Shown piece after piece: positions 1 through 64,000 of a DNA stretch of 64,000 bases. Numbering within the stretch: position 1 is the stretch's first letter; every line of letters starts with the position of its first letter. The notes beneath the pieces are model-generated. The model was not told the DNA's origin and did not search any database. It saw only the letters and a list, made by a program, of their open reading frames with translations. Origin of the DNA: Ilumatobacteraceae bacterium (GTDB lineage: Bacteria; Actinomycetota; Acidimicrobiia; Acidimicrobiales; Ilumatobacteraceae); contig JANYKU010000182.1 in NCBI GenBank assembly GCA_025358075.1, positions 1 through 64,000 of the forward strand, read 5' to 3'. The translations under genes were made by a program, and so were the position numbers.

Positions 1-328
1 ATCTCGTAGCCGTGCATCGGGCGCTCGAGCAGCAACAGCAACGCTGCAGTTCGAACGTCGCCGCGCCCTCGACGCGGGCCTCGGCCCATCGGGGCGTCGG
101 GCCCGAAGCCGAAGCCGCGTCCGCGGCGCCCGCCTCGCCCGCGGCGTGGTCCGCTGAAGGACCCGCGGAAGTCGAGTGAATGATCGTGTTCGCCGGATCG
201 TGGATCCATTGGTGGAACTCTCTTTCTCTGTTCTGGTTCGTGTGAAGTGATGTAGTCACGATATATCGTTATTGCATCGTTCACAACTTCGATCACAAAA
301 AGATGCGACGGGGTAACCTCTCCACCCC

Positions 329-1609
329 ATGACCAAGATCGCCGTCATCGGCACCGGTTACGTGGGCCTCACCACAGGGGCGTGCTTCGCCCACATGGGG
401 CACCAGGTGGTCTGCGCCGACATCGACCCGGCCAAGGTCGAGAGCCTGCGCAACGGCGTGATCCCGATCGTCGAGCTCGGCTTGCAGGAGCTGGTCGAAG
501 AAGGCCTCGCCGGTGGCCGTCTGTCGTTCGTGCTCGGCGCGGCGAGCGCCGCCAAGGATTGCGAGATCGCCTTCCTCTGCGTGCCGACCCCACAGGGCGA
601 GGACGGCTCGGCAGATCTCAGCTACATCGAAACGGCGGCACGAGAGATCGGGCCCGTCCTTCCTTACGAGGCCGTCGTCGTCAACAAGTCGACCGTGCCC
701 GTTGGCAGCGCAACGAGCGTCGAGCGGGTGTTGGGCCGTCCCGACGTGAAGGTGGTGTCCAATCCCGAGTTCTTGCGCGAGGGCTCCGCGGTGCAGGACT
801 TCCTGCGGCCCGACCGCGTCGTCATCGGTTGCAACGATCAGGCTGCGGCGCTGAAGGTGTCCGCGTTGTACGACCGCATCAGCGCCCCAGTGATCATCAC
901 CGATCCTGCCTCCGCCGAGACCATCAAGTACGCGGCCAACGCGTTCTTGGCCACCAAGCTGAGCTTCATCAACGCCATCGCGGCGATCTGCGAGGGCGTC
1001 GGCGCGGATGTCAACGACGTCGTCGTCGGCATGGGCTCCGACAAGCGCATCGGTCAAGACTTCCTGAGGCCCGGTCCCGGTTGGGGCGGCAGTTGCTTCG
1101 GGAAGGATTCGCGAGCCTTGTTGAAGATCGCCAACGATGCCGGCTACCACTTCGATCTTCTCGACGGCGTCATCGCTGTCAACGAGGAACAGTTCGATCG
1201 TGTCACCGACAAGATCCGCGTCGCAGCCGGTGGCGATCTCAGCAAGTCGACCATCGCAGTGTGGGGGCTCACGTTCAAGGCTCGCACCGACGACCTTCGC
1301 GAGTCACCGTCGCTGGCAATCGTCGATCGCCTGATCACGGCCGGCGCAACCGTGCGCGCCTACGACCCCACCGTCCACTCCATGAAGGCTGGCGTGCCGT
1401 CGGGTACCACCATCGCCGACAGCGCGTACTCGGCATGCACCGGCGCCGACGTGCTGGCCGTTCTCACCGAATGGGACGAGTTCCGTTGGGTCGACATCGC
1501 CGAGGTGAAGGCCGCCATGCACGGCCGGGCAGTGGTCGATGCCCGCAACCTCTTGGAGCGCAACGACTGGCGACGCGCCGGCTTCGATTTCCAGGGCATC
1601 GGTCGCTGA
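329..1609 (+). CDS. ugd: UDP-glucose 6-dehydrogenase family protein
   Basis: N-terminal Rossmann motif MTKIAVIGTGYVGLTTGACFA; GGSCFGKD active-site region. Confidence 0.93.
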   Translation: MTKIAVIGTGYVGLTTGACFAHMGHQVVCADIDPAKVESLRNGVIPIVELGLQELVEEGLAGGRLSFVLGAASAAKDCEIAFLCVPTPQGEDGSADLSYIETAAREIGPVLPYEAVVVNKSTVPVGSATSVERVLGRPDVKVVSNPEFLREGSAVQDFLRPDRVVIGCNDQAAALKVSALYDRISAPVIITDPASAETIKYAANAFLATKLSFINAIAAICEGVGADVNDVVVGMGSDKRIGQDFLRPGPGWGGSCFGKDSRALLKIANDAGYHFDLLDGVIAVNEEQFDRVTDKIRVAAGGDLSKSTIAVWGLTFKARTDDLRESPSLAIVDRLITAGATVRAYDPTVHSMKAGVPSGTTIADSAYSACTGADVLAVLTEWDEFRWVDIAEVKAAMHGRAVVDARNLLERNDWRRAGFDFQGIGR

Positions 1610-1628
1610 ACCCGTAGAATCGTCGATC

Positions 1629-2663
1629 ATGACTCGGGCAGGAGCACGATCACTGTGGCTTGCCTGGCCTGCACTGCTCGTCGCGTGTTCGAGCTCACCA
1701 ACCGCCACTGCGACCACGGCGCCCTCGACGTCGGTCATAGAAGCCGCGGCCCCGACGGCGTCGGTCGCGCCGACAACGACGACGGCCGACACCACGCCGA
1801 CTTCTGGGCCGACTTCTGGGCCGACTTCTACGCCGGCTCCCACGGTGGCGCCTCCGTCCACCATCACCCCGATCGACCCATCGCTGTTGATCCCGCTGGC
1901 GATCGGCAACAAGGCGTTCCCCGCCCCCGCCGACGAACTGGCCAGCGAGCAACATGGATTCACCGGCGACCCCAACGCGACGTTGCAAGCGTGGTCGATC
2001 ACACCGATCGCAGTTCCCACCGGGCCCGACGTGCGACTGCTCGGGTTCGCACGCACCATCGGAATCAACTCGACGACCGCCACCTTCCTCACCGGGCCCA
2101 TCGATCCCGAGGCTGTGTTGACGACGATCGCCGCAGCCCTCGCACCGACGTCGACCTACAACGTCACCCGATCGACTCGAACCAACGGCTCCGCCACGAT
2201 CCACCGCTTCGACGCGCAGCCGACCACGGTGCAGGGCACCCCGCCGGGATGGTCGGTCGAAGCCAGCACGATCGATCAGCTCGGCATCGTGGGCATCACC
2301 CGCCACGACTACACCTTCGACAAGGTCGTGCCGACGTTCAACGACCTTCCGTCGCAGCTGCAGCCACAGGTCGCCAACCAAGACGCGATCGCGGTGACCA
2401 TCGGTGGTGCACTATCGAGCATCAACTACGAATTCGGCGTCACCGCGCTGGGCGATGTGCCGGCACATCGCACGCGCCTCACCTACGACATCGCCAGCGA
2501 CCTCCCCACGGCCACCACCAACCTCACCGCGCGGCTGACGACTGGATGGGACAGCAACCAGCTGCCCGACGCGGTGACCTTCACGTCGACGACGACCTCC
2601 GAGGTGTGGACGCTCGACGACTTCGGCGGCACCACCCATCTCACCTACGACACGGGAAGCTGA
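1629..2663 (+). CDS. Putative secreted lipoprotein, hypothetical
   Basis: Start MTRAGARSLWLAWPALLVACSSS (lipobox-like LLVAC) followed by a Thr/Pro-rich linker; start set internal to the 1539 ORF. Confidence 0.65.
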   Translation: MTRAGARSLWLAWPALLVACSSSPTATATTAPSTSVIEAAAPTASVAPTTTTADTTPTSGPTSGPTSTPAPTVAPPSTITPIDPSLLIPLAIGNKAFPAPADELASEQHGFTGDPNATLQAWSITPIAVPTGPDVRLLGFARTIGINSTTATFLTGPIDPEAVLTTIAAALAPTSTYNVTRSTRTNGSATIHRFDAQPTTVQGTPPGWSVEASTIDQLGIVGITRHDYTFDKVVPTFNDLPSQLQPQVANQDAIAVTIGGALSSINYEFGVTALGDVPAHRTRLTYDIASDLPTATTNLTARLTTGWDSNQLPDAVTFTSTTTSEVWTLDDFGGTTHLTYDTGS

Positions 2664-2664
2664 A

Positions 2665-3615
2665 ATGCGCCATCTGCTCGCCGGCGGTGGCGGATTCATC
2701 GGCTCACACCTCACCGAACTGTTGCTGAACCGCGGCGACGAGGTCGTGGTGATCGACAACTTCGCCACCGGTCGGCGACGCAACATCGCCCACCTCGCCG
2801 GCCATCCCAACTTCACCCTGATCGAACACGACATCACCACCACGTTGCCAGCGTTCGACGGTGGGTTCGACACCGTGCTCGATCTCGCCAGCCCGGCCTC
2901 ACCCACCGACTTCGCGACCATGCCGCTCGAGATCCTGGCCGTCGGCTCCATCGGCACACGCAACCTGCTCGACCTCGCCACCGCGGTCGGCGGGCGGTTC
3001 TTCCTGGCATCGACCAGCGAGGTCTACGGCGATCCCCTCGTGCACCCGCAACCCGAAACGTATTGGGGCAACGTCAGCTCGATCGGGCCGCGCAGCTGCT
3101 ACGACGAGGCCAAGCGGTTCAGCGAAGCAATCACCATGGCCTACCACCGCATGCACGGTCTCGAGGTACGCATCGCTCGGATCTTCAACACCTACGGCGA
3201 ACGGATGCGGCCCGACGACGGGCGGGTCGTCAACACGATGGTCGTTCAGGCGTTGCGCGGCGAGCCGATCACATTGCACGGCGATGGCTCGCAGACTCGC
3301 AGCTTCGTCCACGTCGCCGACGAGATCGTCGGGCTGACGGCGGTGCTCGACGGCAACCTCACCGGCCCCGTCAACGTCGGCAACCCCAGCGAGTTCACGA
3401 TCCGCCGGCTCGCAGAACTGATCATCGAGCTGACCCGGTCGCCCAGCGAGATCATCTCGATCCCACTGCCGCCAGAGCGTGAGGGCGACCCGGCCCAACG
3501 GTGCCCTGACATCACCCTGGTCAACAGCACCTACGGCTGGGCACCGACGATCGAACTCGTCGACGGGCTGGCCCGAATGATCCAGTGGTTCCGAACCGAG
3601 GAGGGGATCGTATGA
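2665..3615 (+). CDS. NAD-dependent epimerase/dehydratase, UDP-glucuronate decarboxylase-like
   Basis: GGGGFIGSHL Rossmann motif, YDEAKRFSE (YxxxK), ARIFNTYGERMRPDDGRVV. Confidence 0.88.
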   Translation: MRHLLAGGGGFIGSHLTELLLNRGDEVVVIDNFATGRRRNIAHLAGHPNFTLIEHDITTTLPAFDGGFDTVLDLASPASPTDFATMPLEILAVGSIGTRNLLDLATAVGGRFFLASTSEVYGDPLVHPQPETYWGNVSSIGPRSCYDEAKRFSEAITMAYHRMHGLEVRIARIFNTYGERMRPDDGRVVNTMVVQALRGEPITLHGDGSQTRSFVHVADEIVGLTAVLDGNLTGPVNVGNPSEFTIRRLAELIIELTRSPSEIISIPLPPEREGDPAQRCPDITLVNSTYGWAPTIELVDGLARMIQWFRTEEGIV

Positions 3616-4601
3616 GCATCCTGGTCACCGGCGGAGCCGGCTACATCGGCTCGCACACCGTGCGTCGTCTCACGGCCCTCGGGCATGAGGTGGTCGTCCT
3701 CGACTCGATGGAATACGGCCACCGCGACGCCGTGATCGAGGCCGAACTCGTCGAAGGCAACATTGCCGATCTCGACCTCGTCGTCGAGCTGTGCACACGA
3801 CGTGACGTCACCCAAGTCGTGCACTTCGCGGCGTACAAGAGCGTGGGCGAATCGATGGAGCAGCCGTCGCGCTACTGGCTGAACAACGTGACGGGCACGG
3901 TCAAGTTGGTCGAGGCGATGCTGACCGCGGGCGTCAAGGACATCGTCTTCTCGTCGTCGTGCTCGGTGTACGGCACACCCGCGGTGGTGCCGGTCACCGA
4001 GGATGCGCCGATCCAGCCCGAGAGCGTGTACGCCGAGTCGAAGGCCACGACCGAGCGCATCCTGCATTGGTACGGCGTCAGCCATGGCCTGCGGTCGGTC
4101 AGCCTCCGTTACTTCAACGCCGCGGGTGCCAGCGCCGACAGCCGGATCGGCGAGGACTGGGCGCAATCGCTCAACCTCATCCCATTGGTGATGAAGGCCA
4201 CGCTCGGGAAGGGCCCGGCGGTGAAGGTCTTCGGCATGGATTACTCAACACCCGACGGGACCTGCATCCGCGATTACATCCACGTCGACGATCTCGCCGA
4301 CGCCCACGTAAAGGCGCTCGACCATCTCGGAGCCGGCGGCAGCTCAACGGCGCTCAACGTCGGCACCGGCCGCGGCAGCAGCGTGATGGAAGTGATCAAC
4401 GCCACCGAGCGGTTGACGGGTCGATCGGTCCCGTGGCAGGTAGCCCCCCGGCGAGCCGGTGACCCGGTTGCGGTGTACGCCGATCCGACCCGGGCCCGCG
4501 AGGAGCTGGGCTGGTATCCCGAACACGGCCTCGACGACATCGTCGCCTCGGCGTGGCAGTGGCACTGCACCCACCTCGACGGCTACGACGACTCGCCCTG
4601 A
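3612..4601 (+). CDS. galE: UDP-glucose 4-epimerase
   Basis: MSILVTGGAGYIGSHTVRRL, YAESKATTE, SLRYFNAAGA; ATG overlaps the upstream stop. Confidence 0.93.
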   Translation: MSILVTGGAGYIGSHTVRRLTALGHEVVVLDSMEYGHRDAVIEAELVEGNIADLDLVVELCTRRDVTQVVHFAAYKSVGESMEQPSRYWLNNVTGTVKLVEAMLTAGVKDIVFSSSCSVYGTPAVVPVTEDAPIQPESVYAESKATTERILHWYGVSHGLRSVSLRYFNAAGASADSRIGEDWAQSLNLIPLVMKATLGKGPAVKVFGMDYSTPDGTCIRDYIHVDDLADAHVKALDHLGAGGSSTALNVGTGRGSSVMEVINATERLTGRSVPWQVAPRRAGDPVAVYADPTRAREELGWYPEHGLDDIVASAWQWHCTHLDGYDDSP

Positions 4602-5410
4602 CGCTGCCGGTCGAGCCAACCGAGCAACACGGCGACGGCCCGCGGGTCGTGCCGAAGACGGTGGCCGGCACCGGGGATCAAGCGCAGCTCGGCCGCGCCG
4701 TGAGCCTCGGCCAACTGCCGCGCGTCGACCGTCGGAACAATGTCGTCGTCGTCACCGTGCATGACCAGCAACGGTCGCGGCGCCAGTCGGCGAGCGGCAT
4801 CCGCCGGCCGGAAGCGACGCAACTCACGTGCCCACTCGTCGAACGACGGCGGGAAGCTCGGGGTGCGGATCGCGCCGATCTCGCGGGCATGTTCGAGGAA
4901 CCGCCGCGGCTGCGCTGCCCAGTCGTCGAAATCTGCTCGCGGGCTCAACAGCGCCGCGCCACGGACTCGCGGATCGTCGGCGGCGACACACATGACCACC
5001 GAGCCACCGGTGTTCGTGCCGACCAACCAGATTCCGGTCGGCCCGGCCTCGTCGATGAGGTGGTTGATGGCGGCTCGCAGGTCGTCGACCCAACCCTGCA
5101 ACGAGAAGTCGCCCTCGCTCGTCCCACATCCGCGAAACATGAACGTCATCGCCACCCAGCCGAGCTCGTTGGCCATCCGATCGATCAGCTCCGGAAAGGT
5201 GCCGGCGCTCTGTCGCGCATCGAGCGGACCGATCGGGAACCCATGACACAGGATCAATCCCGGCAACGGCCCGTGGCGGCCTGCCGGACGCGCCAAGTAG
5301 CGGGACAGAACGAGGTCGCCGGACTTGAACTCGCCGTTCACATTCTCTGGCTCATGCCCTTGGCTTGCGTTGGCGACGCACGAGTCCAGTGCGGGCCAAC
5401 GTGTACCCAC
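4583..5410 (-). CDS. Alpha/beta hydrolase family protein
   Basis: LILCHGFP, LVGTNTGGSV nucleophile region, MHGDDDDIVP; true start probably internal. Confidence 0.75.
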   Translation of the reverse strand: MGTRWPALDSCVANASQGHEPENVNGEFKSGDLVLSRYLARPAGRHGPLPGLILCHGFPIGPLDARQSAGTFPELIDRMANELGWVAMTFMFRGCGTSEGDFSLQGWVDDLRAAINHLIDEAGPTGIWLVGTNTGGSVVMCVAADDPRVRGAALLSPRADFDDWAAQPRRFLEHAREIGAIRTPSFPPSFDEWARELRRFRPADAARRLAPRPLLVMHGDDDDIVPTVDARQLAEAHGAAELRLIPGAGHRLRHDPRAVAVLLGWLDRQRQGESS

Positions 5411-5597
5411 GGTTGCGTGCCTCGACCAGCGTGTCGGGGCCGAAACACAAGCCGGTTTCGGCGTCGACGATGTCGTCGATCACCGCCGCGTCATCCCATG
5501 AATCGAGGTCGTAGACCAACTGCGTGCGCTTGTCTCCCAGGAACCTGGTGTGCTCGAAACGCGACGGTCGCTGCATGTCGCCCGACGCTAGCGCCAA
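5352..5597 (-). CDS. Hypothetical small protein
   Basis: 81-aa ORF with normal composition, near the upstream hydrolase. Confidence 0.5.
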   Translation of the reverse strand: MALASGDMQRPSRFEHTRFLGDKRTQLVYDLDSWDDAAVIDDIVDAETGLCFGPDTLVEARNRGYTLARTGLVRRQRKPRA

Positions 5598-5622
5598 GAT
5601 CGGTCGATGCGAAGATGAGCCG

Positions 5623-6294
5623 GTGCCCTCCCCCGTCGAGTTCTACTTCGACCCGATGTGCCCGTGGGCCTATCAGACTTCGCTGTGGATCCGTGACGTT
5701 CGGTCCCAGATCGACCTCGAGATCACCTGGAGGTTCTTCTCGCTGGAGGAGATCAACCGGCCCGAGGGCAAGCGGCATCCGTGGGAACGACCGTTGGCGT
5801 ACGGCTGGACGCCGATGCGCGTCGCTGCATGGTTGCGACGAATCGACATGGACCTGTGTGATCGGTGGTACGCGGCCTGTGGGCACGCACTCCACGTCGA
5901 GGGTCGGCGGTTCTACGAGCGTGACGTTGCCCTCCAACTTCTCGATTCGATCGGCGCACCTTCGAGGGCGTGGGACGACGCGCTGGCCGATCTCACCACT
6001 CACGACGACGTGCGCGCCGACCACGATCACGCGGTCGCCACCTATGGCGCATTCGGCGTGCCGATCATCATCCTGCCCAACGAACGTGCCGTGTTCGGCC
6101 CCGTCGTGGTACCCGCGCCCGCCGGCGCGGCCGCGCTGCGCTTGTGGGAGCTGTGCATCGCCTACTCGGAGATCGACGGACTGTTCGAGCTCAAGACTCC
6201 CAAGACGCACGCCGATCTGCGAATGATCGCCAGCACGTTCCAGCCCTACTTGGTAGCGCGCCAGTGGGCAACCATCCAGAACCCCGCACCGTGA
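5623..6294 (+). CDS. DsbA-family thioredoxin-fold oxidoreductase
   Basis: FYFDPMCPWAYQTSLW N-terminus; GTG start chosen. Confidence 0.75.
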   Translation: MPSPVEFYFDPMCPWAYQTSLWIRDVRSQIDLEITWRFFSLEEINRPEGKRHPWERPLAYGWTPMRVAAWLRRIDMDLCDRWYAACGHALHVEGRRFYERDVALQLLDSIGAPSRAWDDALADLTTHDDVRADHDHAVATYGAFGVPIIILPNERAVFGPVVVPAPAGAAALRLWELCIAYSEIDGLFELKTPKTHADLRMIASTFQPYLVARQWATIQNPAP

Positions 6295-6301
6295 GGCAGC
6301 C

Positions 6302-7108
6302 ATGATCCCCACCGACCTGATCGACAACCTCGAGGCTGTCTGGCGGTCGACTTCGGCATTGGGTGCCGAGCTCGACGAGCGCGAGTGGAAGCTGCCAACC
6401 GATCTGCCCGGCTGGACTGTGCAAGACAACCTCGCCCACTTGATCGGCACCGAGCGGATGCTGCAAGGTCTCCCAGCCGCGGCGACGCCGGCCGAGATGG
6501 GGAGCTACGTCAAGAACCCGATCGGACAGTTCAACGAGGCCGAGGTCGAGGCTCGCCGCGGTTGCACCGGCAGCGAAGTGCTGGCCGAGTGGAATGCGCT
6601 CGCCGCACTGCGCCTGGCCACCCTGCGCGCTGCCGACGAGTCGCAGTTCGCCAAGGAGATGATGAACCCGACCGGACCGGGCACGATGGCCGACTTCCTG
6701 CACATCCGTGTGCTCGATTGCTGGATCCACGAGCAAGACATGCGCCGCGCCGTCGACCGGCCCGGCCACATGGCGGGCCCGGCAGCGGAGCACACGATCG
6801 ATCGCCTGCTGCGCACGATCCCGATGGTGGTCGGCAAGCGAGCGGCGACACCGGAGGGCGGCGCGGTGATCCTCGACATCAGCGGAGACGTGAACCGGCA
6901 TGTGGTGTGCGAGGTCAACGGTGGCCGGGCGGCGATCGTCGATGCAGCAACGCACGAACCACTCGCCGCGATCCGCCTCGATCCGGAGACGTTCATCGTG
7001 CTGGCGACCGGTCGGCGCGGCGCCGAGTCGATCGCCGAACGAATCGAGATCACCGGCGACGAATCACTCGGTCGGCGCGTCGTCGACAACCTCAACATGA
7101 TGATCTAG
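6302..7108 (+). CDS. Maleylpyruvate isomerase-family mycothiol-dependent enzyme
   Basis: GWTVQDNLAHLIGTERML and WIHEQDMRRAVDRPGH, typical of the DinB-like mycothiol enzymes. Confidence 0.85.
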   Translation: MIPTDLIDNLEAVWRSTSALGAELDEREWKLPTDLPGWTVQDNLAHLIGTERMLQGLPAAATPAEMGSYVKNPIGQFNEAEVEARRGCTGSEVLAEWNALAALRLATLRAADESQFAKEMMNPTGPGTMADFLHIRVLDCWIHEQDMRRAVDRPGHMAGPAAEHTIDRLLRTIPMVVGKRAATPEGGAVILDISGDVNRHVVCEVNGGRAAIVDAATHEPLAAIRLDPETFIVLATGRRGAESIAERIEITGDESLGRRVVDNLNMMI

Positions 7109-7639
7109 GTCTCTCGACTCATCGCCGGCGTCGATTCGGGCCGCCGGCGCCTGTCCCGGCGCCAGCGCTGCTCGCGTCTCGCCGAGCTCCGTCGCGGTGG
7201 CCTGTGGACCCACTGCCCCGATCGCCTCGAAGTAGGCGTGGTGGGCATCGACGACCCGAACGACATCGACGTCGTCGAGGATCTCGATGCCGTTACGTTC
7301 GGCCTCGCCGAACAGGAAACCGGTGAGCGTGTCTTCCGTGACCACCACCGGTGTGGTGATGTCTTGGCGGCGGTCGACCACGTTCGATGGCTGCAACCCC
7401 TTGGCGTGCAACCACCGCATGTGGAAGGTCAGCAGTTGCTCCAACTCGTCGGGGGTCAGGCGGGCTTGGGTGTCGGACGGCAGATACTCGGCGACGAACT
7501 CGACGGCCTCATCGACGATGTACACCGAGCGCGGCGCGACCGAATCCAACCGGCGCGCCTCACGACCGACGACCACCGCGGCGATGACGAAGGTGCACAG
7601 CGCGCCGGCGATGATCAGGATGAGGGTGATGGCCGGCAT
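7064..7639 (-). CDS. Hypothetical membrane-anchored protein
   Basis: N-terminal TM segment ITLILIIAGALCTFVIAAVVVG; converges on the preceding gene with a 45-bp 3' overlap. Confidence 0.6.
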   Translation of the reverse strand: MPAITLILIIAGALCTFVIAAVVVGREARRLDSVAPRSVYIVDEAVEFVAEYLPSDTQARLTPDELEQLLTFHMRWLHAKGLQPSNVVDRRQDITTPVVVTEDTLTGFLFGEAERNGIEILDDVDVVRVVDAHHAYFEAIGAVGPQATATELGETRAALAPGQAPAARIDAGDESRDLDHHVEVVDDAPTE

Positions 7640-7663
7640 CGAGGCTCACCCTAGCGATCGAGG

Positions 7664-8554
7664 TCAGAACAAGTACCCGATCACGTCGATGACGAAGTGC
7701 GTCGAGTTGGCTCCGGCCGTCACCTTCACCCGACCGCTGGCATCGACAGCCACGGTGGTGCTGACGGCAACGTTCTCGCCCGCTGTCGACCAGTTGATGC
7801 TGCTCGTCGACGGCTCGAGGATCGCTGCGCTGTACAGCTTCAAGAACCCGCCGTTGCCCGACGTCGATGTGACCGTGAGCGTGACCATCGCGGCGGTGGC
7901 ACCTGGCGGAACCGCGATGAAGCTTGCACCCAGCGCGTCTTTGCCCGTCGCCAGATTGATGTTCCGCGTCTCGGACGCGGCGATCTTGACGCCGGAGTTG
8001 TCGCGAGAGTCGTACGCCCGCAGCGGCACCGGCAGGAGATGCAACTCGCCTGCGGGAGCGGGCCCGGCAGCCAACTGACCTCGAATGGCTCCATTGAGGA
8101 AGCCGGCGGTGATCACGTTGACGTAGTAGTCCGACGGATTAGCGAGGATCGCATCGAGCGTCGCCGGCGGAGCCGCAACGCATCCTGTGGCGGAAGTGGC
8201 GCCGAGATTGGCGAAGGGCATGAACGACACAACGGGCACGCCACCCGCGGCATGTTCGATGTGCACGTCTGTCGGAGTCGCAATGCCGGTGTACGTGAGG
8301 TCCCAACAGACCTGGGCGTTGGTCGCGTCAACGACATCCAACGTGACGGCTGCGGTACCGGATCCGCTTGCGTTGCCAGACAACGCCGGCAGCACTTTGG
8401 CACTCGACAATTGGGCAAGGTACGGGGTTTGCGCTACCCGCAAGTAGCTCAGCGTGCCCTGATTGCTGCGGGCGTTGCCGAAGGCGATGCTCGGAATCGC
8501 GATCGCCGCGGTCATTCCGACCGCGGCCATAGCGATCAATGATTTCGTTTGCAT
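7664..8554 (-). CDS. Secreted CHRD-domain protein with C-terminal VIDVIGYLF module
   Basis: Signal-like N-terminus; CHRD-type AVTLDVVDATNAQVCWDLTYTGI; C-terminal module shared with the downstream paralogue. Confidence 0.75.
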   Translation of the reverse strand: MQTKSLIAMAAVGMTAAIAIPSIAFGNARSNQGTLSYLRVAQTPYLAQLSSAKVLPALSGNASGSGTAAVTLDVVDATNAQVCWDLTYTGIATPTDVHIEHAAGGVPVVSFMPFANLGATSATGCVAAPPATLDAILANPSDYYVNVITAGFLNGAIRGQLAAGPAPAGELHLLPVPLRAYDSRDNSGVKIAASETRNINLATGKDALGASFIAVPPGATAAMVTLTVTSTSGNGGFLKLYSAAILEPSTSSINWSTAGENVAVSTTVAVDASGRVKVTAGANSTHFVIDVIGYLF

Positions 8555-8656
8555 GGGGGTCCCCTGTCTCGTACCGAAGAACGGTCGAGAGGACCCTAGG
8601 CGACGGAGTCGGCGCCGAGGTCTCAGAGAGGAGACCCCGGCGCCGGACTCAGTCCG

Positions 8657-9589
8657 TCAGAACAGGTAGCCGATGACGTCGACCACGAAGTTCGTCGGAT
8701 TCGCTCCGTCGGTGATCTTCACCCGACCGGAAGCATCCACTGCGACCTGTGTGGTGACCGCCAGGTTCTGGCCGGCACCAGTCCAGTTGATGCTGCTGGT
8801 CGACGGAGGCGTGCCGAGTGCTGCGGTGTACAGCTTCAAGAAGCCTCCAGGGCTGTTGGCAATGGACGTATCAGTGACGGTCAAGGTCACGATCGCCCCA
8901 GTTGCTCCCGGCGGCACGGCAAGGACCGTGGCATTTGCCGAGTCCTTACCCGTGGCCAAGCTGACGGTGCGGGTTGTGTTCAGCGCGATCGGTCCGTCAA
9001 GATCACGGGAGTCATAAGCGCGCAGCGGGGCCGGCAACAGGTGAGCTTCACCGGCTGGCGGCGGCCCAGCGGCCAACTGACCGCGGATGGCTCCGGCAGG
9101 GAAGGTGGTGGTGTGTACGTTCACATAGAACCCGGCGGGATTGGCCTCGATCTGGGTAGCGAGAATTCCGCCGCCCACCGTTTCGGGGAGGACAGCAGCA
9201 CCTACGGGCGCACAGCCTGTCGCACCCGTAGCCGTGATGTTGCCGAACGGAAGCACGATGTTCCCATTGGTCCCAGCGGCGCCGCGGTGGATATGAGACG
9301 CAGTCACGGTGCCCGTGAGCCCGCTGTAGGAAAGGTCCCAACACACGGTGGCTCCGTCGGTGTTGCTGAGGGGATTGGTGATGTCGAAGGTCACGGCCGC
9401 GCCGCCGATGCCGAGGGGTTCACCCGGGGGCGTTTCGGCTGATGCACCGGTTAGACGAGCCACGTACGGTGTTTGTGCAGCTTGCGTGGTGCTCGTGTTG
9501 CTTCTTGCGTTACCAAGTGCGATGGAGGGTATTGCGATGGCTGCAGCGCAGCCGACCGCGGCCATACAGGCCAGGGTTCGTTTTTGCAT
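8657..9589 (-). CDS. Secreted CHRD-domain protein, tandem paralogue
   Basis: AVTFDITNPLSNTDGATVCWDLSYSGLTGTVTASHIHRGAAGTNG; same C-terminal module as 7664..8554. Confidence 0.78.
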   Translation of the reverse strand: MQKRTLACMAAVGCAAAIAIPSIALGNARSNTSTTQAAQTPYVARLTGASAETPPGEPLGIGGAAVTFDITNPLSNTDGATVCWDLSYSGLTGTVTASHIHRGAAGTNGNIVLPFGNITATGATGCAPVGAAVLPETVGGGILATQIEANPAGFYVNVHTTTFPAGAIRGQLAAGPPPAGEAHLLPAPLRAYDSRDLDGPIALNTTRTVSLATGKDSANATVLAVPPGATGAIVTLTVTDTSIANSPGGFLKLYTAALGTPPSTSSINWTGAGQNLAVTTQVAVDASGRVKITDGANPTNFVVDVIGYLF

Positions 9590-9695
9590 TTTCAGTTCCT
9601 TCCAATTGGATGGGGGGTCAATATCACCCGTTCGTGAGTACCCAATGTGGAAGGAGGGCTAAACCCCCGGCGACGGCGTGGCCGCGCCGACTGCG

Positions 9696-10811
9696 TCAGA
9701 TGCCGATGCGCTGGGCGAGCAGTTCGCGGTGATACGTCGGGTCGCCGAACAGCAGCTCCGACGACTTCGCCCGCTTGAAGTAGAGGTGCGCCGGGTGCTC
9801 CCAGGTGAAGCCGATTCCGCCATGGATCTGGATGTTCTCGGCGGTCGCGTGGAAGTAGGCCTCGCTGCAATATGCCTTGGCCAGCGATGCCACCGACGGC
9901 AGTTCGTCGTTCATCTCGGCCGCGCACCACATGCCGTAGTACGCCGCGCTCTTCGCCGACTCGACCTCCAGCAGCATGTCGGCACACTTGTGCTTGATCG
10001 CCTGGAACGAGCCGATCGGCCGACCGAACTGCACGCGCACCTTGGCGTACTCGACGGCCATGTCCAACACCTTCTGAGCACCGCCAACCTGCTCCGCTGC
10101 CAAACCGATCGCCGCCAGATCGAGCACGGTGGACAGCACGGTCCACCCGTCGCCCTCGGTTCCGATCAGCGTTGCCGGCGTGTCGGCGAACTCGAGCTTG
10201 GCCTGCTTGCGGGTCTGATCCATCGTCGACAGCGAGGTGCGGGTGAGCCCGCCGGCCGTGCCCTCGACGGCGAACAAGCTGACGCCCTTGCCGGTACGGG
10301 CGGCAACGATGATCGTGTCTGCCGTGTGGCCGTCGAGCACGAACATCTTCGTGCCATTGAGCGTGAACCCACCACCAGACGCCGTGGCCTGCATGGTGAT
10401 GCCCGCTTCGTCCCACTTGCCGGACGGCTCGGTGAAGGCCACCGTGGCCCTGGTCTCGCCACTGGCGATGCCGGGGAGATAGGTCTTCTTGGCGGCGTCG
10501 TCACCACTGTGCAGCAACGTGTTGGCGGCCAGAACGACCGACGAGAAGAACGGAGCACACAGCAGTGCTCGACCCATCTCTTCGAGCACGATGCCGAGCT
10601 CGACGTAGGTGTAGCCCGACCCGCCGTACTCCTCGGGGATGTGCAAACCCTGCAAGCCCATCTGCTCGCCCATCTGGGCCCACACCGCCGGGTCGAAGCC
10701 GTTCTCGGTCTCCATCTGTTCGCGTACCGCAGACTCGGGGCTCTTGGCTTCCAGAAAAGCCCGGACGGTCTTGCGCAGCTCTTCTTGTTCTTCGGTGAAG
10801 GCAAAGTTCAT
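9696..10811 (-). CDS. Acyl-CoA dehydrogenase
   Basis: MNFAFTEEQEELRKTVRAFLE, FGRPIGSFQAIKHKCADM, IQIHGGIGFTWEHP. Confidence 0.93.
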   Translation of the reverse strand: MNFAFTEEQEELRKTVRAFLEAKSPESAVREQMETENGFDPAVWAQMGEQMGLQGLHIPEEYGGSGYTYVELGIVLEEMGRALLCAPFFSSVVLAANTLLHSGDDAAKKTYLPGIASGETRATVAFTEPSGKWDEAGITMQATASGGGFTLNGTKMFVLDGHTADTIIVAARTGKGVSLFAVEGTAGGLTRTSLSTMDQTRKQAKLEFADTPATLIGTEGDGWTVLSTVLDLAAIGLAAEQVGGAQKVLDMAVEYAKVRVQFGRPIGSFQAIKHKCADMLLEVESAKSAAYYGMWCAAEMNDELPSVASLAKAYCSEAYFHATAENIQIHGGIGFTWEHPAHLYFKRAKSSELLFGDPTYHRELLAQRIGI

Positions 10812-10873
10812 GTCGGGAGTGTGTCCTACACGGGCGAACCCTCGCCAGCCGCCATGTGTACACTGCGGTACAC

Positions 10874-11152
10874 ATGATTGGCATCCGTCAACTGCGGATC
10901 GATCTCGCCGCCCACGTTCGCCGCGCCGCGGGTGGCGAGACGACGGTCATCTCGATCGGCGGCGCGCCGGTCGCAGCACTTGGTCCCCTGACGACCAGTG
11001 ACGAGCCGGCGGACGCGGCGCGACTGTCGTCCCTCGTGGCGTCGGGCGGGTTGATCGCTCCGAGGCGATCGGATGGGCGCACGGCCGATGGCACGGTGTC
11101 GACGTGGGCCAACGTGCGACTCGACAGGTTGCTGCGCGAGATCCGCGGATGA
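10874..11152 (+). CDS. Phd/YefM-like type II antitoxin
   Basis: MIGIRQLRIDLAAHVRRAAGGETTVISIGGAPVAALGPL; immediately upstream of a PIN toxin with ATGA overlap. Confidence 0.82.
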   Translation: MIGIRQLRIDLAAHVRRAAGGETTVISIGGAPVAALGPLTTSDEPADAARLSSLVASGGLIAPRRSDGRTADGTVSTWANVRLDRLLREIRG

Positions 11153-11553
11153 CCGTCTATCTCGACACCAGTGCCCTGGTCGGTCTGCACCTCGACGGTC
11201 CGGCACGTGCCGTCGTGCTTGCGGCGCTCGACCACGACCACGACTGGTGCAGCAGCGGCCTGACGCTGATGGAATCGCTGGCGCTCGTCGACCGCGTCAC
11301 GGATGAGCCCGCATTGCGGTCCGAGCTCGAGGATCTGGTCCGCCTGTCGTGGGATCGCGTGGCAGTCGTTCCGGTCGACCAGCGCTGCCTCGACCGCGCC
11401 GGCGTCTTGATGCGCGAGCAACCACTGCGCCTCGCCGACGCAATCCATCTCGCCGCAGCCGACCGGCTCCCCCGACCAGTGCGATTCGTCACGTTCGATC
11501 CGGCGCAGATTCCGGTGGCAATGTCGCTGGGCTTTGACGTCGCCTCGACCTGA
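11149..11553 (+). CDS. PIN-domain (VapC-like) toxin
   Basis: MTVYLDTSALVGL, ADAIHLAAA, FVTFD: PIN acidic motifs. Confidence 0.88.
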   Translation: MTVYLDTSALVGLHLDGPARAVVLAALDHDHDWCSSGLTLMESLALVDRVTDEPALRSELEDLVRLSWDRVAVVPVDQRCLDRAGVLMREQPLRLADAIHLAAADRLPRPVRFVTFDPAQIPVAMSLGFDVAST

Positions 11554-11579
11554 GCCACGCTGTTGATCGACGCGCCCAT

Positions 11580-11621
11580 GGGCGAGATTTCGGCACTGAC
11601 GTTGCGGTTTTCGCGCCCAAG
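11580..11621. repeat. REP-like palindrome copy A at a convergent junction
   Basis: GGGCGAGATTTCGGCACTGACGTTGCGGTTTTCGCGCCCAAG; about 37/42 identical to copy B. Confidence 0.7.
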
Positions 11622-11634
11622 CGACCGAGGCGGG

Positions 11635-13044
11635 TCAGCGGGCGATCGGGGGGACTTCGTAGCCGCCGACGAGGTCGGAGATGAGCGCCGAGGCGGCGAT
11701 CGCCTGGTAGTCGTGCAGGAAGGGCGCCACCACTTGGACACCCACGGGCAAACCGGCGGTGGTGCGACCGACGGGTGTCGACGTCGACGGCAGGTACGCC
11801 GACCCGATCAGTGCCGGCCACGCTTCCAACGCGAAGTACGGCACAGTCACTCCGTCGACGACGATCTCGCGATTCGCCCATGTTCCTTGTTGATGATGCG
11901 CAAACGCGGGCGTCAGGGTGACCGGGCAGAGCAACACGTCGAAGTTCTCGAAGAACTCGGCCCACCGATGGCGACGTCGTGCCCTGACACGGTCGGCCAC
12001 CAGCCAGTCGACGTGATGGACCGTGTGGTCGCCGTCGCTGATGTGCGTGGCGGACGAGATCAGCCAGCCTCCCGCATGCCACGCCTCGGTGAAATCGAGC
12101 TGCGGGCGGGCCTTCCGATCAACGGACGCACCTGCCTCCGCGAGCCGATCGGCGACACCATCGAGCACCCCGATCATCTCCGCGTCCATCGGGATCGAAG
12201 GCTCGTCGAACCAGGTCGCCACGCGTAGCGATCGCACATCGTGAACATCGGCGGGTGGCAGATCGAGGCGCCAGCCCACAGCCCGCTCGACGGTCGGTCG
12301 GGCGAGCACACCGAGGAGCAGCTCGAGATCGTCGGCGCCGCGGGCGATCGGGCCGAAGACGTTGACGTCGCTCTCGGTCACGCCGCCGTTGGGCTCGTCG
12401 AGATAACCCAAGGTCGGGATGACGCCGAACGACGGCTTGTGGCCGAACACACCGCAGAACGCCGACGGCACGCGCACCGATCCGCCGATGTCGGTGCCGA
12501 TCTCGAAGCTCGTCATCCCACAGGCAACGGCGGCAGCCGCGCCTCCGGACGACCCGCCCGGCACGCGAGCCAGATCCCACGGATTGTTGGTCGTACCGAA
12601 CATCTCGTTGAACGTCTGCAGGTCGCCCGACCACAGCGGAACGTTGGTCTTGCCGAAGACGATCGCGCCCGCCTGCTTGAGCGCGGCGACCGCCTCGGCG
12701 TCGATTTGCGGAACATGGTCGAGCAGTTGCGGCGACCCACCAGTCGAACGGATTCCGGCCGTCGCGATCGCGTCCTTCACCGTGATCGGCACGCCGTGAA
12801 GCGGGCCCCAGACCTCGCCATCCGCGGTTGCCTGGTCGGCGGCACGGGCCCGCACTCGGGCGTCATCTATCGACAGCGTGCAGACTGCGTTCACCTGGGG
12901 ATCGAGCCGTTCGACGCGGGCCAGCTGCGCGTCGAGCAGCTCGACGCTGCCGAGCTCGCGTCGGCGAATTGCCGCTACCTGTTGTGTCGTCGTCCACAGC
13001 GCTGGGTCGGTCGCGGTCATCGGCGAAGCGTAGCGACACACCAT
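11635..13044 (-). CDS. Amidase (amidase signature family)
   Basis: GGSSGGAAAAVACGMTSFEIGTDIGGSVRVPSAFCGVFGHKPS; likely start MTATDPALW at 13020. Confidence 0.92.
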   Translation of the reverse strand: MVCRYASPMTATDPALWTTTQQVAAIRRRELGSVELLDAQLARVERLDPQVNAVCTLSIDDARVRARAADQATADGEVWGPLHGVPITVKDAIATAGIRSTGGSPQLLDHVPQIDAEAVAALKQAGAIVFGKTNVPLWSGDLQTFNEMFGTTNNPWDLARVPGGSSGGAAAAVACGMTSFEIGTDIGGSVRVPSAFCGVFGHKPSFGVIPTLGYLDEPNGGVTESDVNVFGPIARGADDLELLLGVLARPTVERAVGWRLDLPPADVHDVRSLRVATWFDEPSIPMDAEMIGVLDGVADRLAEAGASVDRKARPQLDFTEAWHAGGWLISSATHISDGDHTVHHVDWLVADRVRARRRHRWAEFFENFDVLLCPVTLTPAFAHHQQGTWANREIVVDGVTVPYFALEAWPALIGSAYLPSTSTPVGRTTAGLPVGVQVVAPFLHDYQAIAASALISDLVGGYEVPPIAR

Positions 13045-13075
13045 CGGGCTGTCGTCGGCTCGCTAACGTCGGCTC

Positions 13076-13690
13076 ATGAGCACACTCCACTGGGCCGACA
13101 GCCGTCTCGAGATCCATCGCGTCATCGTCGGGCCATACGCGAACAACGTGTTCGTGTTGCGTTGCCGCGAGACCGGAGACGCAGTGCTGATCGACGCCGC
13201 CAACGAGCACGAGCAACTCCTCGACCTGTGCCAGCGGCTCGGTGTGCGCCGCGTGTTGGAGACTCACGGTCATTGGGATCACATCCAAGCAATCCCGGCC
13301 ATGCGCGAGGCCGGGTATCAAGTTGCCGTCACCGCGGCTGATGCGCCGCGGTTGAAAGAGGTCGGCTACGACGTGTTCATCGACGACGCCGAGGTGATCG
13401 AAGTCGGCAACTTGCGACTCACGGCAATTCACAACCCCGGCCACACCGCCGGTTCGGTCAGCTTCAAGGTGCAGGGTGCGCCCCTGCTCTTCACCGGCGA
13501 CACGCTGTTCCCGGGTGGGCCGGGCAACACCTCGCTCGACGGAGGCGACTTCGCCACGATCATCCATTCGATCGACACATCGCTGTTCACCTTCCCTCCC
13601 GAGACGATTGTCATGCCGGGTCATGGCGTGAGCACGACGATCGCTCGCGAGCGCCCGCAGCTCGGCGCCTGGATCGCCCGTGGTTGGTGA
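13076..13690 (+). CDS. MBL-fold metallohydrolase
   Basis: THGHWDHIQ, NPGHTAGSV, FTGDTLFPGGPG. Confidence 0.9.
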   Translation: MSTLHWADSRLEIHRVIVGPYANNVFVLRCRETGDAVLIDAANEHEQLLDLCQRLGVRRVLETHGHWDHIQAIPAMREAGYQVAVTAADAPRLKEVGYDVFIDDAEVIEVGNLRLTAIHNPGHTAGSVSFKVQGAPLLFTGDTLFPGGPGNTSLDGGDFATIIHSIDTSLFTFPPETIVMPGHGVSTTIARERPQLGAWIARGW

Positions 13691-14816
13691 CACGGCGACG
13701 CTGGCCACGTCCTCCACGCTGCGATCGCTGACCCTCGACGAGTTCCTCGACACCCGCTCGCCCGGTTTCGATCTGGTTCGCCTGGTGCTGGCGTTCCTGG
13801 TGTTGGTCAGCCACACCTGGACGCTCGGCGGGTTCGGCAACGAACCGGTCTCACCCCTGGCCCCGAAGGTGCTGACCCTCGGCGGCTTCGCAGTCGGTGG
13901 CTTCTTCGCACTCAGTGGGTTGCTGGTCGGCCGAAGTGCGCTGAACCGTCGAACCGGATCGTTCGCACGGGCCCGTTTCGCCAGGGTCATCCCGGCCTTG
14001 TGGGTCGCGATCGCCTTCAGTGCCTCCATTGTCGGCGTGCTCGGCTGGATCCACCACCATCACCACGTCGGTGGCTACCTGACCTTTCGTCCCGACGGGC
14101 CCGTTGGCTACGTCGGTCGTGCAGTCACGCTTCCCGTCTCGTTCTCTCATGGCATCGCCGACGTGTTCACCACCGATACTCCATACGGGGTCGCAACCGG
14201 GGGCAGCTTCATCAACGGCTCGTTGTGGACACTGCCGTACGAGATCCGTTGCTACCTGGTGATCGGGCTGGTCGCCATCGTCGGCAGGCGCTACGGCGGC
14301 AGACGCACGATGACGATCGCCTGGCTCGTCTCGCTGGCCCTCGCGATCGGGTACGCCAAGCGCGTCGATCTCACCACGTTCGTAGCCGGCCCGTACGCCG
14401 ATCGGCAGCTGGCCGCGTTCCTGTTCGTGTTCCTCACCGGCACGATGGTCGCGGTGTGGGCGCATCGCATCCGACTGTTCGGCTGGGTTCCGGTCGCCGC
14501 GCTGGTGCTCGCCGTGATCGCCGGCCGCGGCGGTTCGGCGTTCTTGAGCGAACACATCACTCAGGCAGCGATGGCGCTGGTGCTTCCACCCGTCGCGGCG
14601 ATGATCGCCCCGCTAGCACGCCTGCTCCGCGGCATCGACGTGTCGTATGGGCTGTATCTCTACGCATGGCCCATGCAACAGCTCGTGGCGATGTACCACT
14701 GGGCCACACGACCGGCGACGTTCATCGCCGTCTCGACCGTGCTGGCGGCGGTGTGCGCCACGGGCAGTTGGTTCGCGGTCGAACGTCCATCGATGGCCAG
14801 GCTGCGTCGACGATGA
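13680..14816 (+). CDS. Acyltransferase 3 family membrane protein
   Basis: LRLVLAFLVLVSHTWTLGG-type N-terminus, multiple TM segments, SLWTLPYEIRCYL. Confidence 0.82.
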   Translation: MVGDTATLATSSTLRSLTLDEFLDTRSPGFDLVRLVLAFLVLVSHTWTLGGFGNEPVSPLAPKVLTLGGFAVGGFFALSGLLVGRSALNRRTGSFARARFARVIPALWVAIAFSASIVGVLGWIHHHHHVGGYLTFRPDGPVGYVGRAVTLPVSFSHGIADVFTTDTPYGVATGGSFINGSLWTLPYEIRCYLVIGLVAIVGRRYGGRRTMTIAWLVSLALAIGYAKRVDLTTFVAGPYADRQLAAFLFVFLTGTMVAVWAHRIRLFGWVPVAALVLAVIAGRGGSAFLSEHITQAAMALVLPPVAAMIAPLARLLRGIDVSYGLYLYAWPMQQLVAMYHWATRPATFIAVSTVLAAVCATGSWFAVERPSMARLRRR

Positions 14817-15214
14817 CCGACGAGCCTGCGGACCAACAACCGGCGTTGCGCTACGACCAACGCCCGGCCGATCACACGCCGATTCACACCGACGCCCTGC
14901 CGGCCACGCCAACTCGCGACCGCAACATCGTTGCCTCGGCCTGGCTCGAAGCGCCGAGCGAACTGCTGTCATTGGGCGACGACCTGCCAAATCGGCCCGA
15001 GGCGGAATACAAGCGGCGAATCGGCAACTGGTTGCTGTGGAGGGCCGGGCCGGCGGCCGGCGGCGACGCCCGATACTGGGCGGGCCGAGCCGACGACCTG
15101 ACAGCGCAGCACACCTTTCGCCTGTTCCCCGACAACAGCGGCGACGGCGACGGTCCCAGCGGGGCGCGACACACCAGGTTCCGTGCGTGGAAGGAAGATC
15201 TTCTGGGCAGGTGA
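14813..15214 (+). CDS. Hypothetical protein
   Basis: ATGA-coupled to the upstream gene; 133 aa, ordinary composition. Confidence 0.55.
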   Translation: MTDEPADQQPALRYDQRPADHTPIHTDALPATPTRDRNIVASAWLEAPSELLSLGDDLPNRPEAEYKRRIGNWLLWRAGPAAGGDARYWAGRADDLTAQHTFRLFPDNSGDGDGPSGARHTRFRAWKEDLLGR

Positions 15215-16182
15215 AAGTTGCGGTCGTAGCATTGCAACCAATGGTGACCATGGTTCCCGCGGCGTTGCCCGAGGCACACGACACCGCCGCGGTGCGCATT
15301 GATGGGCGGCCGACTCCGGCGCTGCGCGAGGAGCTGCGCCGGATCTCCTCGTGGCGCAACGCGGTTTCCGTCGCCAGCCTCTACGTCCAGACGGCAGCTT
15401 TGATCTGGCTCAGCGTGCGCTACGTGTGGACCCTGCCGATCACGTTCTTGCTGATGGGCCGGGCATTCGCCCAGTTCGCTTCGTTGATGCACGAGGCCGC
15501 GCACCGCCTGCTGTTCTCCGACAAGCGGTCCAACGATTGGGTCGGCCGGTGGGTGCTCGGATTTCCGGCGTTCACCTCCACCGACGCGTACCGACGAGTC
15601 CACATGGCGCATCATCGCGACGAGTTCGGGCCCGACGAGCCCGACATCCCCCTCTACGCCGGCTACCCGATCGGGCGCGCCAGCCTGCGGCGCAAGCTGA
15701 TCCGCGACGCCACCGGTCAGACCGGGCTGAAGCTGATGCGCCAGCTCTTGGGCAACCTCCGCTCCCCCGACCGCCGTTCGCGGCGCACCGTGTGGAAGAT
15801 CCTTGCGGTCCAGGCAGTGCTGCTCGCCGCAGCCATCGTCTCCGGTCATTGGTGGTTGTACCCCGTGCTGTGGCTGGCGCCATATCTCACCGTGTGGAGG
15901 GTGATCAACCGGTTGCGGTCGATCGCCGAGCACGGCGGCATGCAGCGCTCGAAAGACCGCCGCCAGACCACCCACTCGGTCCGCCAACACCTGCTGGCCC
16001 GATTCCTCCTGGTGCCGTACCACATCGGCTGGCACCTCGCCCATCACGTCGATTCCGGTGTGCCGTTCCGCAACCTTCCACGGTTCCACCAGGCACTTTC
16101 CGAGGCCGGCTACGTCGACTCGACCTTCGAATACCGTTCATATCCGGCGATCTGGCGGGCGCTGAGCGCAGATCCCACCTGA
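15211..16182 (+). CDS. Fatty acid desaturase family protein
   Basis: His motifs HEAAHRLL, HMAHHRDEF, HIGWHLAHHVD; GTG start overlaps the upstream stop (ATG at 15241 alternative). Confidence 0.82.
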   Translation: MKVAVVALQPMVTMVPAALPEAHDTAAVRIDGRPTPALREELRRISSWRNAVSVASLYVQTAALIWLSVRYVWTLPITFLLMGRAFAQFASLMHEAAHRLLFSDKRSNDWVGRWVLGFPAFTSTDAYRRVHMAHHRDEFGPDEPDIPLYAGYPIGRASLRRKLIRDATGQTGLKLMRQLLGNLRSPDRRSRRTVWKILAVQAVLLAAAIVSGHWWLYPVLWLAPYLTVWRVINRLRSIAEHGGMQRSKDRRQTTHSVRQHLLARFLLVPYHIGWHLAHHVDSGVPFRNLPRFHQALSEAGYVDSTFEYRSYPAIWRALSADPT

Positions 16183-16206
16183 CCCCAGAAGTCTTTCCGG
16201 TTGGGG

Positions 16207-16230
16207 TTTCCACTACGGCGGTAGTGGAAA
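16207..16230. promoter_or_regulatory. Perfect 10-4-10 inverted repeat TTTCCACTAC-GGCG-GTAGTGGAAA, putative suf operator
   Basis: 14 bp upstream of the sufC1 ATG; followed by TACACT (-10-like). Confidence 0.75.
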
Positions 16231-16243
16231 TACACTGGGGGTC

Positions 16244-17053
16244 ATGAATACGGCTGCGACCGAGCTGTTCCGAATCGAAGACCTGCATGCCAGACCAGCC
16301 CTCACCGAGTCGGCAGCCAACGAATCGGCGGCCAACGAGTCATTCGCCCAGGCGGCAGGCGACGACATCCTCCGTGGCCTGTCCCTGACCGTCAACGCCG
16401 GCGAAGCCCACGCGATCATGGGTCCCAACGGTTCCGGAAAGAGCACCCTGGCCAGCACGTTGTTGGGGTCTCCCGAGTACGTCGTCACGTCGGGCCGCGT
16501 CTTCTTCCAGGGTGACGACATCACCGACTGGCCGACCGATGTGCGGGCCAAGGCCGGCATGTTCCTTGCGTTCCAGTATCCGCAAGAGATCCCAGGCGTG
16601 TCCGTCATCCAGTTCCTGCGTCAGGCGTTGTCGGCCCGCAAAGGCATCGACCTCAGCGTGCTCGAGCTGCGGCTGGCCACGATGGAGTGGATGAAACGGC
16701 TGGGCATGGACTCGTCGTTCGTCGACCGGTATCTCAACGAAGGGTTCAGTGGGGGCGAGAAAAAGCGCAACGAGATCATGCAGATGGCGGTTCTCCAGCC
16801 CGAGCTGGCGATCCTCGACGAGACCGACTCGGGGCTCGACATCGACGCGCTCCGCACCGTCGCCAAGGGCATCCGCGAGATTCGCAGCGACCGCCCGCAA
16901 ATGGGGGTGGTGCTGATCACCCACTACCAGCGCCTGCTCGACGAGGTTCAGCCCGACCGGGTGCACATCCTGGTCGGTGGTCGCATCGTTGCCAGCGGAG
17001 GAATGGAGCTTGCCGCCCAGTTGGAGCGTGACGGTTACGAGGCGTTCCGATGA
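16244..17053 (+). CDS. sufC: SufC-like Fe-S assembly ATPase, copy 1
   Basis: GPNGSGKST, GGEKKRNEIMQM, LAILDETDSGLDIDAL; followed by sufS and sufU. Confidence 0.9.
   Translation: MNTAATELFRIEDLHARPALTESAANESAANESFAQAAGDDILRGLSLTVNAGEAHAIMGPNGSGKSTLASTLLGSPEYVVTSGRVFFQGDDITDWPTDVRAKAGMFLAFQYPQEIPGVSVIQFLRQALSARKGIDLSVLELRLATMEWMKRLGMDSSFVDRYLNEGFSGGEKKRNEIMQMAVLQPELAILDETDSGLDIDALRTVAKGIREIRSDRPQMGVVLITHYQRLLDEVQPDRVHILVGGRIVASGGMELAAQLERDGYEAFR
16307..16336 (+). repeat. Two imperfect 15-bp tandem units inside sufC1 (GAGTCGGCAGCCAAC / GAATCGGCGGCCAAC)
   Basis: Direct reading; encodes ESAANESAAN in the N-terminal insertion. Confidence 0.85.
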
Positions 17054-18282
17054 CCCTCGACGTCGCCTCGATCCAAGCCCAGTTCCCGTTGCTGCAACGG
17101 AAGATCAACGGTCAGCGATTGGTGTACCTCGACTCGGCCAACACCTCGCAGAAGCCACGCGTGGTCATCGACGCGATGACCAACTTCATGGAGACCTCCT
17201 ACGCGCCGATCAATCGCAGCGCCTACCAGCTCGCAGCGGAAGCCACCGAGGCATTCGAGCACGCACGCAAGGCCGTGCGCAGGTTCATCAACGCACCACA
17301 CGCCGACGACGTCATCTTCACGAAGAACGCCACCGAGGGCTTGAACCTGGTGGCCTACAGCTGGGGGCGGGCCAACCTCCGTGCCGGCGATGTCGTCGTG
17401 CTCACCCAGATGGAGCACCACGCCAACATCGTGCCGTGGCACATGCTTGCGGCCGAGCGCGGCATCGAGCTGCGCTGGGTGCCGCTCACCAACGACGGCC
17501 AACTCGACCTCACCAACCTCTCGTCACTGCTCGACGGGGCGAAGGCGTTCGCCTTCACCGCGATGAGCAACGTGCTGGGCACGATCACTCCCGTTCGCCA
17601 GCTGTGCGATGCCGCCCACGCAGCCGGCGCGTTGGCGATCGTCGATGCCTGCCAGTACGTGCCCCACAACGTCACCGACGTTCAGGCTTGGGACGCCGAC
17701 TTCGTCGCGTTCAGCAGCCACAAGATGTGTGGGCCCTCCGGCATCGGTGTTCTCTGGGGTCGGCAGGCGCTGCTCGAGGGGATGCCGCCATTCCTCGGCG
17801 GCGGCAACATGATCGCCGACGTGCGCATGGACGGCTTCGCACCAGCTGAACTACCGGCCAAGTTCGAGGCCGGCACGCCACCGATCACCGAGGCCATCGG
17901 TCTCCACGCAGCGATCGACTTCCTCGAAGACCTCGGCATGGCCAACGTGCGGCGCCACGAGATGGAGATCGCTACGTACGCCATGGACACGCTCAACGAG
18001 CGCTACGGCGACGACATCTGCCTCCACGGACCGACCAACGTCGAGGTGCGCGGGGCCACGTTCAGCTTCGGGTTCCGCAACATCCACCCGCACGACCTGT
18101 CGCAGGTGTTGGATCAGCGCAACGTGTGCCTGCGTGCCGGCCACCACTGCGTCAAGCCGCTCATGCGGCTGCTCAACGTCAACGCCACCGCTCGCGCCAG
18201 CTTCTACCTGTACAACGACCAGCACGACGTCGACGCTCTTGCGGATGCGCTCGACGGCGCCAGCGATATCTTCGGGCTCTGA
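17050..18282 (+). CDS. sufS: SufS-type cysteine desulfurase
   Basis: NRSAYQLAAEATEAFEHAR, SSHKMCGPSGIGVLWG, RAGHHCVKPLM active-site loop. Confidence 0.95.
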   Translation: MTLDVASIQAQFPLLQRKINGQRLVYLDSANTSQKPRVVIDAMTNFMETSYAPINRSAYQLAAEATEAFEHARKAVRRFINAPHADDVIFTKNATEGLNLVAYSWGRANLRAGDVVVLTQMEHHANIVPWHMLAAERGIELRWVPLTNDGQLDLTNLSSLLDGAKAFAFTAMSNVLGTITPVRQLCDAAHAAGALAIVDACQYVPHNVTDVQAWDADFVAFSSHKMCGPSGIGVLWGRQALLEGMPPFLGGGNMIADVRMDGFAPAELPAKFEAGTPPITEAIGLHAAIDFLEDLGMANVRRHEMEIATYAMDTLNERYGDDICLHGPTNVEVRGATFSFGFRNIHPHDLSQVLDQRNVCLRAGHHCVKPLMRLLNVNATARASFYLYNDQHDVDALADALDGASDIFGL

Positions 18283-18304
18283 GCCGAAGGAGAGGAACCA
18301 CAAC

Positions 18305-18763
18305 ATGCCGGGCCTCGAAGACCTGTACCGCGAGATCATCCTCGACCACTACCGCACGCCGCGCAATCGTGGCGAGCTGCCCCCGCCCGCTGCTCACGCC
18401 GTGGGCCACAACCCGTTGTGCGGTGATGAGATCGACGTCTACCTCCAAGTCGACGGCGACACCATCACCGACGTGAAGGTCGGCGGCCAGGGTTGCTCGA
18501 TCTCGCAGAGCTCTGCATCGATGATGAGCCAGGCCGTCAAGGGTCGGTCCGTCACCGAGGTCCGTGCCCTGGTCCGCCGATTCAAGGGGATGATGTCGAT
18601 CGAGGAAGAACTTCCCGAGGGCGAGCGCGCCCCCGAGGTCGAGGTCAAGCTCGGCGATCTCGAGGCGTTGCAGGGCGTGGTCAAGTTTCCCGTGCGAATC
18701 AAATGCGCCACGTTGGCGTGGAACACACTGATCGAGGCATTGGCCGAGGCCACTTCGGCATGA
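18305..18763 (+). CDS. sufU: SufU-type Fe-S scaffold/sulfurtransferase
   Basis: LYREIILDHYRTPRNRGEL, NPLCGDEIDVYL, GQGCSISQSSASMM, RIKCATLAWNTL. Confidence 0.95.
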   Translation: MPGLEDLYREIILDHYRTPRNRGELPPPAAHAVGHNPLCGDEIDVYLQVDGDTITDVKVGGQGCSISQSSASMMSQAVKGRSVTEVRALVRRFKGMMSIEEELPEGERAPEVEVKLGDLEALQGVVKFPVRIKCATLAWNTLIEALAEATSA

Positions 18764-19425
18764 CACCTTCGTTCGATGCGATCACGCCGCATCCGGAGGG
18801 CGTCGATCCGAATGAGGAGCTCATCCACGAGCGGGCGTACGTCGTGCGCGCCTATTGCAAGGGCTTCGACACACTCGTGCTGCGCGGTGCAGTCCGCGAC
18901 CAGAAGCCGGCGGGGTTGTACATCACCGACGATCCCGACCCGTTGACGATTCACCACATGATCGTCGATCTGGAGATCGGCGTTCCGTCGCTCGAAATCA
19001 CCGCTGCGAAAGCAGTGCTGGAGATCCATCCGCACTCGACGTGCCCGCGGATCGAGGAGCACTACGGCAACCTGGTCGGTTTGTCGATCGCTCGTGGCTT
19101 CACCCACCGGGTGCGTGAGTTGTTCGGCGGCCCGCGCGGATGCACCCACACCACGGCACTGCTGCAGGCGATGGCACCAGTCGCGGTCCAGTCGCTGTGG
19201 TCGTTCCACATGGCCCAGGCTCGCGCCGCAGGTCACGGCACCCCGTTCGACACCCGCGAGGCACGCCAAGGCGCGGTACTGGCCAACCTCAACACGTGCC
19301 ATGTCTGGATCGAGGGCGGCGAGCACGTCGAGGGCCTGCTTCACGGCCAGCCGATGGAGGTGCCGCTGTGGGTTACCAAGCGATCGGTGGAACTCGGCCG
19401 CGACCCTTCTGCCTGGCCCGGCTGA
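18760..19425 (+). CDS. DUF2889-like protein
   Basis: GFTHRVRELFGGPRGCTHTTALLQAMAPVAVQSL resembles DUF2889; ATGA-coupled to sufU. Confidence 0.65.
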   Translation: MTPSFDAITPHPEGVDPNEELIHERAYVVRAYCKGFDTLVLRGAVRDQKPAGLYITDDPDPLTIHHMIVDLEIGVPSLEITAAKAVLEIHPHSTCPRIEEHYGNLVGLSIARGFTHRVRELFGGPRGCTHTTALLQAMAPVAVQSLWSFHMAQARAAGHGTPFDTREARQGAVLANLNTCHVWIEGGEHVEGLLHGQPMEVPLWVTKRSVELGRDPSAWPG

Positions 19426-19457
19426 CCCGCCGACTCGCTACTGAAACCTGACGTGAT

Positions 19458-19949
19458 TCAGCGGTCGCGTAGTTGTTCGCGCAGCGACTCCAGGTAGGGC
19501 AACGATCGCTGATCCTTCAGACGATTGGCGGCTCGCTTGGAGTCAATGATGTCGTCGAGCGCGGCGATGTGGACTTCCAGACCCTCGGCAATGTCTATGG
19601 CGATCGCATGAGCGTCCCACTCGTCGAACCCACCGAGGCCGCCCGATGGAATGAACGTGAGATCCAGCTCTCCAAGATCGGTTACAAGGTTCAGCATCAC
19701 CGGCATGTTGGCCAGGAACGGGCCGTCCAACACCGTCGGCACAGGTTCACCTTCCGTACGGATCATCGCGTTCATCCGTTTCAATGCTCGAGCGAGTCGG
19801 TCCAAGTTGCTCGGATTGCGCGATGGGACCAGGTCGATGTCACGCGTCGGCAGCGACGAGCCGTGGACTACTGCGGCGAACCCTCCGACCACGACGTAGT
19901 CGACGCTCTCCTCGTTCAGGATCGTACAGATCCGAACAGGATCGAACAT
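19458..19949 (-). CDS. Nucleotidyltransferase-like protein (DUF6036/AbiEii-like)
   Basis: DYVVVGGFAAVVHGSSLPTRDIDLVPS nucleotidyltransferase-fold motif. Confidence 0.72.
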   Translation of the reverse strand: MFDPVRICTILNEESVDYVVVGGFAAVVHGSSLPTRDIDLVPSRNPSNLDRLARALKRMNAMIRTEGEPVPTVLDGPFLANMPVMLNLVTDLGELDLTFIPSGGLGGFDEWDAHAIAIDIAEGLEVHIAALDDIIDSKRAANRLKDQRSLPYLESLREQLRDR

Positions 19950-20125
19950 CAGCGGTTCTGACGACGGATCGACGCCTGTGCGGTTCGCTGGATGTCCAGC
20001 ATGACGTTGGCAGCATGCACCATCTCGCGGACGCGCTCGGGCACCGACAAGCGCAACTGTCGGCGGATCTGGGAGATGTCGACTCCGCGCCCATCCTCGA
20101 TCACGGGCGGTTGCTCCACGCCCAC
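19949..20125 (-). CDS. 58-aa partner of the nucleotidyltransferase (antitoxin-like)
   Basis: Manual translation VGVEQPPVIEDGRGVDISQIRRQLRLSVPERVREMVHAANVMLDIQRTAQASIRRQNR; stop overlaps the downstream ATG (ATGA); absent from the ORF track. Confidence 0.65.
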   Translation of the reverse strand: MGVEQPPVIEDGRGVDISQIRRQLRLSVPERVREMVHAANVMLDIQRTAQASIRRQNR

Positions 20126-20338
20126 AAGTCTACGACAAACACCTCGTTGACACGGCTTGGCCTCGGCGAGTGTGGTTCTCGCCAGTCAGCGCCGCAACAC
20201 CCAATCGCGCAGCGACGCTACGACCTGTGACGCGTCGGCATTGCGGACATCTCCGCGGCACAACGGGCGGTCGCTTCCACCAGGTTGCTCAGCGCCTCGG
20301 CCTGAACCCGCCTTCGGCCGCGGCCCACACGATCGCTG

Positions 20339-20689
20339 TCAGTTCGACGGCTTCGCCCCGATGACCACGCATGCGACTATCCAACCGGCCCTCACCCCAG
20401 TTCGCAATCGCCAGTCGTCCTCGAACGCCGTTTTGACGAAGCTGGAGCCGACGGCGTCGAGGCCGTAGCGCACGTCGAGGAAACGGAAGACGGTGTTGTA
20501 GGGCGGCTGGGACACCGGAGTCCCGACCAACAGCCGGGTCGGCGTGTCGGTGAGCAGCGCGCCCGGACCTCGGCCGAAGCGGCCGTACATCGACCAGGCG
20601 CCGCGTTCGAGCGCCTCGACCATTTGGTCTTCGCCGAGCATCGGCCGCAGGGTGCCAAGCCCAGAGCGATCCTCTGACGGATCCCCCAC
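20339..20689 (-). pseudogene. Possible gene remnant (truncated GNAT N-terminus-like)
   Basis: MLGEDQMVEALERGAWSMYGRF...TPTRLLVGTPVSQPPYNTVFRF, then an unrelated short tail; poorly coding surroundings. Confidence 0.35.
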
Positions 20690-20758
20690 CCTCCATGTTG
20701 CGATCGAGTTGTCCGAACTCTCGCGCCATGCCTAACTCTTTTCTGGCTCGACAGGCGG

Positions 20759-20777
20759 ACCTGTCGCGACGACAGGT
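20759..20777. repeat. Palindrome ACCTGTCG-CGA-CGACAGGT
   Basis: Perfect 8-bp arms; same motif at 47606-47624. Confidence 0.7.
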
Positions 20778-20883
20778 GCGGGTGTCGAGTGGGCGAAAAC
20801 ACTCTCGTCTTCCCGCGCTCGGATCGGTAGTTCGGATCGGGGCCTCGGATCGACGCTGGTATGACGCGCGTTCGCAACCGAAC

Positions 20884-21363
20884 TCAGCCGCGCTTGAGGT
20901 CGACCACAGTTCCGCCGCTGGCTCGGACCAGATCGGCGGGTTCGATGCTGAACACGTCGTGCCACGTTCCCGCAGCTGCCCAGATCTCGTCGTGCTGCAA
21001 CAGGTCGGGGTCGATGAAGATCCGCAGCTTGGTCTTGTGACCGAACGGCGGGACCCCGCCGATCGGGAAGCCCGTCGTCTCATAGACCGTGTCGGCATCG
21101 ACGCGCGCGCACTTCGCACCACCGGCGGCGTGCGCCAACTTCTTCTCGTCGAGCTGGTTGGCGCCGCTGACGTACGCCAACACGACCTCGCCATCGACGG
21201 CGAAGATCAGGCTCTTCACGATCTGACCGACATGAACCCCGATAGCCGCCGCCGCATCGACAGCGGTCTTGGTGCCTTCGGGAAAACGCTTCGGGACGAT
21301 GGCGAGACCGAACTCCGCGGCAGCGGAGGCGACACGAGTGACGTTGGGATGAACGTCGGTCAC
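20884..21363 (-). CDS. YbaK/EbsC-type (aminoacyl-tRNA deacylase-like) protein
   Basis: GVHVGQIVKSLIFAVDGEVVLAYVSGANQLDEKKLA. Confidence 0.88.
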   Translation of the reverse strand: MTDVHPNVTRVASAAAEFGLAIVPKRFPEGTKTAVDAAAAIGVHVGQIVKSLIFAVDGEVVLAYVSGANQLDEKKLAHAAGGAKCARVDADTVYETTGFPIGGVPPFGHKTKLRIFIDPDLLQHDEIWAAAGTWHDVFSIEPADLVRASGGTVVDLKRG

Positions 21364-21599
21364 GATGCCCTCATCGCGTCGATCGTGGCTGCCAACTTCC
21401 GATCGTTCTCGGTGACCGTGTTGCCGGCGTCATGGGTGGTCAACGAGATGTTGACGCGGTTCCACGAGATCGACAAGTCGGGATGATGGCCCTGCTCCTG
21501 GGCGACCAGGCCGACACGGGTCATGAAGGCAAAAGCCTCGGCAAAGTCGGCAAAGGTCAGTTGGGTTCGAAGCACGCCACCGGACTCGTTCCACGTCAT
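21360..21599 (-). CDS. 4a-hydroxytetrahydrobiopterin dehydratase-like protein
   Basis: FADFAEAFAFMTRVGLVAQEQGHHPDLSISWNRVNISLTTHDAG. Confidence 0.88.
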   Translation of the reverse strand: MTWNESGGVLRTQLTFADFAEAFAFMTRVGLVAQEQGHHPDLSISWNRVNISLTTHDAGNTVTENDRKLAATIDAMRAS

Positions 21600-21632
21600 G
21601 TAGCAAACGTAGCCACGACGTCGACGTGACGG

Positions 21633-22205
21633 TCAGCCGGCGGCAGCCAACCCGGGTGAAGTCGGCGCCGGGTCGCCGGTGGCGGACGGCGATCGTCGAC
21701 ACCACACGTGGACGAAGTAGGTGATGGCTACGACGACTACGACGTCACCGATGCTGAACACGTTGGCAAGCGGCCAGCCCTTCGGGATGGCGAAGACGTC
21801 GCCGAGCCAGGGCAGCCGCGCCCCGTGGACGACGTTCGAGTTCTCGAACTGGGTCCCGGCGTTCGCCAACCCGGCACTGCGAAAGGCCGACGCAGACGCC
21901 GGCATCGTCCCGCCGTTGGCAACGATCGCGGCCAGGTTCAAGGCGGTGCCAAGGGCCAGGATCCACGCGCCCGGGAGGTGTCGGTTGCTCCACAGGAACG
22001 CCGCCGACAACGCGTAGGTGGTGAGGTGCAGCGGTCGTCCCAGCCAGTTCGGCAAATCGAACACGGAGACGATCGCGACCTGCAATCCGATGCTGAGCCA
22101 AACCAGCCACACCCGCTTCAACGGGAGGTTGGCCAACGGCGCCAGTGACCGTCCCACCAGGGGCACAGTCAGAACGGCGAGGATGGCGGCAACGACGATG
22201 ATCAT
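21633..22205 (-). CDS. DUF5317-like membrane protein
   Basis: Hydrophobic; NGGTMPAS and GDVFAIPKGWPLANVFSIGDV motifs. Confidence 0.75.
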   Translation of the reverse strand: MIIVVAAILAVLTVPLVGRSLAPLANLPLKRVWLVWLSIGLQVAIVSVFDLPNWLGRPLHLTTYALSAAFLWSNRHLPGAWILALGTALNLAAIVANGGTMPASASAFRSAGLANAGTQFENSNVVHGARLPWLGDVFAIPKGWPLANVFSIGDVVVVVAITYFVHVWCRRSPSATGDPAPTSPGLAAAG

Positions 22206-24227
22206 TCAGGACACCTGACCCAATGAAGCCAGTGGGTGGCGAACGTCGAGCCACTCGACGAGGTCCGGCATGGGCAACGGCCGGCTGATGAGAAAGCCTT
22301 GGGCGACGTCGCAACCGAGCTCGGCGAGGATGTCCCACGACTCCTCGGATTCGACACCTTTGGCAACCGTCTCGATCCCAAGCCCCTTGGCCAGCCCGAC
22401 CATCGCTTTCACGAGATGCTGCTGTCGCGGACTGTCGGCGATGCCTTTGACGAACGTGCTGTCGATCTTCAAGCGGTCGACGGTGAGCTCGCGGAGCATG
22501 CTGAACGATGAGTTGCCCGTGCCGAAACCGTCGATCGACACTCGCACGCCGGCTTCACGCATCGCGCTGATGACGAACAGGCTGCGGTCGGGCTCGTTGG
22601 CGAGGGCGCTCTCGGTGATCTCCAGCTCCAAGCGAGTCGGGCTGAGGGCGGCCTCGTCGAGCGCACGGAGAACGCTGGAGGGAAACCGTCGGTCCTGCAG
22701 GTTCCTGGCAGAGACGTTGACCGAGAGGCGCATGTCGAACTGGTCCACGGCACGCGCATCGACGGTTGACTGGGTCAGTACGAACTGGGTCAACGGCAGG
22801 ATGAGATCGGTGTGCTCGGCAAGCGAGATGAAATCACCGGGGGGCACGTGCCCGAGTGTGGGATGGTGCCAGCGAAGCAACGCCTCCATCGACTTCGACG
22901 TGCCGTCGCGAAACCGTGTCAACGGCTGGTAGTGAACCTTCAGCTGGTCGGCCGCGATGGCATCCGACAACTCGCCGAGCAAGCCAAGGCCACCACGAGA
23001 CGAATGCGACCTGACCGCCTTGTAGCTCTCGACGCCCGTGCGGTTGCGCTTCGCTCGGTACATCGCGGCGTCGGCGGCATTCAAGAGCTCCTCGGACGTG
23101 TCGCCGTCGGTGGCGACGAAGGCCATGCCGACGCTTGCTCCGACCGACAGGGGAAATCCGTCGACGACGATCGGCCGCGTGAACTCCGCGCGGAGCTTCT
23201 CGACCAGCGCCATCGTCTCCGATTCCGACCCGATGTCGGGCAGCAACACGGCGAACTCGTCTCCACCGACGCGGGCGATGATGGCCGAGTCGGGTGCCGC
23301 CTTCGTAAGTTGTTCGGCGATTCCGATCAGCACCATGTCGCCGGTTTGATGACCGAGCTGATCGTTGATCTCCTTGAACCCATCAAGATCCATCAACAGC
23401 ACCGCGCCCTGGACATCGTCGCTCCTCGATTCGAGGTATCCGGTGAGGTTGGTGTCGAAGGTGCGACGGTTCAGCAGGTGAGTGAGGCCGTCGTGGTTGG
23501 CTTCGTGGGCACGCTCCAGCGCCTGCTGAGTGCTGCGATACACGAGAACTGCGGTCACGCCCAGCAACGGCAGCATCAGCAGGCTGTACTCGATCGCCAC
23601 GACGAAGATTGGCGCGAGGGCCAGCAGGGCCGCGTCGGCAGAGATGCTGAGAAAGAAGCTCCGGCTGATGATCGAGCGCATGCCGGTCCGGTAGTGCAGC
23701 GCCAGCACGATGCACGTCAGCAGCGCGTTGGCCGAGAAGACGAGCACGCCGGCGGCGAGGATTCCGAGCCCCCACCGAGCCGACAACGGCCCGGCATCGG
23801 TGATCGCTCCGCGCAGACCCAACAGCTGCAGCACGAGTGCGCCCGCGGCGAGGGAGGCGGAGATCTGGGCCGTGTTGAAGACAACCTTCGTCAACGACTT
23901 GTGATCGCGCAGGTCGAGGTACAGCGTGCACCCCGCCATCGCGCCAATGGCGATGATCGGAGAACCGAGCAGGACGATGGAGAACGCGAAGGCCCATCCG
24001 GGCGTGACCTGACCACCGTCGACGAATCGAAGCAGCCTCGGTCCGCTCTCGCCGATGAACAGCAACGCGCAGAAGATGGCGACGTAGATGCCCTTCGACG
24101 GTGCAACGACGTCGTTGCCGAGGACGTACACCAAGCCGGTGAGGCCAACCGCGATGGTGGCGACTGCGGCGACGTACCACTCGACGATCCCGAGTCCGGA
24201 TCCTGTGTCGGTCGTGCGATCCGCCAA
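22206..24227 (-). CDS. Membrane-anchored GGDEF/EAL protein; EAL appears degenerate
   Basis: ARVGGDEFAVLLPD, MEALLRWHHP; DDFGTG replaced by IDGFGTG, AEGVE by AKGVE; TTG start at 24227 proposed, AGGA upstream. Confidence 0.88.
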   Translation of the reverse strand: MADRTTDTGSGLGIVEWYVAAVATIAVGLTGLVYVLGNDVVAPSKGIYVAIFCALLFIGESGPRLLRFVDGGQVTPGWAFAFSIVLLGSPIIAIGAMAGCTLYLDLRDHKSLTKVVFNTAQISASLAAGALVLQLLGLRGAITDAGPLSARWGLGILAAGVLVFSANALLTCIVLALHYRTGMRSIISRSFFLSISADAALLALAPIFVVAIEYSLLMLPLLGVTAVLVYRSTQQALERAHEANHDGLTHLLNRRTFDTNLTGYLESRSDDVQGAVLLMDLDGFKEINDQLGHQTGDMVLIGIAEQLTKAAPDSAIIARVGGDEFAVLLPDIGSESETMALVEKLRAEFTRPIVVDGFPLSVGASVGMAFVATDGDTSEELLNAADAAMYRAKRNRTGVESYKAVRSHSSRGGLGLLGELSDAIAADQLKVHYQPLTRFRDGTSKSMEALLRWHHPTLGHVPPGDFISLAEHTDLILPLTQFVLTQSTVDARAVDQFDMRLSVNVSARNLQDRRFPSSVLRALDEAALSPTRLELEITESALANEPDRSLFVISAMREAGVRVSIDGFGTGNSSFSMLRELTVDRLKIDSTFVKGIADSPRQQHLVKAMVGLAKGLGIETVAKGVESEESWDILAELGCDVAQGFLISRPLPMPDLVEWLDVRHPLASLGQVS

Positions 24228-24271
24228 GTGACGAGTTCCTTGATCTAGTGCGAAGAAATGGGACTGGGCGG

Positions 24272-24296
24272 TGTGGGCACCTTGACGGTGCCCACA
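24272..24296 (-). promoter_or_regulatory. Perfect 10-bp hairpin TGTGGGCACC-TTGAC-GGTGCCCACA
   Basis: Between the micro-ORF2 stop (24307) and the GGDEF/EAL start. Confidence 0.6.
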
Positions 24297-24306
24297 TCGC
24301 AGTTCA

Positions 24307-24402
24307 CTACCACGTGAACGGTGCACCGACCGATGCGATCAAGGCAACGAACGTTGCCAAGGCCGTAGCGATCCGCACCGGACTGTGGGTGACGTTCTTC
24401 AT
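24307..24402 (-). CDS. 31-aa micro-ORF2, hydrophobic peptide
   Basis: Manual translation MKNVTHSPVRIATALATFVALIASVGAPFTW; ATG overlaps the micro-ORF1 stop. Confidence 0.6.
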   Translation of the reverse strand: MKNVTHSPVRIATALATFVALIASVGAPFTW

Positions 24403-24491
24403 CCGACGTATTTTCGCGGCGCAGCGACAGTGATGACGAGCATCACGACCGGCGCCAGCCGGAGAATGGTTTGTTTTGCTTGCTGACGCAT
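24399..24491 (-). CDS. 30-aa micro-ORF1, hydrophobic peptide
   Basis: Manual translation MRQQAKQTILRLAPVVMLVITVAAPRKYVG; perfect SD AAGGAGG (24497-24503) 5 nt upstream of ATG. Confidence 0.65.
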   Translation of the reverse strand: MRQQAKQTILRLAPVVMLVITVAAPRKYVG

Positions 24492-24776
24492 CAGCGCCTC
24501 CTTGTCGGCGTTCGATCAATCGCACGGCAGCGTCCGCCGTTCACCTCCGCCGTGCCCCGTTGTTATATGCCCGAACTTCATCGGACGGAAGTTGGCGATC
24601 CTTAAGTGATTTTCTGCAAATCATCAAGAAGGCACACTCGGCGAGCGCGCCGCGCCCCGAGCCGTGAGGAGGAAGCTGACCTAACGCCGCGAAACCGTCG
24701 ACCGCTGGCGGTGACCCACTGTCACGAATTGTCGATGTTTGGAACCAGGCCCAAACCGCCAATTGAGTCGTTCGGC

Positions 24777-25547
24777 CTACCCGAAAAGGTCGGCAAGCGC
24801 GCCGCCGGCGGGCTCGTCGTTGCCTGCGAAGGCGGCGTAGCCATCGATCTCCAACTGATCGGCGAGCTCGGCGCCACCCGACGACACGATGCGACCCTTG
24901 ACGAGGATGTGCACGTAGTCGGGACGCAACACCTCGAGCAGCCGGTTGTAGTGGGTGATGGCCAGCACTCCGATGTTGTGCTCGTTGGTGAGCGCCTCGA
25001 TCCGCAGCGCGCAGTCGCGCAGGGCGTCGATGTCGAGGCCGGAATCGAGCTCGTCGAGGATGACGATCTTTGGCTCCAGCATCGCCACCTGCAGGGTCTC
25101 GTTGCGCTTCTTCTCACCACCGGAGAGGTCGACGTTGAGGGCGCGCTCCAGCAGCGCCGGGTCGAACCCGATCCGCGCCGCCTCGGCTCCGAGCCGGTCA
25201 TCGAGGCCGGCTGTGTCCATGCCGCGCGCGGCGAATGCGTGGTGCATCACGTCGACCAGCTGAACACCGGGCACTTCCGTCGGGTATTGCATCACGAGGT
25301 GCAGGCCGGCCTGCGCTCGCTGCCAACTCGGCAAGGCGAGCATGTCGACGCCGTCGAGCAGCACGGCCCCCGAGATCACCTGGTAGCCGGGCTTGCCCAT
25401 GACGATTGCCGACAGGGTGCTCTTGCCGGCGCCGTTGGGGCCCATGACCGCATGGACCTCACCGGAGCTCACGGTGAGGTTGATGCCATTGAGAATGGTC
25501 TTGCCGGCAACGGCGGCGACCAGGTCGCGAATCTCGAGGGTGCTCAC
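24777..25547 (-). CDS. sufC: SufC Fe-S assembly ATPase, copy 2
   Basis: VSTLEIRDLVAAVAGKTIL, GPNGAGKST, SGGEKKRNETLQ, ILDELDSGLDIDAL; next to Rieske and sufD. Confidence 0.94.
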   Translation of the reverse strand: MSTLEIRDLVAAVAGKTILNGINLTVSSGEVHAVMGPNGAGKSTLSAIVMGKPGYQVISGAVLLDGVDMLALPSWQRAQAGLHLVMQYPTEVPGVQLVDVMHHAFAARGMDTAGLDDRLGAEAARIGFDPALLERALNVDLSGGEKKRNETLQVAMLEPKIVILDELDSGLDIDALRDCALRIEALTNEHNIGVLAITHYNRLLEVLRPDYVHILVKGRIVSSGGAELADQLEIDGYAAFAGNDEPAGGALADLFG

Positions 25548-25861
25548 TGGGCCTCCAAGTCGATCTCGATCATGCCGTCGACCACCGTCGCCGCGTACAC
25601 CGGCACGGGCTGGGTGGCCGGCAGCGTTTGCGGTTCGCCGGTGATGAGACTGAACGTGCTTCCGTGCTTCCAGCACTCGATCTCTTTTTCGTCGCACCAC
25701 AGTTCGCCCTCGCTCAACGAGACGTTGGCATGGCTACAGGTATCGCCGATGGCGTACACGTCGTCTCCGATCCGCACGACGGCGACGGCACGGCCCTCGA
25801 CATCGAAGCGCGTCGCGCTGTTCGGGGCGAGCTGGGTGAGGGGGCAGACCACGGTGCTCAT
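25544..25861 (-). CDS. Rieske-type [2Fe-2S] ferredoxin
   Basis: CSHANVSLSEGELWCDEKEIECWKHGS. Confidence 0.92.
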   Translation of the reverse strand: MSTVVCPLTQLAPNSATRFDVEGRAVAVVRIGDDVYAIGDTCSHANVSLSEGELWCDEKEIECWKHGSTFSLITGEPQTLPATQPVPVYAATVVDGMIEIDLEAQ

Positions 25862-26976
25862 CGGGTGCGCCGATCGAGCTTGGCGGCAACCTGCTGACGC
25901 AACTCGTCGGCCAGCGGACCGACCGGCAGCTGGGCAAGGACCTCATCGAAGAAGCCGAGCACGACAAGACGCTCGGCCGTCTCCGGCGGGATCCCCCGGC
26001 TCTCGAGGTAGAACCGCTGCTCCTCGTCGATCGGGCCGATCGTGCTGGCATGGCTGCACTTGACGTCGTTGGTCTCGATCTCCAGGTTCGGAACACTCTC
26101 TGCCCAGGCGCCGGCGCTCAAGGTCAGGTTGCGGTTGGTCTGATACGCCACAGATCCTTTGGCGTCGTGACCGATGCGGATCAACCCGGTGTACACACTT
26201 CGCGCCGTATCTTGCACGGCGCCCTTGAACAGCAGGTCGCTCGTGGTGCGTGGAGCGATGTGATCTTGCAACGTGCGGAAGTCGTGCATCTGGTTGTCGT
26301 CGGCGTAGTACAGGGCCACTTGCCGGGTGCTGGCGCCCTGGCCGACCACCTTGGCGTCGGTGCGCACCCTGGCGTACTCGCCGCCGAGGGCCACCGTGGC
26401 CAGCAGCGTGGTCGAGTCGCGCTCGCCGATCGCTTGCTGGTGCCCGAGTTGCCACACCGTCGTGCTGAGCTCGTTGATTGCCACATACGTGAGCCGGGCG
26501 GCCTGCTGGGTGCGCACGAACAGGCGCGGCACGACGAGCGAGGCTCCTTGGCCCGACGACATGAACCGCTCGACGACCGTGACTTCGCTGTTCTCTCCAG
26601 CATCGATGACGAGCCTCGGGAACACTGCCTCATCGTGGCCGCCGATGGTGTGGGTGACGACGATCGATCCCGGCACGTGGACGCCCCTGGGGATCGACAG
26701 CACCGTCTCGCCGTAGAACGCCGCGCTCAGCTCGTCGAAGACGTCGTGCACCGTGCTGGTGTCGAGGTCGTGACGGTCGGCCAGGTACCCGTTGGCGCCG
26801 TGCACCGTCGTGGTCGGAGCGACCGGATGGAAGCGGTCGAGCTGCAGATCGCCGATGCGGCTGTAGCGCCACACTTCCTGCTCGGCGGTCGGCATCGGCA
26901 TCGCCTGGGCACGCTCGGCGGCGGCCCTGCGCAGGTCGTCGGGTCGATCGACCAGGTCGGGTGAGAACGCAAGCAC
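25858..26976 (-). CDS. sufD: Fe-S cluster assembly protein SufD
   Basis: DNQMHDFRTLQDHIAPRTTSDLLFKGAVQDTARSVYTGLI, KCSHASTIGPIDEEQRFYLESRGI. Confidence 0.95.
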   Translation of the reverse strand: MLAFSPDLVDRPDDLRRAAAERAQAMPMPTAEQEVWRYSRIGDLQLDRFHPVAPTTTVHGANGYLADRHDLDTSTVHDVFDELSAAFYGETVLSIPRGVHVPGSIVVTHTIGGHDEAVFPRLVIDAGENSEVTVVERFMSSGQGASLVVPRLFVRTQQAARLTYVAINELSTTVWQLGHQQAIGERDSTTLLATVALGGEYARVRTDAKVVGQGASTRQVALYYADDNQMHDFRTLQDHIAPRTTSDLLFKGAVQDTARSVYTGLIRIGHDAKGSVAYQTNRNLTLSAGAWAESVPNLEIETNDVKCSHASTIGPIDEEQRFYLESRGIPPETAERLVVLGFFDEVLAQLPVGPLADELRQQVAAKLDRRTR

Positions 26977-26983
26977 GGCGGAA

Positions 26984-27007
26984 ATTCTACTACCCGCGTA
27001 GTGCTAA
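26984..27007. promoter_or_regulatory. Putative suf operator ATTCTACTAC-CCGC-GTAGTGCTAA
   Basis: 16/20 arm positions match the 16207 site; 8 bp upstream of the sufD GTG; overlaps TAGAAT (-10-like, minus strand). Confidence 0.65.
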
Positions 27008-27026
27008 TCCCCAGGACGACGAGCGG

Positions 27027-27071
27027 TGTGGAGTGCCTGGGCGCACCCAGGTGAGCGTGAAACACTCCACA
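27027..27071 (-). promoter_or_regulatory. Nested stem structure upstream of sufD
   Basis: Outer TGTGGAGTG/CACTCCACA, inner CCTGGG-CGCA-CCCAGG. Confidence 0.5.
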
Positions 27072-27085
27072 GGGAGATGTGGGCG

Positions 27086-27478
27086 TCAGTCGTCGTCGCG
27101 GAAGCGGCGGATGAAGCGACGCAGTCCCTTGCGCGGTTTGCGCCCCATGCCCGCCTCCGACATCACCTGTGGCCCGATCGAGTTGAGGAAATCTTCGGCC
27201 TCGTCGAGGATCGCCGCGGCGCTTCCGTCGTCGAGCCCCGGTGGCTCGGGCGGCGTGGGCGAGGCGACCATCGAGCCGTAGGTCCAGCCGGCATCCATCC
27301 GCGGCTCGAACGCCTGGCAGTTCTCGGGACAACGCCATGGAGCGTCGGGAGCCAGGTCGAGGTTGCACTTGCGAACCGTCTCACCGTTTGCGTAGGTGCG
27401 ACTCTCGAAGTTCTTGCATTCCTGGCGCATCGGCACAACACAGAGCGTAGAAGCACTACGCCCCACCACAACCTTCAT
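27086..27478 (-). CDS. Hypothetical protein, Cys-containing
   Basis: RQECKNFESRTYANGETVRKCNLDLAPDAPWRCPENCQAFEPR. Confidence 0.6.
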   Translation of the reverse strand: MKVVVGRSASTLCVVPMRQECKNFESRTYANGETVRKCNLDLAPDAPWRCPENCQAFEPRMDAGWTYGSMVASPTPPEPPGLDDGSAAAILDEAEDFLNSIGPQVMSEAGMGRKPRKGLRRFIRRFRDDD

Positions 27479-27557
27479 ACCAAACTCTCAACGGGCGAGG
27501 CGGCTGCGAAACGCGGGATCAGGCGTACCATCGAACTCATCGAGAAAGGTTGCCCCC

Positions 27558-27926
27558 ATGCAACGAAGTAAAGCGATTGTCGTCAGCACACTGGTCGGCG
27601 CGGCTGTCGCAGTCTCCACTGCAAGTGTTGCGTTCGCCGCCGACGGACGCGGGTTCGGAATGGGCTTCGGCCGCCGCCGTGGTGGAGGAGCGTTCTTGTT
27701 CATGTTGTTGCTACTGGCCGCGGCAGTCGTCCTGGCGGTCATGCTGTGGCGGGGCCGGCATCCACATCCGGCTCAAGCTCAGTTCGTCGCTGCCCCACCC
27801 CCGGCATCGCCGACCATGAACGCGCAAGCGATCCTTGCCGACCGTCTGGCTCGCGGCGAGATCGGCCCAGACGACTATCGCGCCGCCGTTTCGGTGCTGC
27901 GCGAGGCTGCGCCGCCCACTGCCTGA
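27558..27926 (+). CDS. Membrane protein with C-terminal SHOCT-like segment
   Basis: Signal/TM segments then ILADRLARGEIGPDDYRAAVSVL. Confidence 0.7.
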   Translation: MQRSKAIVVSTLVGAAVAVSTASVAFAADGRGFGMGFGRRRGGGAFLFMLLLLAAAVVLAVMLWRGRHPHPAQAQFVAAPPPASPTMNAQAILADRLARGEIGPDDYRAAVSVLREAAPPTA

Positions 27927-27949
27927 TCAAGCGTCGATTGGAGGCTGCG

Positions 27950-29353
<1,404 letters not shown>

Positions 29354-29385
29354 CGCTGACTCCGTTCAAGCGGAAGCTGGGGGGA

Positions 29386-29409
29386 TTTCCCCTACGCACA
29401 TAGTAACAA
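29386..29409. promoter_or_regulatory. Putative suf operator TTTCCCCTAC-GCAC-ATAGTAACAA
   Basis: 15/20 arm positions match the 16207 site; upstream of sufB, overlapping minus-strand TACTAT (-10-like). Confidence 0.6.
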
Positions 29410-29439
29410 TTACACGCGCGGTTACAACGGGCGGACGTG

Positions 29440-29691
29440 TCAAGCAGCGCGGACCTGAACTACCTCGATGAAGATGCACTCGCCCGGACAGTCGAGCGCG
29501 GCGTGAATGACCGCCTGCTCGTTGCGCGGATGAACCCTTGCCAGGCTGCCACCGCCACCCGGATCGTTGAGCACGAGGTCGGGCTCGGCCACGTAGGCGA
29601 TCCCGTCCTCCAGCTGCACGAAAACGTCGGGGCAGTGGTCGAGACACAATCCGTCGCCCGTGCACAAGTCTTGGTCGATCCATACCCGCAT
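29440..29691 (-). CDS. Small ferredoxin ([3Fe-4S]/[4Fe-4S] type)
   Basis: MRVWIDQDLCTGDGLCLDHCPDVF...CPGECIFIE. Confidence 0.9.
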   Translation of the reverse strand: MRVWIDQDLCTGDGLCLDHCPDVFVQLEDGIAYVAEPDLVLNDPGGGGSLARVHPRNEQAVIHAALDCPGECIFIEVVQVRAA

Positions 29692-29758
29692 CGCAGGCAG
29701 ACCCTACCGCCACGATCGGGCGGCTCGGCGAATCGGCCTCCACGGATACTGTGTCGCC

Positions 29759-31777
29759 GTGCAGGAACCCGTAGCCAAGCAGATCGAACACCACTGGGAA
29801 CGCCCGACCGGCCGAGCCGACGACTCGTGGGCATGGCTGCGGGACCGCGACGACCCCGACACGATCGCCTACCTCGAGGCCGAGAACGCCTACTCCGACG
29901 AATGGTTCGCCGAGCGCGCCGACCTCGTCGATGCGATCTTCGGCGAGATCAAATCACGCATCCAAGAGACCGACACCACCGCGCCGGTCAAGGACGGCCC
30001 GTGGTGGTACACGTCTCGTACCACCGAGGGCAGCAACTACCCGATCCACTGCCGCGGCCGATCGGCCGACGACGCCGCGAGCGACGTGCTGCTCGACGAG
30101 AACCGCGAGGCAGAGGGCAGCGACTTCTTCTCGGTCGACGCCTTCGACGTCAGCCCCGACTCCCAGCTGCTGGCCTGGAGCGCCGACGTCGACGGCGGCG
30201 AGAAGTACACGCTGCGCGTGCGTGACCTCAACACCGGCACCGACCTCGCCGACGTCATTCACGACGTCGCCTGGTGCGGCACGGCCTGGTCACGAGACAT
30301 TGGCTCGTTGTTCTACGTCACGGCCAACGACGCGATGCGCCCCTACCGCGTCTGGCGGCACGATCTCGGAACCGATCAGACCGACGACACGCTCGTCTTC
30401 GAGGAGACCGACGAACGGTTCTACGTCTACGTCGAGCTGAGCCGCAGCGGCGAGTGGATCATGATCGACACTCGCTGCAAGACCTCCTCCGAGGTGCTGC
30501 TGATCCCGTCCGGCGAACCCAAGCAGGCGCCGCTGATCGTCCACCCGCGCACCGACGATGTCGAGTACTCCGTCGACCACTGGGGCGACCGGTTCGTGAT
30601 CCTCACGAACCTCGACGCCGAGGACTTCCGGGTGATGACCGCACCGCTCGACCAGCCCGGCGTGTGGACCGAACTGGTCGCCCATCAGTCCGGCCGCAGG
30701 ATCGTCAATGTGGAACCGTTCGAGGGACATCTCGTGCTGCACGAGTGGATCGACGCCCAACCGCGACTACGTGCGCTGTTCAGCGACGGAAACCAGCGAG
30801 TCTTCGATCTTGGTGCCGAGCCGCACGAAGTCGAGGTCGACGCCAACCTCGAGTGGCGAACCGAGACGTTTCGATACCGCTACCAGTCGTTGACCACGCC
30901 GATGACGATCTACGAGGAAGACGTTCGCAACGGAGCACGGACGATGTTGAAGCAGACTCCGGTTCCCGGCGTCGATGTGTCGAGGTACACCGCGACCCGC
31001 GAGTGGGCACCTTCTCACGACGGCACGCTCGTTCCGGTCGATTTCGTCCGCCACGTCGATACCCCGACCGACGGCACCGCGCCATGCCTGATCTATGGAT
31101 ACGGCAGCTACGAGTCGGCGGACGCGCCGTGGTTCAGCCCGGCGCGGCTCTCGCTGCTCGACCGCGGCTTCGTCTGGGCCCTCGCCCACCCGCGCGGCGG
31201 CGGAGAGCTGGGCAGGCGCTGGTACCTCGATGGCAGGCTGCTCAACAAGCGCAACACCTTCCTCGACATGATCGCCGTGACCGAGCACGTGGTGGCCAAA
31301 GGTTGGGCGTCGCCGCAGCGAGTCGGGATACGCGGCGGCAGCGCCGGCGGTCTACTCGTCGGTGCCTGCATGACCATGCGGCCCGAGCTGTTCGAGGCTG
31401 TCGTCGCCGAGGTGCCGTTCGTCGACGTCGTGACCACCATGTACGACGAGACCCTTCCGCTGACCATCACGGAATGGGAGGAGTGGGGAAACCCTGCCGA
31501 CGAGCCCTACGCCAGTTACATGCTGAGCTATTCGCCGTACGACCAGACGACCGCACGCGACTACCCGGCGCTGTTCATCACGGCCGGTCTCAACGACGTT
31601 CGCGTCAGCTACCACGAGCCGGCAAAGTGGATCGCCAAGTTGCGCGCGGTGCGCACCAACCACGAGCCGCTGATCATGCGATGCGAGTTGGGCGCGGGGC
31701 ACGCCGGGCCCAGTGGCCGCTATGACCTGTGGCGCGAAGAAGCTCGCGTGTTGGCCTTCTTGGTCAGCGTCGTCTAG
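29759..31777 (+). CDS. S9-family oligopeptidase (prolyl oligopeptidase/PtrB-like)
   Basis: RGGSAGGLLVGACM nucleophile, HPRGGGELGRRWY, GAGHAGPSGRYD; GTG start. Confidence 0.92.
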   Translation: MQEPVAKQIEHHWERPTGRADDSWAWLRDRDDPDTIAYLEAENAYSDEWFAERADLVDAIFGEIKSRIQETDTTAPVKDGPWWYTSRTTEGSNYPIHCRGRSADDAASDVLLDENREAEGSDFFSVDAFDVSPDSQLLAWSADVDGGEKYTLRVRDLNTGTDLADVIHDVAWCGTAWSRDIGSLFYVTANDAMRPYRVWRHDLGTDQTDDTLVFEETDERFYVYVELSRSGEWIMIDTRCKTSSEVLLIPSGEPKQAPLIVHPRTDDVEYSVDHWGDRFVILTNLDAEDFRVMTAPLDQPGVWTELVAHQSGRRIVNVEPFEGHLVLHEWIDAQPRLRALFSDGNQRVFDLGAEPHEVEVDANLEWRTETFRYRYQSLTTPMTIYEEDVRNGARTMLKQTPVPGVDVSRYTATREWAPSHDGTLVPVDFVRHVDTPTDGTAPCLIYGYGSYESADAPWFSPARLSLLDRGFVWALAHPRGGGELGRRWYLDGRLLNKRNTFLDMIAVTEHVVAKGWASPQRVGIRGGSAGGLLVGACMTMRPELFEAVVAEVPFVDVVTTMYDETLPLTITEWEEWGNPADEPYASYMLSYSPYDQTTARDYPALFITAGLNDVRVSYHEPAKWIAKLRAVRTNHEPLIMRCELGAGHAGPSGRYDLWREEARVLAFLVSVV

Positions 31778-31778
31778 G

Positions 31779-32159
31779 TCACCCGGCCCACACCGCAACC
31801 GCTACGGCAAGGGCCAGGAGCACTGCGTTGCGCACGACGTTGCCCCAACCGATGGGCTTGGTCGTCCACGCGCCGAAGCATGCGCACGGCGGGCGCCGGC
31901 CCTGGACCAGACGGAGCACGAGCAACGCGGTGAATGCCACGAGCAGCGCCGCCGCAGCCAGGGCGACGACGCGCCGGGCGATTTGCGTGACGAGCAGCGC
32001 CCCGACGACGAGCTCGGCGAACGGCACGACGGCCGCGATCGGACGGGCGACTCCGAGACCGGCGGACTGGGCGCGCCATTGCTGTGGTGCCGAAACCTTG
32101 AGGACTCCGGAAACGAGGAAGACGGCGCCGAGCGCCGCGCTGGCGATGGCAACGATCAC
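31779..32159 (-). CDS. MauE/DoxX-like membrane protein
   Basis: ALGAVFLVSGVLKVSAP, PPCACFG CxC motif, four hydrophobic segments. Confidence 0.78.
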   Translation of the reverse strand: MIVAIASAALGAVFLVSGVLKVSAPQQWRAQSAGLGVARPIAAVVPFAELVVGALLVTQIARRVVALAAAALLVAFTALLVLRLVQGRRPPCACFGAWTTKPIGWGNVVRNAVLLALAVAVAVWAG

Positions 32160-32168
32160 GTGCCCACG

Positions 32169-33005
32169 CTACGCAATGTCGACAGCGAGCCCTTCCGATG
32201 CAGCAATCACTTCGACGCCGTGCGGCTCGCCCAACTGGGCGGCGCAACGCCACAGCCCGTCGAGATCGTCGTCGCGTCGAGAGGGGTCGTGGTGAAACAG
32301 CGCCAACTTCTTGACGCCGCCCTGACCGGCCAACCAGACGGCGTATTCGATCGTGCAATGACCCCACGTGGACTTGGCGGCGAACTCGGGCTGCGTGTAT
32401 TGCGAGTCGTGGATCAACAGGTCGACGCCATCGACCAGTTCGAGCGCGCCCGGGGCGGCGGAGAGGCTGCCATCGAACGGTTGCTGGTGATCCGAGAGGT
32501 AGGCGATCGAGTGACTGTTGAACTCGACGCGGAATCCGAGGGTGGGACCGAGGTGTGGGATGAGCCGGGCCATCACGTTGAAGTCGCCGATGGTGAAATC
32601 GCAATCGGCCGTGTCGTGGAAGCGGACCTCGCCCGGCAGCTCGTCGACACTCACGGGAAACAGCGGCGGGCGAATGGTGCACGACACCACCTCGTCGAGC
32701 GAACGGCCGTCGGCCTGAGCCGGACCGTAGACATCGAGGCTCGACCCTTCGCGGAGCAACGGCGCAAAGAACGGGAGACCCTGAACGTGATCCCAGTGCA
32801 AGTGACTGAGCAGGCAGCTGCCGCGGAACAGTTCGTCGGCCGACACCTTCTTGCCGAAGTAGCGAAGCCCGGTGCCCATGTCGAACAGCAACGGCTGCTG
32901 GCCGGGCGCGTCGATCGAGACGCACGACGTGTTGCCGCCGTACCGTTGGATGTCGTCACTCTGGCAAGGCGTGGAGCCCCGAACGCCGTGGAAGGTGACA
33001 CGCAT
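32169..33005 (-). CDS. MBL-fold metallohydrolase
   Basis: MRVTFHGVRGSTPC, LLSHLHWDHVQGLPFF. Confidence 0.9.
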   Translation of the reverse strand: MRVTFHGVRGSTPCQSDDIQRYGGNTSCVSIDAPGQQPLLFDMGTGLRYFGKKVSADELFRGSCLLSHLHWDHVQGLPFFAPLLREGSSLDVYGPAQADGRSLDEVVSCTIRPPLFPVSVDELPGEVRFHDTADCDFTIGDFNVMARLIPHLGPTLGFRVEFNSHSIAYLSDHQQPFDGSLSAAPGALELVDGVDLLIHDSQYTQPEFAAKSTWGHCTIEYAVWLAGQGGVKKLALFHHDPSRRDDDLDGLWRCAAQLGEPHGVEVIAASEGLAVDIA

Positions 33006-33103
33006 CACTGAGCGAACCTCAAGACCGGCACGTTATGCACCAGGAGTGCCGAAGCGAAAGTCCGGGCGACGTGACCTGCGTCGCAGCGGGCTACGTTTCT
33101 GCT

Positions 33104-34552
33104 GTGGTCGACCTCTCGGAACGGCATCATCAACGACCCATCCTGCCCGATGGTCTCGTGGTGATCGTCAAGCAGGATTGCGAAACCTGTCGGATGATCG
33201 CCCCATTGCTCGCCGAATTCGCGGCGACGGTGTACACGCAAGACGATCCGACGTTCCCGGAAGGTGCCGACCCGATCTTCGATGCCGATCTGGCGGTCAG
33301 CTGGCACCATTCGATCGAGACCGTACCGACGCTGATCCGCGTCGTCGACGGCCACGAAGTAGAGCGAACGGTCGGATGGTTGCGATCGGATTGGCAGCGG
33401 ATCACCGGCGTCGACACGCTGGGCGAGCGCTTGCCCGTGATGCGCCCCGGATGCGGGTCGCTCAGCGTTGATCCGAACCTCCTCGATTCGCTCAGGGTCC
33501 GGTTCAGTGGCGGGGTGTTGCGTTCCCGGCGGCTGGAGCTTGCCGACCTCGACGACGAGATGGAAGTGCTCTTCGACCGCGGCGTCACCGACGGACTGCC
33601 CGTCACCCCGCCGACCGAGGCGCGGGTGCTGCGGATGCTGGAGGGCACGACGCGGGCACCCGACGACGTCGTCGCGATCGTCGCCCCCGACCTCGTCGAG
33701 GTGACGATCGAGAAGGTCGCGATCAACGCGGTGATGGCCGGATGCCGGCCAGAACATCTTCCTTGGGTGATCGCCGCACTCGAGGCGGTCTGTACCGACG
33801 AGTTCAACATCCACGGCGTACTCGCCACCACGATGCCGGTCGGGCCAGTGGTGATCTGCAACGGACCCGGCACGCGTGCCGTCGGATTGAACAGCGGCGT
33901 CAACGTGTTCGGGCAGGGCAACCGCGCCAACCACACGATCGGACGCGCCGTTCAGCTGGTCGTGCGCAACATCGGTGGAGGACGACCTGGCGGCGTCGAT
34001 CGGGCAGCGCACGGGAACCCGGGCAAGCTCTCGTTCTGCTTTGCTGAAGACGAGGTCGGTTCGCCGTTCACCTCGTTGGCGGTCAGCCGCGGCTTCGCCG
34101 CCAATGTCGACACGGTGACCGTCTTCGCCGGCGAGGGGCCACGTTGCATCGTCGATCAGTTGGCACGCGACCCCGACCAACTGGCCAACACGATCGCGGC
34201 GTGTCTGCGAACGGCTCATCATCCGAAACTCGTCATCGGCTACGACTGCCTCCTCGTGCTCGGTCCCGAGCACGCTCGTGTGTTCGGCGAAGCCGGCTGG
34301 ACCCGCGAACGGCTGCTCGCCGAATTGCACGATCGGCTGCAGATCCCCGGACGGGAGTTGGTGCGTGGCGCGGGCGGCATGGCCGAAGGGGTACCCGAGT
34401 ATCTCGTCGATCTAACGCTCGGCAAGTTCCGACCTGACGGGTTGTTGCTCGTGCACGCCGGTGGTGGAGCCGGCCTGTTCTCTGCCATGATTGGCGGCTG
34501 GGCCAACGGTGACCTCGGCTCTCGGCCGGTCACCAGAAGGGTTGTGCGATGA
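33104..34552 (+). CDS. Thioredoxin-domain protein fused to a conserved C-terminal domain, partner of UGSC protein
   Basis: VVIVKQDCETCRMIAPLLAEFAA (thioredoxin CxxC); stop overlaps the downstream ATG (ATGA). Confidence 0.75.
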   Translation: MVDLSERHHQRPILPDGLVVIVKQDCETCRMIAPLLAEFAATVYTQDDPTFPEGADPIFDADLAVSWHHSIETVPTLIRVVDGHEVERTVGWLRSDWQRITGVDTLGERLPVMRPGCGSLSVDPNLLDSLRVRFSGGVLRSRRLELADLDDEMEVLFDRGVTDGLPVTPPTEARVLRMLEGTTRAPDDVVAIVAPDLVEVTIEKVAINAVMAGCRPEHLPWVIAALEAVCTDEFNIHGVLATTMPVGPVVICNGPGTRAVGLNSGVNVFGQGNRANHTIGRAVQLVVRNIGGGRPGGVDRAAHGNPGKLSFCFAEDEVGSPFTSLAVSRGFAANVDTVTVFAGEGPRCIVDQLARDPDQLANTIAACLRTAHHPKLVIGYDCLLVLGPEHARVFGEAGWTRERLLAELHDRLQIPGRELVRGAGGMAEGVPEYLVDLTLGKFRPDGLLLVHAGGGAGLFSAMIGGWANGDLGSRPVTRRVVR

Positions 34553-35088
34553 CCAGGGTGCTGCTTGACCCGACCAACGAACGAAGCGTTCTGCAACGGT
34601 CGCGAGTCGAGCGCCCAGCGTCGTTGCACGGCAAGACCATCGGACTGCTCGACATCTCCAAGCCTCGCGGTGACGTGTTCTTGAACCGGATCGAACAACG
34701 CCTCACCGGGCTCGGCGCCACGGTGCTGCGGTTCAAGAAGCCGACCTTCACCAAGCCTGCGCCGGTCGACCTTCGACACGAGATCGCCACTCGATGCGAG
34801 ATGGTGATCGAGGCGCTCGCCGATTGAGGGAGTTGTACGTCGTGCAGTGTGCACGACATCGTTGATCTCGAGACACGTGGCGTGCCAGGTGTGTTCGTTG
34901 CCTCGGCGCAATTCGTCGAGGCCGCGGTCGCCCAATCGCAGGCCCTCGGATTCCCTACCGTTGCCCGCGTGTTCACCCCACATCCGATTCAAGACCGCAC
35001 CGACGACGAGATGATCGCCTACGCGGACGCGGCGATCGACGAGATCGTCGCCGCCATCACGGCAGCTGCAGTGCACGACCCCGTCTGA
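34549..35088 (+). CDS. UGSC-family selenoprotein (in-frame TGA 34825-34827 read as Sec)
   Basis: Read-through ...EMVIEALAD-U-GSCTSCSVHDIVDLETRGVPGVF; the two track ORFs are in the same frame with only the TGA between. Confidence 0.88.
34839..34857 (+). promoter_or_regulatory. Putative bSECIS hairpin GTCGTGCA-GTG-TGCACGAC
   Basis: 8-bp perfect stem, G-first apical loop starting 19 nt after the TGA. Confidence 0.8.
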
Positions 35089-35896
35089 CGACGAGGCCAT
35101 CCCGTTCGAGATTGTCGGCGAGACGCTCGGCACGTGCCGCGTCGCATTCCATCACCCCTGTCAACCTCTCGTACCGCACGGGTCCGTCGGCCAGCGCCTT
35201 CAACAGCTTGCCGCGTGCCTGGCGATCGCTGCCGTCGAAGCGCGGTTGACGCGTGCTGACACCGGCGGATCCCACTGCCGGATCGGCGCCGCTGCCTCGC
35301 CAGGCGCAGCGCACCGCCAGGGGACAACACTCGCAGCTCGGCGACGTCGGCCGGCACAGAACCGCGCCGAGATCCATGAGGCACTGGTTCCATGCCCATG
35401 ACTGTCCGACAGGCAGCGCCGAATCGGCGGCAGCCTGGGCCTGCTTAGACGTGAGTCGGTGACCGGCGACGCGGGCCAGAACACGCCCGATGTTGGTCTC
35501 GACGACCGCGGCGTCGGTCTCGAAGGCGAACGCCAAGATCGCCCTCGCGGTGTACGGGCCGATCCCTGGCAGGGCGAGCAGACCTTCGAGGTTCGACGGG
35601 AACCGACCGAGGGCGGTGATCTCTGTTGCCGCGGCGTGCAGGTTCCTGGCCCGCCGCGGGTATCCGAGCCCCAGCCACAGCCGCAACACGTCACCCAACG
35701 ACGCCGCAGCGCAATCCCTCGGTGTCGGGAAGGAGGTCATGAACTGCTGCCACTTCGGGATCACCCGCAGGGCCTGCGTCTGTTGCAGCATCACTTCGCT
35801 GACCAGGATCGCCCATGGATCACGGGTCTGGCGCCACGGCAGGTCGCGTAGCCGAGGCAATCCCCACCGCAAGACGGAATCGGAGGTGTCAATCAC
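35057..35896 (-). CDS. mutY: A/G-specific adenine glycosylase, short form
   Basis: SEVMLQQTQALRVIPKW, LPGIGPYTARAI, Fe-S cluster Cys CRPTSPSCECCPLAVRC; ends without a NUDIX-like C-terminus. Confidence 0.88.
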   Translation of the reverse strand: MIDTSDSVLRWGLPRLRDLPWRQTRDPWAILVSEVMLQQTQALRVIPKWQQFMTSFPTPRDCAAASLGDVLRLWLGLGYPRRARNLHAAATEITALGRFPSNLEGLLALPGIGPYTARAILAFAFETDAAVVETNIGRVLARVAGHRLTSKQAQAAADSALPVGQSWAWNQCLMDLGAVLCRPTSPSCECCPLAVRCAWRGSGADPAVGSAGVSTRQPRFDGSDRQARGKLLKALADGPVRYERLTGVMECDAARAERLADNLERDGLVVRRGRALQLP

Positions 35897-36404
35897 TCCA
35901 GACGTCGACACCGTCGTACGGCCGAAGACGCACCGGGGCTGCATCGCGTTTCCACACCAACACCCTTCGGCGGAAGTAGCACACCTCTTGCCCGTGCTGG
36001 TTGAAGCCCTTGCTCTCGACGATGACGACTCCCCGATCGGGTTTCGACGTCGACGGCTTCACATCGAGCACACGGGTTTCGGCATGGATCGTGTCGCCGT
36101 GGAACGTGGGGAACCTGTGCTGCAACGTCTCGACCTCGAGGTTGGCGATCGCCGAGCCACTGACGTCGGGCACGCTCATACCGAGCACCAGCGAGTACAC
36201 CAGGTTGCCGACGACCACATTTCGGCCCTGCACGCTTTGAGCCGCGAACCAATCGTTGGTGTGCAGCGGGTGATGGTTCATCGTGATCATGCAGAAGAGG
36301 TGGTCGTCGTATTCGGTGATCGTCTTGCCCGGCCAGTGCTTGTACACGTCACCCACCGCGAAGTCTTCAAGACAGCGACCGAACGGGCGCTCGTGCGAGG
36401 TCAT
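35889..36404 (-). CDS. MaoC-family dehydratase
   Basis: GRCLEDFAVGDVYKHWPGKTITEYDDHLFCMITMNHHPLHTN. Confidence 0.9.
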   Translation of the reverse strand: MTSHERPFGRCLEDFAVGDVYKHWPGKTITEYDDHLFCMITMNHHPLHTNDWFAAQSVQGRNVVVGNLVYSLVLGMSVPDVSGSAIANLEVETLQHRFPTFHGDTIHAETRVLDVKPSTSKPDRGVVIVESKGFNQHGQEVCYFRRRVLVWKRDAAPVRLRPYDGVDVWSD

Positions 36405-36417
36405 GGACCGACAGTAG

Positions 36418-37668
36418 CTAGCCGGCCGCGTGGTCGTCGTCGTCGACGGCCGGCAACGGCGCTGTCGAGTCTTGTGGCTCGGTCGAGTCTTGTGGCTCAC
36501 CCTTGCGGCGTGAGGCGAAGCGAACCGAGAAGTCGAACGCCCGCTCGCTGGAGGCGCTGGCGGCAATGACTCGCAACGGGCGGAGACGCTCCCGCCGCTT
36601 GATGCTCCATGGCCCGACTCGCAACGAGCCGTACAGCACGCCGCCGAGGAGGATCGGAAAGAAGAACTGGGCAAGGCGATACGTGGCGACACCGAGCAGG
36701 GCAGTGGCCCTCGTCAACCCGAACCCGACGAGCGCCAGTGGCAGACCGCCGTCGATGATGCCGAGGCCACCTGGCGTGATCGGGATCACGGCGAGGACGT
36801 TGACGAGACCGAAGGCAACGATCAGTGCGTCGACATCGGTCGATGCACCGAAGGCGCGCAGGAACACCCAGAGGGCGGCGGCATCGAGCAGCCAGTTAGC
36901 CGCTGCCCAGCCGAGCACCCGCCCGAGCAGTCGGCGGTCGCCGGCGAGGTCCTCGAGACGACCACCGATGTGTCGCACTCCTGCAGCGGTGCGATCCTCA
37001 CTGAGGTGCAGCCGGCGGGCCACCCATCGCAGGATCCGCTCGGCGCGGCCCTGGCCTTCCATCAGTCCGAAGACGATGCCACTGGCGAGCAGCATCAACA
37101 CGATTCCGGCAACGGCTGCCGTGGCGTAGCCAGGGTTGACGCCGCGGATGGGAATCGAGACCATCAACGCGATCCAGAACAGCAGGTTGAGCACCACGGC
37201 AGAACCGAGCCCAGCGGTGGCGAGCGCAAACCCGGCATCGCGGCCGTCGACACCCGACAGCGTCATCAAGCGATAGCCCATGGCCGACCCGGCGGCGCTG
37301 CCTCCCGGCACGATGCTGGACAGCGCTTTGGTGCTCATCTGGATACGAAACAGCCGCGCCCGGGAGATCTTGTTCGCCGCATCGCCGAGCGCCGCCCGGG
37401 TGAGCAGGGTGTAGGCAACCAAGGCCGCCATCTCCAGCGACAATCCCAGGCCGAGGAGCGCCGGATTGACGTTGCGCAACTGCCGAGTGGCATTGCGCAC
37501 ACCCGGGAGGATCGTGAACATCCCGAGGTAGACGATCAGGACGAACGCCAGCAACTTGAGGGTGAATCGGAACGGCCGGAACCGATGAGGACGCGGTGGA
37601 CCACCCGTGTCATCCGACGACACGCGGGGCAATTCACCCGTTGCTGGGTCATCCGATTCGATGGCCAT
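36418..37668 (-). CDS. Lysylphosphatidylglycerol synthase TM-region / flippase-like membrane protein
   Basis: STKALSSIVPGGSAAGSAMGYRLM, IPITPGGLGIIDGGLPLALVGFG. Confidence 0.85.
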   Translation of the reverse strand: MAIESDDPATGELPRVSSDDTGGPPRPHRFRPFRFTLKLLAFVLIVYLGMFTILPGVRNATRQLRNVNPALLGLGLSLEMAALVAYTLLTRAALGDAANKISRARLFRIQMSTKALSSIVPGGSAAGSAMGYRLMTLSGVDGRDAGFALATAGLGSAVVLNLLFWIALMVSIPIRGVNPGYATAAVAGIVLMLLASGIVFGLMEGQGRAERILRWVARRLHLSEDRTAAGVRHIGGRLEDLAGDRRLLGRVLGWAAANWLLDAAALWVFLRAFGASTDVDALIVAFGLVNVLAVIPITPGGLGIIDGGLPLALVGFGLTRATALLGVATYRLAQFFFPILLGGVLYGSLRVGPWSIKRRERLRPLRVIAASASSERAFDFSVRFASRRKGEPQDSTEPQDSTAPLPAVDDDDHAAG

Positions 37669-37780
37669 CCAGAGTTCTTAGCCCAAATCGATGCTCACCG
37701 CAGGGGATGAGCCGCATGACACTCCCGTATCTGAAGAACGGCTCCAGGTATCGTCCTAGGGAACCAAGGAGAACAGCGGC

Positions 37781-38455
37781 ATGAAAAAGATCGTCTTGAT
37801 AGGTGCCTTCGCATTGCTGGCAGCTTGCGGCAGTTCGAGCGGAGTCTCGATCAGCAAGAGCACGACGCCGGCGGGCGGCACCGCCTCGGCAGCCGGCAGC
37901 GACACGACCGCCGCGCCGGGCGACACGATCTCGGTCAAGAACTTCGGCGAGATGCCGCCGCAGTGCATCAAGCTGTTGTCGACGTTCCTCAAGCAGATCG
38001 AGCCCATCGTCTCCAAGGTCGACTGGACCAAGGCGACACTGGCCGACTTCGAGGCACTCGGCACGCAGTTCACCGACGAGTCGAAGACATTCGATACGCA
38101 GAGCTCTGCGGCCGGATGCGACAAGTACAACGTCACCGGCTCCGACGCCGAGCAACTCAAACAAGTCATCGCACTCGCTGTCAAAGACGCGCCGGGAACC
38201 GTCAAGTTCCTCACGTACATGGGCGCGCTCTCGGCCAGTACCACGGGCGCTGGTGCATCGGTCCCGTCCGATTGCGCAGGAACGATCGCAGCGATCGAGC
38301 CGTTCCTCGGCAAGGGAAAGACGATGAAGGACCTCACGATGGCCGACATCACCAAGCTCGGTTCGCTGATGACAGCGGTCGGCACAAATTGCACCTCCGC
38401 CGAGGCTCAGGCGTTCTACGCCCGCGACGACGTGAAGGCGTTCATCAGCGGTTAA
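37781..38455 (+). CDS. Putative lipoprotein
   Basis: MKKIVLIGAFALLAACGSSSG lipobox. Confidence 0.7.
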   Translation: MKKIVLIGAFALLAACGSSSGVSISKSTTPAGGTASAAGSDTTAAPGDTISVKNFGEMPPQCIKLLSTFLKQIEPIVSKVDWTKATLADFEALGTQFTDESKTFDTQSSAAGCDKYNVTGSDAEQLKQVIALAVKDAPGTVKFLTYMGALSASTTGAGASVPSDCAGTIAAIEPFLGKGKTMKDLTMADITKLGSLMTAVGTNCTSAEAQAFYARDDVKAFISG

Positions 38456-38461
38456 GTCGAT

Positions 38462-38520
38462 CGGGCGTCACAATCAACGCGGGCGCCGAAACGGGCGTTG
38501 ACGGCCCGAATCGACGCCCG
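38462..38520. terminator. Nested inverted repeat at a convergent gene boundary
   Basis: CGGGCGTC/GACGCCCG outer and CAACGC/GCGTTG inner arms. Confidence 0.45.
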
Positions 38521-38547
38521 CGATGACCTTGCGACGACGGGCGTGGC

Positions 38548-39516
38548 TCACAGCGACGCGACGCTGTTGACGATCGTGCGCAGTCGGCTGGTCAGCTCCT
38601 CGCGGGTGTCGACCGGAGACTTGCCGAGGTGCACCAACACCAACTCACGATCCGGTACCACGACGCAGTACTGCCCTTCGTAGCCATGACACGCCAGGCT
38701 GCCCGGCTGGTCTCGCCACATCCACCAATGACTGCCGTAGTCGAACCCGTCGTCGTCGTTTGCAACAAACGTTCGGGCGTGATCGCGCCAACCCTGGGGT
38801 AGCACGCGTCGGCCGTCGACAACCCCGTCGTTCCGGTACATCTCGCCGAACCTGGCGAAATCACCCGCCGTCGCGTACACGTACGACGATCCGACGAAGG
38901 TGCCCGCGGTGTCGAACTTGGGGATCGCACTCGTCATGCCGGCCGGGCCGAACAACCGCTCCGCGAGGAAGGCCTCCATGCCCTCACGGCCCCCACCGAC
39001 GACATCTCCGACGATCCGACAGATGATGTTCGACGTCCCACTCGAGTAGTTCCATGTCGCACCCGGAGGTGCCGCCACCGGCAGTGCCGCGGCATACGCA
39101 GCCATGTCGTGCTGGCCAAGGCCGTAGAGCATCTCGATGCAGGTGCTGACTTGGTCGTCGACGTAGTCCTCGACCCACTCCAACCCGGAGCGCATGTCGA
39201 GCAGATGCTGCAGTGTGATCGACTCCTTCGATGTGCCTCGCCAACTGGGCACGGCTGCCGGTCGATCGAGCTCGAGCACGCCGTCGCCGACAAGCAGTCC
39301 GACTGCGGCGTGCGTGATGCTCTTGGCCATGCTCCACGAGATCAGCGTGGTGCCGGCATCGACCGGATCACCCGGGCCGAAGATGGTGTCGGGTTGAGTG
39401 CCGTACCGCTCGAAGACCACTTCGCCGCGATGCATGAGCAGCAGGGCGAGACTCAGGCCGTGCGGGGCGTCGGGCGCGAACAGTTCGTCGGCGACTCTCG
39501 CGATCGTGTCCTTCAC
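38548..39516 (-). CDS. Serine hydrolase (class C beta-lactamase-like)
   Basis: ISWSMAKSITHAAVG (SxxK), WNYSSGTSNI (YxS). Confidence 0.9.
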   Translation of the reverse strand: MKDTIARVADELFAPDAPHGLSLALLLMHRGEVVFERYGTQPDTIFGPGDPVDAGTTLISWSMAKSITHAAVGLLVGDGVLELDRPAAVPSWRGTSKESITLQHLLDMRSGLEWVEDYVDDQVSTCIEMLYGLGQHDMAAYAAALPVAAPPGATWNYSSGTSNIICRIVGDVVGGGREGMEAFLAERLFGPAGMTSAIPKFDTAGTFVGSSYVYATAGDFARFGEMYRNDGVVDGRRVLPQGWRDHARTFVANDDDGFDYGSHWWMWRDQPGSLACHGYEGQYCVVVPDRELVLVHLGKSPVDTREELTSRLRTIVNSVASL

Positions 39517-39588
39517 GAAGGTTCACCGTAGCGAGATTGGGCCGAATGGCTCATTTCTATTCAAAGGCCCTACCGGTACAACGACTGA

Positions 39589-41310
39589 ATGCAAAATCAT
39601 CGGGCACGTTGGGCTGCTATTGGCGCTGCGGTCGCCGTCAGCATCGGAGCAGGCGGACTGATCACTTTTGCCAGCGCCTCAGGTGGCGCGGCCTCGTCGT
39701 TCACGCCGATCACCCCCTGCCGATTGCTCGATACGCGCGGCGGCGGATTGGCCACCGGTGCCACGCCTCCGCGCGCAGCTGCGCTCGGCCAGGGCGAGGC
39801 GATCACCATCCCTGCCCGAGGAGATTTCGGCAAGTGCGTCGGGCTTTCCTCGACCGACACCGGTGCCGTGCTCAACGTCACCATCGTCAACCCGAGCGCC
39901 GGCAGCTTCCTGACCGTGTGGCCCGCCGACAAGGACAAGCCGTTGGCCAGCAGCCTCAACTGGGTCGCCGGTCAGGGCGCCACCCCGAACCAAGTCACGA
40001 CCGCCCTTGATCCGTCAGGGCAGTTCAACATCTTCAACAATGGCGGCACCGTTGACGTGATCATCGATGTCGTCGGCCTGTACGAGCCAGCGGGTTCAGG
40101 CGGCGGCGGTGGTGTCGGCCCGCAAGGCCCGCAAGGCTCGCAAGGCGCCCAGGGGTCGCTCGGACCGGTTGGCCCGATCGGTCCTCAGGGCCCCGCGGGA
40201 TTGATGACCGCGGCAATTCCGGCACCATCGCCCAGCGGTCAGTTCCCGTCGATGGTGCTCGACGCGACAGGCAACCCCGTCATCAGTCACTACGACGGCA
40301 CCCACCTCTGGCTGCTGCTGACCCACTGCAATGACCCCGCATGCGGAGGCGGTGGCGACGTGACCAACGTCGTCGACAACACGGGCGACGAAGGACAGTA
40401 CTCATCGCTTGCTCTCGATGCCAGCGGCAATCCGGTCATCAGCTACTACGACGCAACCTTTGGCAACTTGAGGCTCGCCCACTGCAACGACCCCAACTGT
40501 GCCGGAGGCGACGAAACGATCAACGCGGTCGCGACGACCACCAACAACGACGGTGAGTTCAGCTCGCTCGCCCTCGACAGCAACGGCATGCCGGTCATCA
40601 GCTACTACGACACCTTTGCAACGACTCTCAGGCTCGTTCACTGCAACAACGCCAACTGTTCCGGCGTCCAAACGATCCAAACCCCGGACCCTTCCCCCAA
40701 CGACATCGGGGAGTACACGTCGCTGGCACTCGACGGCAATGGTCTTCCGATCATCAGCTACTTCGACGCCACCAGCCACAGCATCGCGGTCGCCCACTGC
40801 GACCTCCCCGACTGCGGAGGCAACCTCGTCCAGATCAATCCCGTAGTTGTTTCCACGCCCTCGATCGTCGAGCAAGACTCCGACCTCGTGCTCGATGGCA
40901 ACGGCTTGCCGGTGATCAGCTTCTTGAACACGGCAGGCGTGGCAGTGGCACACTGTGCCGACTCCGACTGCACTACCGCCAACATCCGCCCGCTCGACAC
41001 GACACCCGGGGCGAAGAGCTTCACGTCGATTGCCCTCGACGGCGCCGGACTGCCGGCGGTCAGCTACTTCAGTGGGGTCGCTGGACCGTTGAAGCTCGCC
41101 AAGTGCACCGCCGCCGATTGCAGCACGAGCGTCGCTGCCGTCGTCGACAGCCAATCGACAAACGGCCAGTACACCTCGATGGCACTCGACCGCAACGGCA
41201 ACCCGGTCATCAGCAGCTACGACGCCGACGTGGCGGACGACAACCTCGTCATCACGCACTGCGTCGACCCATTCTGCAACCCGCACCTGATCCGGGTCAT
41301 CACGGGCTGA
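39589..41310 (+). CDS. Secreted modular protein: LDTR/VIDVVG module, collagen-like stretch, seven beta-propeller-like repeats
   Basis: GPQGPQGSQGAQGSLGPVGPIGPQGPAG; seven SLALDxxGNPVISYYD...HCxxxxC units. Confidence 0.8.
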   Translation: MQNHRARWAAIGAAVAVSIGAGGLITFASASGGAASSFTPITPCRLLDTRGGGLATGATPPRAAALGQGEAITIPARGDFGKCVGLSSTDTGAVLNVTIVNPSAGSFLTVWPADKDKPLASSLNWVAGQGATPNQVTTALDPSGQFNIFNNGGTVDVIIDVVGLYEPAGSGGGGGVGPQGPQGSQGAQGSLGPVGPIGPQGPAGLMTAAIPAPSPSGQFPSMVLDATGNPVISHYDGTHLWLLLTHCNDPACGGGGDVTNVVDNTGDEGQYSSLALDASGNPVISYYDATFGNLRLAHCNDPNCAGGDETINAVATTTNNDGEFSSLALDSNGMPVISYYDTFATTLRLVHCNNANCSGVQTIQTPDPSPNDIGEYTSLALDGNGLPIISYFDATSHSIAVAHCDLPDCGGNLVQINPVVVSTPSIVEQDSDLVLDGNGLPVISFLNTAGVAVAHCADSDCTTANIRPLDTTPGAKSFTSIALDGAGLPAVSYFSGVAGPLKLAKCTAADCSTSVAAVVDSQSTNGQYTSMALDRNGNPVISSYDADVADDNLVITHCVDPFCNPHLIRVITG

Positions 41311-41359
41311 GCCCCCACATATCGCCGGTCGGTGCCGTTCGGTCGGCAAGACTTGTGGC

Positions 41360-42142
41360 ATGGATGTTGCCGCTGCGCTCGGCACGTATCTGGACATCGC
41401 CGACTCGGTGGCACCTGGGATGGTGGAAGGGTTGTACGTCGTCGGGTCGTTCGCGCTCGATGATTGGCAGCCGGGGCGTAGTGACATCGACATCGTTGCC
41501 GTGCTGGCAGAGCCGACCACCGACGAAGACTTCGGTTCGCTGCGAACCGTGCACGCCCTGCTGGCCGAGCGCCAGCCGCAGCCGTACATCGACGGCCCGT
41601 ACGTGGCCTGGGCCGACCTGATCATCGCCCCGGCCACCGGACTGCATCGTCCATGGACGCTGGCCGGCGAGCTGCACCACGACGGCGAGTGCTTCGAGAT
41701 CAACCCGGTCACGTGGTACACCCTTGCCACATATGGCGTGACGGTGCGCGGACCTGCTGCCGACTCGCTGAACATCTGGCACGAGACCGAAGACCGCGTT
41801 CGCTTCGTGATCGACAACTTGACGAGCTACTGGTACCAGCTCGCCAAGTCGGTCACCGAAGCCTGCGACGATCCGACGAGTTTGTTCGACCTCGCCTCAT
41901 TCGAATGGTGTGCGCTCGGCGCACTGCGGTTGCACTACACCGCGTTCACCGGTGACGTCACCTCGAAGCGTGGCGCAGGCGAGTACGGGCTGGTGGTCAC
42001 CCCCGACTACATGCACGACACGCTTCGGGCCGCGCTCAACGCGCGGGCGACCGGCGAGGGAGAGGCGACCTCGGCGATGATGCTGCGCGCCGCCGACCTG
42101 ATCAGCTGGACGGTGAACGAGGTACGCCTGGCAGCGGCGTGA
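41360..42142 (+). CDS. Nucleotidyltransferase (aminoglycoside adenylyltransferase-like)
   Basis: LYVVGSFALDDWQPGRSDIDIVAVL. Confidence 0.8.
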   Translation: MDVAAALGTYLDIADSVAPGMVEGLYVVGSFALDDWQPGRSDIDIVAVLAEPTTDEDFGSLRTVHALLAERQPQPYIDGPYVAWADLIIAPATGLHRPWTLAGELHHDGECFEINPVTWYTLATYGVTVRGPAADSLNIWHETEDRVRFVIDNLTSYWYQLAKSVTEACDDPTSLFDLASFEWCALGALRLHYTAFTGDVTSKRGAGEYGLVVTPDYMHDTLRAALNARATGEGEATSAMMLRAADLISWTVNEVRLAAA

Positions 42143-42734
42143 CGTCGCGGTCGACCCACTTGTGACCGACATCGGGCACCGGCCCGGTGGCCAGCGCGAT
42201 CGCCTCGTCGACGGTGTGCGCACGTTGGGCGAGCATGCGATGTGAGTCGCGCACGAACCCGGCGGTCACGGAGTTGCACATCCACTCGAAGAGCGGCGCC
42301 CAATACCCGTCGACATCGAGGAACACGACAGCCTTGGAGATCAGGCCGAGCTGGTTCCAGGTGAGTGCCTCGGCGAACTCATCGACCGTGCCAAAGCCAC
42401 CCGGCAACACCACGAAGCCGTCGGCGAGGTCGGTCAGCCGTGCCTTGCGCTCGTGCATGGTCGGCACGACCTCGAGCCGCGTCAGCCGATCGTGAGCGAC
42501 CTCGGCGCGTACCAACTGCTCGGTGATGACGCCGATCACCTCGCCATCGGCAGCGAGGGCTGCATCGGCGACGAGGCCCATCAACCCCACGTGGCCACCG
42601 CCATAGACCAGTCCGATCCCCCGATGGCCGAGAGCAGACCCCAGTTGTTGTGCCGCCTCACCATACGAAGGCGACGTGCCCGCATTCGACCCGCAGTACA
42701 CGCAGATGCGTGTGGTTGGTTCTGAACGCATGCG
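42102..42734 (-). CDS. LOG-family protein (lysine decarboxylase-like Rossmann fold)
   Basis: ICVYCGSNAG, VYGGGHVGLMG, LPGGFGTVDEF. Confidence 0.92.
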   Translation of the reverse strand, partial: RMRSEPTTRICVYCGSNAGTSPSYGEAAQQLGSALGHRGIGLVYGGGHVGLMGLVADAALAADGEVIGVITEQLVRAEVAHDRLTRLEVVPTMHERKARLTDLADGFVVLPGGFGTVDEFAEALTWNQLGLISKAVVFLDVDGYWAPLFEWMCNSVTAGFVRDSHRMLAQRAHTVDEAIALATGPVPDVGHKWVDRDVTPLPGVPRSPSS

Positions 42735-42812
42735 CGCCACACTGCCACACTTCCCCGGACGTCGATACTGGCGTTTACGGAGTGTTCACCGACCGTCGGT
42801 AGCCTCGGAGCG

Positions 42813-44435
42813 ATGCACGAGCCATTCGAGTTGCCCGCTGCCGACCTCGCCGGAGCAGCCGACGTCATCGAGCTCTGCGGCAACGTGGTCGGCCGCGCAA
42901 TCCGTCAGCTCGCGGCCGGCGGTGGACCCGACGAGCATCAGGTCCTGGCCTACGACATCGCTCACGTCGCCGCCCAGGTTGCGGCCGCCAAGTCGATGCT
43001 CGACTACGGCGCCAAAGGCGATCTCGAAGCCCGTCTGACCTGCGCATTCACGGCCGACGTCACCCACGACCTGATGACGCGCTCGTGCGGTCGCGAGACG
43101 ATGTGGGGGCTCGAAACTGCGCCGCTCGGAGACGCCCACACCTTCCTCGACAGGTTTCGCAGCCCGGAGTTCATCGCCTCGCTCGCCGACGAGCCCGGCC
43201 CTCGACATCTCGACGCCGAGTTCGAGATGGTCCAGGACGCGTTCCGATCCTTTGCTGACAACGAGATCACTCCACGCGCCGAACACGTGCACCGGCACAA
43301 CGGCGACGTGCCCGAGGAGCTGATCACGAGCCTCGCCGAGATGGGCGTTTTCGGTCTCAGCGTGCCCGCCGAGTACGGCGGCTACGGCGAAGGTGGCGAT
43401 GGCGAATACATCGCCATGGTCGTGGCCACCGAAGAGCTCAGCCGCGGTTCGCTGGGCATCGGCGGTTCGCTGATCACCCGTCCCGAGATCCTCACCAGAG
43501 CGCTGATCAAGGGTGGTACCGAGGCGCAGAAGCACCACTGGCTACCGAAGCTGGCGACGGCTGAAGTGATGGCAGCCGTCGCCGTCACCGAGCCCGACTT
43601 CGGTAGCGACGTGGCCGGCATCAAGGTCACCGCGACCCCCGCAGTGGGGCCCGAAGGCGAACCCGGATACGCGATCAACGGCGTGAAGACCTGGTGCACG
43701 TTCGGCGCTCGCGCCGACGTGTTGATGTTGCTGGCGCGCACCGATCCGGACCGCGCCAAGACCCATCGCGGGCTCAGCCTGTTCATCGTCCCCAAGCCGC
43801 GCGGTGCCGGACACGGCTTCGAGTTCACCCAACCGGCCACCGCCGGTGGCTCGGTCGGAAAGATGGAGGGGCGCCCGATCGACACCATCGGATATCGCGG
43901 CATGCACAGCTACGAGGTCGCCCTCGACAACTGGTGGGTGCCCGCCGAGAACCTGATCGGCGAAGAGGCCGGGCTCGGCAAGGGCTTCTACTTCCAGATG
44001 GAAGGGTTCGAGAACGGCAGGTTGCAGACAGCAGCGCGCGCGATCGGCGTGATGCAGGCGGCCTACGAGGCAGCCGCCGAGTACGCCCGACACCGGAAGG
44101 TGTTCGGCTCACCGATCTCCGACTACGAGCTCACCCGAGTGAAGCTCGGAAGGATGGCGGTGCTCATCCAAGCGGCTCGACAATTCAGCTATCACGTAGC
44201 AACGCTGATGGCCAAGGGCGAGGGCTCGATCGAGGCCAGCATGGTGAAGGCCTACGTGTGCAGAGCTGCCGAGTGGGTGACTCGCGAGGCGATGCAGATC
44301 CACGGTGGATACGGCTATGCGGAGGAATACCCGGTGAGTCGACTGTTCGTCGACGCCCGGGTGTTGAGCATCTTCGAGGGAGCCGACGAGACACTGTGCC
44401 TCAAGGTGATCGCTCGCCGCCTCTGCGACACGTAA
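42813..44435 (+). CDS. Acyl-CoA dehydrogenase with ~140-aa N-terminal extension
   Basis: AVTEPDFGSDVAGI, MQIHGGYGYAEEYPVSRLFVDARVLSIFEGADE. Confidence 0.9.
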   Translation: MHEPFELPAADLAGAADVIELCGNVVGRAIRQLAAGGGPDEHQVLAYDIAHVAAQVAAAKSMLDYGAKGDLEARLTCAFTADVTHDLMTRSCGRETMWGLETAPLGDAHTFLDRFRSPEFIASLADEPGPRHLDAEFEMVQDAFRSFADNEITPRAEHVHRHNGDVPEELITSLAEMGVFGLSVPAEYGGYGEGGDGEYIAMVVATEELSRGSLGIGGSLITRPEILTRALIKGGTEAQKHHWLPKLATAEVMAAVAVTEPDFGSDVAGIKVTATPAVGPEGEPGYAINGVKTWCTFGARADVLMLLARTDPDRAKTHRGLSLFIVPKPRGAGHGFEFTQPATAGGSVGKMEGRPIDTIGYRGMHSYEVALDNWWVPAENLIGEEAGLGKGFYFQMEGFENGRLQTAARAIGVMQAAYEAAAEYARHRKVFGSPISDYELTRVKLGRMAVLIQAARQFSYHVATLMAKGEGSIEASMVKAYVCRAAEWVTREAMQIHGGYGYAEEYPVSRLFVDARVLSIFEGADETLCLKVIARRLCDT

Positions 44436-44487
44436 CTCAACCGGCGATCACCCGCGGCGCTCCACCGCGCGGTCGTAGAATCGACCA

Positions 44488-45810
44488 ATGGCGACGGAAC
44501 GTAGGGGCAGCTCGGCCGGGTTGAAGAGTCTGCGCGGGGCGGTCGGTGCGACGATCGTCTTCACCATGCTGACGTTGATCGGTCTCGGCATCGGCTGGGC
44601 GTGGCTGTTCCGGCGCACATCGCAGAACTCCGCGGTTCAAGACGCCGGCCGCTACGGTGAGCTCAGCGGTCGCGCCGCTCTCGCCCCGTTTGTGACCGAC
44701 GATCTGCTCACGGGCAGCCCAGATGCACTCAAGAAGGTCCAGACTGCCGCACGGGCGCTGATCGACCAAGGTGGAGCGAAGCACGTCAAGATCTGGTCGG
44801 TCGAGGGCCGCGTCCTCTGGGCCGACGAGCCGAAGCTGATCGGCCAGGTGTTCGCCTTCGAGGGTGGCGAGAAACAGCTGCTCAACGGGCACGGGGTGCT
44901 TTCCAACCTCAGCAAGCTCGACAAGGACGAGAACAAGTTCGAGATCGCCGCCGGCGAGAAGAGCCTGTTGCAGGTCTACTTCGGCTGGACGACGCCGTCG
45001 GGTACACCGGTCGTCGTTGAGACGTACTACCCCACCAGCCTCGTCGACGACCGCGCCGCCGATCAGCGGCGCAGCTTCCTACCCCTCTTGCTCGGCGGGC
45101 TCGGCCTGTTGATGGTCGCCCAGATCCCCCTCGCCCGAGCACTGGCCCATCGCTTGAAGCGATTGCAGAGAGAACGCGAGAACCTGCTCGAACGAGTCAT
45201 CGCATCGAGCGACGTCGAGCGACAACGCATCGCCGCAGAGGTGCACGACGGTGCTGTTCAAGATCTCATCGGGATCACCTTCAGCCTTTCGGCTGCCGCC
45301 GACGAAGCACCTTCACCTCTCAACGATCGCCTCAGCGGCCTTGCCGGGGCGACCCGCCACACCGTGCGCAGCCTGCGCTCGCTGCTCAACAGCATCTACC
45401 CAGTGCAGGTGCCCCAGGAAGGCTGGGCACTCGGTCTCAGCAACATCATCAACGCGTTGCGCCAACGTGGTGTCATCGTCAACATCGATGTGCCCGATCT
45501 CCGCTTCGCTCCGGCCAACGAGCTCTTGCTGCTGCGGGTCGCGCTCGAGGCGCTGCGCAACGTCGATGCCCACGCCCATGCCTCACAGGTCGACATCACT
45601 TTGACCAAGACCGGAAACGTCGCGGCCCTGTCGATCACCGATAACGGGATAGGCTTCGACAAAGAGATGGCGATCTCTCAACGCCAGATCGGCCATCTCG
45701 GTCTGCAACTGCTGCGAGATCTCGCCCAAGATATGGGTGCAACGCTCGCGGTCGATTCAACACCCGGGTCGGGTACGACCCTGCACCTCGAGCTGGATGA
45801 CAACCGATGA
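44488..45810 (+). CDS. Sensor histidine kinase (NarL/HisKA_3 type)
   Basis: RQRIAAEVHDGAVQDLIGI phosphoacceptor box; HATPase SITDNGIGFD. Confidence 0.9.
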   Translation: MATERRGSSAGLKSLRGAVGATIVFTMLTLIGLGIGWAWLFRRTSQNSAVQDAGRYGELSGRAALAPFVTDDLLTGSPDALKKVQTAARALIDQGGAKHVKIWSVEGRVLWADEPKLIGQVFAFEGGEKQLLNGHGVLSNLSKLDKDENKFEIAAGEKSLLQVYFGWTTPSGTPVVVETYYPTSLVDDRAADQRRSFLPLLLGGLGLLMVAQIPLARALAHRLKRLQRERENLLERVIASSDVERQRIAAEVHDGAVQDLIGITFSLSAAADEAPSPLNDRLSGLAGATRHTVRSLRSLLNSIYPVQVPQEGWALGLSNIINALRQRGVIVNIDVPDLRFAPANELLLLRVALEALRNVDAHAHASQVDITLTKTGNVAALSITDNGIGFDKEMAISQRQIGHLGLQLLRDLAQDMGATLAVDSTPGSGTTLHLELDDNR

Positions 45811-46439
45811 TCCGAATCCTGTTGGCCGATGACCATGTGCTGGTTCGCGCCGGGCTGTCTCAACTGCTCGACGCCCAGGCCGACATCGAGGTCGTCGGGG
45901 TTGCCTGCGACGGTCAAGAGGCGTTGGAGATGGCCCACAAACTGAGCCCCGACGTCGTCCTGATGGACCTGCAGATGCCGATCGTCGACGGCATCACTGC
46001 GATCGGGGCGTTGACGGTCGAATTGCCCGAGATCTCGGTGATCGCTCTCACGACCTTTCAAGAGCCGCAACAGGTGACCGCAGCCCTGGCGGCCGGTGCC
46101 CGTGGCTACCTCGTCAAAGACGTCGAGCCCGAGGTCTTGGTGGCCGGTATTCGCGCTGTGGTCAATGGAGGTGCACCGCTGAGCCCGTCGGTGGCGGCGC
46201 AGCTGCTGCGCAACGCCGCCAACCAGCCGACCATCGTCGGTTCGGTCACCCAACGCGAACGGCAGATCCTGCGGCTGATCGTCGCCGGACAGAGCAACAA
46301 ACAGATCGGCCGCGAGCTCGGCATCAGCGAAAAGACCGTCAAGTCACATTGCGGCCGCCTTTTCCAGCGGATCAACGTCTCCGACCGCACACAGGCCGCC
46401 GTGTGGGCCACGAAGAACCTGCCACCGGGCGACGACTGA
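45807..46439 (+). CDS. LuxR-family response regulator
   Basis: MIRILLADDHVLVRAGL receiver; LRLIVAGQSNKQIGRELGISEKTVKSH HTH. Confidence 0.94.
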   Translation: MIRILLADDHVLVRAGLSQLLDAQADIEVVGVACDGQEALEMAHKLSPDVVLMDLQMPIVDGITAIGALTVELPEISVIALTTFQEPQQVTAALAAGARGYLVKDVEPEVLVAGIRAVVNGGAPLSPSVAAQLLRNAANQPTIVGSVTQRERQILRLIVAGQSNKQIGRELGISEKTVKSHCGRLFQRINVSDRTQAAVWATKNLPPGDD

Positions 46440-46440
46440 C

Positions 46441-46456
46441 CTCAACCGGCATTGAG
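46441..46456. repeat. 16-bp direct repeat copy 1 CTCAACCGGCATTGAG
   Basis: Identical to 47742-47757. Confidence 0.8.
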
Positions 46457-46759
46457 TTCGGCACTGGGCGCTAGATGAATTGGTCTCCAGTTGAGCGGCG
46501 TCACCATTTTGGAGGGCGGGTCTCGAACTCGTCCCAGTGGCCTCGGGATCCGGGCGCCACTGGTTGATCCTCAGCAGAGGTGGAACCGGCGAGCGTGGCA
46601 CCCAGATCTTCGGACCGAACGCTAGCGACCTTCCCGAGGCCGAACTGTCGATAGGCACCCGTTGGCTCGTAATCGATCAAGGACGGCTCCACGGGTACCG
46701 ATGGTTCACGCGACACGCAAATGCGACGTTTTGTCGCGTCGGGAGACAAGGGTCTGTAG

Positions 46760-47146
46760 ATGGCATACGTAGCCGGATACCCCACCGTTCGCTGGGCGCG
46801 GCGATCGCGCACATCGGTCAGCCGCTCGCTCTGCGCGTGGATCGTTGTCATTGCGTCTCTGTTGGCTGGCACGCCGCTGGTGATGCTGACCTTCTACGTA
46901 CTAGCCGGCTACAACGGACCCGAGAACTGGTGGCTTCTCGGCATATCTGGCGTCTTCGCGGTCTTTCTGATCGCCGCCGTCCGGTGCTTCGCCCGGCATC
47001 GTACGACTCGATTCGGCGCGTCTTCGCGCGCAAGATCTGCCGCTCGGGCGCGGACGATGTATGCCCTGATGGTGCTTGCGTCGACACCCCGCCCCGGGCA
47101 TTGTGTGCAAGTCGGTCGATGGTCTCGGTGTCGGTGTCGGTGGTGA
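46760..47146 (+). CDS. Possible small membrane protein
   Basis: Two hydrophobic segments (SLCAWIVVIASLLAGTPLVMLTFYVLAG); Arg-rich tail is doubtful. Confidence 0.35.
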   Translation: MAYVAGYPTVRWARRSRTSVSRSLCAWIVVIASLLAGTPLVMLTFYVLAGYNGPENWWLLGISGVFAVFLIAAVRCFARHRTTRFGASSRARSAARARTMYALMVLASTPRPGHCVQVGRWSRCRCRW

Positions 47147-47162
47147 CGAAAGGAGAGCCGAG

Positions 47163-47546
47163 ATGCGCGTCTTTCGAATCGCGATACCGGTATCGCAGAT
47201 CGGCGTCTCCCGAGCGTTTTATGAGAGCGTCCTCGGCCTTGCGGCGGATGACACCGTCCCGAGTCGCCTCTACTTCCATGGCGGAGAAGTGATCGTCGCC
47301 TTGATCGACTGGAGCGTGGAGCCCTCGGGGCCGTTCCGCCCGATCCCTGACGACTTGTACTTTTCGACGGACGAACTCGACGCCGTGTATGAGCGAGCCG
47401 TCGTTGCCGGTGCGCAGCAGATCTCCCCAATCGAGACGCGCCCTTGGAACGAGCGATCGTTTTACTGCCTGGATCCAGACGGCAATCGCCTCTGCTTCGT
47501 CGATGAAGCCACCCTGTTTCTCGGACATGGAGCGGACTGGAGCTAG
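47163..47546 (+). CDS. VOC/glyoxalase superfamily protein
   Basis: MRVFRIAIPVSQIGVSRAFYESVLGLAADD, FYCLDPDGNRLCFVDE; SD-like AAAGGAG upstream. Confidence 0.88.
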   Translation: MRVFRIAIPVSQIGVSRAFYESVLGLAADDTVPSRLYFHGGEVIVALIDWSVEPSGPFRPIPDDLYFSTDELDAVYERAVVAGAQQISPIETRPWNERSFYCLDPDGNRLCFVDEATLFLGHGADWS

Positions 47547-47604
47547 CGCACAACTGTCGACCTGAGCGCCGGGACCGAGAGGGATTTCGCCCATACGACT
47601 GCCC

Positions 47605-47625
47605 CACCTGTCGCCGCGACAGGTG
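47605..47625. repeat. Palindrome CACCTGTCGC-C-GCGACAGGTG
   Basis: Perfect 10-bp arms; related to 20759-20777. Confidence 0.7.
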
Positions 47626-47741
47626 CACCGGTCGAACCGAAAAATGGCAGGGCAGGGCCGAAAGGTCGGTCCACTCGATCGCAACAAGGAGCGAAGCGGA
47701 GTGAGCAGAATATTGCCCCCTTAGCTCACCTTGCTGCCGAA

Positions 47742-47757
47742 CTCAACCGGCATTGAG
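47742..47757. repeat. 16-bp direct repeat copy 2 CTCAACCGGCATTGAG
   Basis: Overlaps the 3' end of the methyltransferase gene. Confidence 0.8.
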
Positions 47758-48363
47758 CAACCGGTGCACCGAGACGGCATAGGCACCGCCGCGATACGGC
47801 TCGCGATCCCACGTCGCCCAGCGCTCGACCAGTTCGAAGTGGTGCGAGGAGCAGTGCTCGTCGTACGCGACCAAGGTCAGCGCGTCGTGGTGGCGTTCGA
47901 TGTCGAAGCCGGCGACCAGTAAGCCACCGGGCTCGAGGTGGGCTGCGGCGGTGCGGACGATCTCCGGTCGATCACTTGGCCGGCAGAAGACCATGACGTT
48001 GCCGGGCATCGCCACCATCGCGAAGCGCCGGCCGAGGTGCATCGTCGCCAAGTTGGCATGCACCCACTCGATCGACGGCTGCGAGCGACGGGCGAAGTTC
48101 AACAGGTCGTCGTCGAGGTCGACACCGACGACGTCAATTGCGCGATGGGCCAACTCGATCGCCACCCGACCCATCCCGCAACCGGCGTCGAGAACGCTGG
48201 TGGGATGAAACGACTCGATGAAGTCGGCCTCGCCGTGAGGTGACTGGCCGGCATCTTGCAAGCGTCGCCATCGCGAGTAGTACTCCTCGAGATCGGTGCC
48301 TTCTCGCCATTGCGACCAGCGCTCGCTGACCGGCTCGCTTGCGGCGTCATCATCGGCCGTCAC
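47743..48363 (-). CDS. Class I SAM-dependent methyltransferase
   Basis: [34 protein letters not shown]. Confidence 0.88.
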
Positions 48364-49037
48364 AACAGGTCCATCAGCGATCGGATGCGTTCGAAATCGG
48401 CACCGATGTGATCGTCGTAGGGGTCGAGGAGGATCGGGTGGAGGCCGGCGCCGCGGGCGGCGGCGATGTCCAACGTCACCGAGTCGCCGACGAACGCGAT
48501 CTCGCTTCGTTCGAACCCGTTGAAGTGTGGCAATGCGTGATCGAAGATCCGCGGATCCGGCTTCGCCACGCCAACGAGATGGCTGTCGACCACGATCCGC
48601 ATGCTCACGTGTGGACCATCCCCAACTTGGCATACGCCACTTCGCGCCAGCACTTCGAGGATCTGACCACTGGCGTTCGACACGACACCCAACGGCACGT
48701 CGGCGGCAGCCAACGACTTCAACGCCGCGAAGCTCTCGGGGATCGGCCAGCGCCACAGGTAGGCGTTGCGCGTGCAGTGCAGCGTCGTGACAGCAGCCTC
48801 GACATCGCGCTCGACAACGCCGACGCTTCGCACATAGGCATGGTCGTACTCCTCCCAGAAGGCCTCGCCGCTACCGGCCGCCGACTTCGCCGCCATGCCC
48901 GCATAGTGCGCTCGGCGGTGGGCTTGCACGGACGGGTCGCCGCCGTAGTACGCGAGCAGCGGCCCGAGCACGGTCGGATCGGGGAGCACCAACACGCCGC
49001 CCGCGTCGAAAAGGAACGCCTTGAATCGCACTGTCAC
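48360..49037 (-). CDS. HAD-family hydrolase
   Basis: [46 protein letters not shown]. Confidence 0.88.
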
Positions 49038-49091
49038 CAGCCCATCATGCCCGTTTCGTCGTCGACACCACCGGCACATACCCTTGCTCGT

Positions 49092-50147
49092 ATGCGTAGT
49101 GCCCGAGACTTCTTCAAACCGCTCGCCGTCGGCGCCCCGCAACCCGTCCGCGAGATCCCGTTCAAGCCGAGCCGAGTCATCCACTTCTTCCCGCCGCACA
49201 TCGACAAGGTCGTCGCCAAGTTGCCGGAGGTGGTGCCAACGGTCGACATCCTCCTCGGCAACCTCGAAGACGCCATTCCGATGGCCGACAAGGAAGCGGC
49301 ACGTGCCGGTCTCGTCAACGTTGCCCGTTCGCTGGAGATGGGTGAGACCCAGTTCTGGACGAGGGTGAACAGCCTCGACTCGCCGTGGTGCCTCGACGAC
49401 ATCACCACACTCGTGACCGAGGTCGGCGACAAGCTCGACGTGATCATGGTGCCCAAGGTCGAGGGCCCGGAGGACATCCACTACATCGACCGGCTGTTGG
49501 CCCAGCTCGAAGCCCGGGCCGGGCTCGATCGGCCGATCCTCGTGCATGCCATCCTCGAAACCGCGCGGGGCGTGGCCAACGTCGAGGCGATCTGCGCTGC
49601 GTCGCCACGCATGCAGGGGCTGTCGCTCGGCCCTGCCGATCTCGCTGCGAACCGGCGGATGAAGACCACCCGGGTGGGCGGTGGTCACCCCGACTACCTG
49701 GTCCGCGCCGACCCCGACGCGGCCGACCCCGATCAGCCTCGTGCCACGTACCAGCAGGATCTGTGGCACTACACCCTGGCCCGCATGGTCGACGCCTGCG
49801 TCACGTTCGGTCTGCTGCCGTTCTACGGTCCGTTCGGCGACATCAACGACACGATTGCCTGCGAAGACCAGTTCCGCAACGCCTACCTGCTCGGCTGTGT
49901 CGGGGCGTGGAGCTTGCACCCGGTGCAGATCGAGATCGCCAAGCGGGTGTTCAGCCCGCGGCCCGAGGAAGTGGTTCACGCCCAACGAGTCATCGACGCG
50001 ATGGGCGACGGCACCGGCGCGATCATGCTCGACGGCAAGATGGAGGACGACGCCTCCGTCAAGCAGTGCAAGGTCGTCGTCGAGCTCGCTCACCGGCTGG
50101 CGGCCCGCGATCCACAGCTCGCCATCGCATACGGGTTCGCGTCGTGA
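49092..50147 (+). CDS. HpcH/HpaI-type CoA ester lyase (malyl-CoA lyase-like)
   Basis: [53 protein letters not shown]. Confidence 0.88.
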
Positions 50148-51010
50148 ACCGACTGCGCCCACTTCGCTCTGCGCTGTACATGCCGGCCGCCAACGAGCGA
50201 GCCCTCGAGAAGGCCAAGTCGCTACCGGCCGACGCGGTCATCTTCGACCTCGAAGACGCCGTCGCGCCGGATGCAAAAGAGTCGGCCCGCGCCGCCGCAT
50301 GCGCCGCCTTGGCGTCCGGCCACTACGGCCGACGCGAGCTGACGATCCGCTGCAATGGCCTCGACACACCTTGGGGTTACGACGACCTCGCGGCAATCGC
50401 CGTCTCGACCGCGTCCGCGGTCGTCGTCCCGAAGGTCAGCTCGGTGGGCTACCTCGACGAGGTGGCCGCACGACTCGATGAAGCGGGCGCGCCTCCTTCG
50501 CTGACCGTGTGGGCGATGGTCGAGACGCCCACGGCGATCTTCGATGCTCGGGCCATCGCCGCCCACCCACGGGTGTCGGTCCTCGTGCTGGGCACAAACG
50601 ATCTGGCCCGCGAGTTGCGGCTGCCGCTGGTCGCCGGCCGGCGGGCGCTGCTCCCCCATCTGGCCACCGCCCTGCTGGCGGCGCGCGAGGCCGGCAAGAC
50701 GATCCTCGACGGTGTCTACAACGACGTGAAGGATCTCGATGGCTTCGCCCAGGAATGTGCGCAAGGCGTCGAGTTCGGCTTCGACGGCAAGACGCTGATC
50801 CATCCAACCCAGGTCGACATCGCCAACCAGGTCTGGGCGCCATCTGCTGCCGATGTCAATCAGGCCCGGCGGGTCATTGCCGCCTTCGACGAGGCGATGG
50901 CCGACGGACGCGGCGTCGTCACCGTCGACGGGCGGATGATCGAAAACCTCCACGTCGTCAATGCCCAGCGCACCCTGGCCATCTCCGAGGCGATCGCCGC
51001 GCTCGACTGA
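50144..51010 (+). CDS. CoA ester lyase (citrate lyase beta-like)
   Basis: [53 protein letters not shown]. Confidence 0.9.
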
Positions 51011-51079
51011 TCATAAGCATTTGTACGGGCACAAAGTGCAGTCTGTACGCCATGTGCTGCATCGAATACGATGGTCGCT

Positions 51080-52447
51080 ATGACCGTGCTCGACACCCAT
51101 CCAGAGAATGCGTTCGTCAACGACCGCGCCCACGTCTTCCACTCGTGGAGCGCACAGGGAGCCCTCAATCCCGTGGTGCTCACCAAAGCCGAGGGCAGCT
51201 TCTTCTGGACGCAGGACGGCACGCGGTACCTCGACTTCTCCAGTCAGCTGGTCAACGTCAACATCGGCCATCAACACCCCAAGCTCGTCGCGGCCATCAA
51301 GGAGCAGGCAGATCGGCTGTGCACCGTCGCCCCGTTCCACGCCAACGACGCGCGCAGCGAGGCCGCCCGGCTGATCTGCGAGGTCGCCGCCGAAAAGATC
51401 GACGACAGCCAACTCAACATGGTCTTCTTCACCAATGGCGGCGCCGAGGCGACCGAGAACGCGGTGCGCATGGCCCGGCTGCACACCAACCGTGTCAAGG
51501 TCCTGACCCACTACCGCAGCTACCACGGCGGCACCAACGGTGCCATCATGCTCACCGGTGATCCGCGCCGCTGGCCGAGCGAGCCGGGCATGCCCGGGGT
51601 CGTCAAGTTCTGGGGCCCGTATGCGTATCGCAGCGCGTTCCACTCGACCAGCGAGGCCGAGGAATGCGAGCGAGCGCTCGCCCATCTCGATGATGTGTTG
51701 ATGGTCGAGGGCAGCCAAACCGTCGCGGCGATCCTCATGGAGACCGTCGTCGGCACCAACGGAATTCTGGTGCCGCCCGACGGCTACCTGCAGGGTGTTC
51801 GCGAGCGTTGCGATCGCCACGGCATCGTGATGATCTGCGACGAAGTGATGGCCGGCTTCGGCCGCTGCGGCGAATGGTTCGCCTTCCAGAAGTGGGGTGT
51901 GCAACCCGATCTGGTGTGCTTCGCCAAGGGAGTCAACTCCGGCTACCTCCCGCTCGGTGGTGTCGTGATCAGTCAGAAGATCGCCGACACCTTCCGTGAT
52001 CGGGCGTTCCCCGGCGGGCTCACCTATTCCGGTCATCCGCTGGCCTGCGCGTCGGCAGTGGCGAGCATCAACATCTTCAAGGAAGAAGGCATCATCGAGC
52101 ACGCCCGCATGCTCGGAACCGATGTGATCGCCCCGGGTCTGGAGAAGTTGCAGGCCAACCATCCCAGCGTCGGCGAGGTACGCGGGCTCGGCGTGTTCTG
52201 GGCGCTCGATCTGGTCACCGATCGGGCGACGCGGCAGCCGCTCGTGCCATACAACGCATCGGGTGCCGATGCCAAGCCGATGGCCGATCTCGCCGCGGCA
52301 TGCAAGAAGCGCGGCCTGTGGCCGTTCACCCATTTCAACCGGCTCCATGTCGTTCCACCGTGCACCGCGACCGTCGACGAGGTGCAGGATGGCTTGGCAA
52401 TTCTCGACGAAGCCCTGGTGGTCGCCGACTCGTTCTACACCGGCTGA
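51080..52447 (+). CDS. Class III aminotransferase (omega-amino acid:pyruvate type)
   Basis: FFTNGGAEATENAVRMARL, VMICDEVMAGFGRCGEWFAF, CFAKGVNSGYLPLGGV. Confidence 0.92.
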   Translation: MTVLDTHPENAFVNDRAHVFHSWSAQGALNPVVLTKAEGSFFWTQDGTRYLDFSSQLVNVNIGHQHPKLVAAIKEQADRLCTVAPFHANDARSEAARLICEVAAEKIDDSQLNMVFFTNGGAEATENAVRMARLHTNRVKVLTHYRSYHGGTNGAIMLTGDPRRWPSEPGMPGVVKFWGPYAYRSAFHSTSEAEECERALAHLDDVLMVEGSQTVAAILMETVVGTNGILVPPDGYLQGVRERCDRHGIVMICDEVMAGFGRCGEWFAFQKWGVQPDLVCFAKGVNSGYLPLGGVVISQKIADTFRDRAFPGGLTYSGHPLACASAVASINIFKEEGIIEHARMLGTDVIAPGLEKLQANHPSVGEVRGLGVFWALDLVTDRATRQPLVPYNASGADAKPMADLAAACKKRGLWPFTHFNRLHVVPPCTATVDEVQDGLAILDEALVVADSFYTG

Positions 52448-52458
52448 CCGGGCTGTCG

Positions 52459-53217
52459 GTGTGGCGTAAGCCGGGTCGCACCGGCGCGATCCTCTATGCC
52501 GTGCTGGCGGCGGTGCTCGGCTCTGCTTCGGCGTTCATCAGCAGGCTGGAGATCGAACGACAGCGTGGCCGGCGCGAAGCGGCCCGCCAACTCCCATCCG
52601 GGCCGATCATCGTCATCTCCAATCACACCAGCTACGCCGATGGCATCTTGCTGGCGCTGGCCTGCCGTCGAATGGGTCGGTCGTTGCGGCTCCTGGCAAC
52701 TTCGGGTGTCTTCAACGCACCGGTGCTGGGTTTGGTGGCGCGCAGGCTCGGGTTCATCAAGGTCAAGCGCGGCGCAGTCGACGCGGCGTCGTCGCTCGAC
52801 GAAGCGGAACTTGCCCTGGCCGATGGCGAGGCGGTCGGCATCTTTCCGGAAGGTCGACTGACCCGCGATCCGATGATGTGGCCGGAACGAGCCAAGACCG
52901 GCGCGGTGCGGTTGGCGTTGCGCACCGGTGCCCCAATCGTGCCGGTGGCGATGGTGGGCGCCCACCGGGTCGTCGGTCAACACCGAGTGGTACCGACGCT
53001 CTTGCTCAACGTGATCCGCCGACCGAAGGTCGCGACCCGCATCGGGGCTCCGATCGATGTTCGTGCGCTGATGAACATCGGCGGGACGACCGAACCCACC
53101 GTCGACGAAGTTCGACTCGGCGCCGACCTGGTGATGGCCCGCCTTGTCGCCGTCGTCGCCCAGCTGCGCGGCGAGCGACCGCCAGACCCACACGGCGTCC
53201 CCCGCCCGCCCGACTGA
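52459..53217 (+). CDS. 1-acylglycerol-3-phosphate acyltransferase-like (PlsC domain)
   Basis: ISNHTSYADGILL (Hx4D), FPEGRLTRD. Confidence 0.87.
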   Translation: MWRKPGRTGAILYAVLAAVLGSASAFISRLEIERQRGRREAARQLPSGPIIVISNHTSYADGILLALACRRMGRSLRLLATSGVFNAPVLGLVARRLGFIKVKRGAVDAASSLDEAELALADGEAVGIFPEGRLTRDPMMWPERAKTGAVRLALRTGAPIVPVAMVGAHRVVGQHRVVPTLLLNVIRRPKVATRIGAPIDVRALMNIGGTTEPTVDEVRLGADLVMARLVAVVAQLRGERPPDPHGVPRPPD

Positions 53218-53233
53218 CTCTCGGTCGACGTGC

Positions 53234-53278
53234 CTTGGGCGCGAAAACCGCACCCCCAGTGCCGGAATCGCGCCCAAG
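53234..53278. repeat. REP-like palindrome copy B at a convergent junction
   Basis: Perfect 11-bp arms CTTGGGCGCGA/TCGCGCCCAAG; reverse complement matches 11580-11621. Confidence 0.7.
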
Positions 53279-53304
53279 CTGGCTCGGGGGTTAGGAGGAG
53301 ATCG

Positions 53305-54327
53305 TCAGACGACGGCCCAGGTGCCGTTGCTGCGCAACAAGGTGGCGAGGTCGCCCGGGCCCTTCTTCGACGAGGTCTCGGCGAGTTGGCGGCCGACGGC
53401 CATGCCGTAGTCGGGACGGTCGACATCGCGAAACACGCCGAAGGTCGTCGCCGAATGGTCGTCGTGGGACAACCGGGCCAAAGCGAACGCGAGACCCGGA
53501 TCGTCGCGGTGCGCATCGTGCACGAGGATCGCATCTTCACCGACATCGGCGACCTCGACGATGCGCAACTGCCCGTCGGTACCCATGACGACGCCCTTGT
53601 GGCCGCCGGCACCGAACCTGATCGGTTGCCCATCGCGCAGATCGATCATCATCTCTTCGCGCACCTGGCGGCTGGTGACGTCGTCGAACGCGCCGTCGTT
53701 GAAGACGTTGCAGTTCTGGAAGATCTCGACGAACGACGAACCACGGTGGGCGTGGGCCTGCCGGAAGATGTCCATCATGTGCTTGCGGTCGAGGTCGTGC
53801 GTGCGGGCGACGAAGCTGGCCTCGGCCCCGAGTGCAACCGACAGCGGGTTGAACGGCGGATCGACGGACCCGAATGGGGTGCTCTTGGTGACCTTGCCGA
53901 TCTCGGAGGTCGGCGAGTACTGGCCCTTCGTCAGCCCGTAGATGCGGTTGTTGAACAGCAAGATGGTGAGGTTGACGTTGCGGCGCAGAGCGTGGATGAG
54001 GTGATTGCCGCCGATCGAGAGCCCGTCGCCGTCGCCGGTGATGACCCACACGTCGAGATCGGGTCGAGCGACCGCCAGACCGGTGGCAATGGCCGGGGCG
54101 CGACCGTGGATGCCATGCATGCCGTAGGTGTTCATGTAGTACGGGAACCTGCTGCTGCAACCGATCCCGCTGATGAACACGGTGTTCTCGGGGGCGATCC
54201 CGAGCTCGGGCATGAGCTGCTGCACGGCCAGCAAGATGCCGTAGTCGCCGCATCCCGGGCACCAACGCACCTCTTGATCGCTGGTCCAGTCCTTCTTGGT
54301 CGTGACCGGCACGATGGTGTCGCTCAT
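53305..54327 (-). CDS. korB: 2-oxoacid:ferredoxin oxidoreductase beta subunit
   Basis: VRWCPGCGDYGILLAVQQL, GIGCSSRFPYYMNTYGMHGIHGRAPAIATG, GDGDGLSIGGNHLIH (TPP binding). Confidence 0.93.
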   Translation of the reverse strand: MSDTIVPVTTKKDWTSDQEVRWCPGCGDYGILLAVQQLMPELGIAPENTVFISGIGCSSRFPYYMNTYGMHGIHGRAPAIATGLAVARPDLDVWVITGDGDGLSIGGNHLIHALRRNVNLTILLFNNRIYGLTKGQYSPTSEIGKVTKSTPFGSVDPPFNPLSVALGAEASFVARTHDLDRKHMMDIFRQAHAHRGSSFVEIFQNCNVFNDGAFDDVTSRQVREEMMIDLRDGQPIRFGAGGHKGVVMGTDGQLRIVEVADVGEDAILVHDAHRDDPGLAFALARLSHDDHSATTFGVFRDVDRPDYGMAVGRQLAETSSKKGPGDLATLLRSNGTWAVV

Positions 54328-56201
54328 TGCAAGGCTCCTTCGATGGCATCTTCAAGTTCGCGTGCGGTGAACGGCAGGCCCTGCACCTTGGTGACGGCTT
54401 TGGCGTCGATGAGGTAGTTGGCACGCACGATCCGGCACATCTGGCCGAGGTTGAGCTCTGGCACGATGACCCGTGGATACTTCTTCAGCACCTCACCCAA
54501 GTTGGGCGGCAGTGGGTTGACATGGGTGAGATGGACCCACGCCACCTTCAGCCCCCGGCGGCGGGTGCGTTGCACCGCCGCATCGATCGCCGCCCAGGTC
54601 GAACCCCAACCGAGTATGCAGACGTCGGCGTCGTCGACATCGCCAACCGCGACGGCGGGCGGGATGTCGTAGGCAATGCCGGCGATCTTGGCAGCACGCA
54701 GATCGACCATCCGCTGATGGTTCTCCGGGGTGTAGTTGATGTCGCCTCGGCCATCTTCCTTCTCGAGCCCGCCGACGCGGTGCATGAGATGGGGTGTGCC
54801 GGGAATGGCCCACGGCCGGGCGAGCGTTTCGGGGTCGCGCAGGTATGGCCAGAACTCGGTGGTGCCATCGTCGTTGGTGTGGTTCATCTCGGTGGCGAAC
54901 GGCACGGAGATGTCGGGCAACGAGGCGACGTCGGGCAGCAGCCATGGCTCGCTGCCGTTGGCGATGTAGCCGTCGCTGAGCAGGATGACCGGCGTGCGGT
55001 ACTTCAGGGCGATGCGCGCCGCCTCGATGGCGGCGTCGAAGCAATTCGCAGGGCTGTACGCGGCGATCACGGGAAGCGGGGCTTCGCCGTGCCGGCCATA
55101 GATCGCGATGTTGAGATCGGCTGCCTCGGTCTTGGTCGGCAAGCCGGTGGACGGTCCGCCGCGTTGCACGTCGATGATCAGGAGCGGCAGCTCCAACGAC
55201 ACCGCAAGGCTGGTGGTCTCGCTTTTCAGGGCGACACCTGGACCGCTGGTGGTGGTGACACCGAGGTGCCCGGCGAAGGCCGCGCCAAGCGCCATGCCGA
55301 CCGCAGCGATCTCGTCTTCGGCCTGAACCGTGCGAACACCGAAGTGCTTGTGCTTGGACAGTTCGTGGAGGATGTCGCTGGCCGGGGTGATCGGGTAGCT
55401 GCCGAGGAAGATCGGCAGCTTGGCCAACTGACCTGCGGCTACAAGGCCCCAGGCGAGCGCGACGTTGCCACTGATGTTGGTGTACTCACCCGGTGGCAGC
55501 TTGGCCGGGAGCACCACGAAACGATGCTCGAACTGCTCGGTGGTCTCGCCGAAGTTGAAGCCGGCGGTGAACGCGGTTGCGTTGCTGACGCGAACGAGGT
55601 CGTCCTTGAACCGAGTGGAGATCCACTCGAGCGTCGGCTCGGTGGGTCGCGAATACAGCCACGACACGAGCCCGAGTGCGAAGAAGTTCTTGGAGCGTTC
55701 GGCGTCGCGCGGCTTCACGCCCAAGGGCTCTGTGGCCTTCTGCGTGAGCGAGGTCATCGGCACCTCGACGACGCGGTAACCGGCCAGAGATTCGTCGGCG
55801 AGCGGGTTGGACGCGTACCCGGCCTTGGCCAGATCGCGCTCGGTGAATGCATCGCTGTTGACGATCAACAGACCATGCGGCTCTAGCCGGTTGAGGTCGG
55901 CCTTGAGTGCCGCAGGGTTCATGGCGATCAACACGCTCGGTGCATCGCCAGGGGTGGTGATGTCGTGATCACTGATCTGCACCTGGAAGCTGGATACACC
56001 GTTGACAGTGCCCGCTGGCGCGCGGATCTCGGCCGGGTACTCGGGCAGAGTCGACAGGTCGTTGCCGAACGCTGCGCTCACCGAGGTGAACCTGTCGCCC
56101 GTGAGCTGCATGCCATCGCCAGAATCGCCTGCAAACCTCACGACAACGCGTGTAATGGTCTCAGGTTCACGCCCAGCTGAGCGTTCTACGGTGTCCGTCA
56201 T
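54324..56201 (-). CDS. korA: 2-oxoacid:ferredoxin oxidoreductase alpha/gamma subunit
   Basis: RFAGDSGDGMQLTGDRF, GSYPITPASDILHELSK, AEDEIAAVGMALGAAFAG. Confidence 0.94.
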   Translation of the reverse strand: MTDTVERSAGREPETITRVVVRFAGDSGDGMQLTGDRFTSVSAAFGNDLSTLPEYPAEIRAPAGTVNGVSSFQVQISDHDITTPGDAPSVLIAMNPAALKADLNRLEPHGLLIVNSDAFTERDLAKAGYASNPLADESLAGYRVVEVPMTSLTQKATEPLGVKPRDAERSKNFFALGLVSWLYSRPTEPTLEWISTRFKDDLVRVSNATAFTAGFNFGETTEQFEHRFVVLPAKLPPGEYTNISGNVALAWGLVAAGQLAKLPIFLGSYPITPASDILHELSKHKHFGVRTVQAEDEIAAVGMALGAAFAGHLGVTTTSGPGVALKSETTSLAVSLELPLLIIDVQRGGPSTGLPTKTEAADLNIAIYGRHGEAPLPVIAAYSPANCFDAAIEAARIALKYRTPVILLSDGYIANGSEPWLLPDVASLPDISVPFATEMNHTNDDGTTEFWPYLRDPETLARPWAIPGTPHLMHRVGGLEKEDGRGDINYTPENHQRMVDLRAAKIAGIAYDIPPAVAVGDVDDADVCILGWGSTWAAIDAAVQRTRRRGLKVAWVHLTHVNPLPPNLGEVLKKYPRVIVPELNLGQMCRIVRANYLIDAKAVTKVQGLPFTARELEDAIEGALQ

Positions 56202-56255
56202 AGGGCACCTCCTCCCGCAGACAGGCGGCCTCGTTGCCGTCCCGCTGTTCAGACG

Positions 56256-57155
56256 TTATATCGTCTTACGGGTCACAAAGGCGACACCAAGCAATGAAAT
56301 GGCCAATCCGACCAGGGCCAGCGCACCCAACCGCTCGCCGAACAGGATCGACCCTTCGACCGCGCTGAGCGCCGGGGTGAGGAAGAACAAGCTGGTCACC
56401 TGTGACGCGGCCCTTCGCTGGAGCAACCACAGCATCAGCAGCACGGCCGCGATCGACAGCACAACGACCGCCCACAACAGGGCGAACAGCGACCGGCCGG
56501 TGATGTGGAAGTCGATGTGCTCCCACACCGAGGCCAGGATGACGAGCACGACACCTGCGCCGGCGTATTGGATCACCGTGCCCCACAGCAGTGGCATCGT
56601 CGAGCACTTCTTGCGTTGCACCAGCGTGCCGCCGGCCATGCCGACAACGCTGACTGCCGATGCACCCATCGTGATCGCCGTGATCCCGCTCGAGTGCGTC
56701 AGCAAGCGATCGATGACGACCGCCACCACTCCGACAAAGCCGAGGCCGACACCGATCCACTGCAGCCGGATCAGCCGTTCGCCGAGCACCCGGCGCGATG
56801 CCAGGGCGGTGAGCACTGGATGCAGTCCGGCGATCAACGCGCTGACCCCGGCGGGAAGGCCATGATCAATGGCGACGAAGACCCCGCCGAGGTACAGGAC
56901 GTGCATGCCGATCCCGGCGAGCACCACCCACGGAACGAGCTTGCGGTCGACTCGCGTTGCCGTCCGCAACGCGGCCACGACCGCGAGCGCAACCGCGGCG
57001 AGCACCATCCGAGCGGCGAGGAACGTCAGCGGACCTGTATCGGACGTGGCATACCGGGCGGCGACGAACCCCGTGCTCCACAACACGGTGAAGATCCACG
57101 GGGCCGACGACACGACGCGAGAAGGGCGGGCCGCAGAAGCGACCCGCCCTTCCAC
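56256..57155 (-). CDS. EamA/DMT-superfamily transporter
   Basis: WSTGFVAARYA, multiple TM segments, GERLIRLQWIGVGLGFVGVVAVV. Confidence 0.85.
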   Translation of the reverse strand: MEGRVASAARPSRVVSSAPWIFTVLWSTGFVAARYATSDTGPLTFLAARMVLAAVALAVVAALRTATRVDRKLVPWVVLAGIGMHVLYLGGVFVAIDHGLPAGVSALIAGLHPVLTALASRRVLGERLIRLQWIGVGLGFVGVVAVVIDRLLTHSSGITAITMGASAVSVVGMAGGTLVQRKKCSTMPLLWGTVIQYAGAGVVLVILASVWEHIDFHITGRSLFALLWAVVVLSIAAVLLMLWLLQRRAASQVTSLFFLTPALSAVEGSILFGERLGALALVGLAISLLGVAFVTRKTI

Positions 57156-57175
57156 CGTTGAGCCTGATGAGGCGG

Positions 57176-58357
57176 TCAGGCGCCACCCTCAGTCAAGGTG
57201 ACCGTGAGTGGGGCGAAGCTCGCCCCGTTGACGTCGATGTTCTCGGCCTTCAACTGCTTGATCGCTTCGTTGACGATGTCGTTGGTGTACGACTCGGGGT
57301 CGGGTGCCTTGGTCAAAACCGTCTTGCCATCGAGGTTCTTCGTCTCGCTGGCGATCTTGGCGGTGCGGTCCCAAGCTGCCTGATCGATCACGCCGACACC
57401 GATCGTCGACGGCCAGATCAGCTTGTTGATCTCGTTCATCTGCCACAGCTGGTGCGTGGCGCCGAGCTTGGAGCCCTTGCTGACGACGATGTCGCGGCAG
57501 CCCTGGGCATTGTCCCGGCAGAATGCCCAGCCCTTCAGCGATGCCTTGACGAAGGCGATCGCCTCGCCGCAGTAGGCGGGGTCGGCGAGTCTGGTCTGGT
57601 CGGCCCAAATGGCGTCCTGCAACATTCCGACGCCTTCTTTCTCGTACGACACCACGTTGAGATCAGCAGGTGTGTACAGCGCGCCGGTCGCCGTGTTCTT
57701 CGCTTCCAACACTTGGGCGTACTCGTTGTAGGTCATCGCCTCGGCCGCGTCGATGTCGCCAGAGAGCAAGCCGTTCATGTCGAAGTTCTGGGCGAGCAGG
57801 GTGACATCCTTTGCCGGATCGAGACCGTCCTTGGAAAGTGCGGCGAAGATCTCGTACTCGTTGCCGAAGCCCCAGTTGCCGATCTTCTTGCCCTTGAAGT
57901 CTTTCGCCGACGTGATGTTCTTGGCCTTGAAGCTGACCTGCAACGTGCCGCTGCGCTGGAAGATCTGGGCGATGTCGGTGACCTTGGCACCGGCTTCACG
58001 CTCGGCAAGCGCCTTCGGCACCCACGAGATGGCGAAGTCGACGGCGCCGCTTGCCAGTGTCTTTTGCGGTGGGATGTCGACGCCGCCCTCGACGATCTGA
58101 ACGTCGAGCCCGGCATCTTTGTAGAAGCCCTTGTCGACGGCGGCGTAGTACCCACCGAACTGTGCTTGGGTGACCCATTGCAATTGCAACTTCACCTTGG
58201 CGCCTGTCGGCTTGGTGCACTTCGACACATCGACCGCCAGCCCTGCGCCGGTCGGCGTTGTGCCGCTGGATGACTTCGCATCGCTGCCGCATGCCACGCC
58301 CAGCAATGCGGCAAGGCTCAAGACGGCTGTCGCCTTGACCAAACGTTTCGTGTGCAT
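57176..58357 (-). CDS. ABC transporter substrate-binding protein (NMT1/THI5-like)
   Basis: Lipobox SLAALLGVACG; VKLQLQWVTQAQFGGYYAAVDKGFYKDAGLDVQIVEGG. Confidence 0.9.
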   Translation of the reverse strand: MHTKRLVKATAVLSLAALLGVACGSDAKSSSGTTPTGAGLAVDVSKCTKPTGAKVKLQLQWVTQAQFGGYYAAVDKGFYKDAGLDVQIVEGGVDIPPQKTLASGAVDFAISWVPKALAEREAGAKVTDIAQIFQRSGTLQVSFKAKNITSAKDFKGKKIGNWGFGNEYEIFAALSKDGLDPAKDVTLLAQNFDMNGLLSGDIDAAEAMTYNEYAQVLEAKNTATGALYTPADLNVVSYEKEGVGMLQDAIWADQTRLADPAYCGEAIAFVKASLKGWAFCRDNAQGCRDIVVSKGSKLGATHQLWQMNEINKLIWPSTIGVGVIDQAAWDRTAKIASETKNLDGKTVLTKAPDPESYTNDIVNEAIKQLKAENIDVNGASFAPLTVTLTEGGA

Positions 58358-58385
58358 CTTCTCCCCTTTGTGGTTGATATTGGTT

Positions 58386-59177
58386 TCACCCGGGTCGTCG
58401 ACGCCGCTGCCACGGCACGACGAGGTATTCCAGGAGACTTGAACCGGCGAAGAACAACAGCCCGACGATCGATCCGCCGACGACATAGGCGAAGCCGAGA
58501 GCCTTGTTCGAGCCATTGAGTGAGCCGGAGATCTTGGTTCCGAGACCGTCTTGAGTGCCGCCGAAGTACTCGCTGACGAGAGCGATGATGACCGCGATCG
58601 GCGCGGCCGTGCGAATCGCCGTGAACAGGAAGGGCATGGTGTTGGGCACGCGGACCTTGGCCAGCACCTGCCGCGGGCTTGCCGCGTACGACTGCATCAA
58701 CTCCATCTGTGTCGGGTTGTTGTGCCGGAGACCCTTCGTGACCTGGACGAAGACGATGAAGAAGACCGCGATGCTGACCATCAGGCGGCGACCGATCTGG
58801 CTGTCGAGGGCGTACATGTTATTGAGCACACCGACGATCACAACTGCCGGGACCGCCGCCACGGTGACGGCGAGTGGATTGACGAGATCAGCCACGAGGC
58901 GAAACCGATTGGTGAGGACCGAGCCAACAAAACCAAGGATCGACCCGAGGATCAGGCCCACGAGTGCGTTGACTCCCGTGACGACGCAGGCCTTGGTGAC
59001 GAGATTGGGATCGTCGAACAGCGACTGAAGGATCGCCGTTGGCTTGGGGATGACGTAGGGCTGCACATCTTCGATCTCGACCCATGCCTGCCACAGGGCG
59101 ACGAAGACCACGCCGAAGATGACGGGTGGCAGAACGATGGCAAGGCTGTCTCTGGTGCGCGCCGCAATGATGGTCAT
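58386..59177 (-). CDS. ABC transporter permease
   Basis: TM segments; ASPRQVLAKVRVPNTMPFLFTAIRTAAPIAVI (EAA-like loop). Confidence 0.9.
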   Translation of the reverse strand: MTIIAARTRDSLAIVLPPVIFGVVFVALWQAWVEIEDVQPYVIPKPTAILQSLFDDPNLVTKACVVTGVNALVGLILGSILGFVGSVLTNRFRLVADLVNPLAVTVAAVPAVVIVGVLNNMYALDSQIGRRLMVSIAVFFIVFVQVTKGLRHNNPTQMELMQSYAASPRQVLAKVRVPNTMPFLFTAIRTAAPIAVIIALVSEYFGGTQDGLGTKISGSLNGSNKALGFAYVVGGSIVGLLFFAGSSLLEYLVVPWQRRRRPG

Positions 59178-59992
59178 CGGTCGTCGACCCCCATGATCGG
59201 GTCGCCGACATGGGTGCCCCGCAACGCCTCGCGGACCTCCGTCACCCGGTCGAAGAACTCCGTGGCTTCGCGGGTGAGCTCCGACCGGTCACGTCCGAGC
59301 CCGACATCGACCATCGCCGTGATGCGCCCCGGGCGCGGCGACATGACCACGACGCGGTCGGCGAGATACACGGCCTCTGGGATGGAGTGCGTCACGAACA
59401 CCACGGTCGTACCGGTCTCGCTGCAGATGCGCAGCAACTCGGCTTGCATGTGCTCACGAGTCATCTCGTCGAGCGCGCCGAACGGCTCGTCCATCAACAG
59501 CAGCTCGGCATGGGCGGCCAGGGCGCGGGCGATGGCGACCCGCTGCTGCATCCCGCCCGACAGCTGCCACGGCATGTGCGTGGCGAACTCCGACAACTTC
59601 ACCAGGGCGAGCATCTCGGCGCTGCGTGCGCGACGCCGGCTCTTGTCCCAACCCTTGAGCTCCAACGGTAGTTCGATGTTGCGTTCGACCGTGCGCCAGT
59701 CGAACAGTCCGCTGTGCTGGGACGCGATGCCGTAGTCCTGATCGAGGCGGGCCTGATGAGCAGGCTTGCCGTTGACCACCAAGGTCCCATCCGTCGGCTC
59801 GATGAGATCGGCGATCAGACGCAAGAGAGTGGACTTGCCACAGCCCGACGGACCGATCAGCGAGACGAACTCGCCGCGCTGCACCGTGAAGTCGATGTCG
59901 ATGAGCGCGTCGACCTGGTTGGTCGCGCCCCGATTGAAGACCTTGCGGACACCGCTCACCACTACAGCGGGATTTGGGACGGCGGTGTCCAT
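59174..59992 (-). CDS. ABC transporter ATP-binding protein (nitrate/taurine/NMT1 type)
   Basis: GPSGCGKSTLLR, LSGGMQQRVAIARAL, LLLMDEPFGALD; ATGA overlap with the upstream permease. Confidence 0.93.
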   Translation of the reverse strand: MDTAVPNPAVVVSGVRKVFNRGATNQVDALIDIDFTVQRGEFVSLIGPSGCGKSTLLRLIADLIEPTDGTLVVNGKPAHQARLDQDYGIASQHSGLFDWRTVERNIELPLELKGWDKSRRRARSAEMLALVKLSEFATHMPWQLSGGMQQRVAIARALAAHAELLLMDEPFGALDEMTREHMQAELLRICSETGTTVVFVTHSIPEAVYLADRVVVMSPRPGRITAMVDVGLGRDRSELTREATEFFDRVTEVREALRGTHVGDPIMGVDDR

Positions 59993-60882
59993 CAAACCCC
60001 TTCCGGAGGATGCCGGCGCATCATCTGCCGATCGATCACGGCAACGACGAGCGCCATCACCAGACCGAGCGCCGCCGCACCGAACACGGCCGTGTACAAC
60101 TTTGGCGGGTCGGACGTCGCCTCCTGCCCGTACGACAGGATCAGCCTGCCGACGCCGGCGCGAATGCCGAGCGAGATCTCGGCGACGACGACACCGACCA
60201 CGGCCGAGGCGCCGGCGATTCGTAGCGACGGGGCGATGAACGGCACCGCCGCGGGGAACCTCAGCTTCGACAGCGTGCGCCACCACGGCGAAGCCAGCGA
60301 ATCCATCAACTCCATCGAGGCGGGTGGCGTCGATTGAAGTCCACGAAGTGTGGCGACCGCCACGGGGAAGAAGGCCAAGAACACCCCGAGCAACGTCGCC
60401 GCGATCCACGTCTTGGAGACGAGGTCGCGACTGCCGTACGCCATCAGCCCGATGATCAGGGGGCCGAGCACGATGATCGGGACGGTCTGCGACATGATCA
60501 GGTACGGCATCAGCCCGCGCTCGACGAGCCGGAAGCGAGCCATCAGAACAGCGACGGCAACGCCGAGCACGGCGCCGATCACGAATGCGGTGAAGGCAAC
60601 TCTGAACGAATACCAGGTTGCCGCAGTGACCACGGACAGGATCGTCTGCTTCCCGCCGCGCACCTCCGGACGCCCGAGTCGCGACACCATCTCCCAAACG
60701 TGAGGCATCGTTCGGCTATTGGTACGTGGCAACAACCGCATGCCCAGGAGCCGCCCACCATTGGCCGGCCCGATGGCCTTGTAGCCCTCCCACGCGGCGG
60801 CGACGAAGGCAAACGCCACCGGGAACATGACCAACTTGCGAACGCGTGCTGACATCGTGTTCGCCGAGCTGCGATCGGTCAC
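59992..60882 (-). CDS. ABC transporter permease
   Basis: TM segments; ASPWWRTLSKLRFPAAVPFIAPSLRIAGASAVV. Confidence 0.9.
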   Translation of the reverse strand: MTDRSSANTMSARVRKLVMFPVAFAFVAAAWEGYKAIGPANGGRLLGMRLLPRTNSRTMPHVWEMVSRLGRPEVRGGKQTILSVVTAATWYSFRVAFTAFVIGAVLGVAVAVLMARFRLVERGLMPYLIMSQTVPIIVLGPLIIGLMAYGSRDLVSKTWIAATLLGVFLAFFPVAVATLRGLQSTPPASMELMDSLASPWWRTLSKLRFPAAVPFIAPSLRIAGASAVVGVVVAEISLGIRAGVGRLILSYGQEATSDPPKLYTAVFGAAALGLVMALVVAVIDRQMMRRHPPEGV

Positions 60883-61907
60883 GCCCTGGCCTTGACCGTT
60901 TCTGCGACCGCCGGCATGACCTTCTCGCCGTACATCTGCAGCGTGTGGTCCTTGTCATCGTGTTGCAGATAGATGCTGAACTGGTCGACACCGAGCGCCT
61001 TCAACGCGGTCATCCGTTCGATGTGGGTACTGACCGGGCCGACGATGCAGAAACGGTCGACGATGTCGTCGGGGACGAACTGGGTGTGGGGGTTGCCTGC
61101 CAGGCCGTGTTCGTTGTAGTCGTAGCCCTCGCGGCCCTTGATGTAGTCGGTCAACGCCTGAGGAACCGCACCGCTGTCGCCATAGCGGGCGACAAGGTCG
61201 GCCACGTGGTTTCCGACCATCCCGCCGAACCACCGGCATTGCTCGCGCCCGTGAGCGAGCCCCTCCTCCGTTCCGTCGGTGACGTACGCCGGAGCAGCGA
61301 CGCAAATGGTGATGTCGGCGGGATCGCGGCCCGCGGCTGCGGCGGCATCGCGTACCGCACCGATCGTCCATTCGGCGATCGACAGGTCGGCCAGTTGCAG
61401 GATGAACCCATCGGCCACCTGGCCGGCGAGAGCGAGTGCCTTGGGGCCATATGCCGCGACCCAGACCTGGAGCGTGCTGCCGGTCGACCATGGGAAGCGG
61501 AGTTGCAAGCCCTTGTAGTCGACGCTACGTCCGTTGGCCAGTTCACGGATGACGTGCACGGCTTCGCGGAGTGTGGCCAACGTTGTCGGCGCCCCGTTGG
61601 TGACTCGCACCGCCGAATCGCCGCGGCCGATCCCGCAGACGGTGCGATTGCCGTACATCTCGTTGAGCGTTGCGTAGAGACTGGCCGTGACGGTCCAGTC
61701 GCGCGTCGCCGGATTGGTCACCATCGTCCCGACGACGACCTTGCGGGTCTCGGCGAGGATCTGGCTGAAGATGACGTACGGCTCTTCCCACAAGATGTGC
61801 GAGTCGAACGCCCAGACATGGGTGAACCCATAGGCCTCGGCCCGTCTCGCCAGATCGATCACCCTCGCGGCGGGAGGTGTCGTCTGCAGCACCACTCCGA
61901 ACTCCAT
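60879..61907 (-). CDS. LLM-class F420-dependent oxidoreductase (TIGR03842-like)
   Basis: MEFGVVLQTTPPAARVIDLARRAEAYGFTHVWAFDSHILWEE. Confidence 0.88.
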   Translation of the reverse strand: MEFGVVLQTTPPAARVIDLARRAEAYGFTHVWAFDSHILWEEPYVIFSQILAETRKVVVGTMVTNPATRDWTVTASLYATLNEMYGNRTVCGIGRGDSAVRVTNGAPTTLATLREAVHVIRELANGRSVDYKGLQLRFPWSTGSTLQVWVAAYGPKALALAGQVADGFILQLADLSIAEWTIGAVRDAAAAAGRDPADITICVAAPAYVTDGTEEGLAHGREQCRWFGGMVGNHVADLVARYGDSGAVPQALTDYIKGREGYDYNEHGLAGNPHTQFVPDDIVDRFCIVGPVSTHIERMTALKALGVDQFSIYLQHDDKDHTLQMYGEKVMPAVAETVKARA

Positions 61908-61954
61908 TAGCCCTCTCTCCCAATCTCGAGAAACGACGCCCGCTGCGGTGCAGC

Positions 61955-62019
61955 CCGTGGTTCGCTCCTCGACACGGTCGGGAACCGAGCCGACCTATCG
62001 TCTCGTCGTCGAACCACGG
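61955..62019 (-). repeat. Structured element copy 1
   Basis: Minus strand: CCGTGGTTCG-ACGACGAGACGATA-GGTCGG-CTCGGTTC-CCGACC-GTGTCGAGGAG-CGAACCACGG. Confidence 0.8.
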
Positions 62020-62120
62020 CCCGCCCCTTGCTGTTGATCCCACAAGGCAACGATCGTGGCAGACACCAGGCGCTGGGCGGCGCTGCAGACTCAGGGAGAT
62101 GCCGAACAATGCGCACGCGA

Positions 62121-62202
62121 GGCGACGGTCGGAGTTCGATCCTGAGACGGTAGGTCGCCGGGGTTTGGCGACCGTGTCGAAGGACGAACACCGAGCGTCG
62201 CC
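62121..62202 (+). repeat. Structured element copy 2
   Basis: GGCGACGGTCGGAGTTCG-ATCCTGAGACGGTA-GGTCGCC-GGGGTTT-GGCGACC-GTGTCGAAGGA-CGAACACCGAGCGTCGCC. Confidence 0.8.
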
Positions 62203-62250
62203 GAAGCCCCTGAACGGCGGCCGTCGGCAGGGCCGGTACTCGCGCGAGCC

Positions 62251-63735
62251 TCATCGGTTTTGGGGAAAGCCGAGATCGACCGAGCTGGTTCTCGGGTCGG
62301 GCCACCTGGAGGTCACGACTTTCGTCTTGGTGTAGAAGTTGACGCCCTCTGGGCCGTACATGTGGGTGTCGCCGAACAAGCTGGCCTTCCACCCTCCGAA
62401 GCTGTAGTAGCTCACCGGCACGGGGACCGGAACGTTGACGCCAACCATTCCGACCTGCACGTCGAACTCGAACTGACGCGCAGCCCCGCCGTCGCGTGTG
62501 AAGATTGCCGTGCCGTTTCCGTACGGGTTGTCGTTGATCAGCTGCAGTCCCTCTTGGTAGCCGCTGATGCGCGTGACCGTGAGCACCGGCCCGAAGATCT
62601 CGTCGTCGTAGCAGGCCATTCCCGGCTTGGCGTTGTCGATCAGCGACGGCATGAGGAAGAAACCTCCGCCGGGTGCGCCTTGCCGTCCGTCGACGACCAG
62701 TGTCGCGCCTTCGCCTGCGGCACCAGCGATGTAACCGGCGACCTTGTCGCGGTGCTCGCCGGTGATCAACGGGCCCATCTCACTCTCGGACTCGCTGGCC
62801 GGGCCGACCTTGATTGCAGGGATGCGGTCCTTGATCTTGGCGACGAGCGAGTCGGCGATGGCCTCACTGGCCAGCACGACCGAGATCGCCATGCACCGCT
62901 CGCCCGCAGACCCGTATGCCGCGCTGACGGCGGCGTCAGCAGCCATGTCGAGGTCGGCGTCGGGCAGCACGAGCATGTGGTTCTTGGCGCCGCCAAGAGC
63001 TTGAACGCGCTTGCCGTTGCGGGTACCGGTCTCGTAGATGTATTTGGCGATCGGGGTCGAGCCGACGAAGCTGATGGCGGCGACGTCGGGATGATCGAGG
63101 AGGCGGTCGACCGCGACCTTGTCGCCGTTGACGACGTTGAAGCAGCCGTCGGGAAGCCCGGCCTGCTTCAGCAGCTCGCCGATCAACATGCTGGTCGACG
63201 GATCCTTCTCGCTGGGCTTGAGGATGAAGGTGTTGCCGCACGCCAGGGCGTTTGCGAACATCCACATCGGCACCATGCCAGGGAAGTTGAACGGGGTGAT
63301 GCCAGAGACCACACCGAGCGGCTGCTTGATGCTGTACACGTCGATGCCCGTGCTGGCTTGCTCGCTGTAGCCACCCTTCAGCAGGTTGGGTATCCCGCAC
63401 GCAAACTCGATGTTCTCCAAGCCACGGGCGACCTCACCCAGTGCATCCCCCAGTACCTTGCCGTGCTCCTTGCTGATGAGCGAAGCGATCTCCTTGCGGT
63501 TGGCATCGACCAACTCGCGCATGTGGAACATCACCTCGGCTCGCCGCGAAAGGTTCGTCGCCCGCCAAGCCGGAAACGCCGCCTTGGCCACAGCCACCGC
63601 GTGATCGACCTCCGCAACAGAAGCCAGATCCACAGCCGCCTGCTGAGTCCCAGTAGCCGGATCCCAAACCACCCCCGACCGCCCCGAGGTCCCTTCGACA
63701 ACCTTCCCGTCAATCCAGTGCGATATGCGATTCAT
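62251..63735 (-). CDS. mmsA: CoA-acylating methylmalonate-/malonate-semialdehyde dehydrogenase
   Basis: FNFPGMVPMWMFANALACGNTFILKPSEKDPS, ALGGAKNHMLVLPDAD, GSAGERCMAISV. Confidence 0.94.
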   Translation of the reverse strand: MNRISHWIDGKVVEGTSGRSGVVWDPATGTQQAAVDLASVAEVDHAVAVAKAAFPAWRATNLSRRAEVMFHMRELVDANRKEIASLISKEHGKVLGDALGEVARGLENIEFACGIPNLLKGGYSEQASTGIDVYSIKQPLGVVSGITPFNFPGMVPMWMFANALACGNTFILKPSEKDPSTSMLIGELLKQAGLPDGCFNVVNGDKVAVDRLLDHPDVAAISFVGSTPIAKYIYETGTRNGKRVQALGGAKNHMLVLPDADLDMAADAAVSAAYGSAGERCMAISVVLASEAIADSLVAKIKDRIPAIKVGPASESESEMGPLITGEHRDKVAGYIAGAAGEGATLVVDGRQGAPGGGFFLMPSLIDNAKPGMACYDDEIFGPVLTVTRISGYQEGLQLINDNPYGNGTAIFTRDGGAARQFEFDVQVGMVGVNVPVPVPVSYYSFGGWKASLFGDTHMYGPEGVNFYTKTKVVTSRWPDPRTSSVDLGFPQNR

Positions 63736-63808
63736 CGTTCAGATTCCCTTTCCTTAAATCCGACGGCAAGTGAGCAGCCGTCGAAACGTGTGATTTGTTG
63801 AGTAGCGA

Positions 63809-63890
63809 GGGGAACATCATCATTCGATTGCGAGACGGTAGGCCGGGTGCATTTCCCGGCCGTGTCGAGCAACGAATGATGATGTTCCCC
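63809..63890 (+). repeat. Structured element copy 3
   Basis: GGGGAACATCATCATTCG-ATTGCGAGACGGTA-GGCCGGG-TGCATTT-CCCGGCC-GTGTCGAGCAA-CGAATGATGATGTTCCCC. Confidence 0.85.
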
Positions 63891-63897
63891 GAGCGGA

Positions 63898-64000
63898 CTA
63901 GACGAGATATTGCGAGAGCCCACGCTTGATGTATTGACCATGACCCTTTCGACCCGTGTACTGATCGTTCTCGATGACGACAACGCCGCGCGACAACACC
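63898..64000 (-). CDS. Dihydropyrimidinase-like protein, C-terminal fragment (continues beyond window)
   Basis: Manual translation VLSRGVVVIENDQYTGRKGHGQYIKRGLSQYLV then TAG; resembles dihydropyrimidinase C-termini. Confidence 0.68.
   Translation of the reverse strand, partial: VLSRGVVVIENDQYTGRKGHGQYIKRGLSQYLV

Follow-up and report, generated by a model that had tools for sequence, protein, structure and literature searches.

What maintains three long hairpins between the genes of one bacterial operon, and which strand of them matters? The question arises from a 64,000-nucleotide stretch of DNA from an uncultured Ilumatobacteraceae bacterium (the window), in which such hairpins occupy two gene junctions. 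The structured element described here is real and not previously described, and the few related species that have it carry it at a single operon. Its conserved structure is well supported, belongs to a bacterial family that has received little study, and is absent from the RNA and repeat libraries tested here.

Three Hairpins of Common Fold at Two Junctions of a Catabolic Operon

In the operon, hydA and mmsA are separated by an antisense element, and mmsA and the LLM gene by an antisense element followed by a sense element (Table 1). In the syntenic relative G348 (locus L060), hydA matched TIGR02033 with 533.8 bits (cutoff 393.25). A 2-oxoacid oxidoreductase alpha subunit (TIGR03710) was also above the NCBIfam cut-off, and a MocR-like regulator, an amidase-family enzyme and an ABC ATPase gave matches below it. 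We take these genes for a cluster that combines an ABC transporter with reductive pyrimidine/beta-alanine catabolism, and its substrate is a putative assignment.

Table 1. Genes and structured elements at the two junctions (window coordinates)
Feature	Position	Strand	Identification or location	Orientation to operon
LLM-class F420-dependent oxidoreductase, downstream of copy 1	60879..61907	(-)	NCBIfam TIGR03842, 577.6 bits, cutoff 295.45	
Copy 1	61952..62021	(-)	mmsA-LLM junction	sense
Spacer inside head-to-head pair (copies 1 and 2)	62022..62116			
Copy 2	62117..62207	(+)	mmsA-LLM junction	antisense
mmsA, CoA-acylating methylmalonate-semialdehyde dehydrogenase	62251..63735	(-)	NCBIfam TIGR01722, 695.7 bits, cutoff 448.5	
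Copy 3	63805..63894	(+)	hydA-mmsA junction	antisense
hydA (dihydropyrimidinase), 3' end	63898..64000	(-)	extends past window, contig C80	

Read on its own strand from base to loop, the element (~90 nt) starts with a basal GA/GA (5'-GYGA…GARC-3') in copies 2 and 3 and, among the relatives, in those copies that occupy the hydA-mmsA junction, and continues with an outer helix of ~14 bp whose sequence differs in nearly all copies and in which purine-purine mismatches are frequent at the second and seventh pair, counting outward from TTCG. Inward of this helix come TTCG/CGAA, a single base that stays unpaired and is mostly A, a 4-bp helix that varies, GA/GA, and a middle 4-bp helix, GACG/TGTC, which terminates with an invariant G·U and is replaced in two relatives by ACCG/TGGT, a clean double compensation. 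RTA then faces G, and an inner helix, 6 to 11 bp long, leads to a terminal loop of 7-8 nt, frequently GGGTTY. The tetranucleotide RTAG (GTAG or ATAG) stands immediately before the inner stem in every copy, within the longer hairpin and not at its end.

In the host, copy 1 comprises an outer CCGTGG/CCACGG, TTCG/CGAA, an A bulge, CGAC/GGAG (C-G, G.A, A.G, C-G), GA/GA, GACG/TGTC, ATA/G and an inner GGTCGG/CCGACC closed by the loop CTCGGTTC; its outer helix is shorter than those of copies 2 and 3 and is devoid of the basal GA. Copy 2 has a basal GC-GA/GA-(A)GC, 14-nt arms with A.A and G.G mismatches, and a core of TTCG/CGAA, an A bulge, TCCT/AGGA, GA/GA, GACG/TGTC and GTA/G ahead of the inner helix. 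Copy 3, whose distance to the stop codon of hydA is ~3 nt, has a basal GC-GA/GA-GC, a perfect 14-bp outer helix, the core of copy 2 and an inner GGCCGGG/CCCGGCC.

The RNA folding energies of copies 1, 2 and 3 were -44.2, -58.3 and -64.1 kcal/mol, with z values of -4.20, -7.27 and -9.29 against dinucleotide shuffles, none of 200 shuffles being equally stable. The element's own strand was the more stable one in each copy, the reverse complements still reaching ~ -38 to -64 kcal/mol. In a scan of the 64-kb window, the copies at 63801 and 62121 were the two top-ranked 90-nt structures. The observation of three long hairpins with a common, unusual fold and differing sequence was thus confirmed.

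Other structures of the window were recorded in the same analysis. The next-ranked 90-nt structures lie at 24231-24320, 38451-38540, 8461-8550, 8601-8690 and 57121-57210, the last of which resembles a terminator-type hairpin and is located between a substrate-binding protein gene and an EamA gene. An imperfect palindrome at 20747-20790, CTCGACAGGCGGACCTGTCG-CGA-CGACAGGTGCGGGTGTCGAG with a GGCGG/GCGGG internal loop, is unrelated to the elements.

The sequence-only reading from which this work started had placed three structured copies at intergenic sites beside the LLM gene, mmsA and a dihydropyrimidinase-like gene; all three were located where it put them and with the parts it described, and the gene calls bear out the siting. 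Copies 2 and 3 reach further than it had proposed, to the basal tandem GA (GCGA...GAAGC and GCGA...GAGC), and within the strands that it took as constant the internal loops are indeed so, whereas the GACG/TGTC between them is a covarying helix. A coding origin was rejected: some copies read in operon sense give LDTVG..PPTYRL-like peptides, copy 2 differs, and no common frame is kept.

Compensatory Change Maintains the Fold

Among the 13 full copies, 17 of the 24 pairs showed double-sided change, and 91.9% of the cells were paired. The covariation score was 0.415 as compared with 0.119 (sd 0.020) after shuffling, where none of 500 trials reached the observed value, and with at most 0.077 for slid pairings. 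A 10-copy MAFFT alignment that was not fitted to the structure gave the same covariation outcome. The internal loops GA/GA and RUA/G and one G·U pair were constant across copies. The copies therefore share one fold with fixed noncanonical loops and compensatory change in its helices, in agreement with the selection on structure claimed in the sequence-only reading. Because the unpaired positions are fixed, a mere palindrome is disfavoured, and the presence of the same hairpins in the same gaps of seven related species indicates that the fold itself is preserved.

The Element Is Confined to Two Junctions in a Few Related Genomes

The strict core pattern GAGACGNTAGG..GTGTCGA matched three times in the 4.44-Mb host draft genome (G000), and the reversed control pattern did not match. 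A covariance model built from the three copies retrieved these three only in the host (81 to 89.5 bits; next 20 bits, E 0.28), the E-values of these covariance models being rough and the element-bearing genomes being drafts. When 222 genomes of the family were searched, copies appeared in seven, the host included, and an eighth genome, G506, was recognised from its junction. The 14 copies are distributed as three each in G000 and G348, two each in G502 and G503, and one each in G372, G498, G505 and G506, so that, apart from those of the host, there are 11 copies, spread over seven further species of this family. All 14 fall within the hydA-mmsA or mmsA-LLM junction, none elsewhere in the eight genomes.

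The layout is constant, with a singleton and a head-to-head pair in G000 and G348, and the pair also in the mmsA-LLM junction of G502 and G503. In G503 (L098 2607-2812), the inverted copies have an identical inner stem-loop and different middle helices; the identity suggests conversion between copies.

Wider searches gave the same picture. A pattern scan of ~85,000 GTDB genomes yielded 30 loci, of which 4 were real, all in this operon, and the rest were rejected. The 34 pattern matches in IMG/VR were at chance and none refolded into the structure, and a search of plasmids and phages found no copy. At the order level, the strict-pattern match in G014 was assigned to chance, and a class-level model search of 395 genomes returned only G089, with a hairpin devoid of the conserved loops, and added no copies. 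A half-element search allowing 2 mismatches provided no extra copies scored as real by the model, and the literature on Ilumatobacter riboswitches held nothing relevant.

These searches include several of the checks that the sequence-only reading had itself proposed. Against Rfam 15 nothing matched at the gathering threshold and nothing of relevance when this was relaxed, and no known repeat matched either; the model search found the same two junctions in the relatives; and genome-wide copies with degenerate loops were not found in the host genome. As for the RAYT/Y1 transposase, which that reading listed among its checks, PF01797 was absent from G000 and eight relatives in a search in which the controls were detected and the drafts were incomplete. 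As a whole, that interpretation is partly supported.

The Junctions Point to Inserted DNA and Vertical Descent

The mmsA-LLM gap measured 3 to 58 bp in 24 of 29 measurable junctions (best LLM loci), 347 bp in G000 and 289 bp in G348. In G372, G383 and G504 (L104, L110 and L112) it measured 108 to 124 bp and held a different insert of ~110 bp with hairpins of its own (GGCGTTCAyGGC type). The hydA-mmsA gaps were mostly ~17 to 80 bp, some being 84 to 184 bp with unrelated sequence, and the element-bearing ones contained the whole ~90-nt element. Because the junctions are tight in most relatives, the elements represent extra DNA (~90 bp each) in the operon, whose existence as an operon is itself implied by these tight junctions. 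As a separate observation, the 184-bp hydA-mmsA junction of L143 (G306) holds other long hairpins whose sequence is unrelated to the element.

On the mmsA+LLM tree the presence of the element is patchy. Both G348 (L060 4690-4900) and G372 (L061 6186-6370) carry a tandem duplication of the 3' half of their hydA-mmsA element, and this shared duplication, together with shared flanks, indicates vertical descent at orthologous places, despite which the stems of the two differ through compensated changes. G383 retains CCCTCACTTGAA, an element end common to G348 and G372, which may be read as a deletion scar.

The Constrained Strand Appears Not Always to Be That of the Message

Relative to the operon, the antisense orientation is that of copies 2 and 3 and of every copy at hydA-mmsA, and the sense orientation occurs only in copy 1 with its counterparts. 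On the element's own strand, the 36 outer-arm mismatches of the antisense-lying copies consisted of 27 purine-purine and 9 G·T, with no A·C and no pyrimidine-pyrimidine, against an expectation from arm composition of 51% purine-purine, 15% G·T, 13% A·C and 21% pyrimidine-pyrimidine. The probability of zero A·C or pyrimidine-pyrimidine would be ~0.66^36 = 3e-7, a value that overstates the case because the copies are related. With looser, longer pairing into the flanks the G·T excess was weaker (14:5 antisense, 4:7 sense) and the purine-purine excess was unchanged. Polarity thus follows the element independently of the operon, and the constrained strand appears to be the element's, and not that of the operon mRNA, at two of the three places, as in REP or attC hairpins. 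This suggests selection on a hairpin strand other than the operon message, and a conserved strand that is the element's own disfavours a simple riboswitch or leader. On this evidence the element may equally well act within an mRNA, as a separate transcript of its own strand or as single-stranded DNA.

Possible Roles of the Element

The explanation that we prefer, tentatively and at somewhat below an even chance, is a REP-like hairpin family that has settled in this operon, has an intrinsic strand polarity and acts between cistrons. An ancestor of these Acidimicrobiia would have acquired the elements at the two junctions of its pyrimidine/beta-alanine operon, and they would have been retained at both since then, with repeated losses. 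The own strand would fold to a rod whose noncanonical sites, the basal GA/GA, the central GA/GA and RUA/G, may be recognised by a protein, and the elements in the junctions might separate or stabilise operon segments, as proposed for intercistronic REP/BIME, the acting molecule being either RNA or exposed single-stranded DNA. This explanation has to contend with a core more elaborate than that of REP and with an RTAG inside the structure, and segmenting of the mRNA leaves the antisense-strand polarity unexplained. Because no copies exist beyond the operon and no Y1 transposase was found, a REP-type origin is also left without its supporting machinery.

An own-strand structured RNA that binds a protein or metabolite and tunes pyrimidine catabolism is a serious possibility, if on the unlikely side. 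Copy 1 would then be a sense leader of the LLM-transporter part, and copies 2 and 3 would belong to antisense RNAs that arise at the mmsA and hydA junctions. The invariant G.U, the tandem GA motifs, the recurrent GGGUUY-like terminal loop and the strict tie to a single catabolic cluster are all consistent with such an RNA, as is the fact that G.T is allowed and A.C absent on the own strand, although folded DNA likewise tolerates G.T and purine-purine mismatches. Antisense transcription would have to be conserved at two junctions, and no sigma-70-like promoter was found in the spacer of the head-to-head pair or around any of the copies, a test that is weak for actinobacteria.

That the elements constitute a new locus-specific class of structured nucleic acid seems rather doubtful to us; such a class would be an own-strand RNA or single-stranded DNA hairpin with several noncanonical protein or ligand sites, intercistronic in either orientation and controlling reductive pyrimidine/beta-alanine catabolism in Acidimicrobiia.

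The sites directly after the hydA and mmsA stops and ahead of the LLM start, the operon to which the tight junctions of the relatives point, and reverse complements that fold well would all suit hairpins of the polycistronic mRNA that serve its stability, processing or attenuation in operon sense regardless of element orientation. We nevertheless consider such hairpins improbable, since in the antisense-lying copies the mismatch polarity is on the antisense strand, every copy folds more stably on its own strand, and a U-tract is absent.

A mutational artefact, in which palindromes are maintained after an old insertion by templated correction (hairpin template switching) and have no selected function, would explain why almost every change strikes both sides of a pair together, why the outer helix of copy 3 is perfect and why the G503 copies have a common inner stem, as if converted, but it is very improbable because correction should remove mismatches, and yet across genera the GA/GA, RUA/G and G.U have survived together with the purine mismatches of the outer helix.

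If confirmed, the element would be a regulatory hairpin that works independently of its orientation, or else a case in which palindromic repeats have settled at a single operon, and how REP-like elements become host functions would be testable at that one locus.

Comparison with Known Systems

Intrinsic terminators are, like the elements, GC-rich stem-loops at the ends of genes; unlike them, the elements have conserved internal loops and no U-tract or T-run, and a terminator scan placed no terminator-like site on any copy. A MITE with terminal inverted repeats was discarded, as the arm sequences differ among copies and target-site duplication was not evident by eye in the junctions. With riboswitches and orphan RNA motifs (Rfam 15) the elements have in common covarying helices and fixed noncanonical loops beside one metabolic gene set, and they differ in the lack of a relevant Rfam match, in mixed orientation and in several intercistronic copies instead of one leader. 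A riboswitch or cis leader in the 5' UTR sense was rejected because the orientation is wrong for most copies.

Integron attC sites are imperfect single-strand hairpins in which structure is kept over sequence and one strand is active (PMC2727003). The elements resemble them in one-strand folding and in this precedence of structure, and differ in that no attC-type boxes were noticed by eye, no gene-cassette array is present and the flanking genes form a conserved catabolic operon.

REP/BIME/REPIN sequences, which are associated with RAYT, are extragenic GC-rich palindromes with intrinsic polarity, a GTAG head ahead of the stem, head-to-head pairs and locations at operon junctions (PMC3733652, PMC2817692). 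Whereas REP sequences are dispersed in tens to thousands of copies of 20-40 nt, the host has three copies, all within 2 kb at one locus, and the ~90-nt element has conserved internal loops and an internal RTAG, which is ATAG in some copies. Because neither a dispersed copy number nor a RAYT transposase was found, we do not file the element as REP. Its polarity, its head-to-head extragenic pairs and its position at operon junctions are those of REP/BIME palindromes, its RTAG-tagged stem recalls theirs except for the internal place of the tag, and its architecture is closest to theirs.
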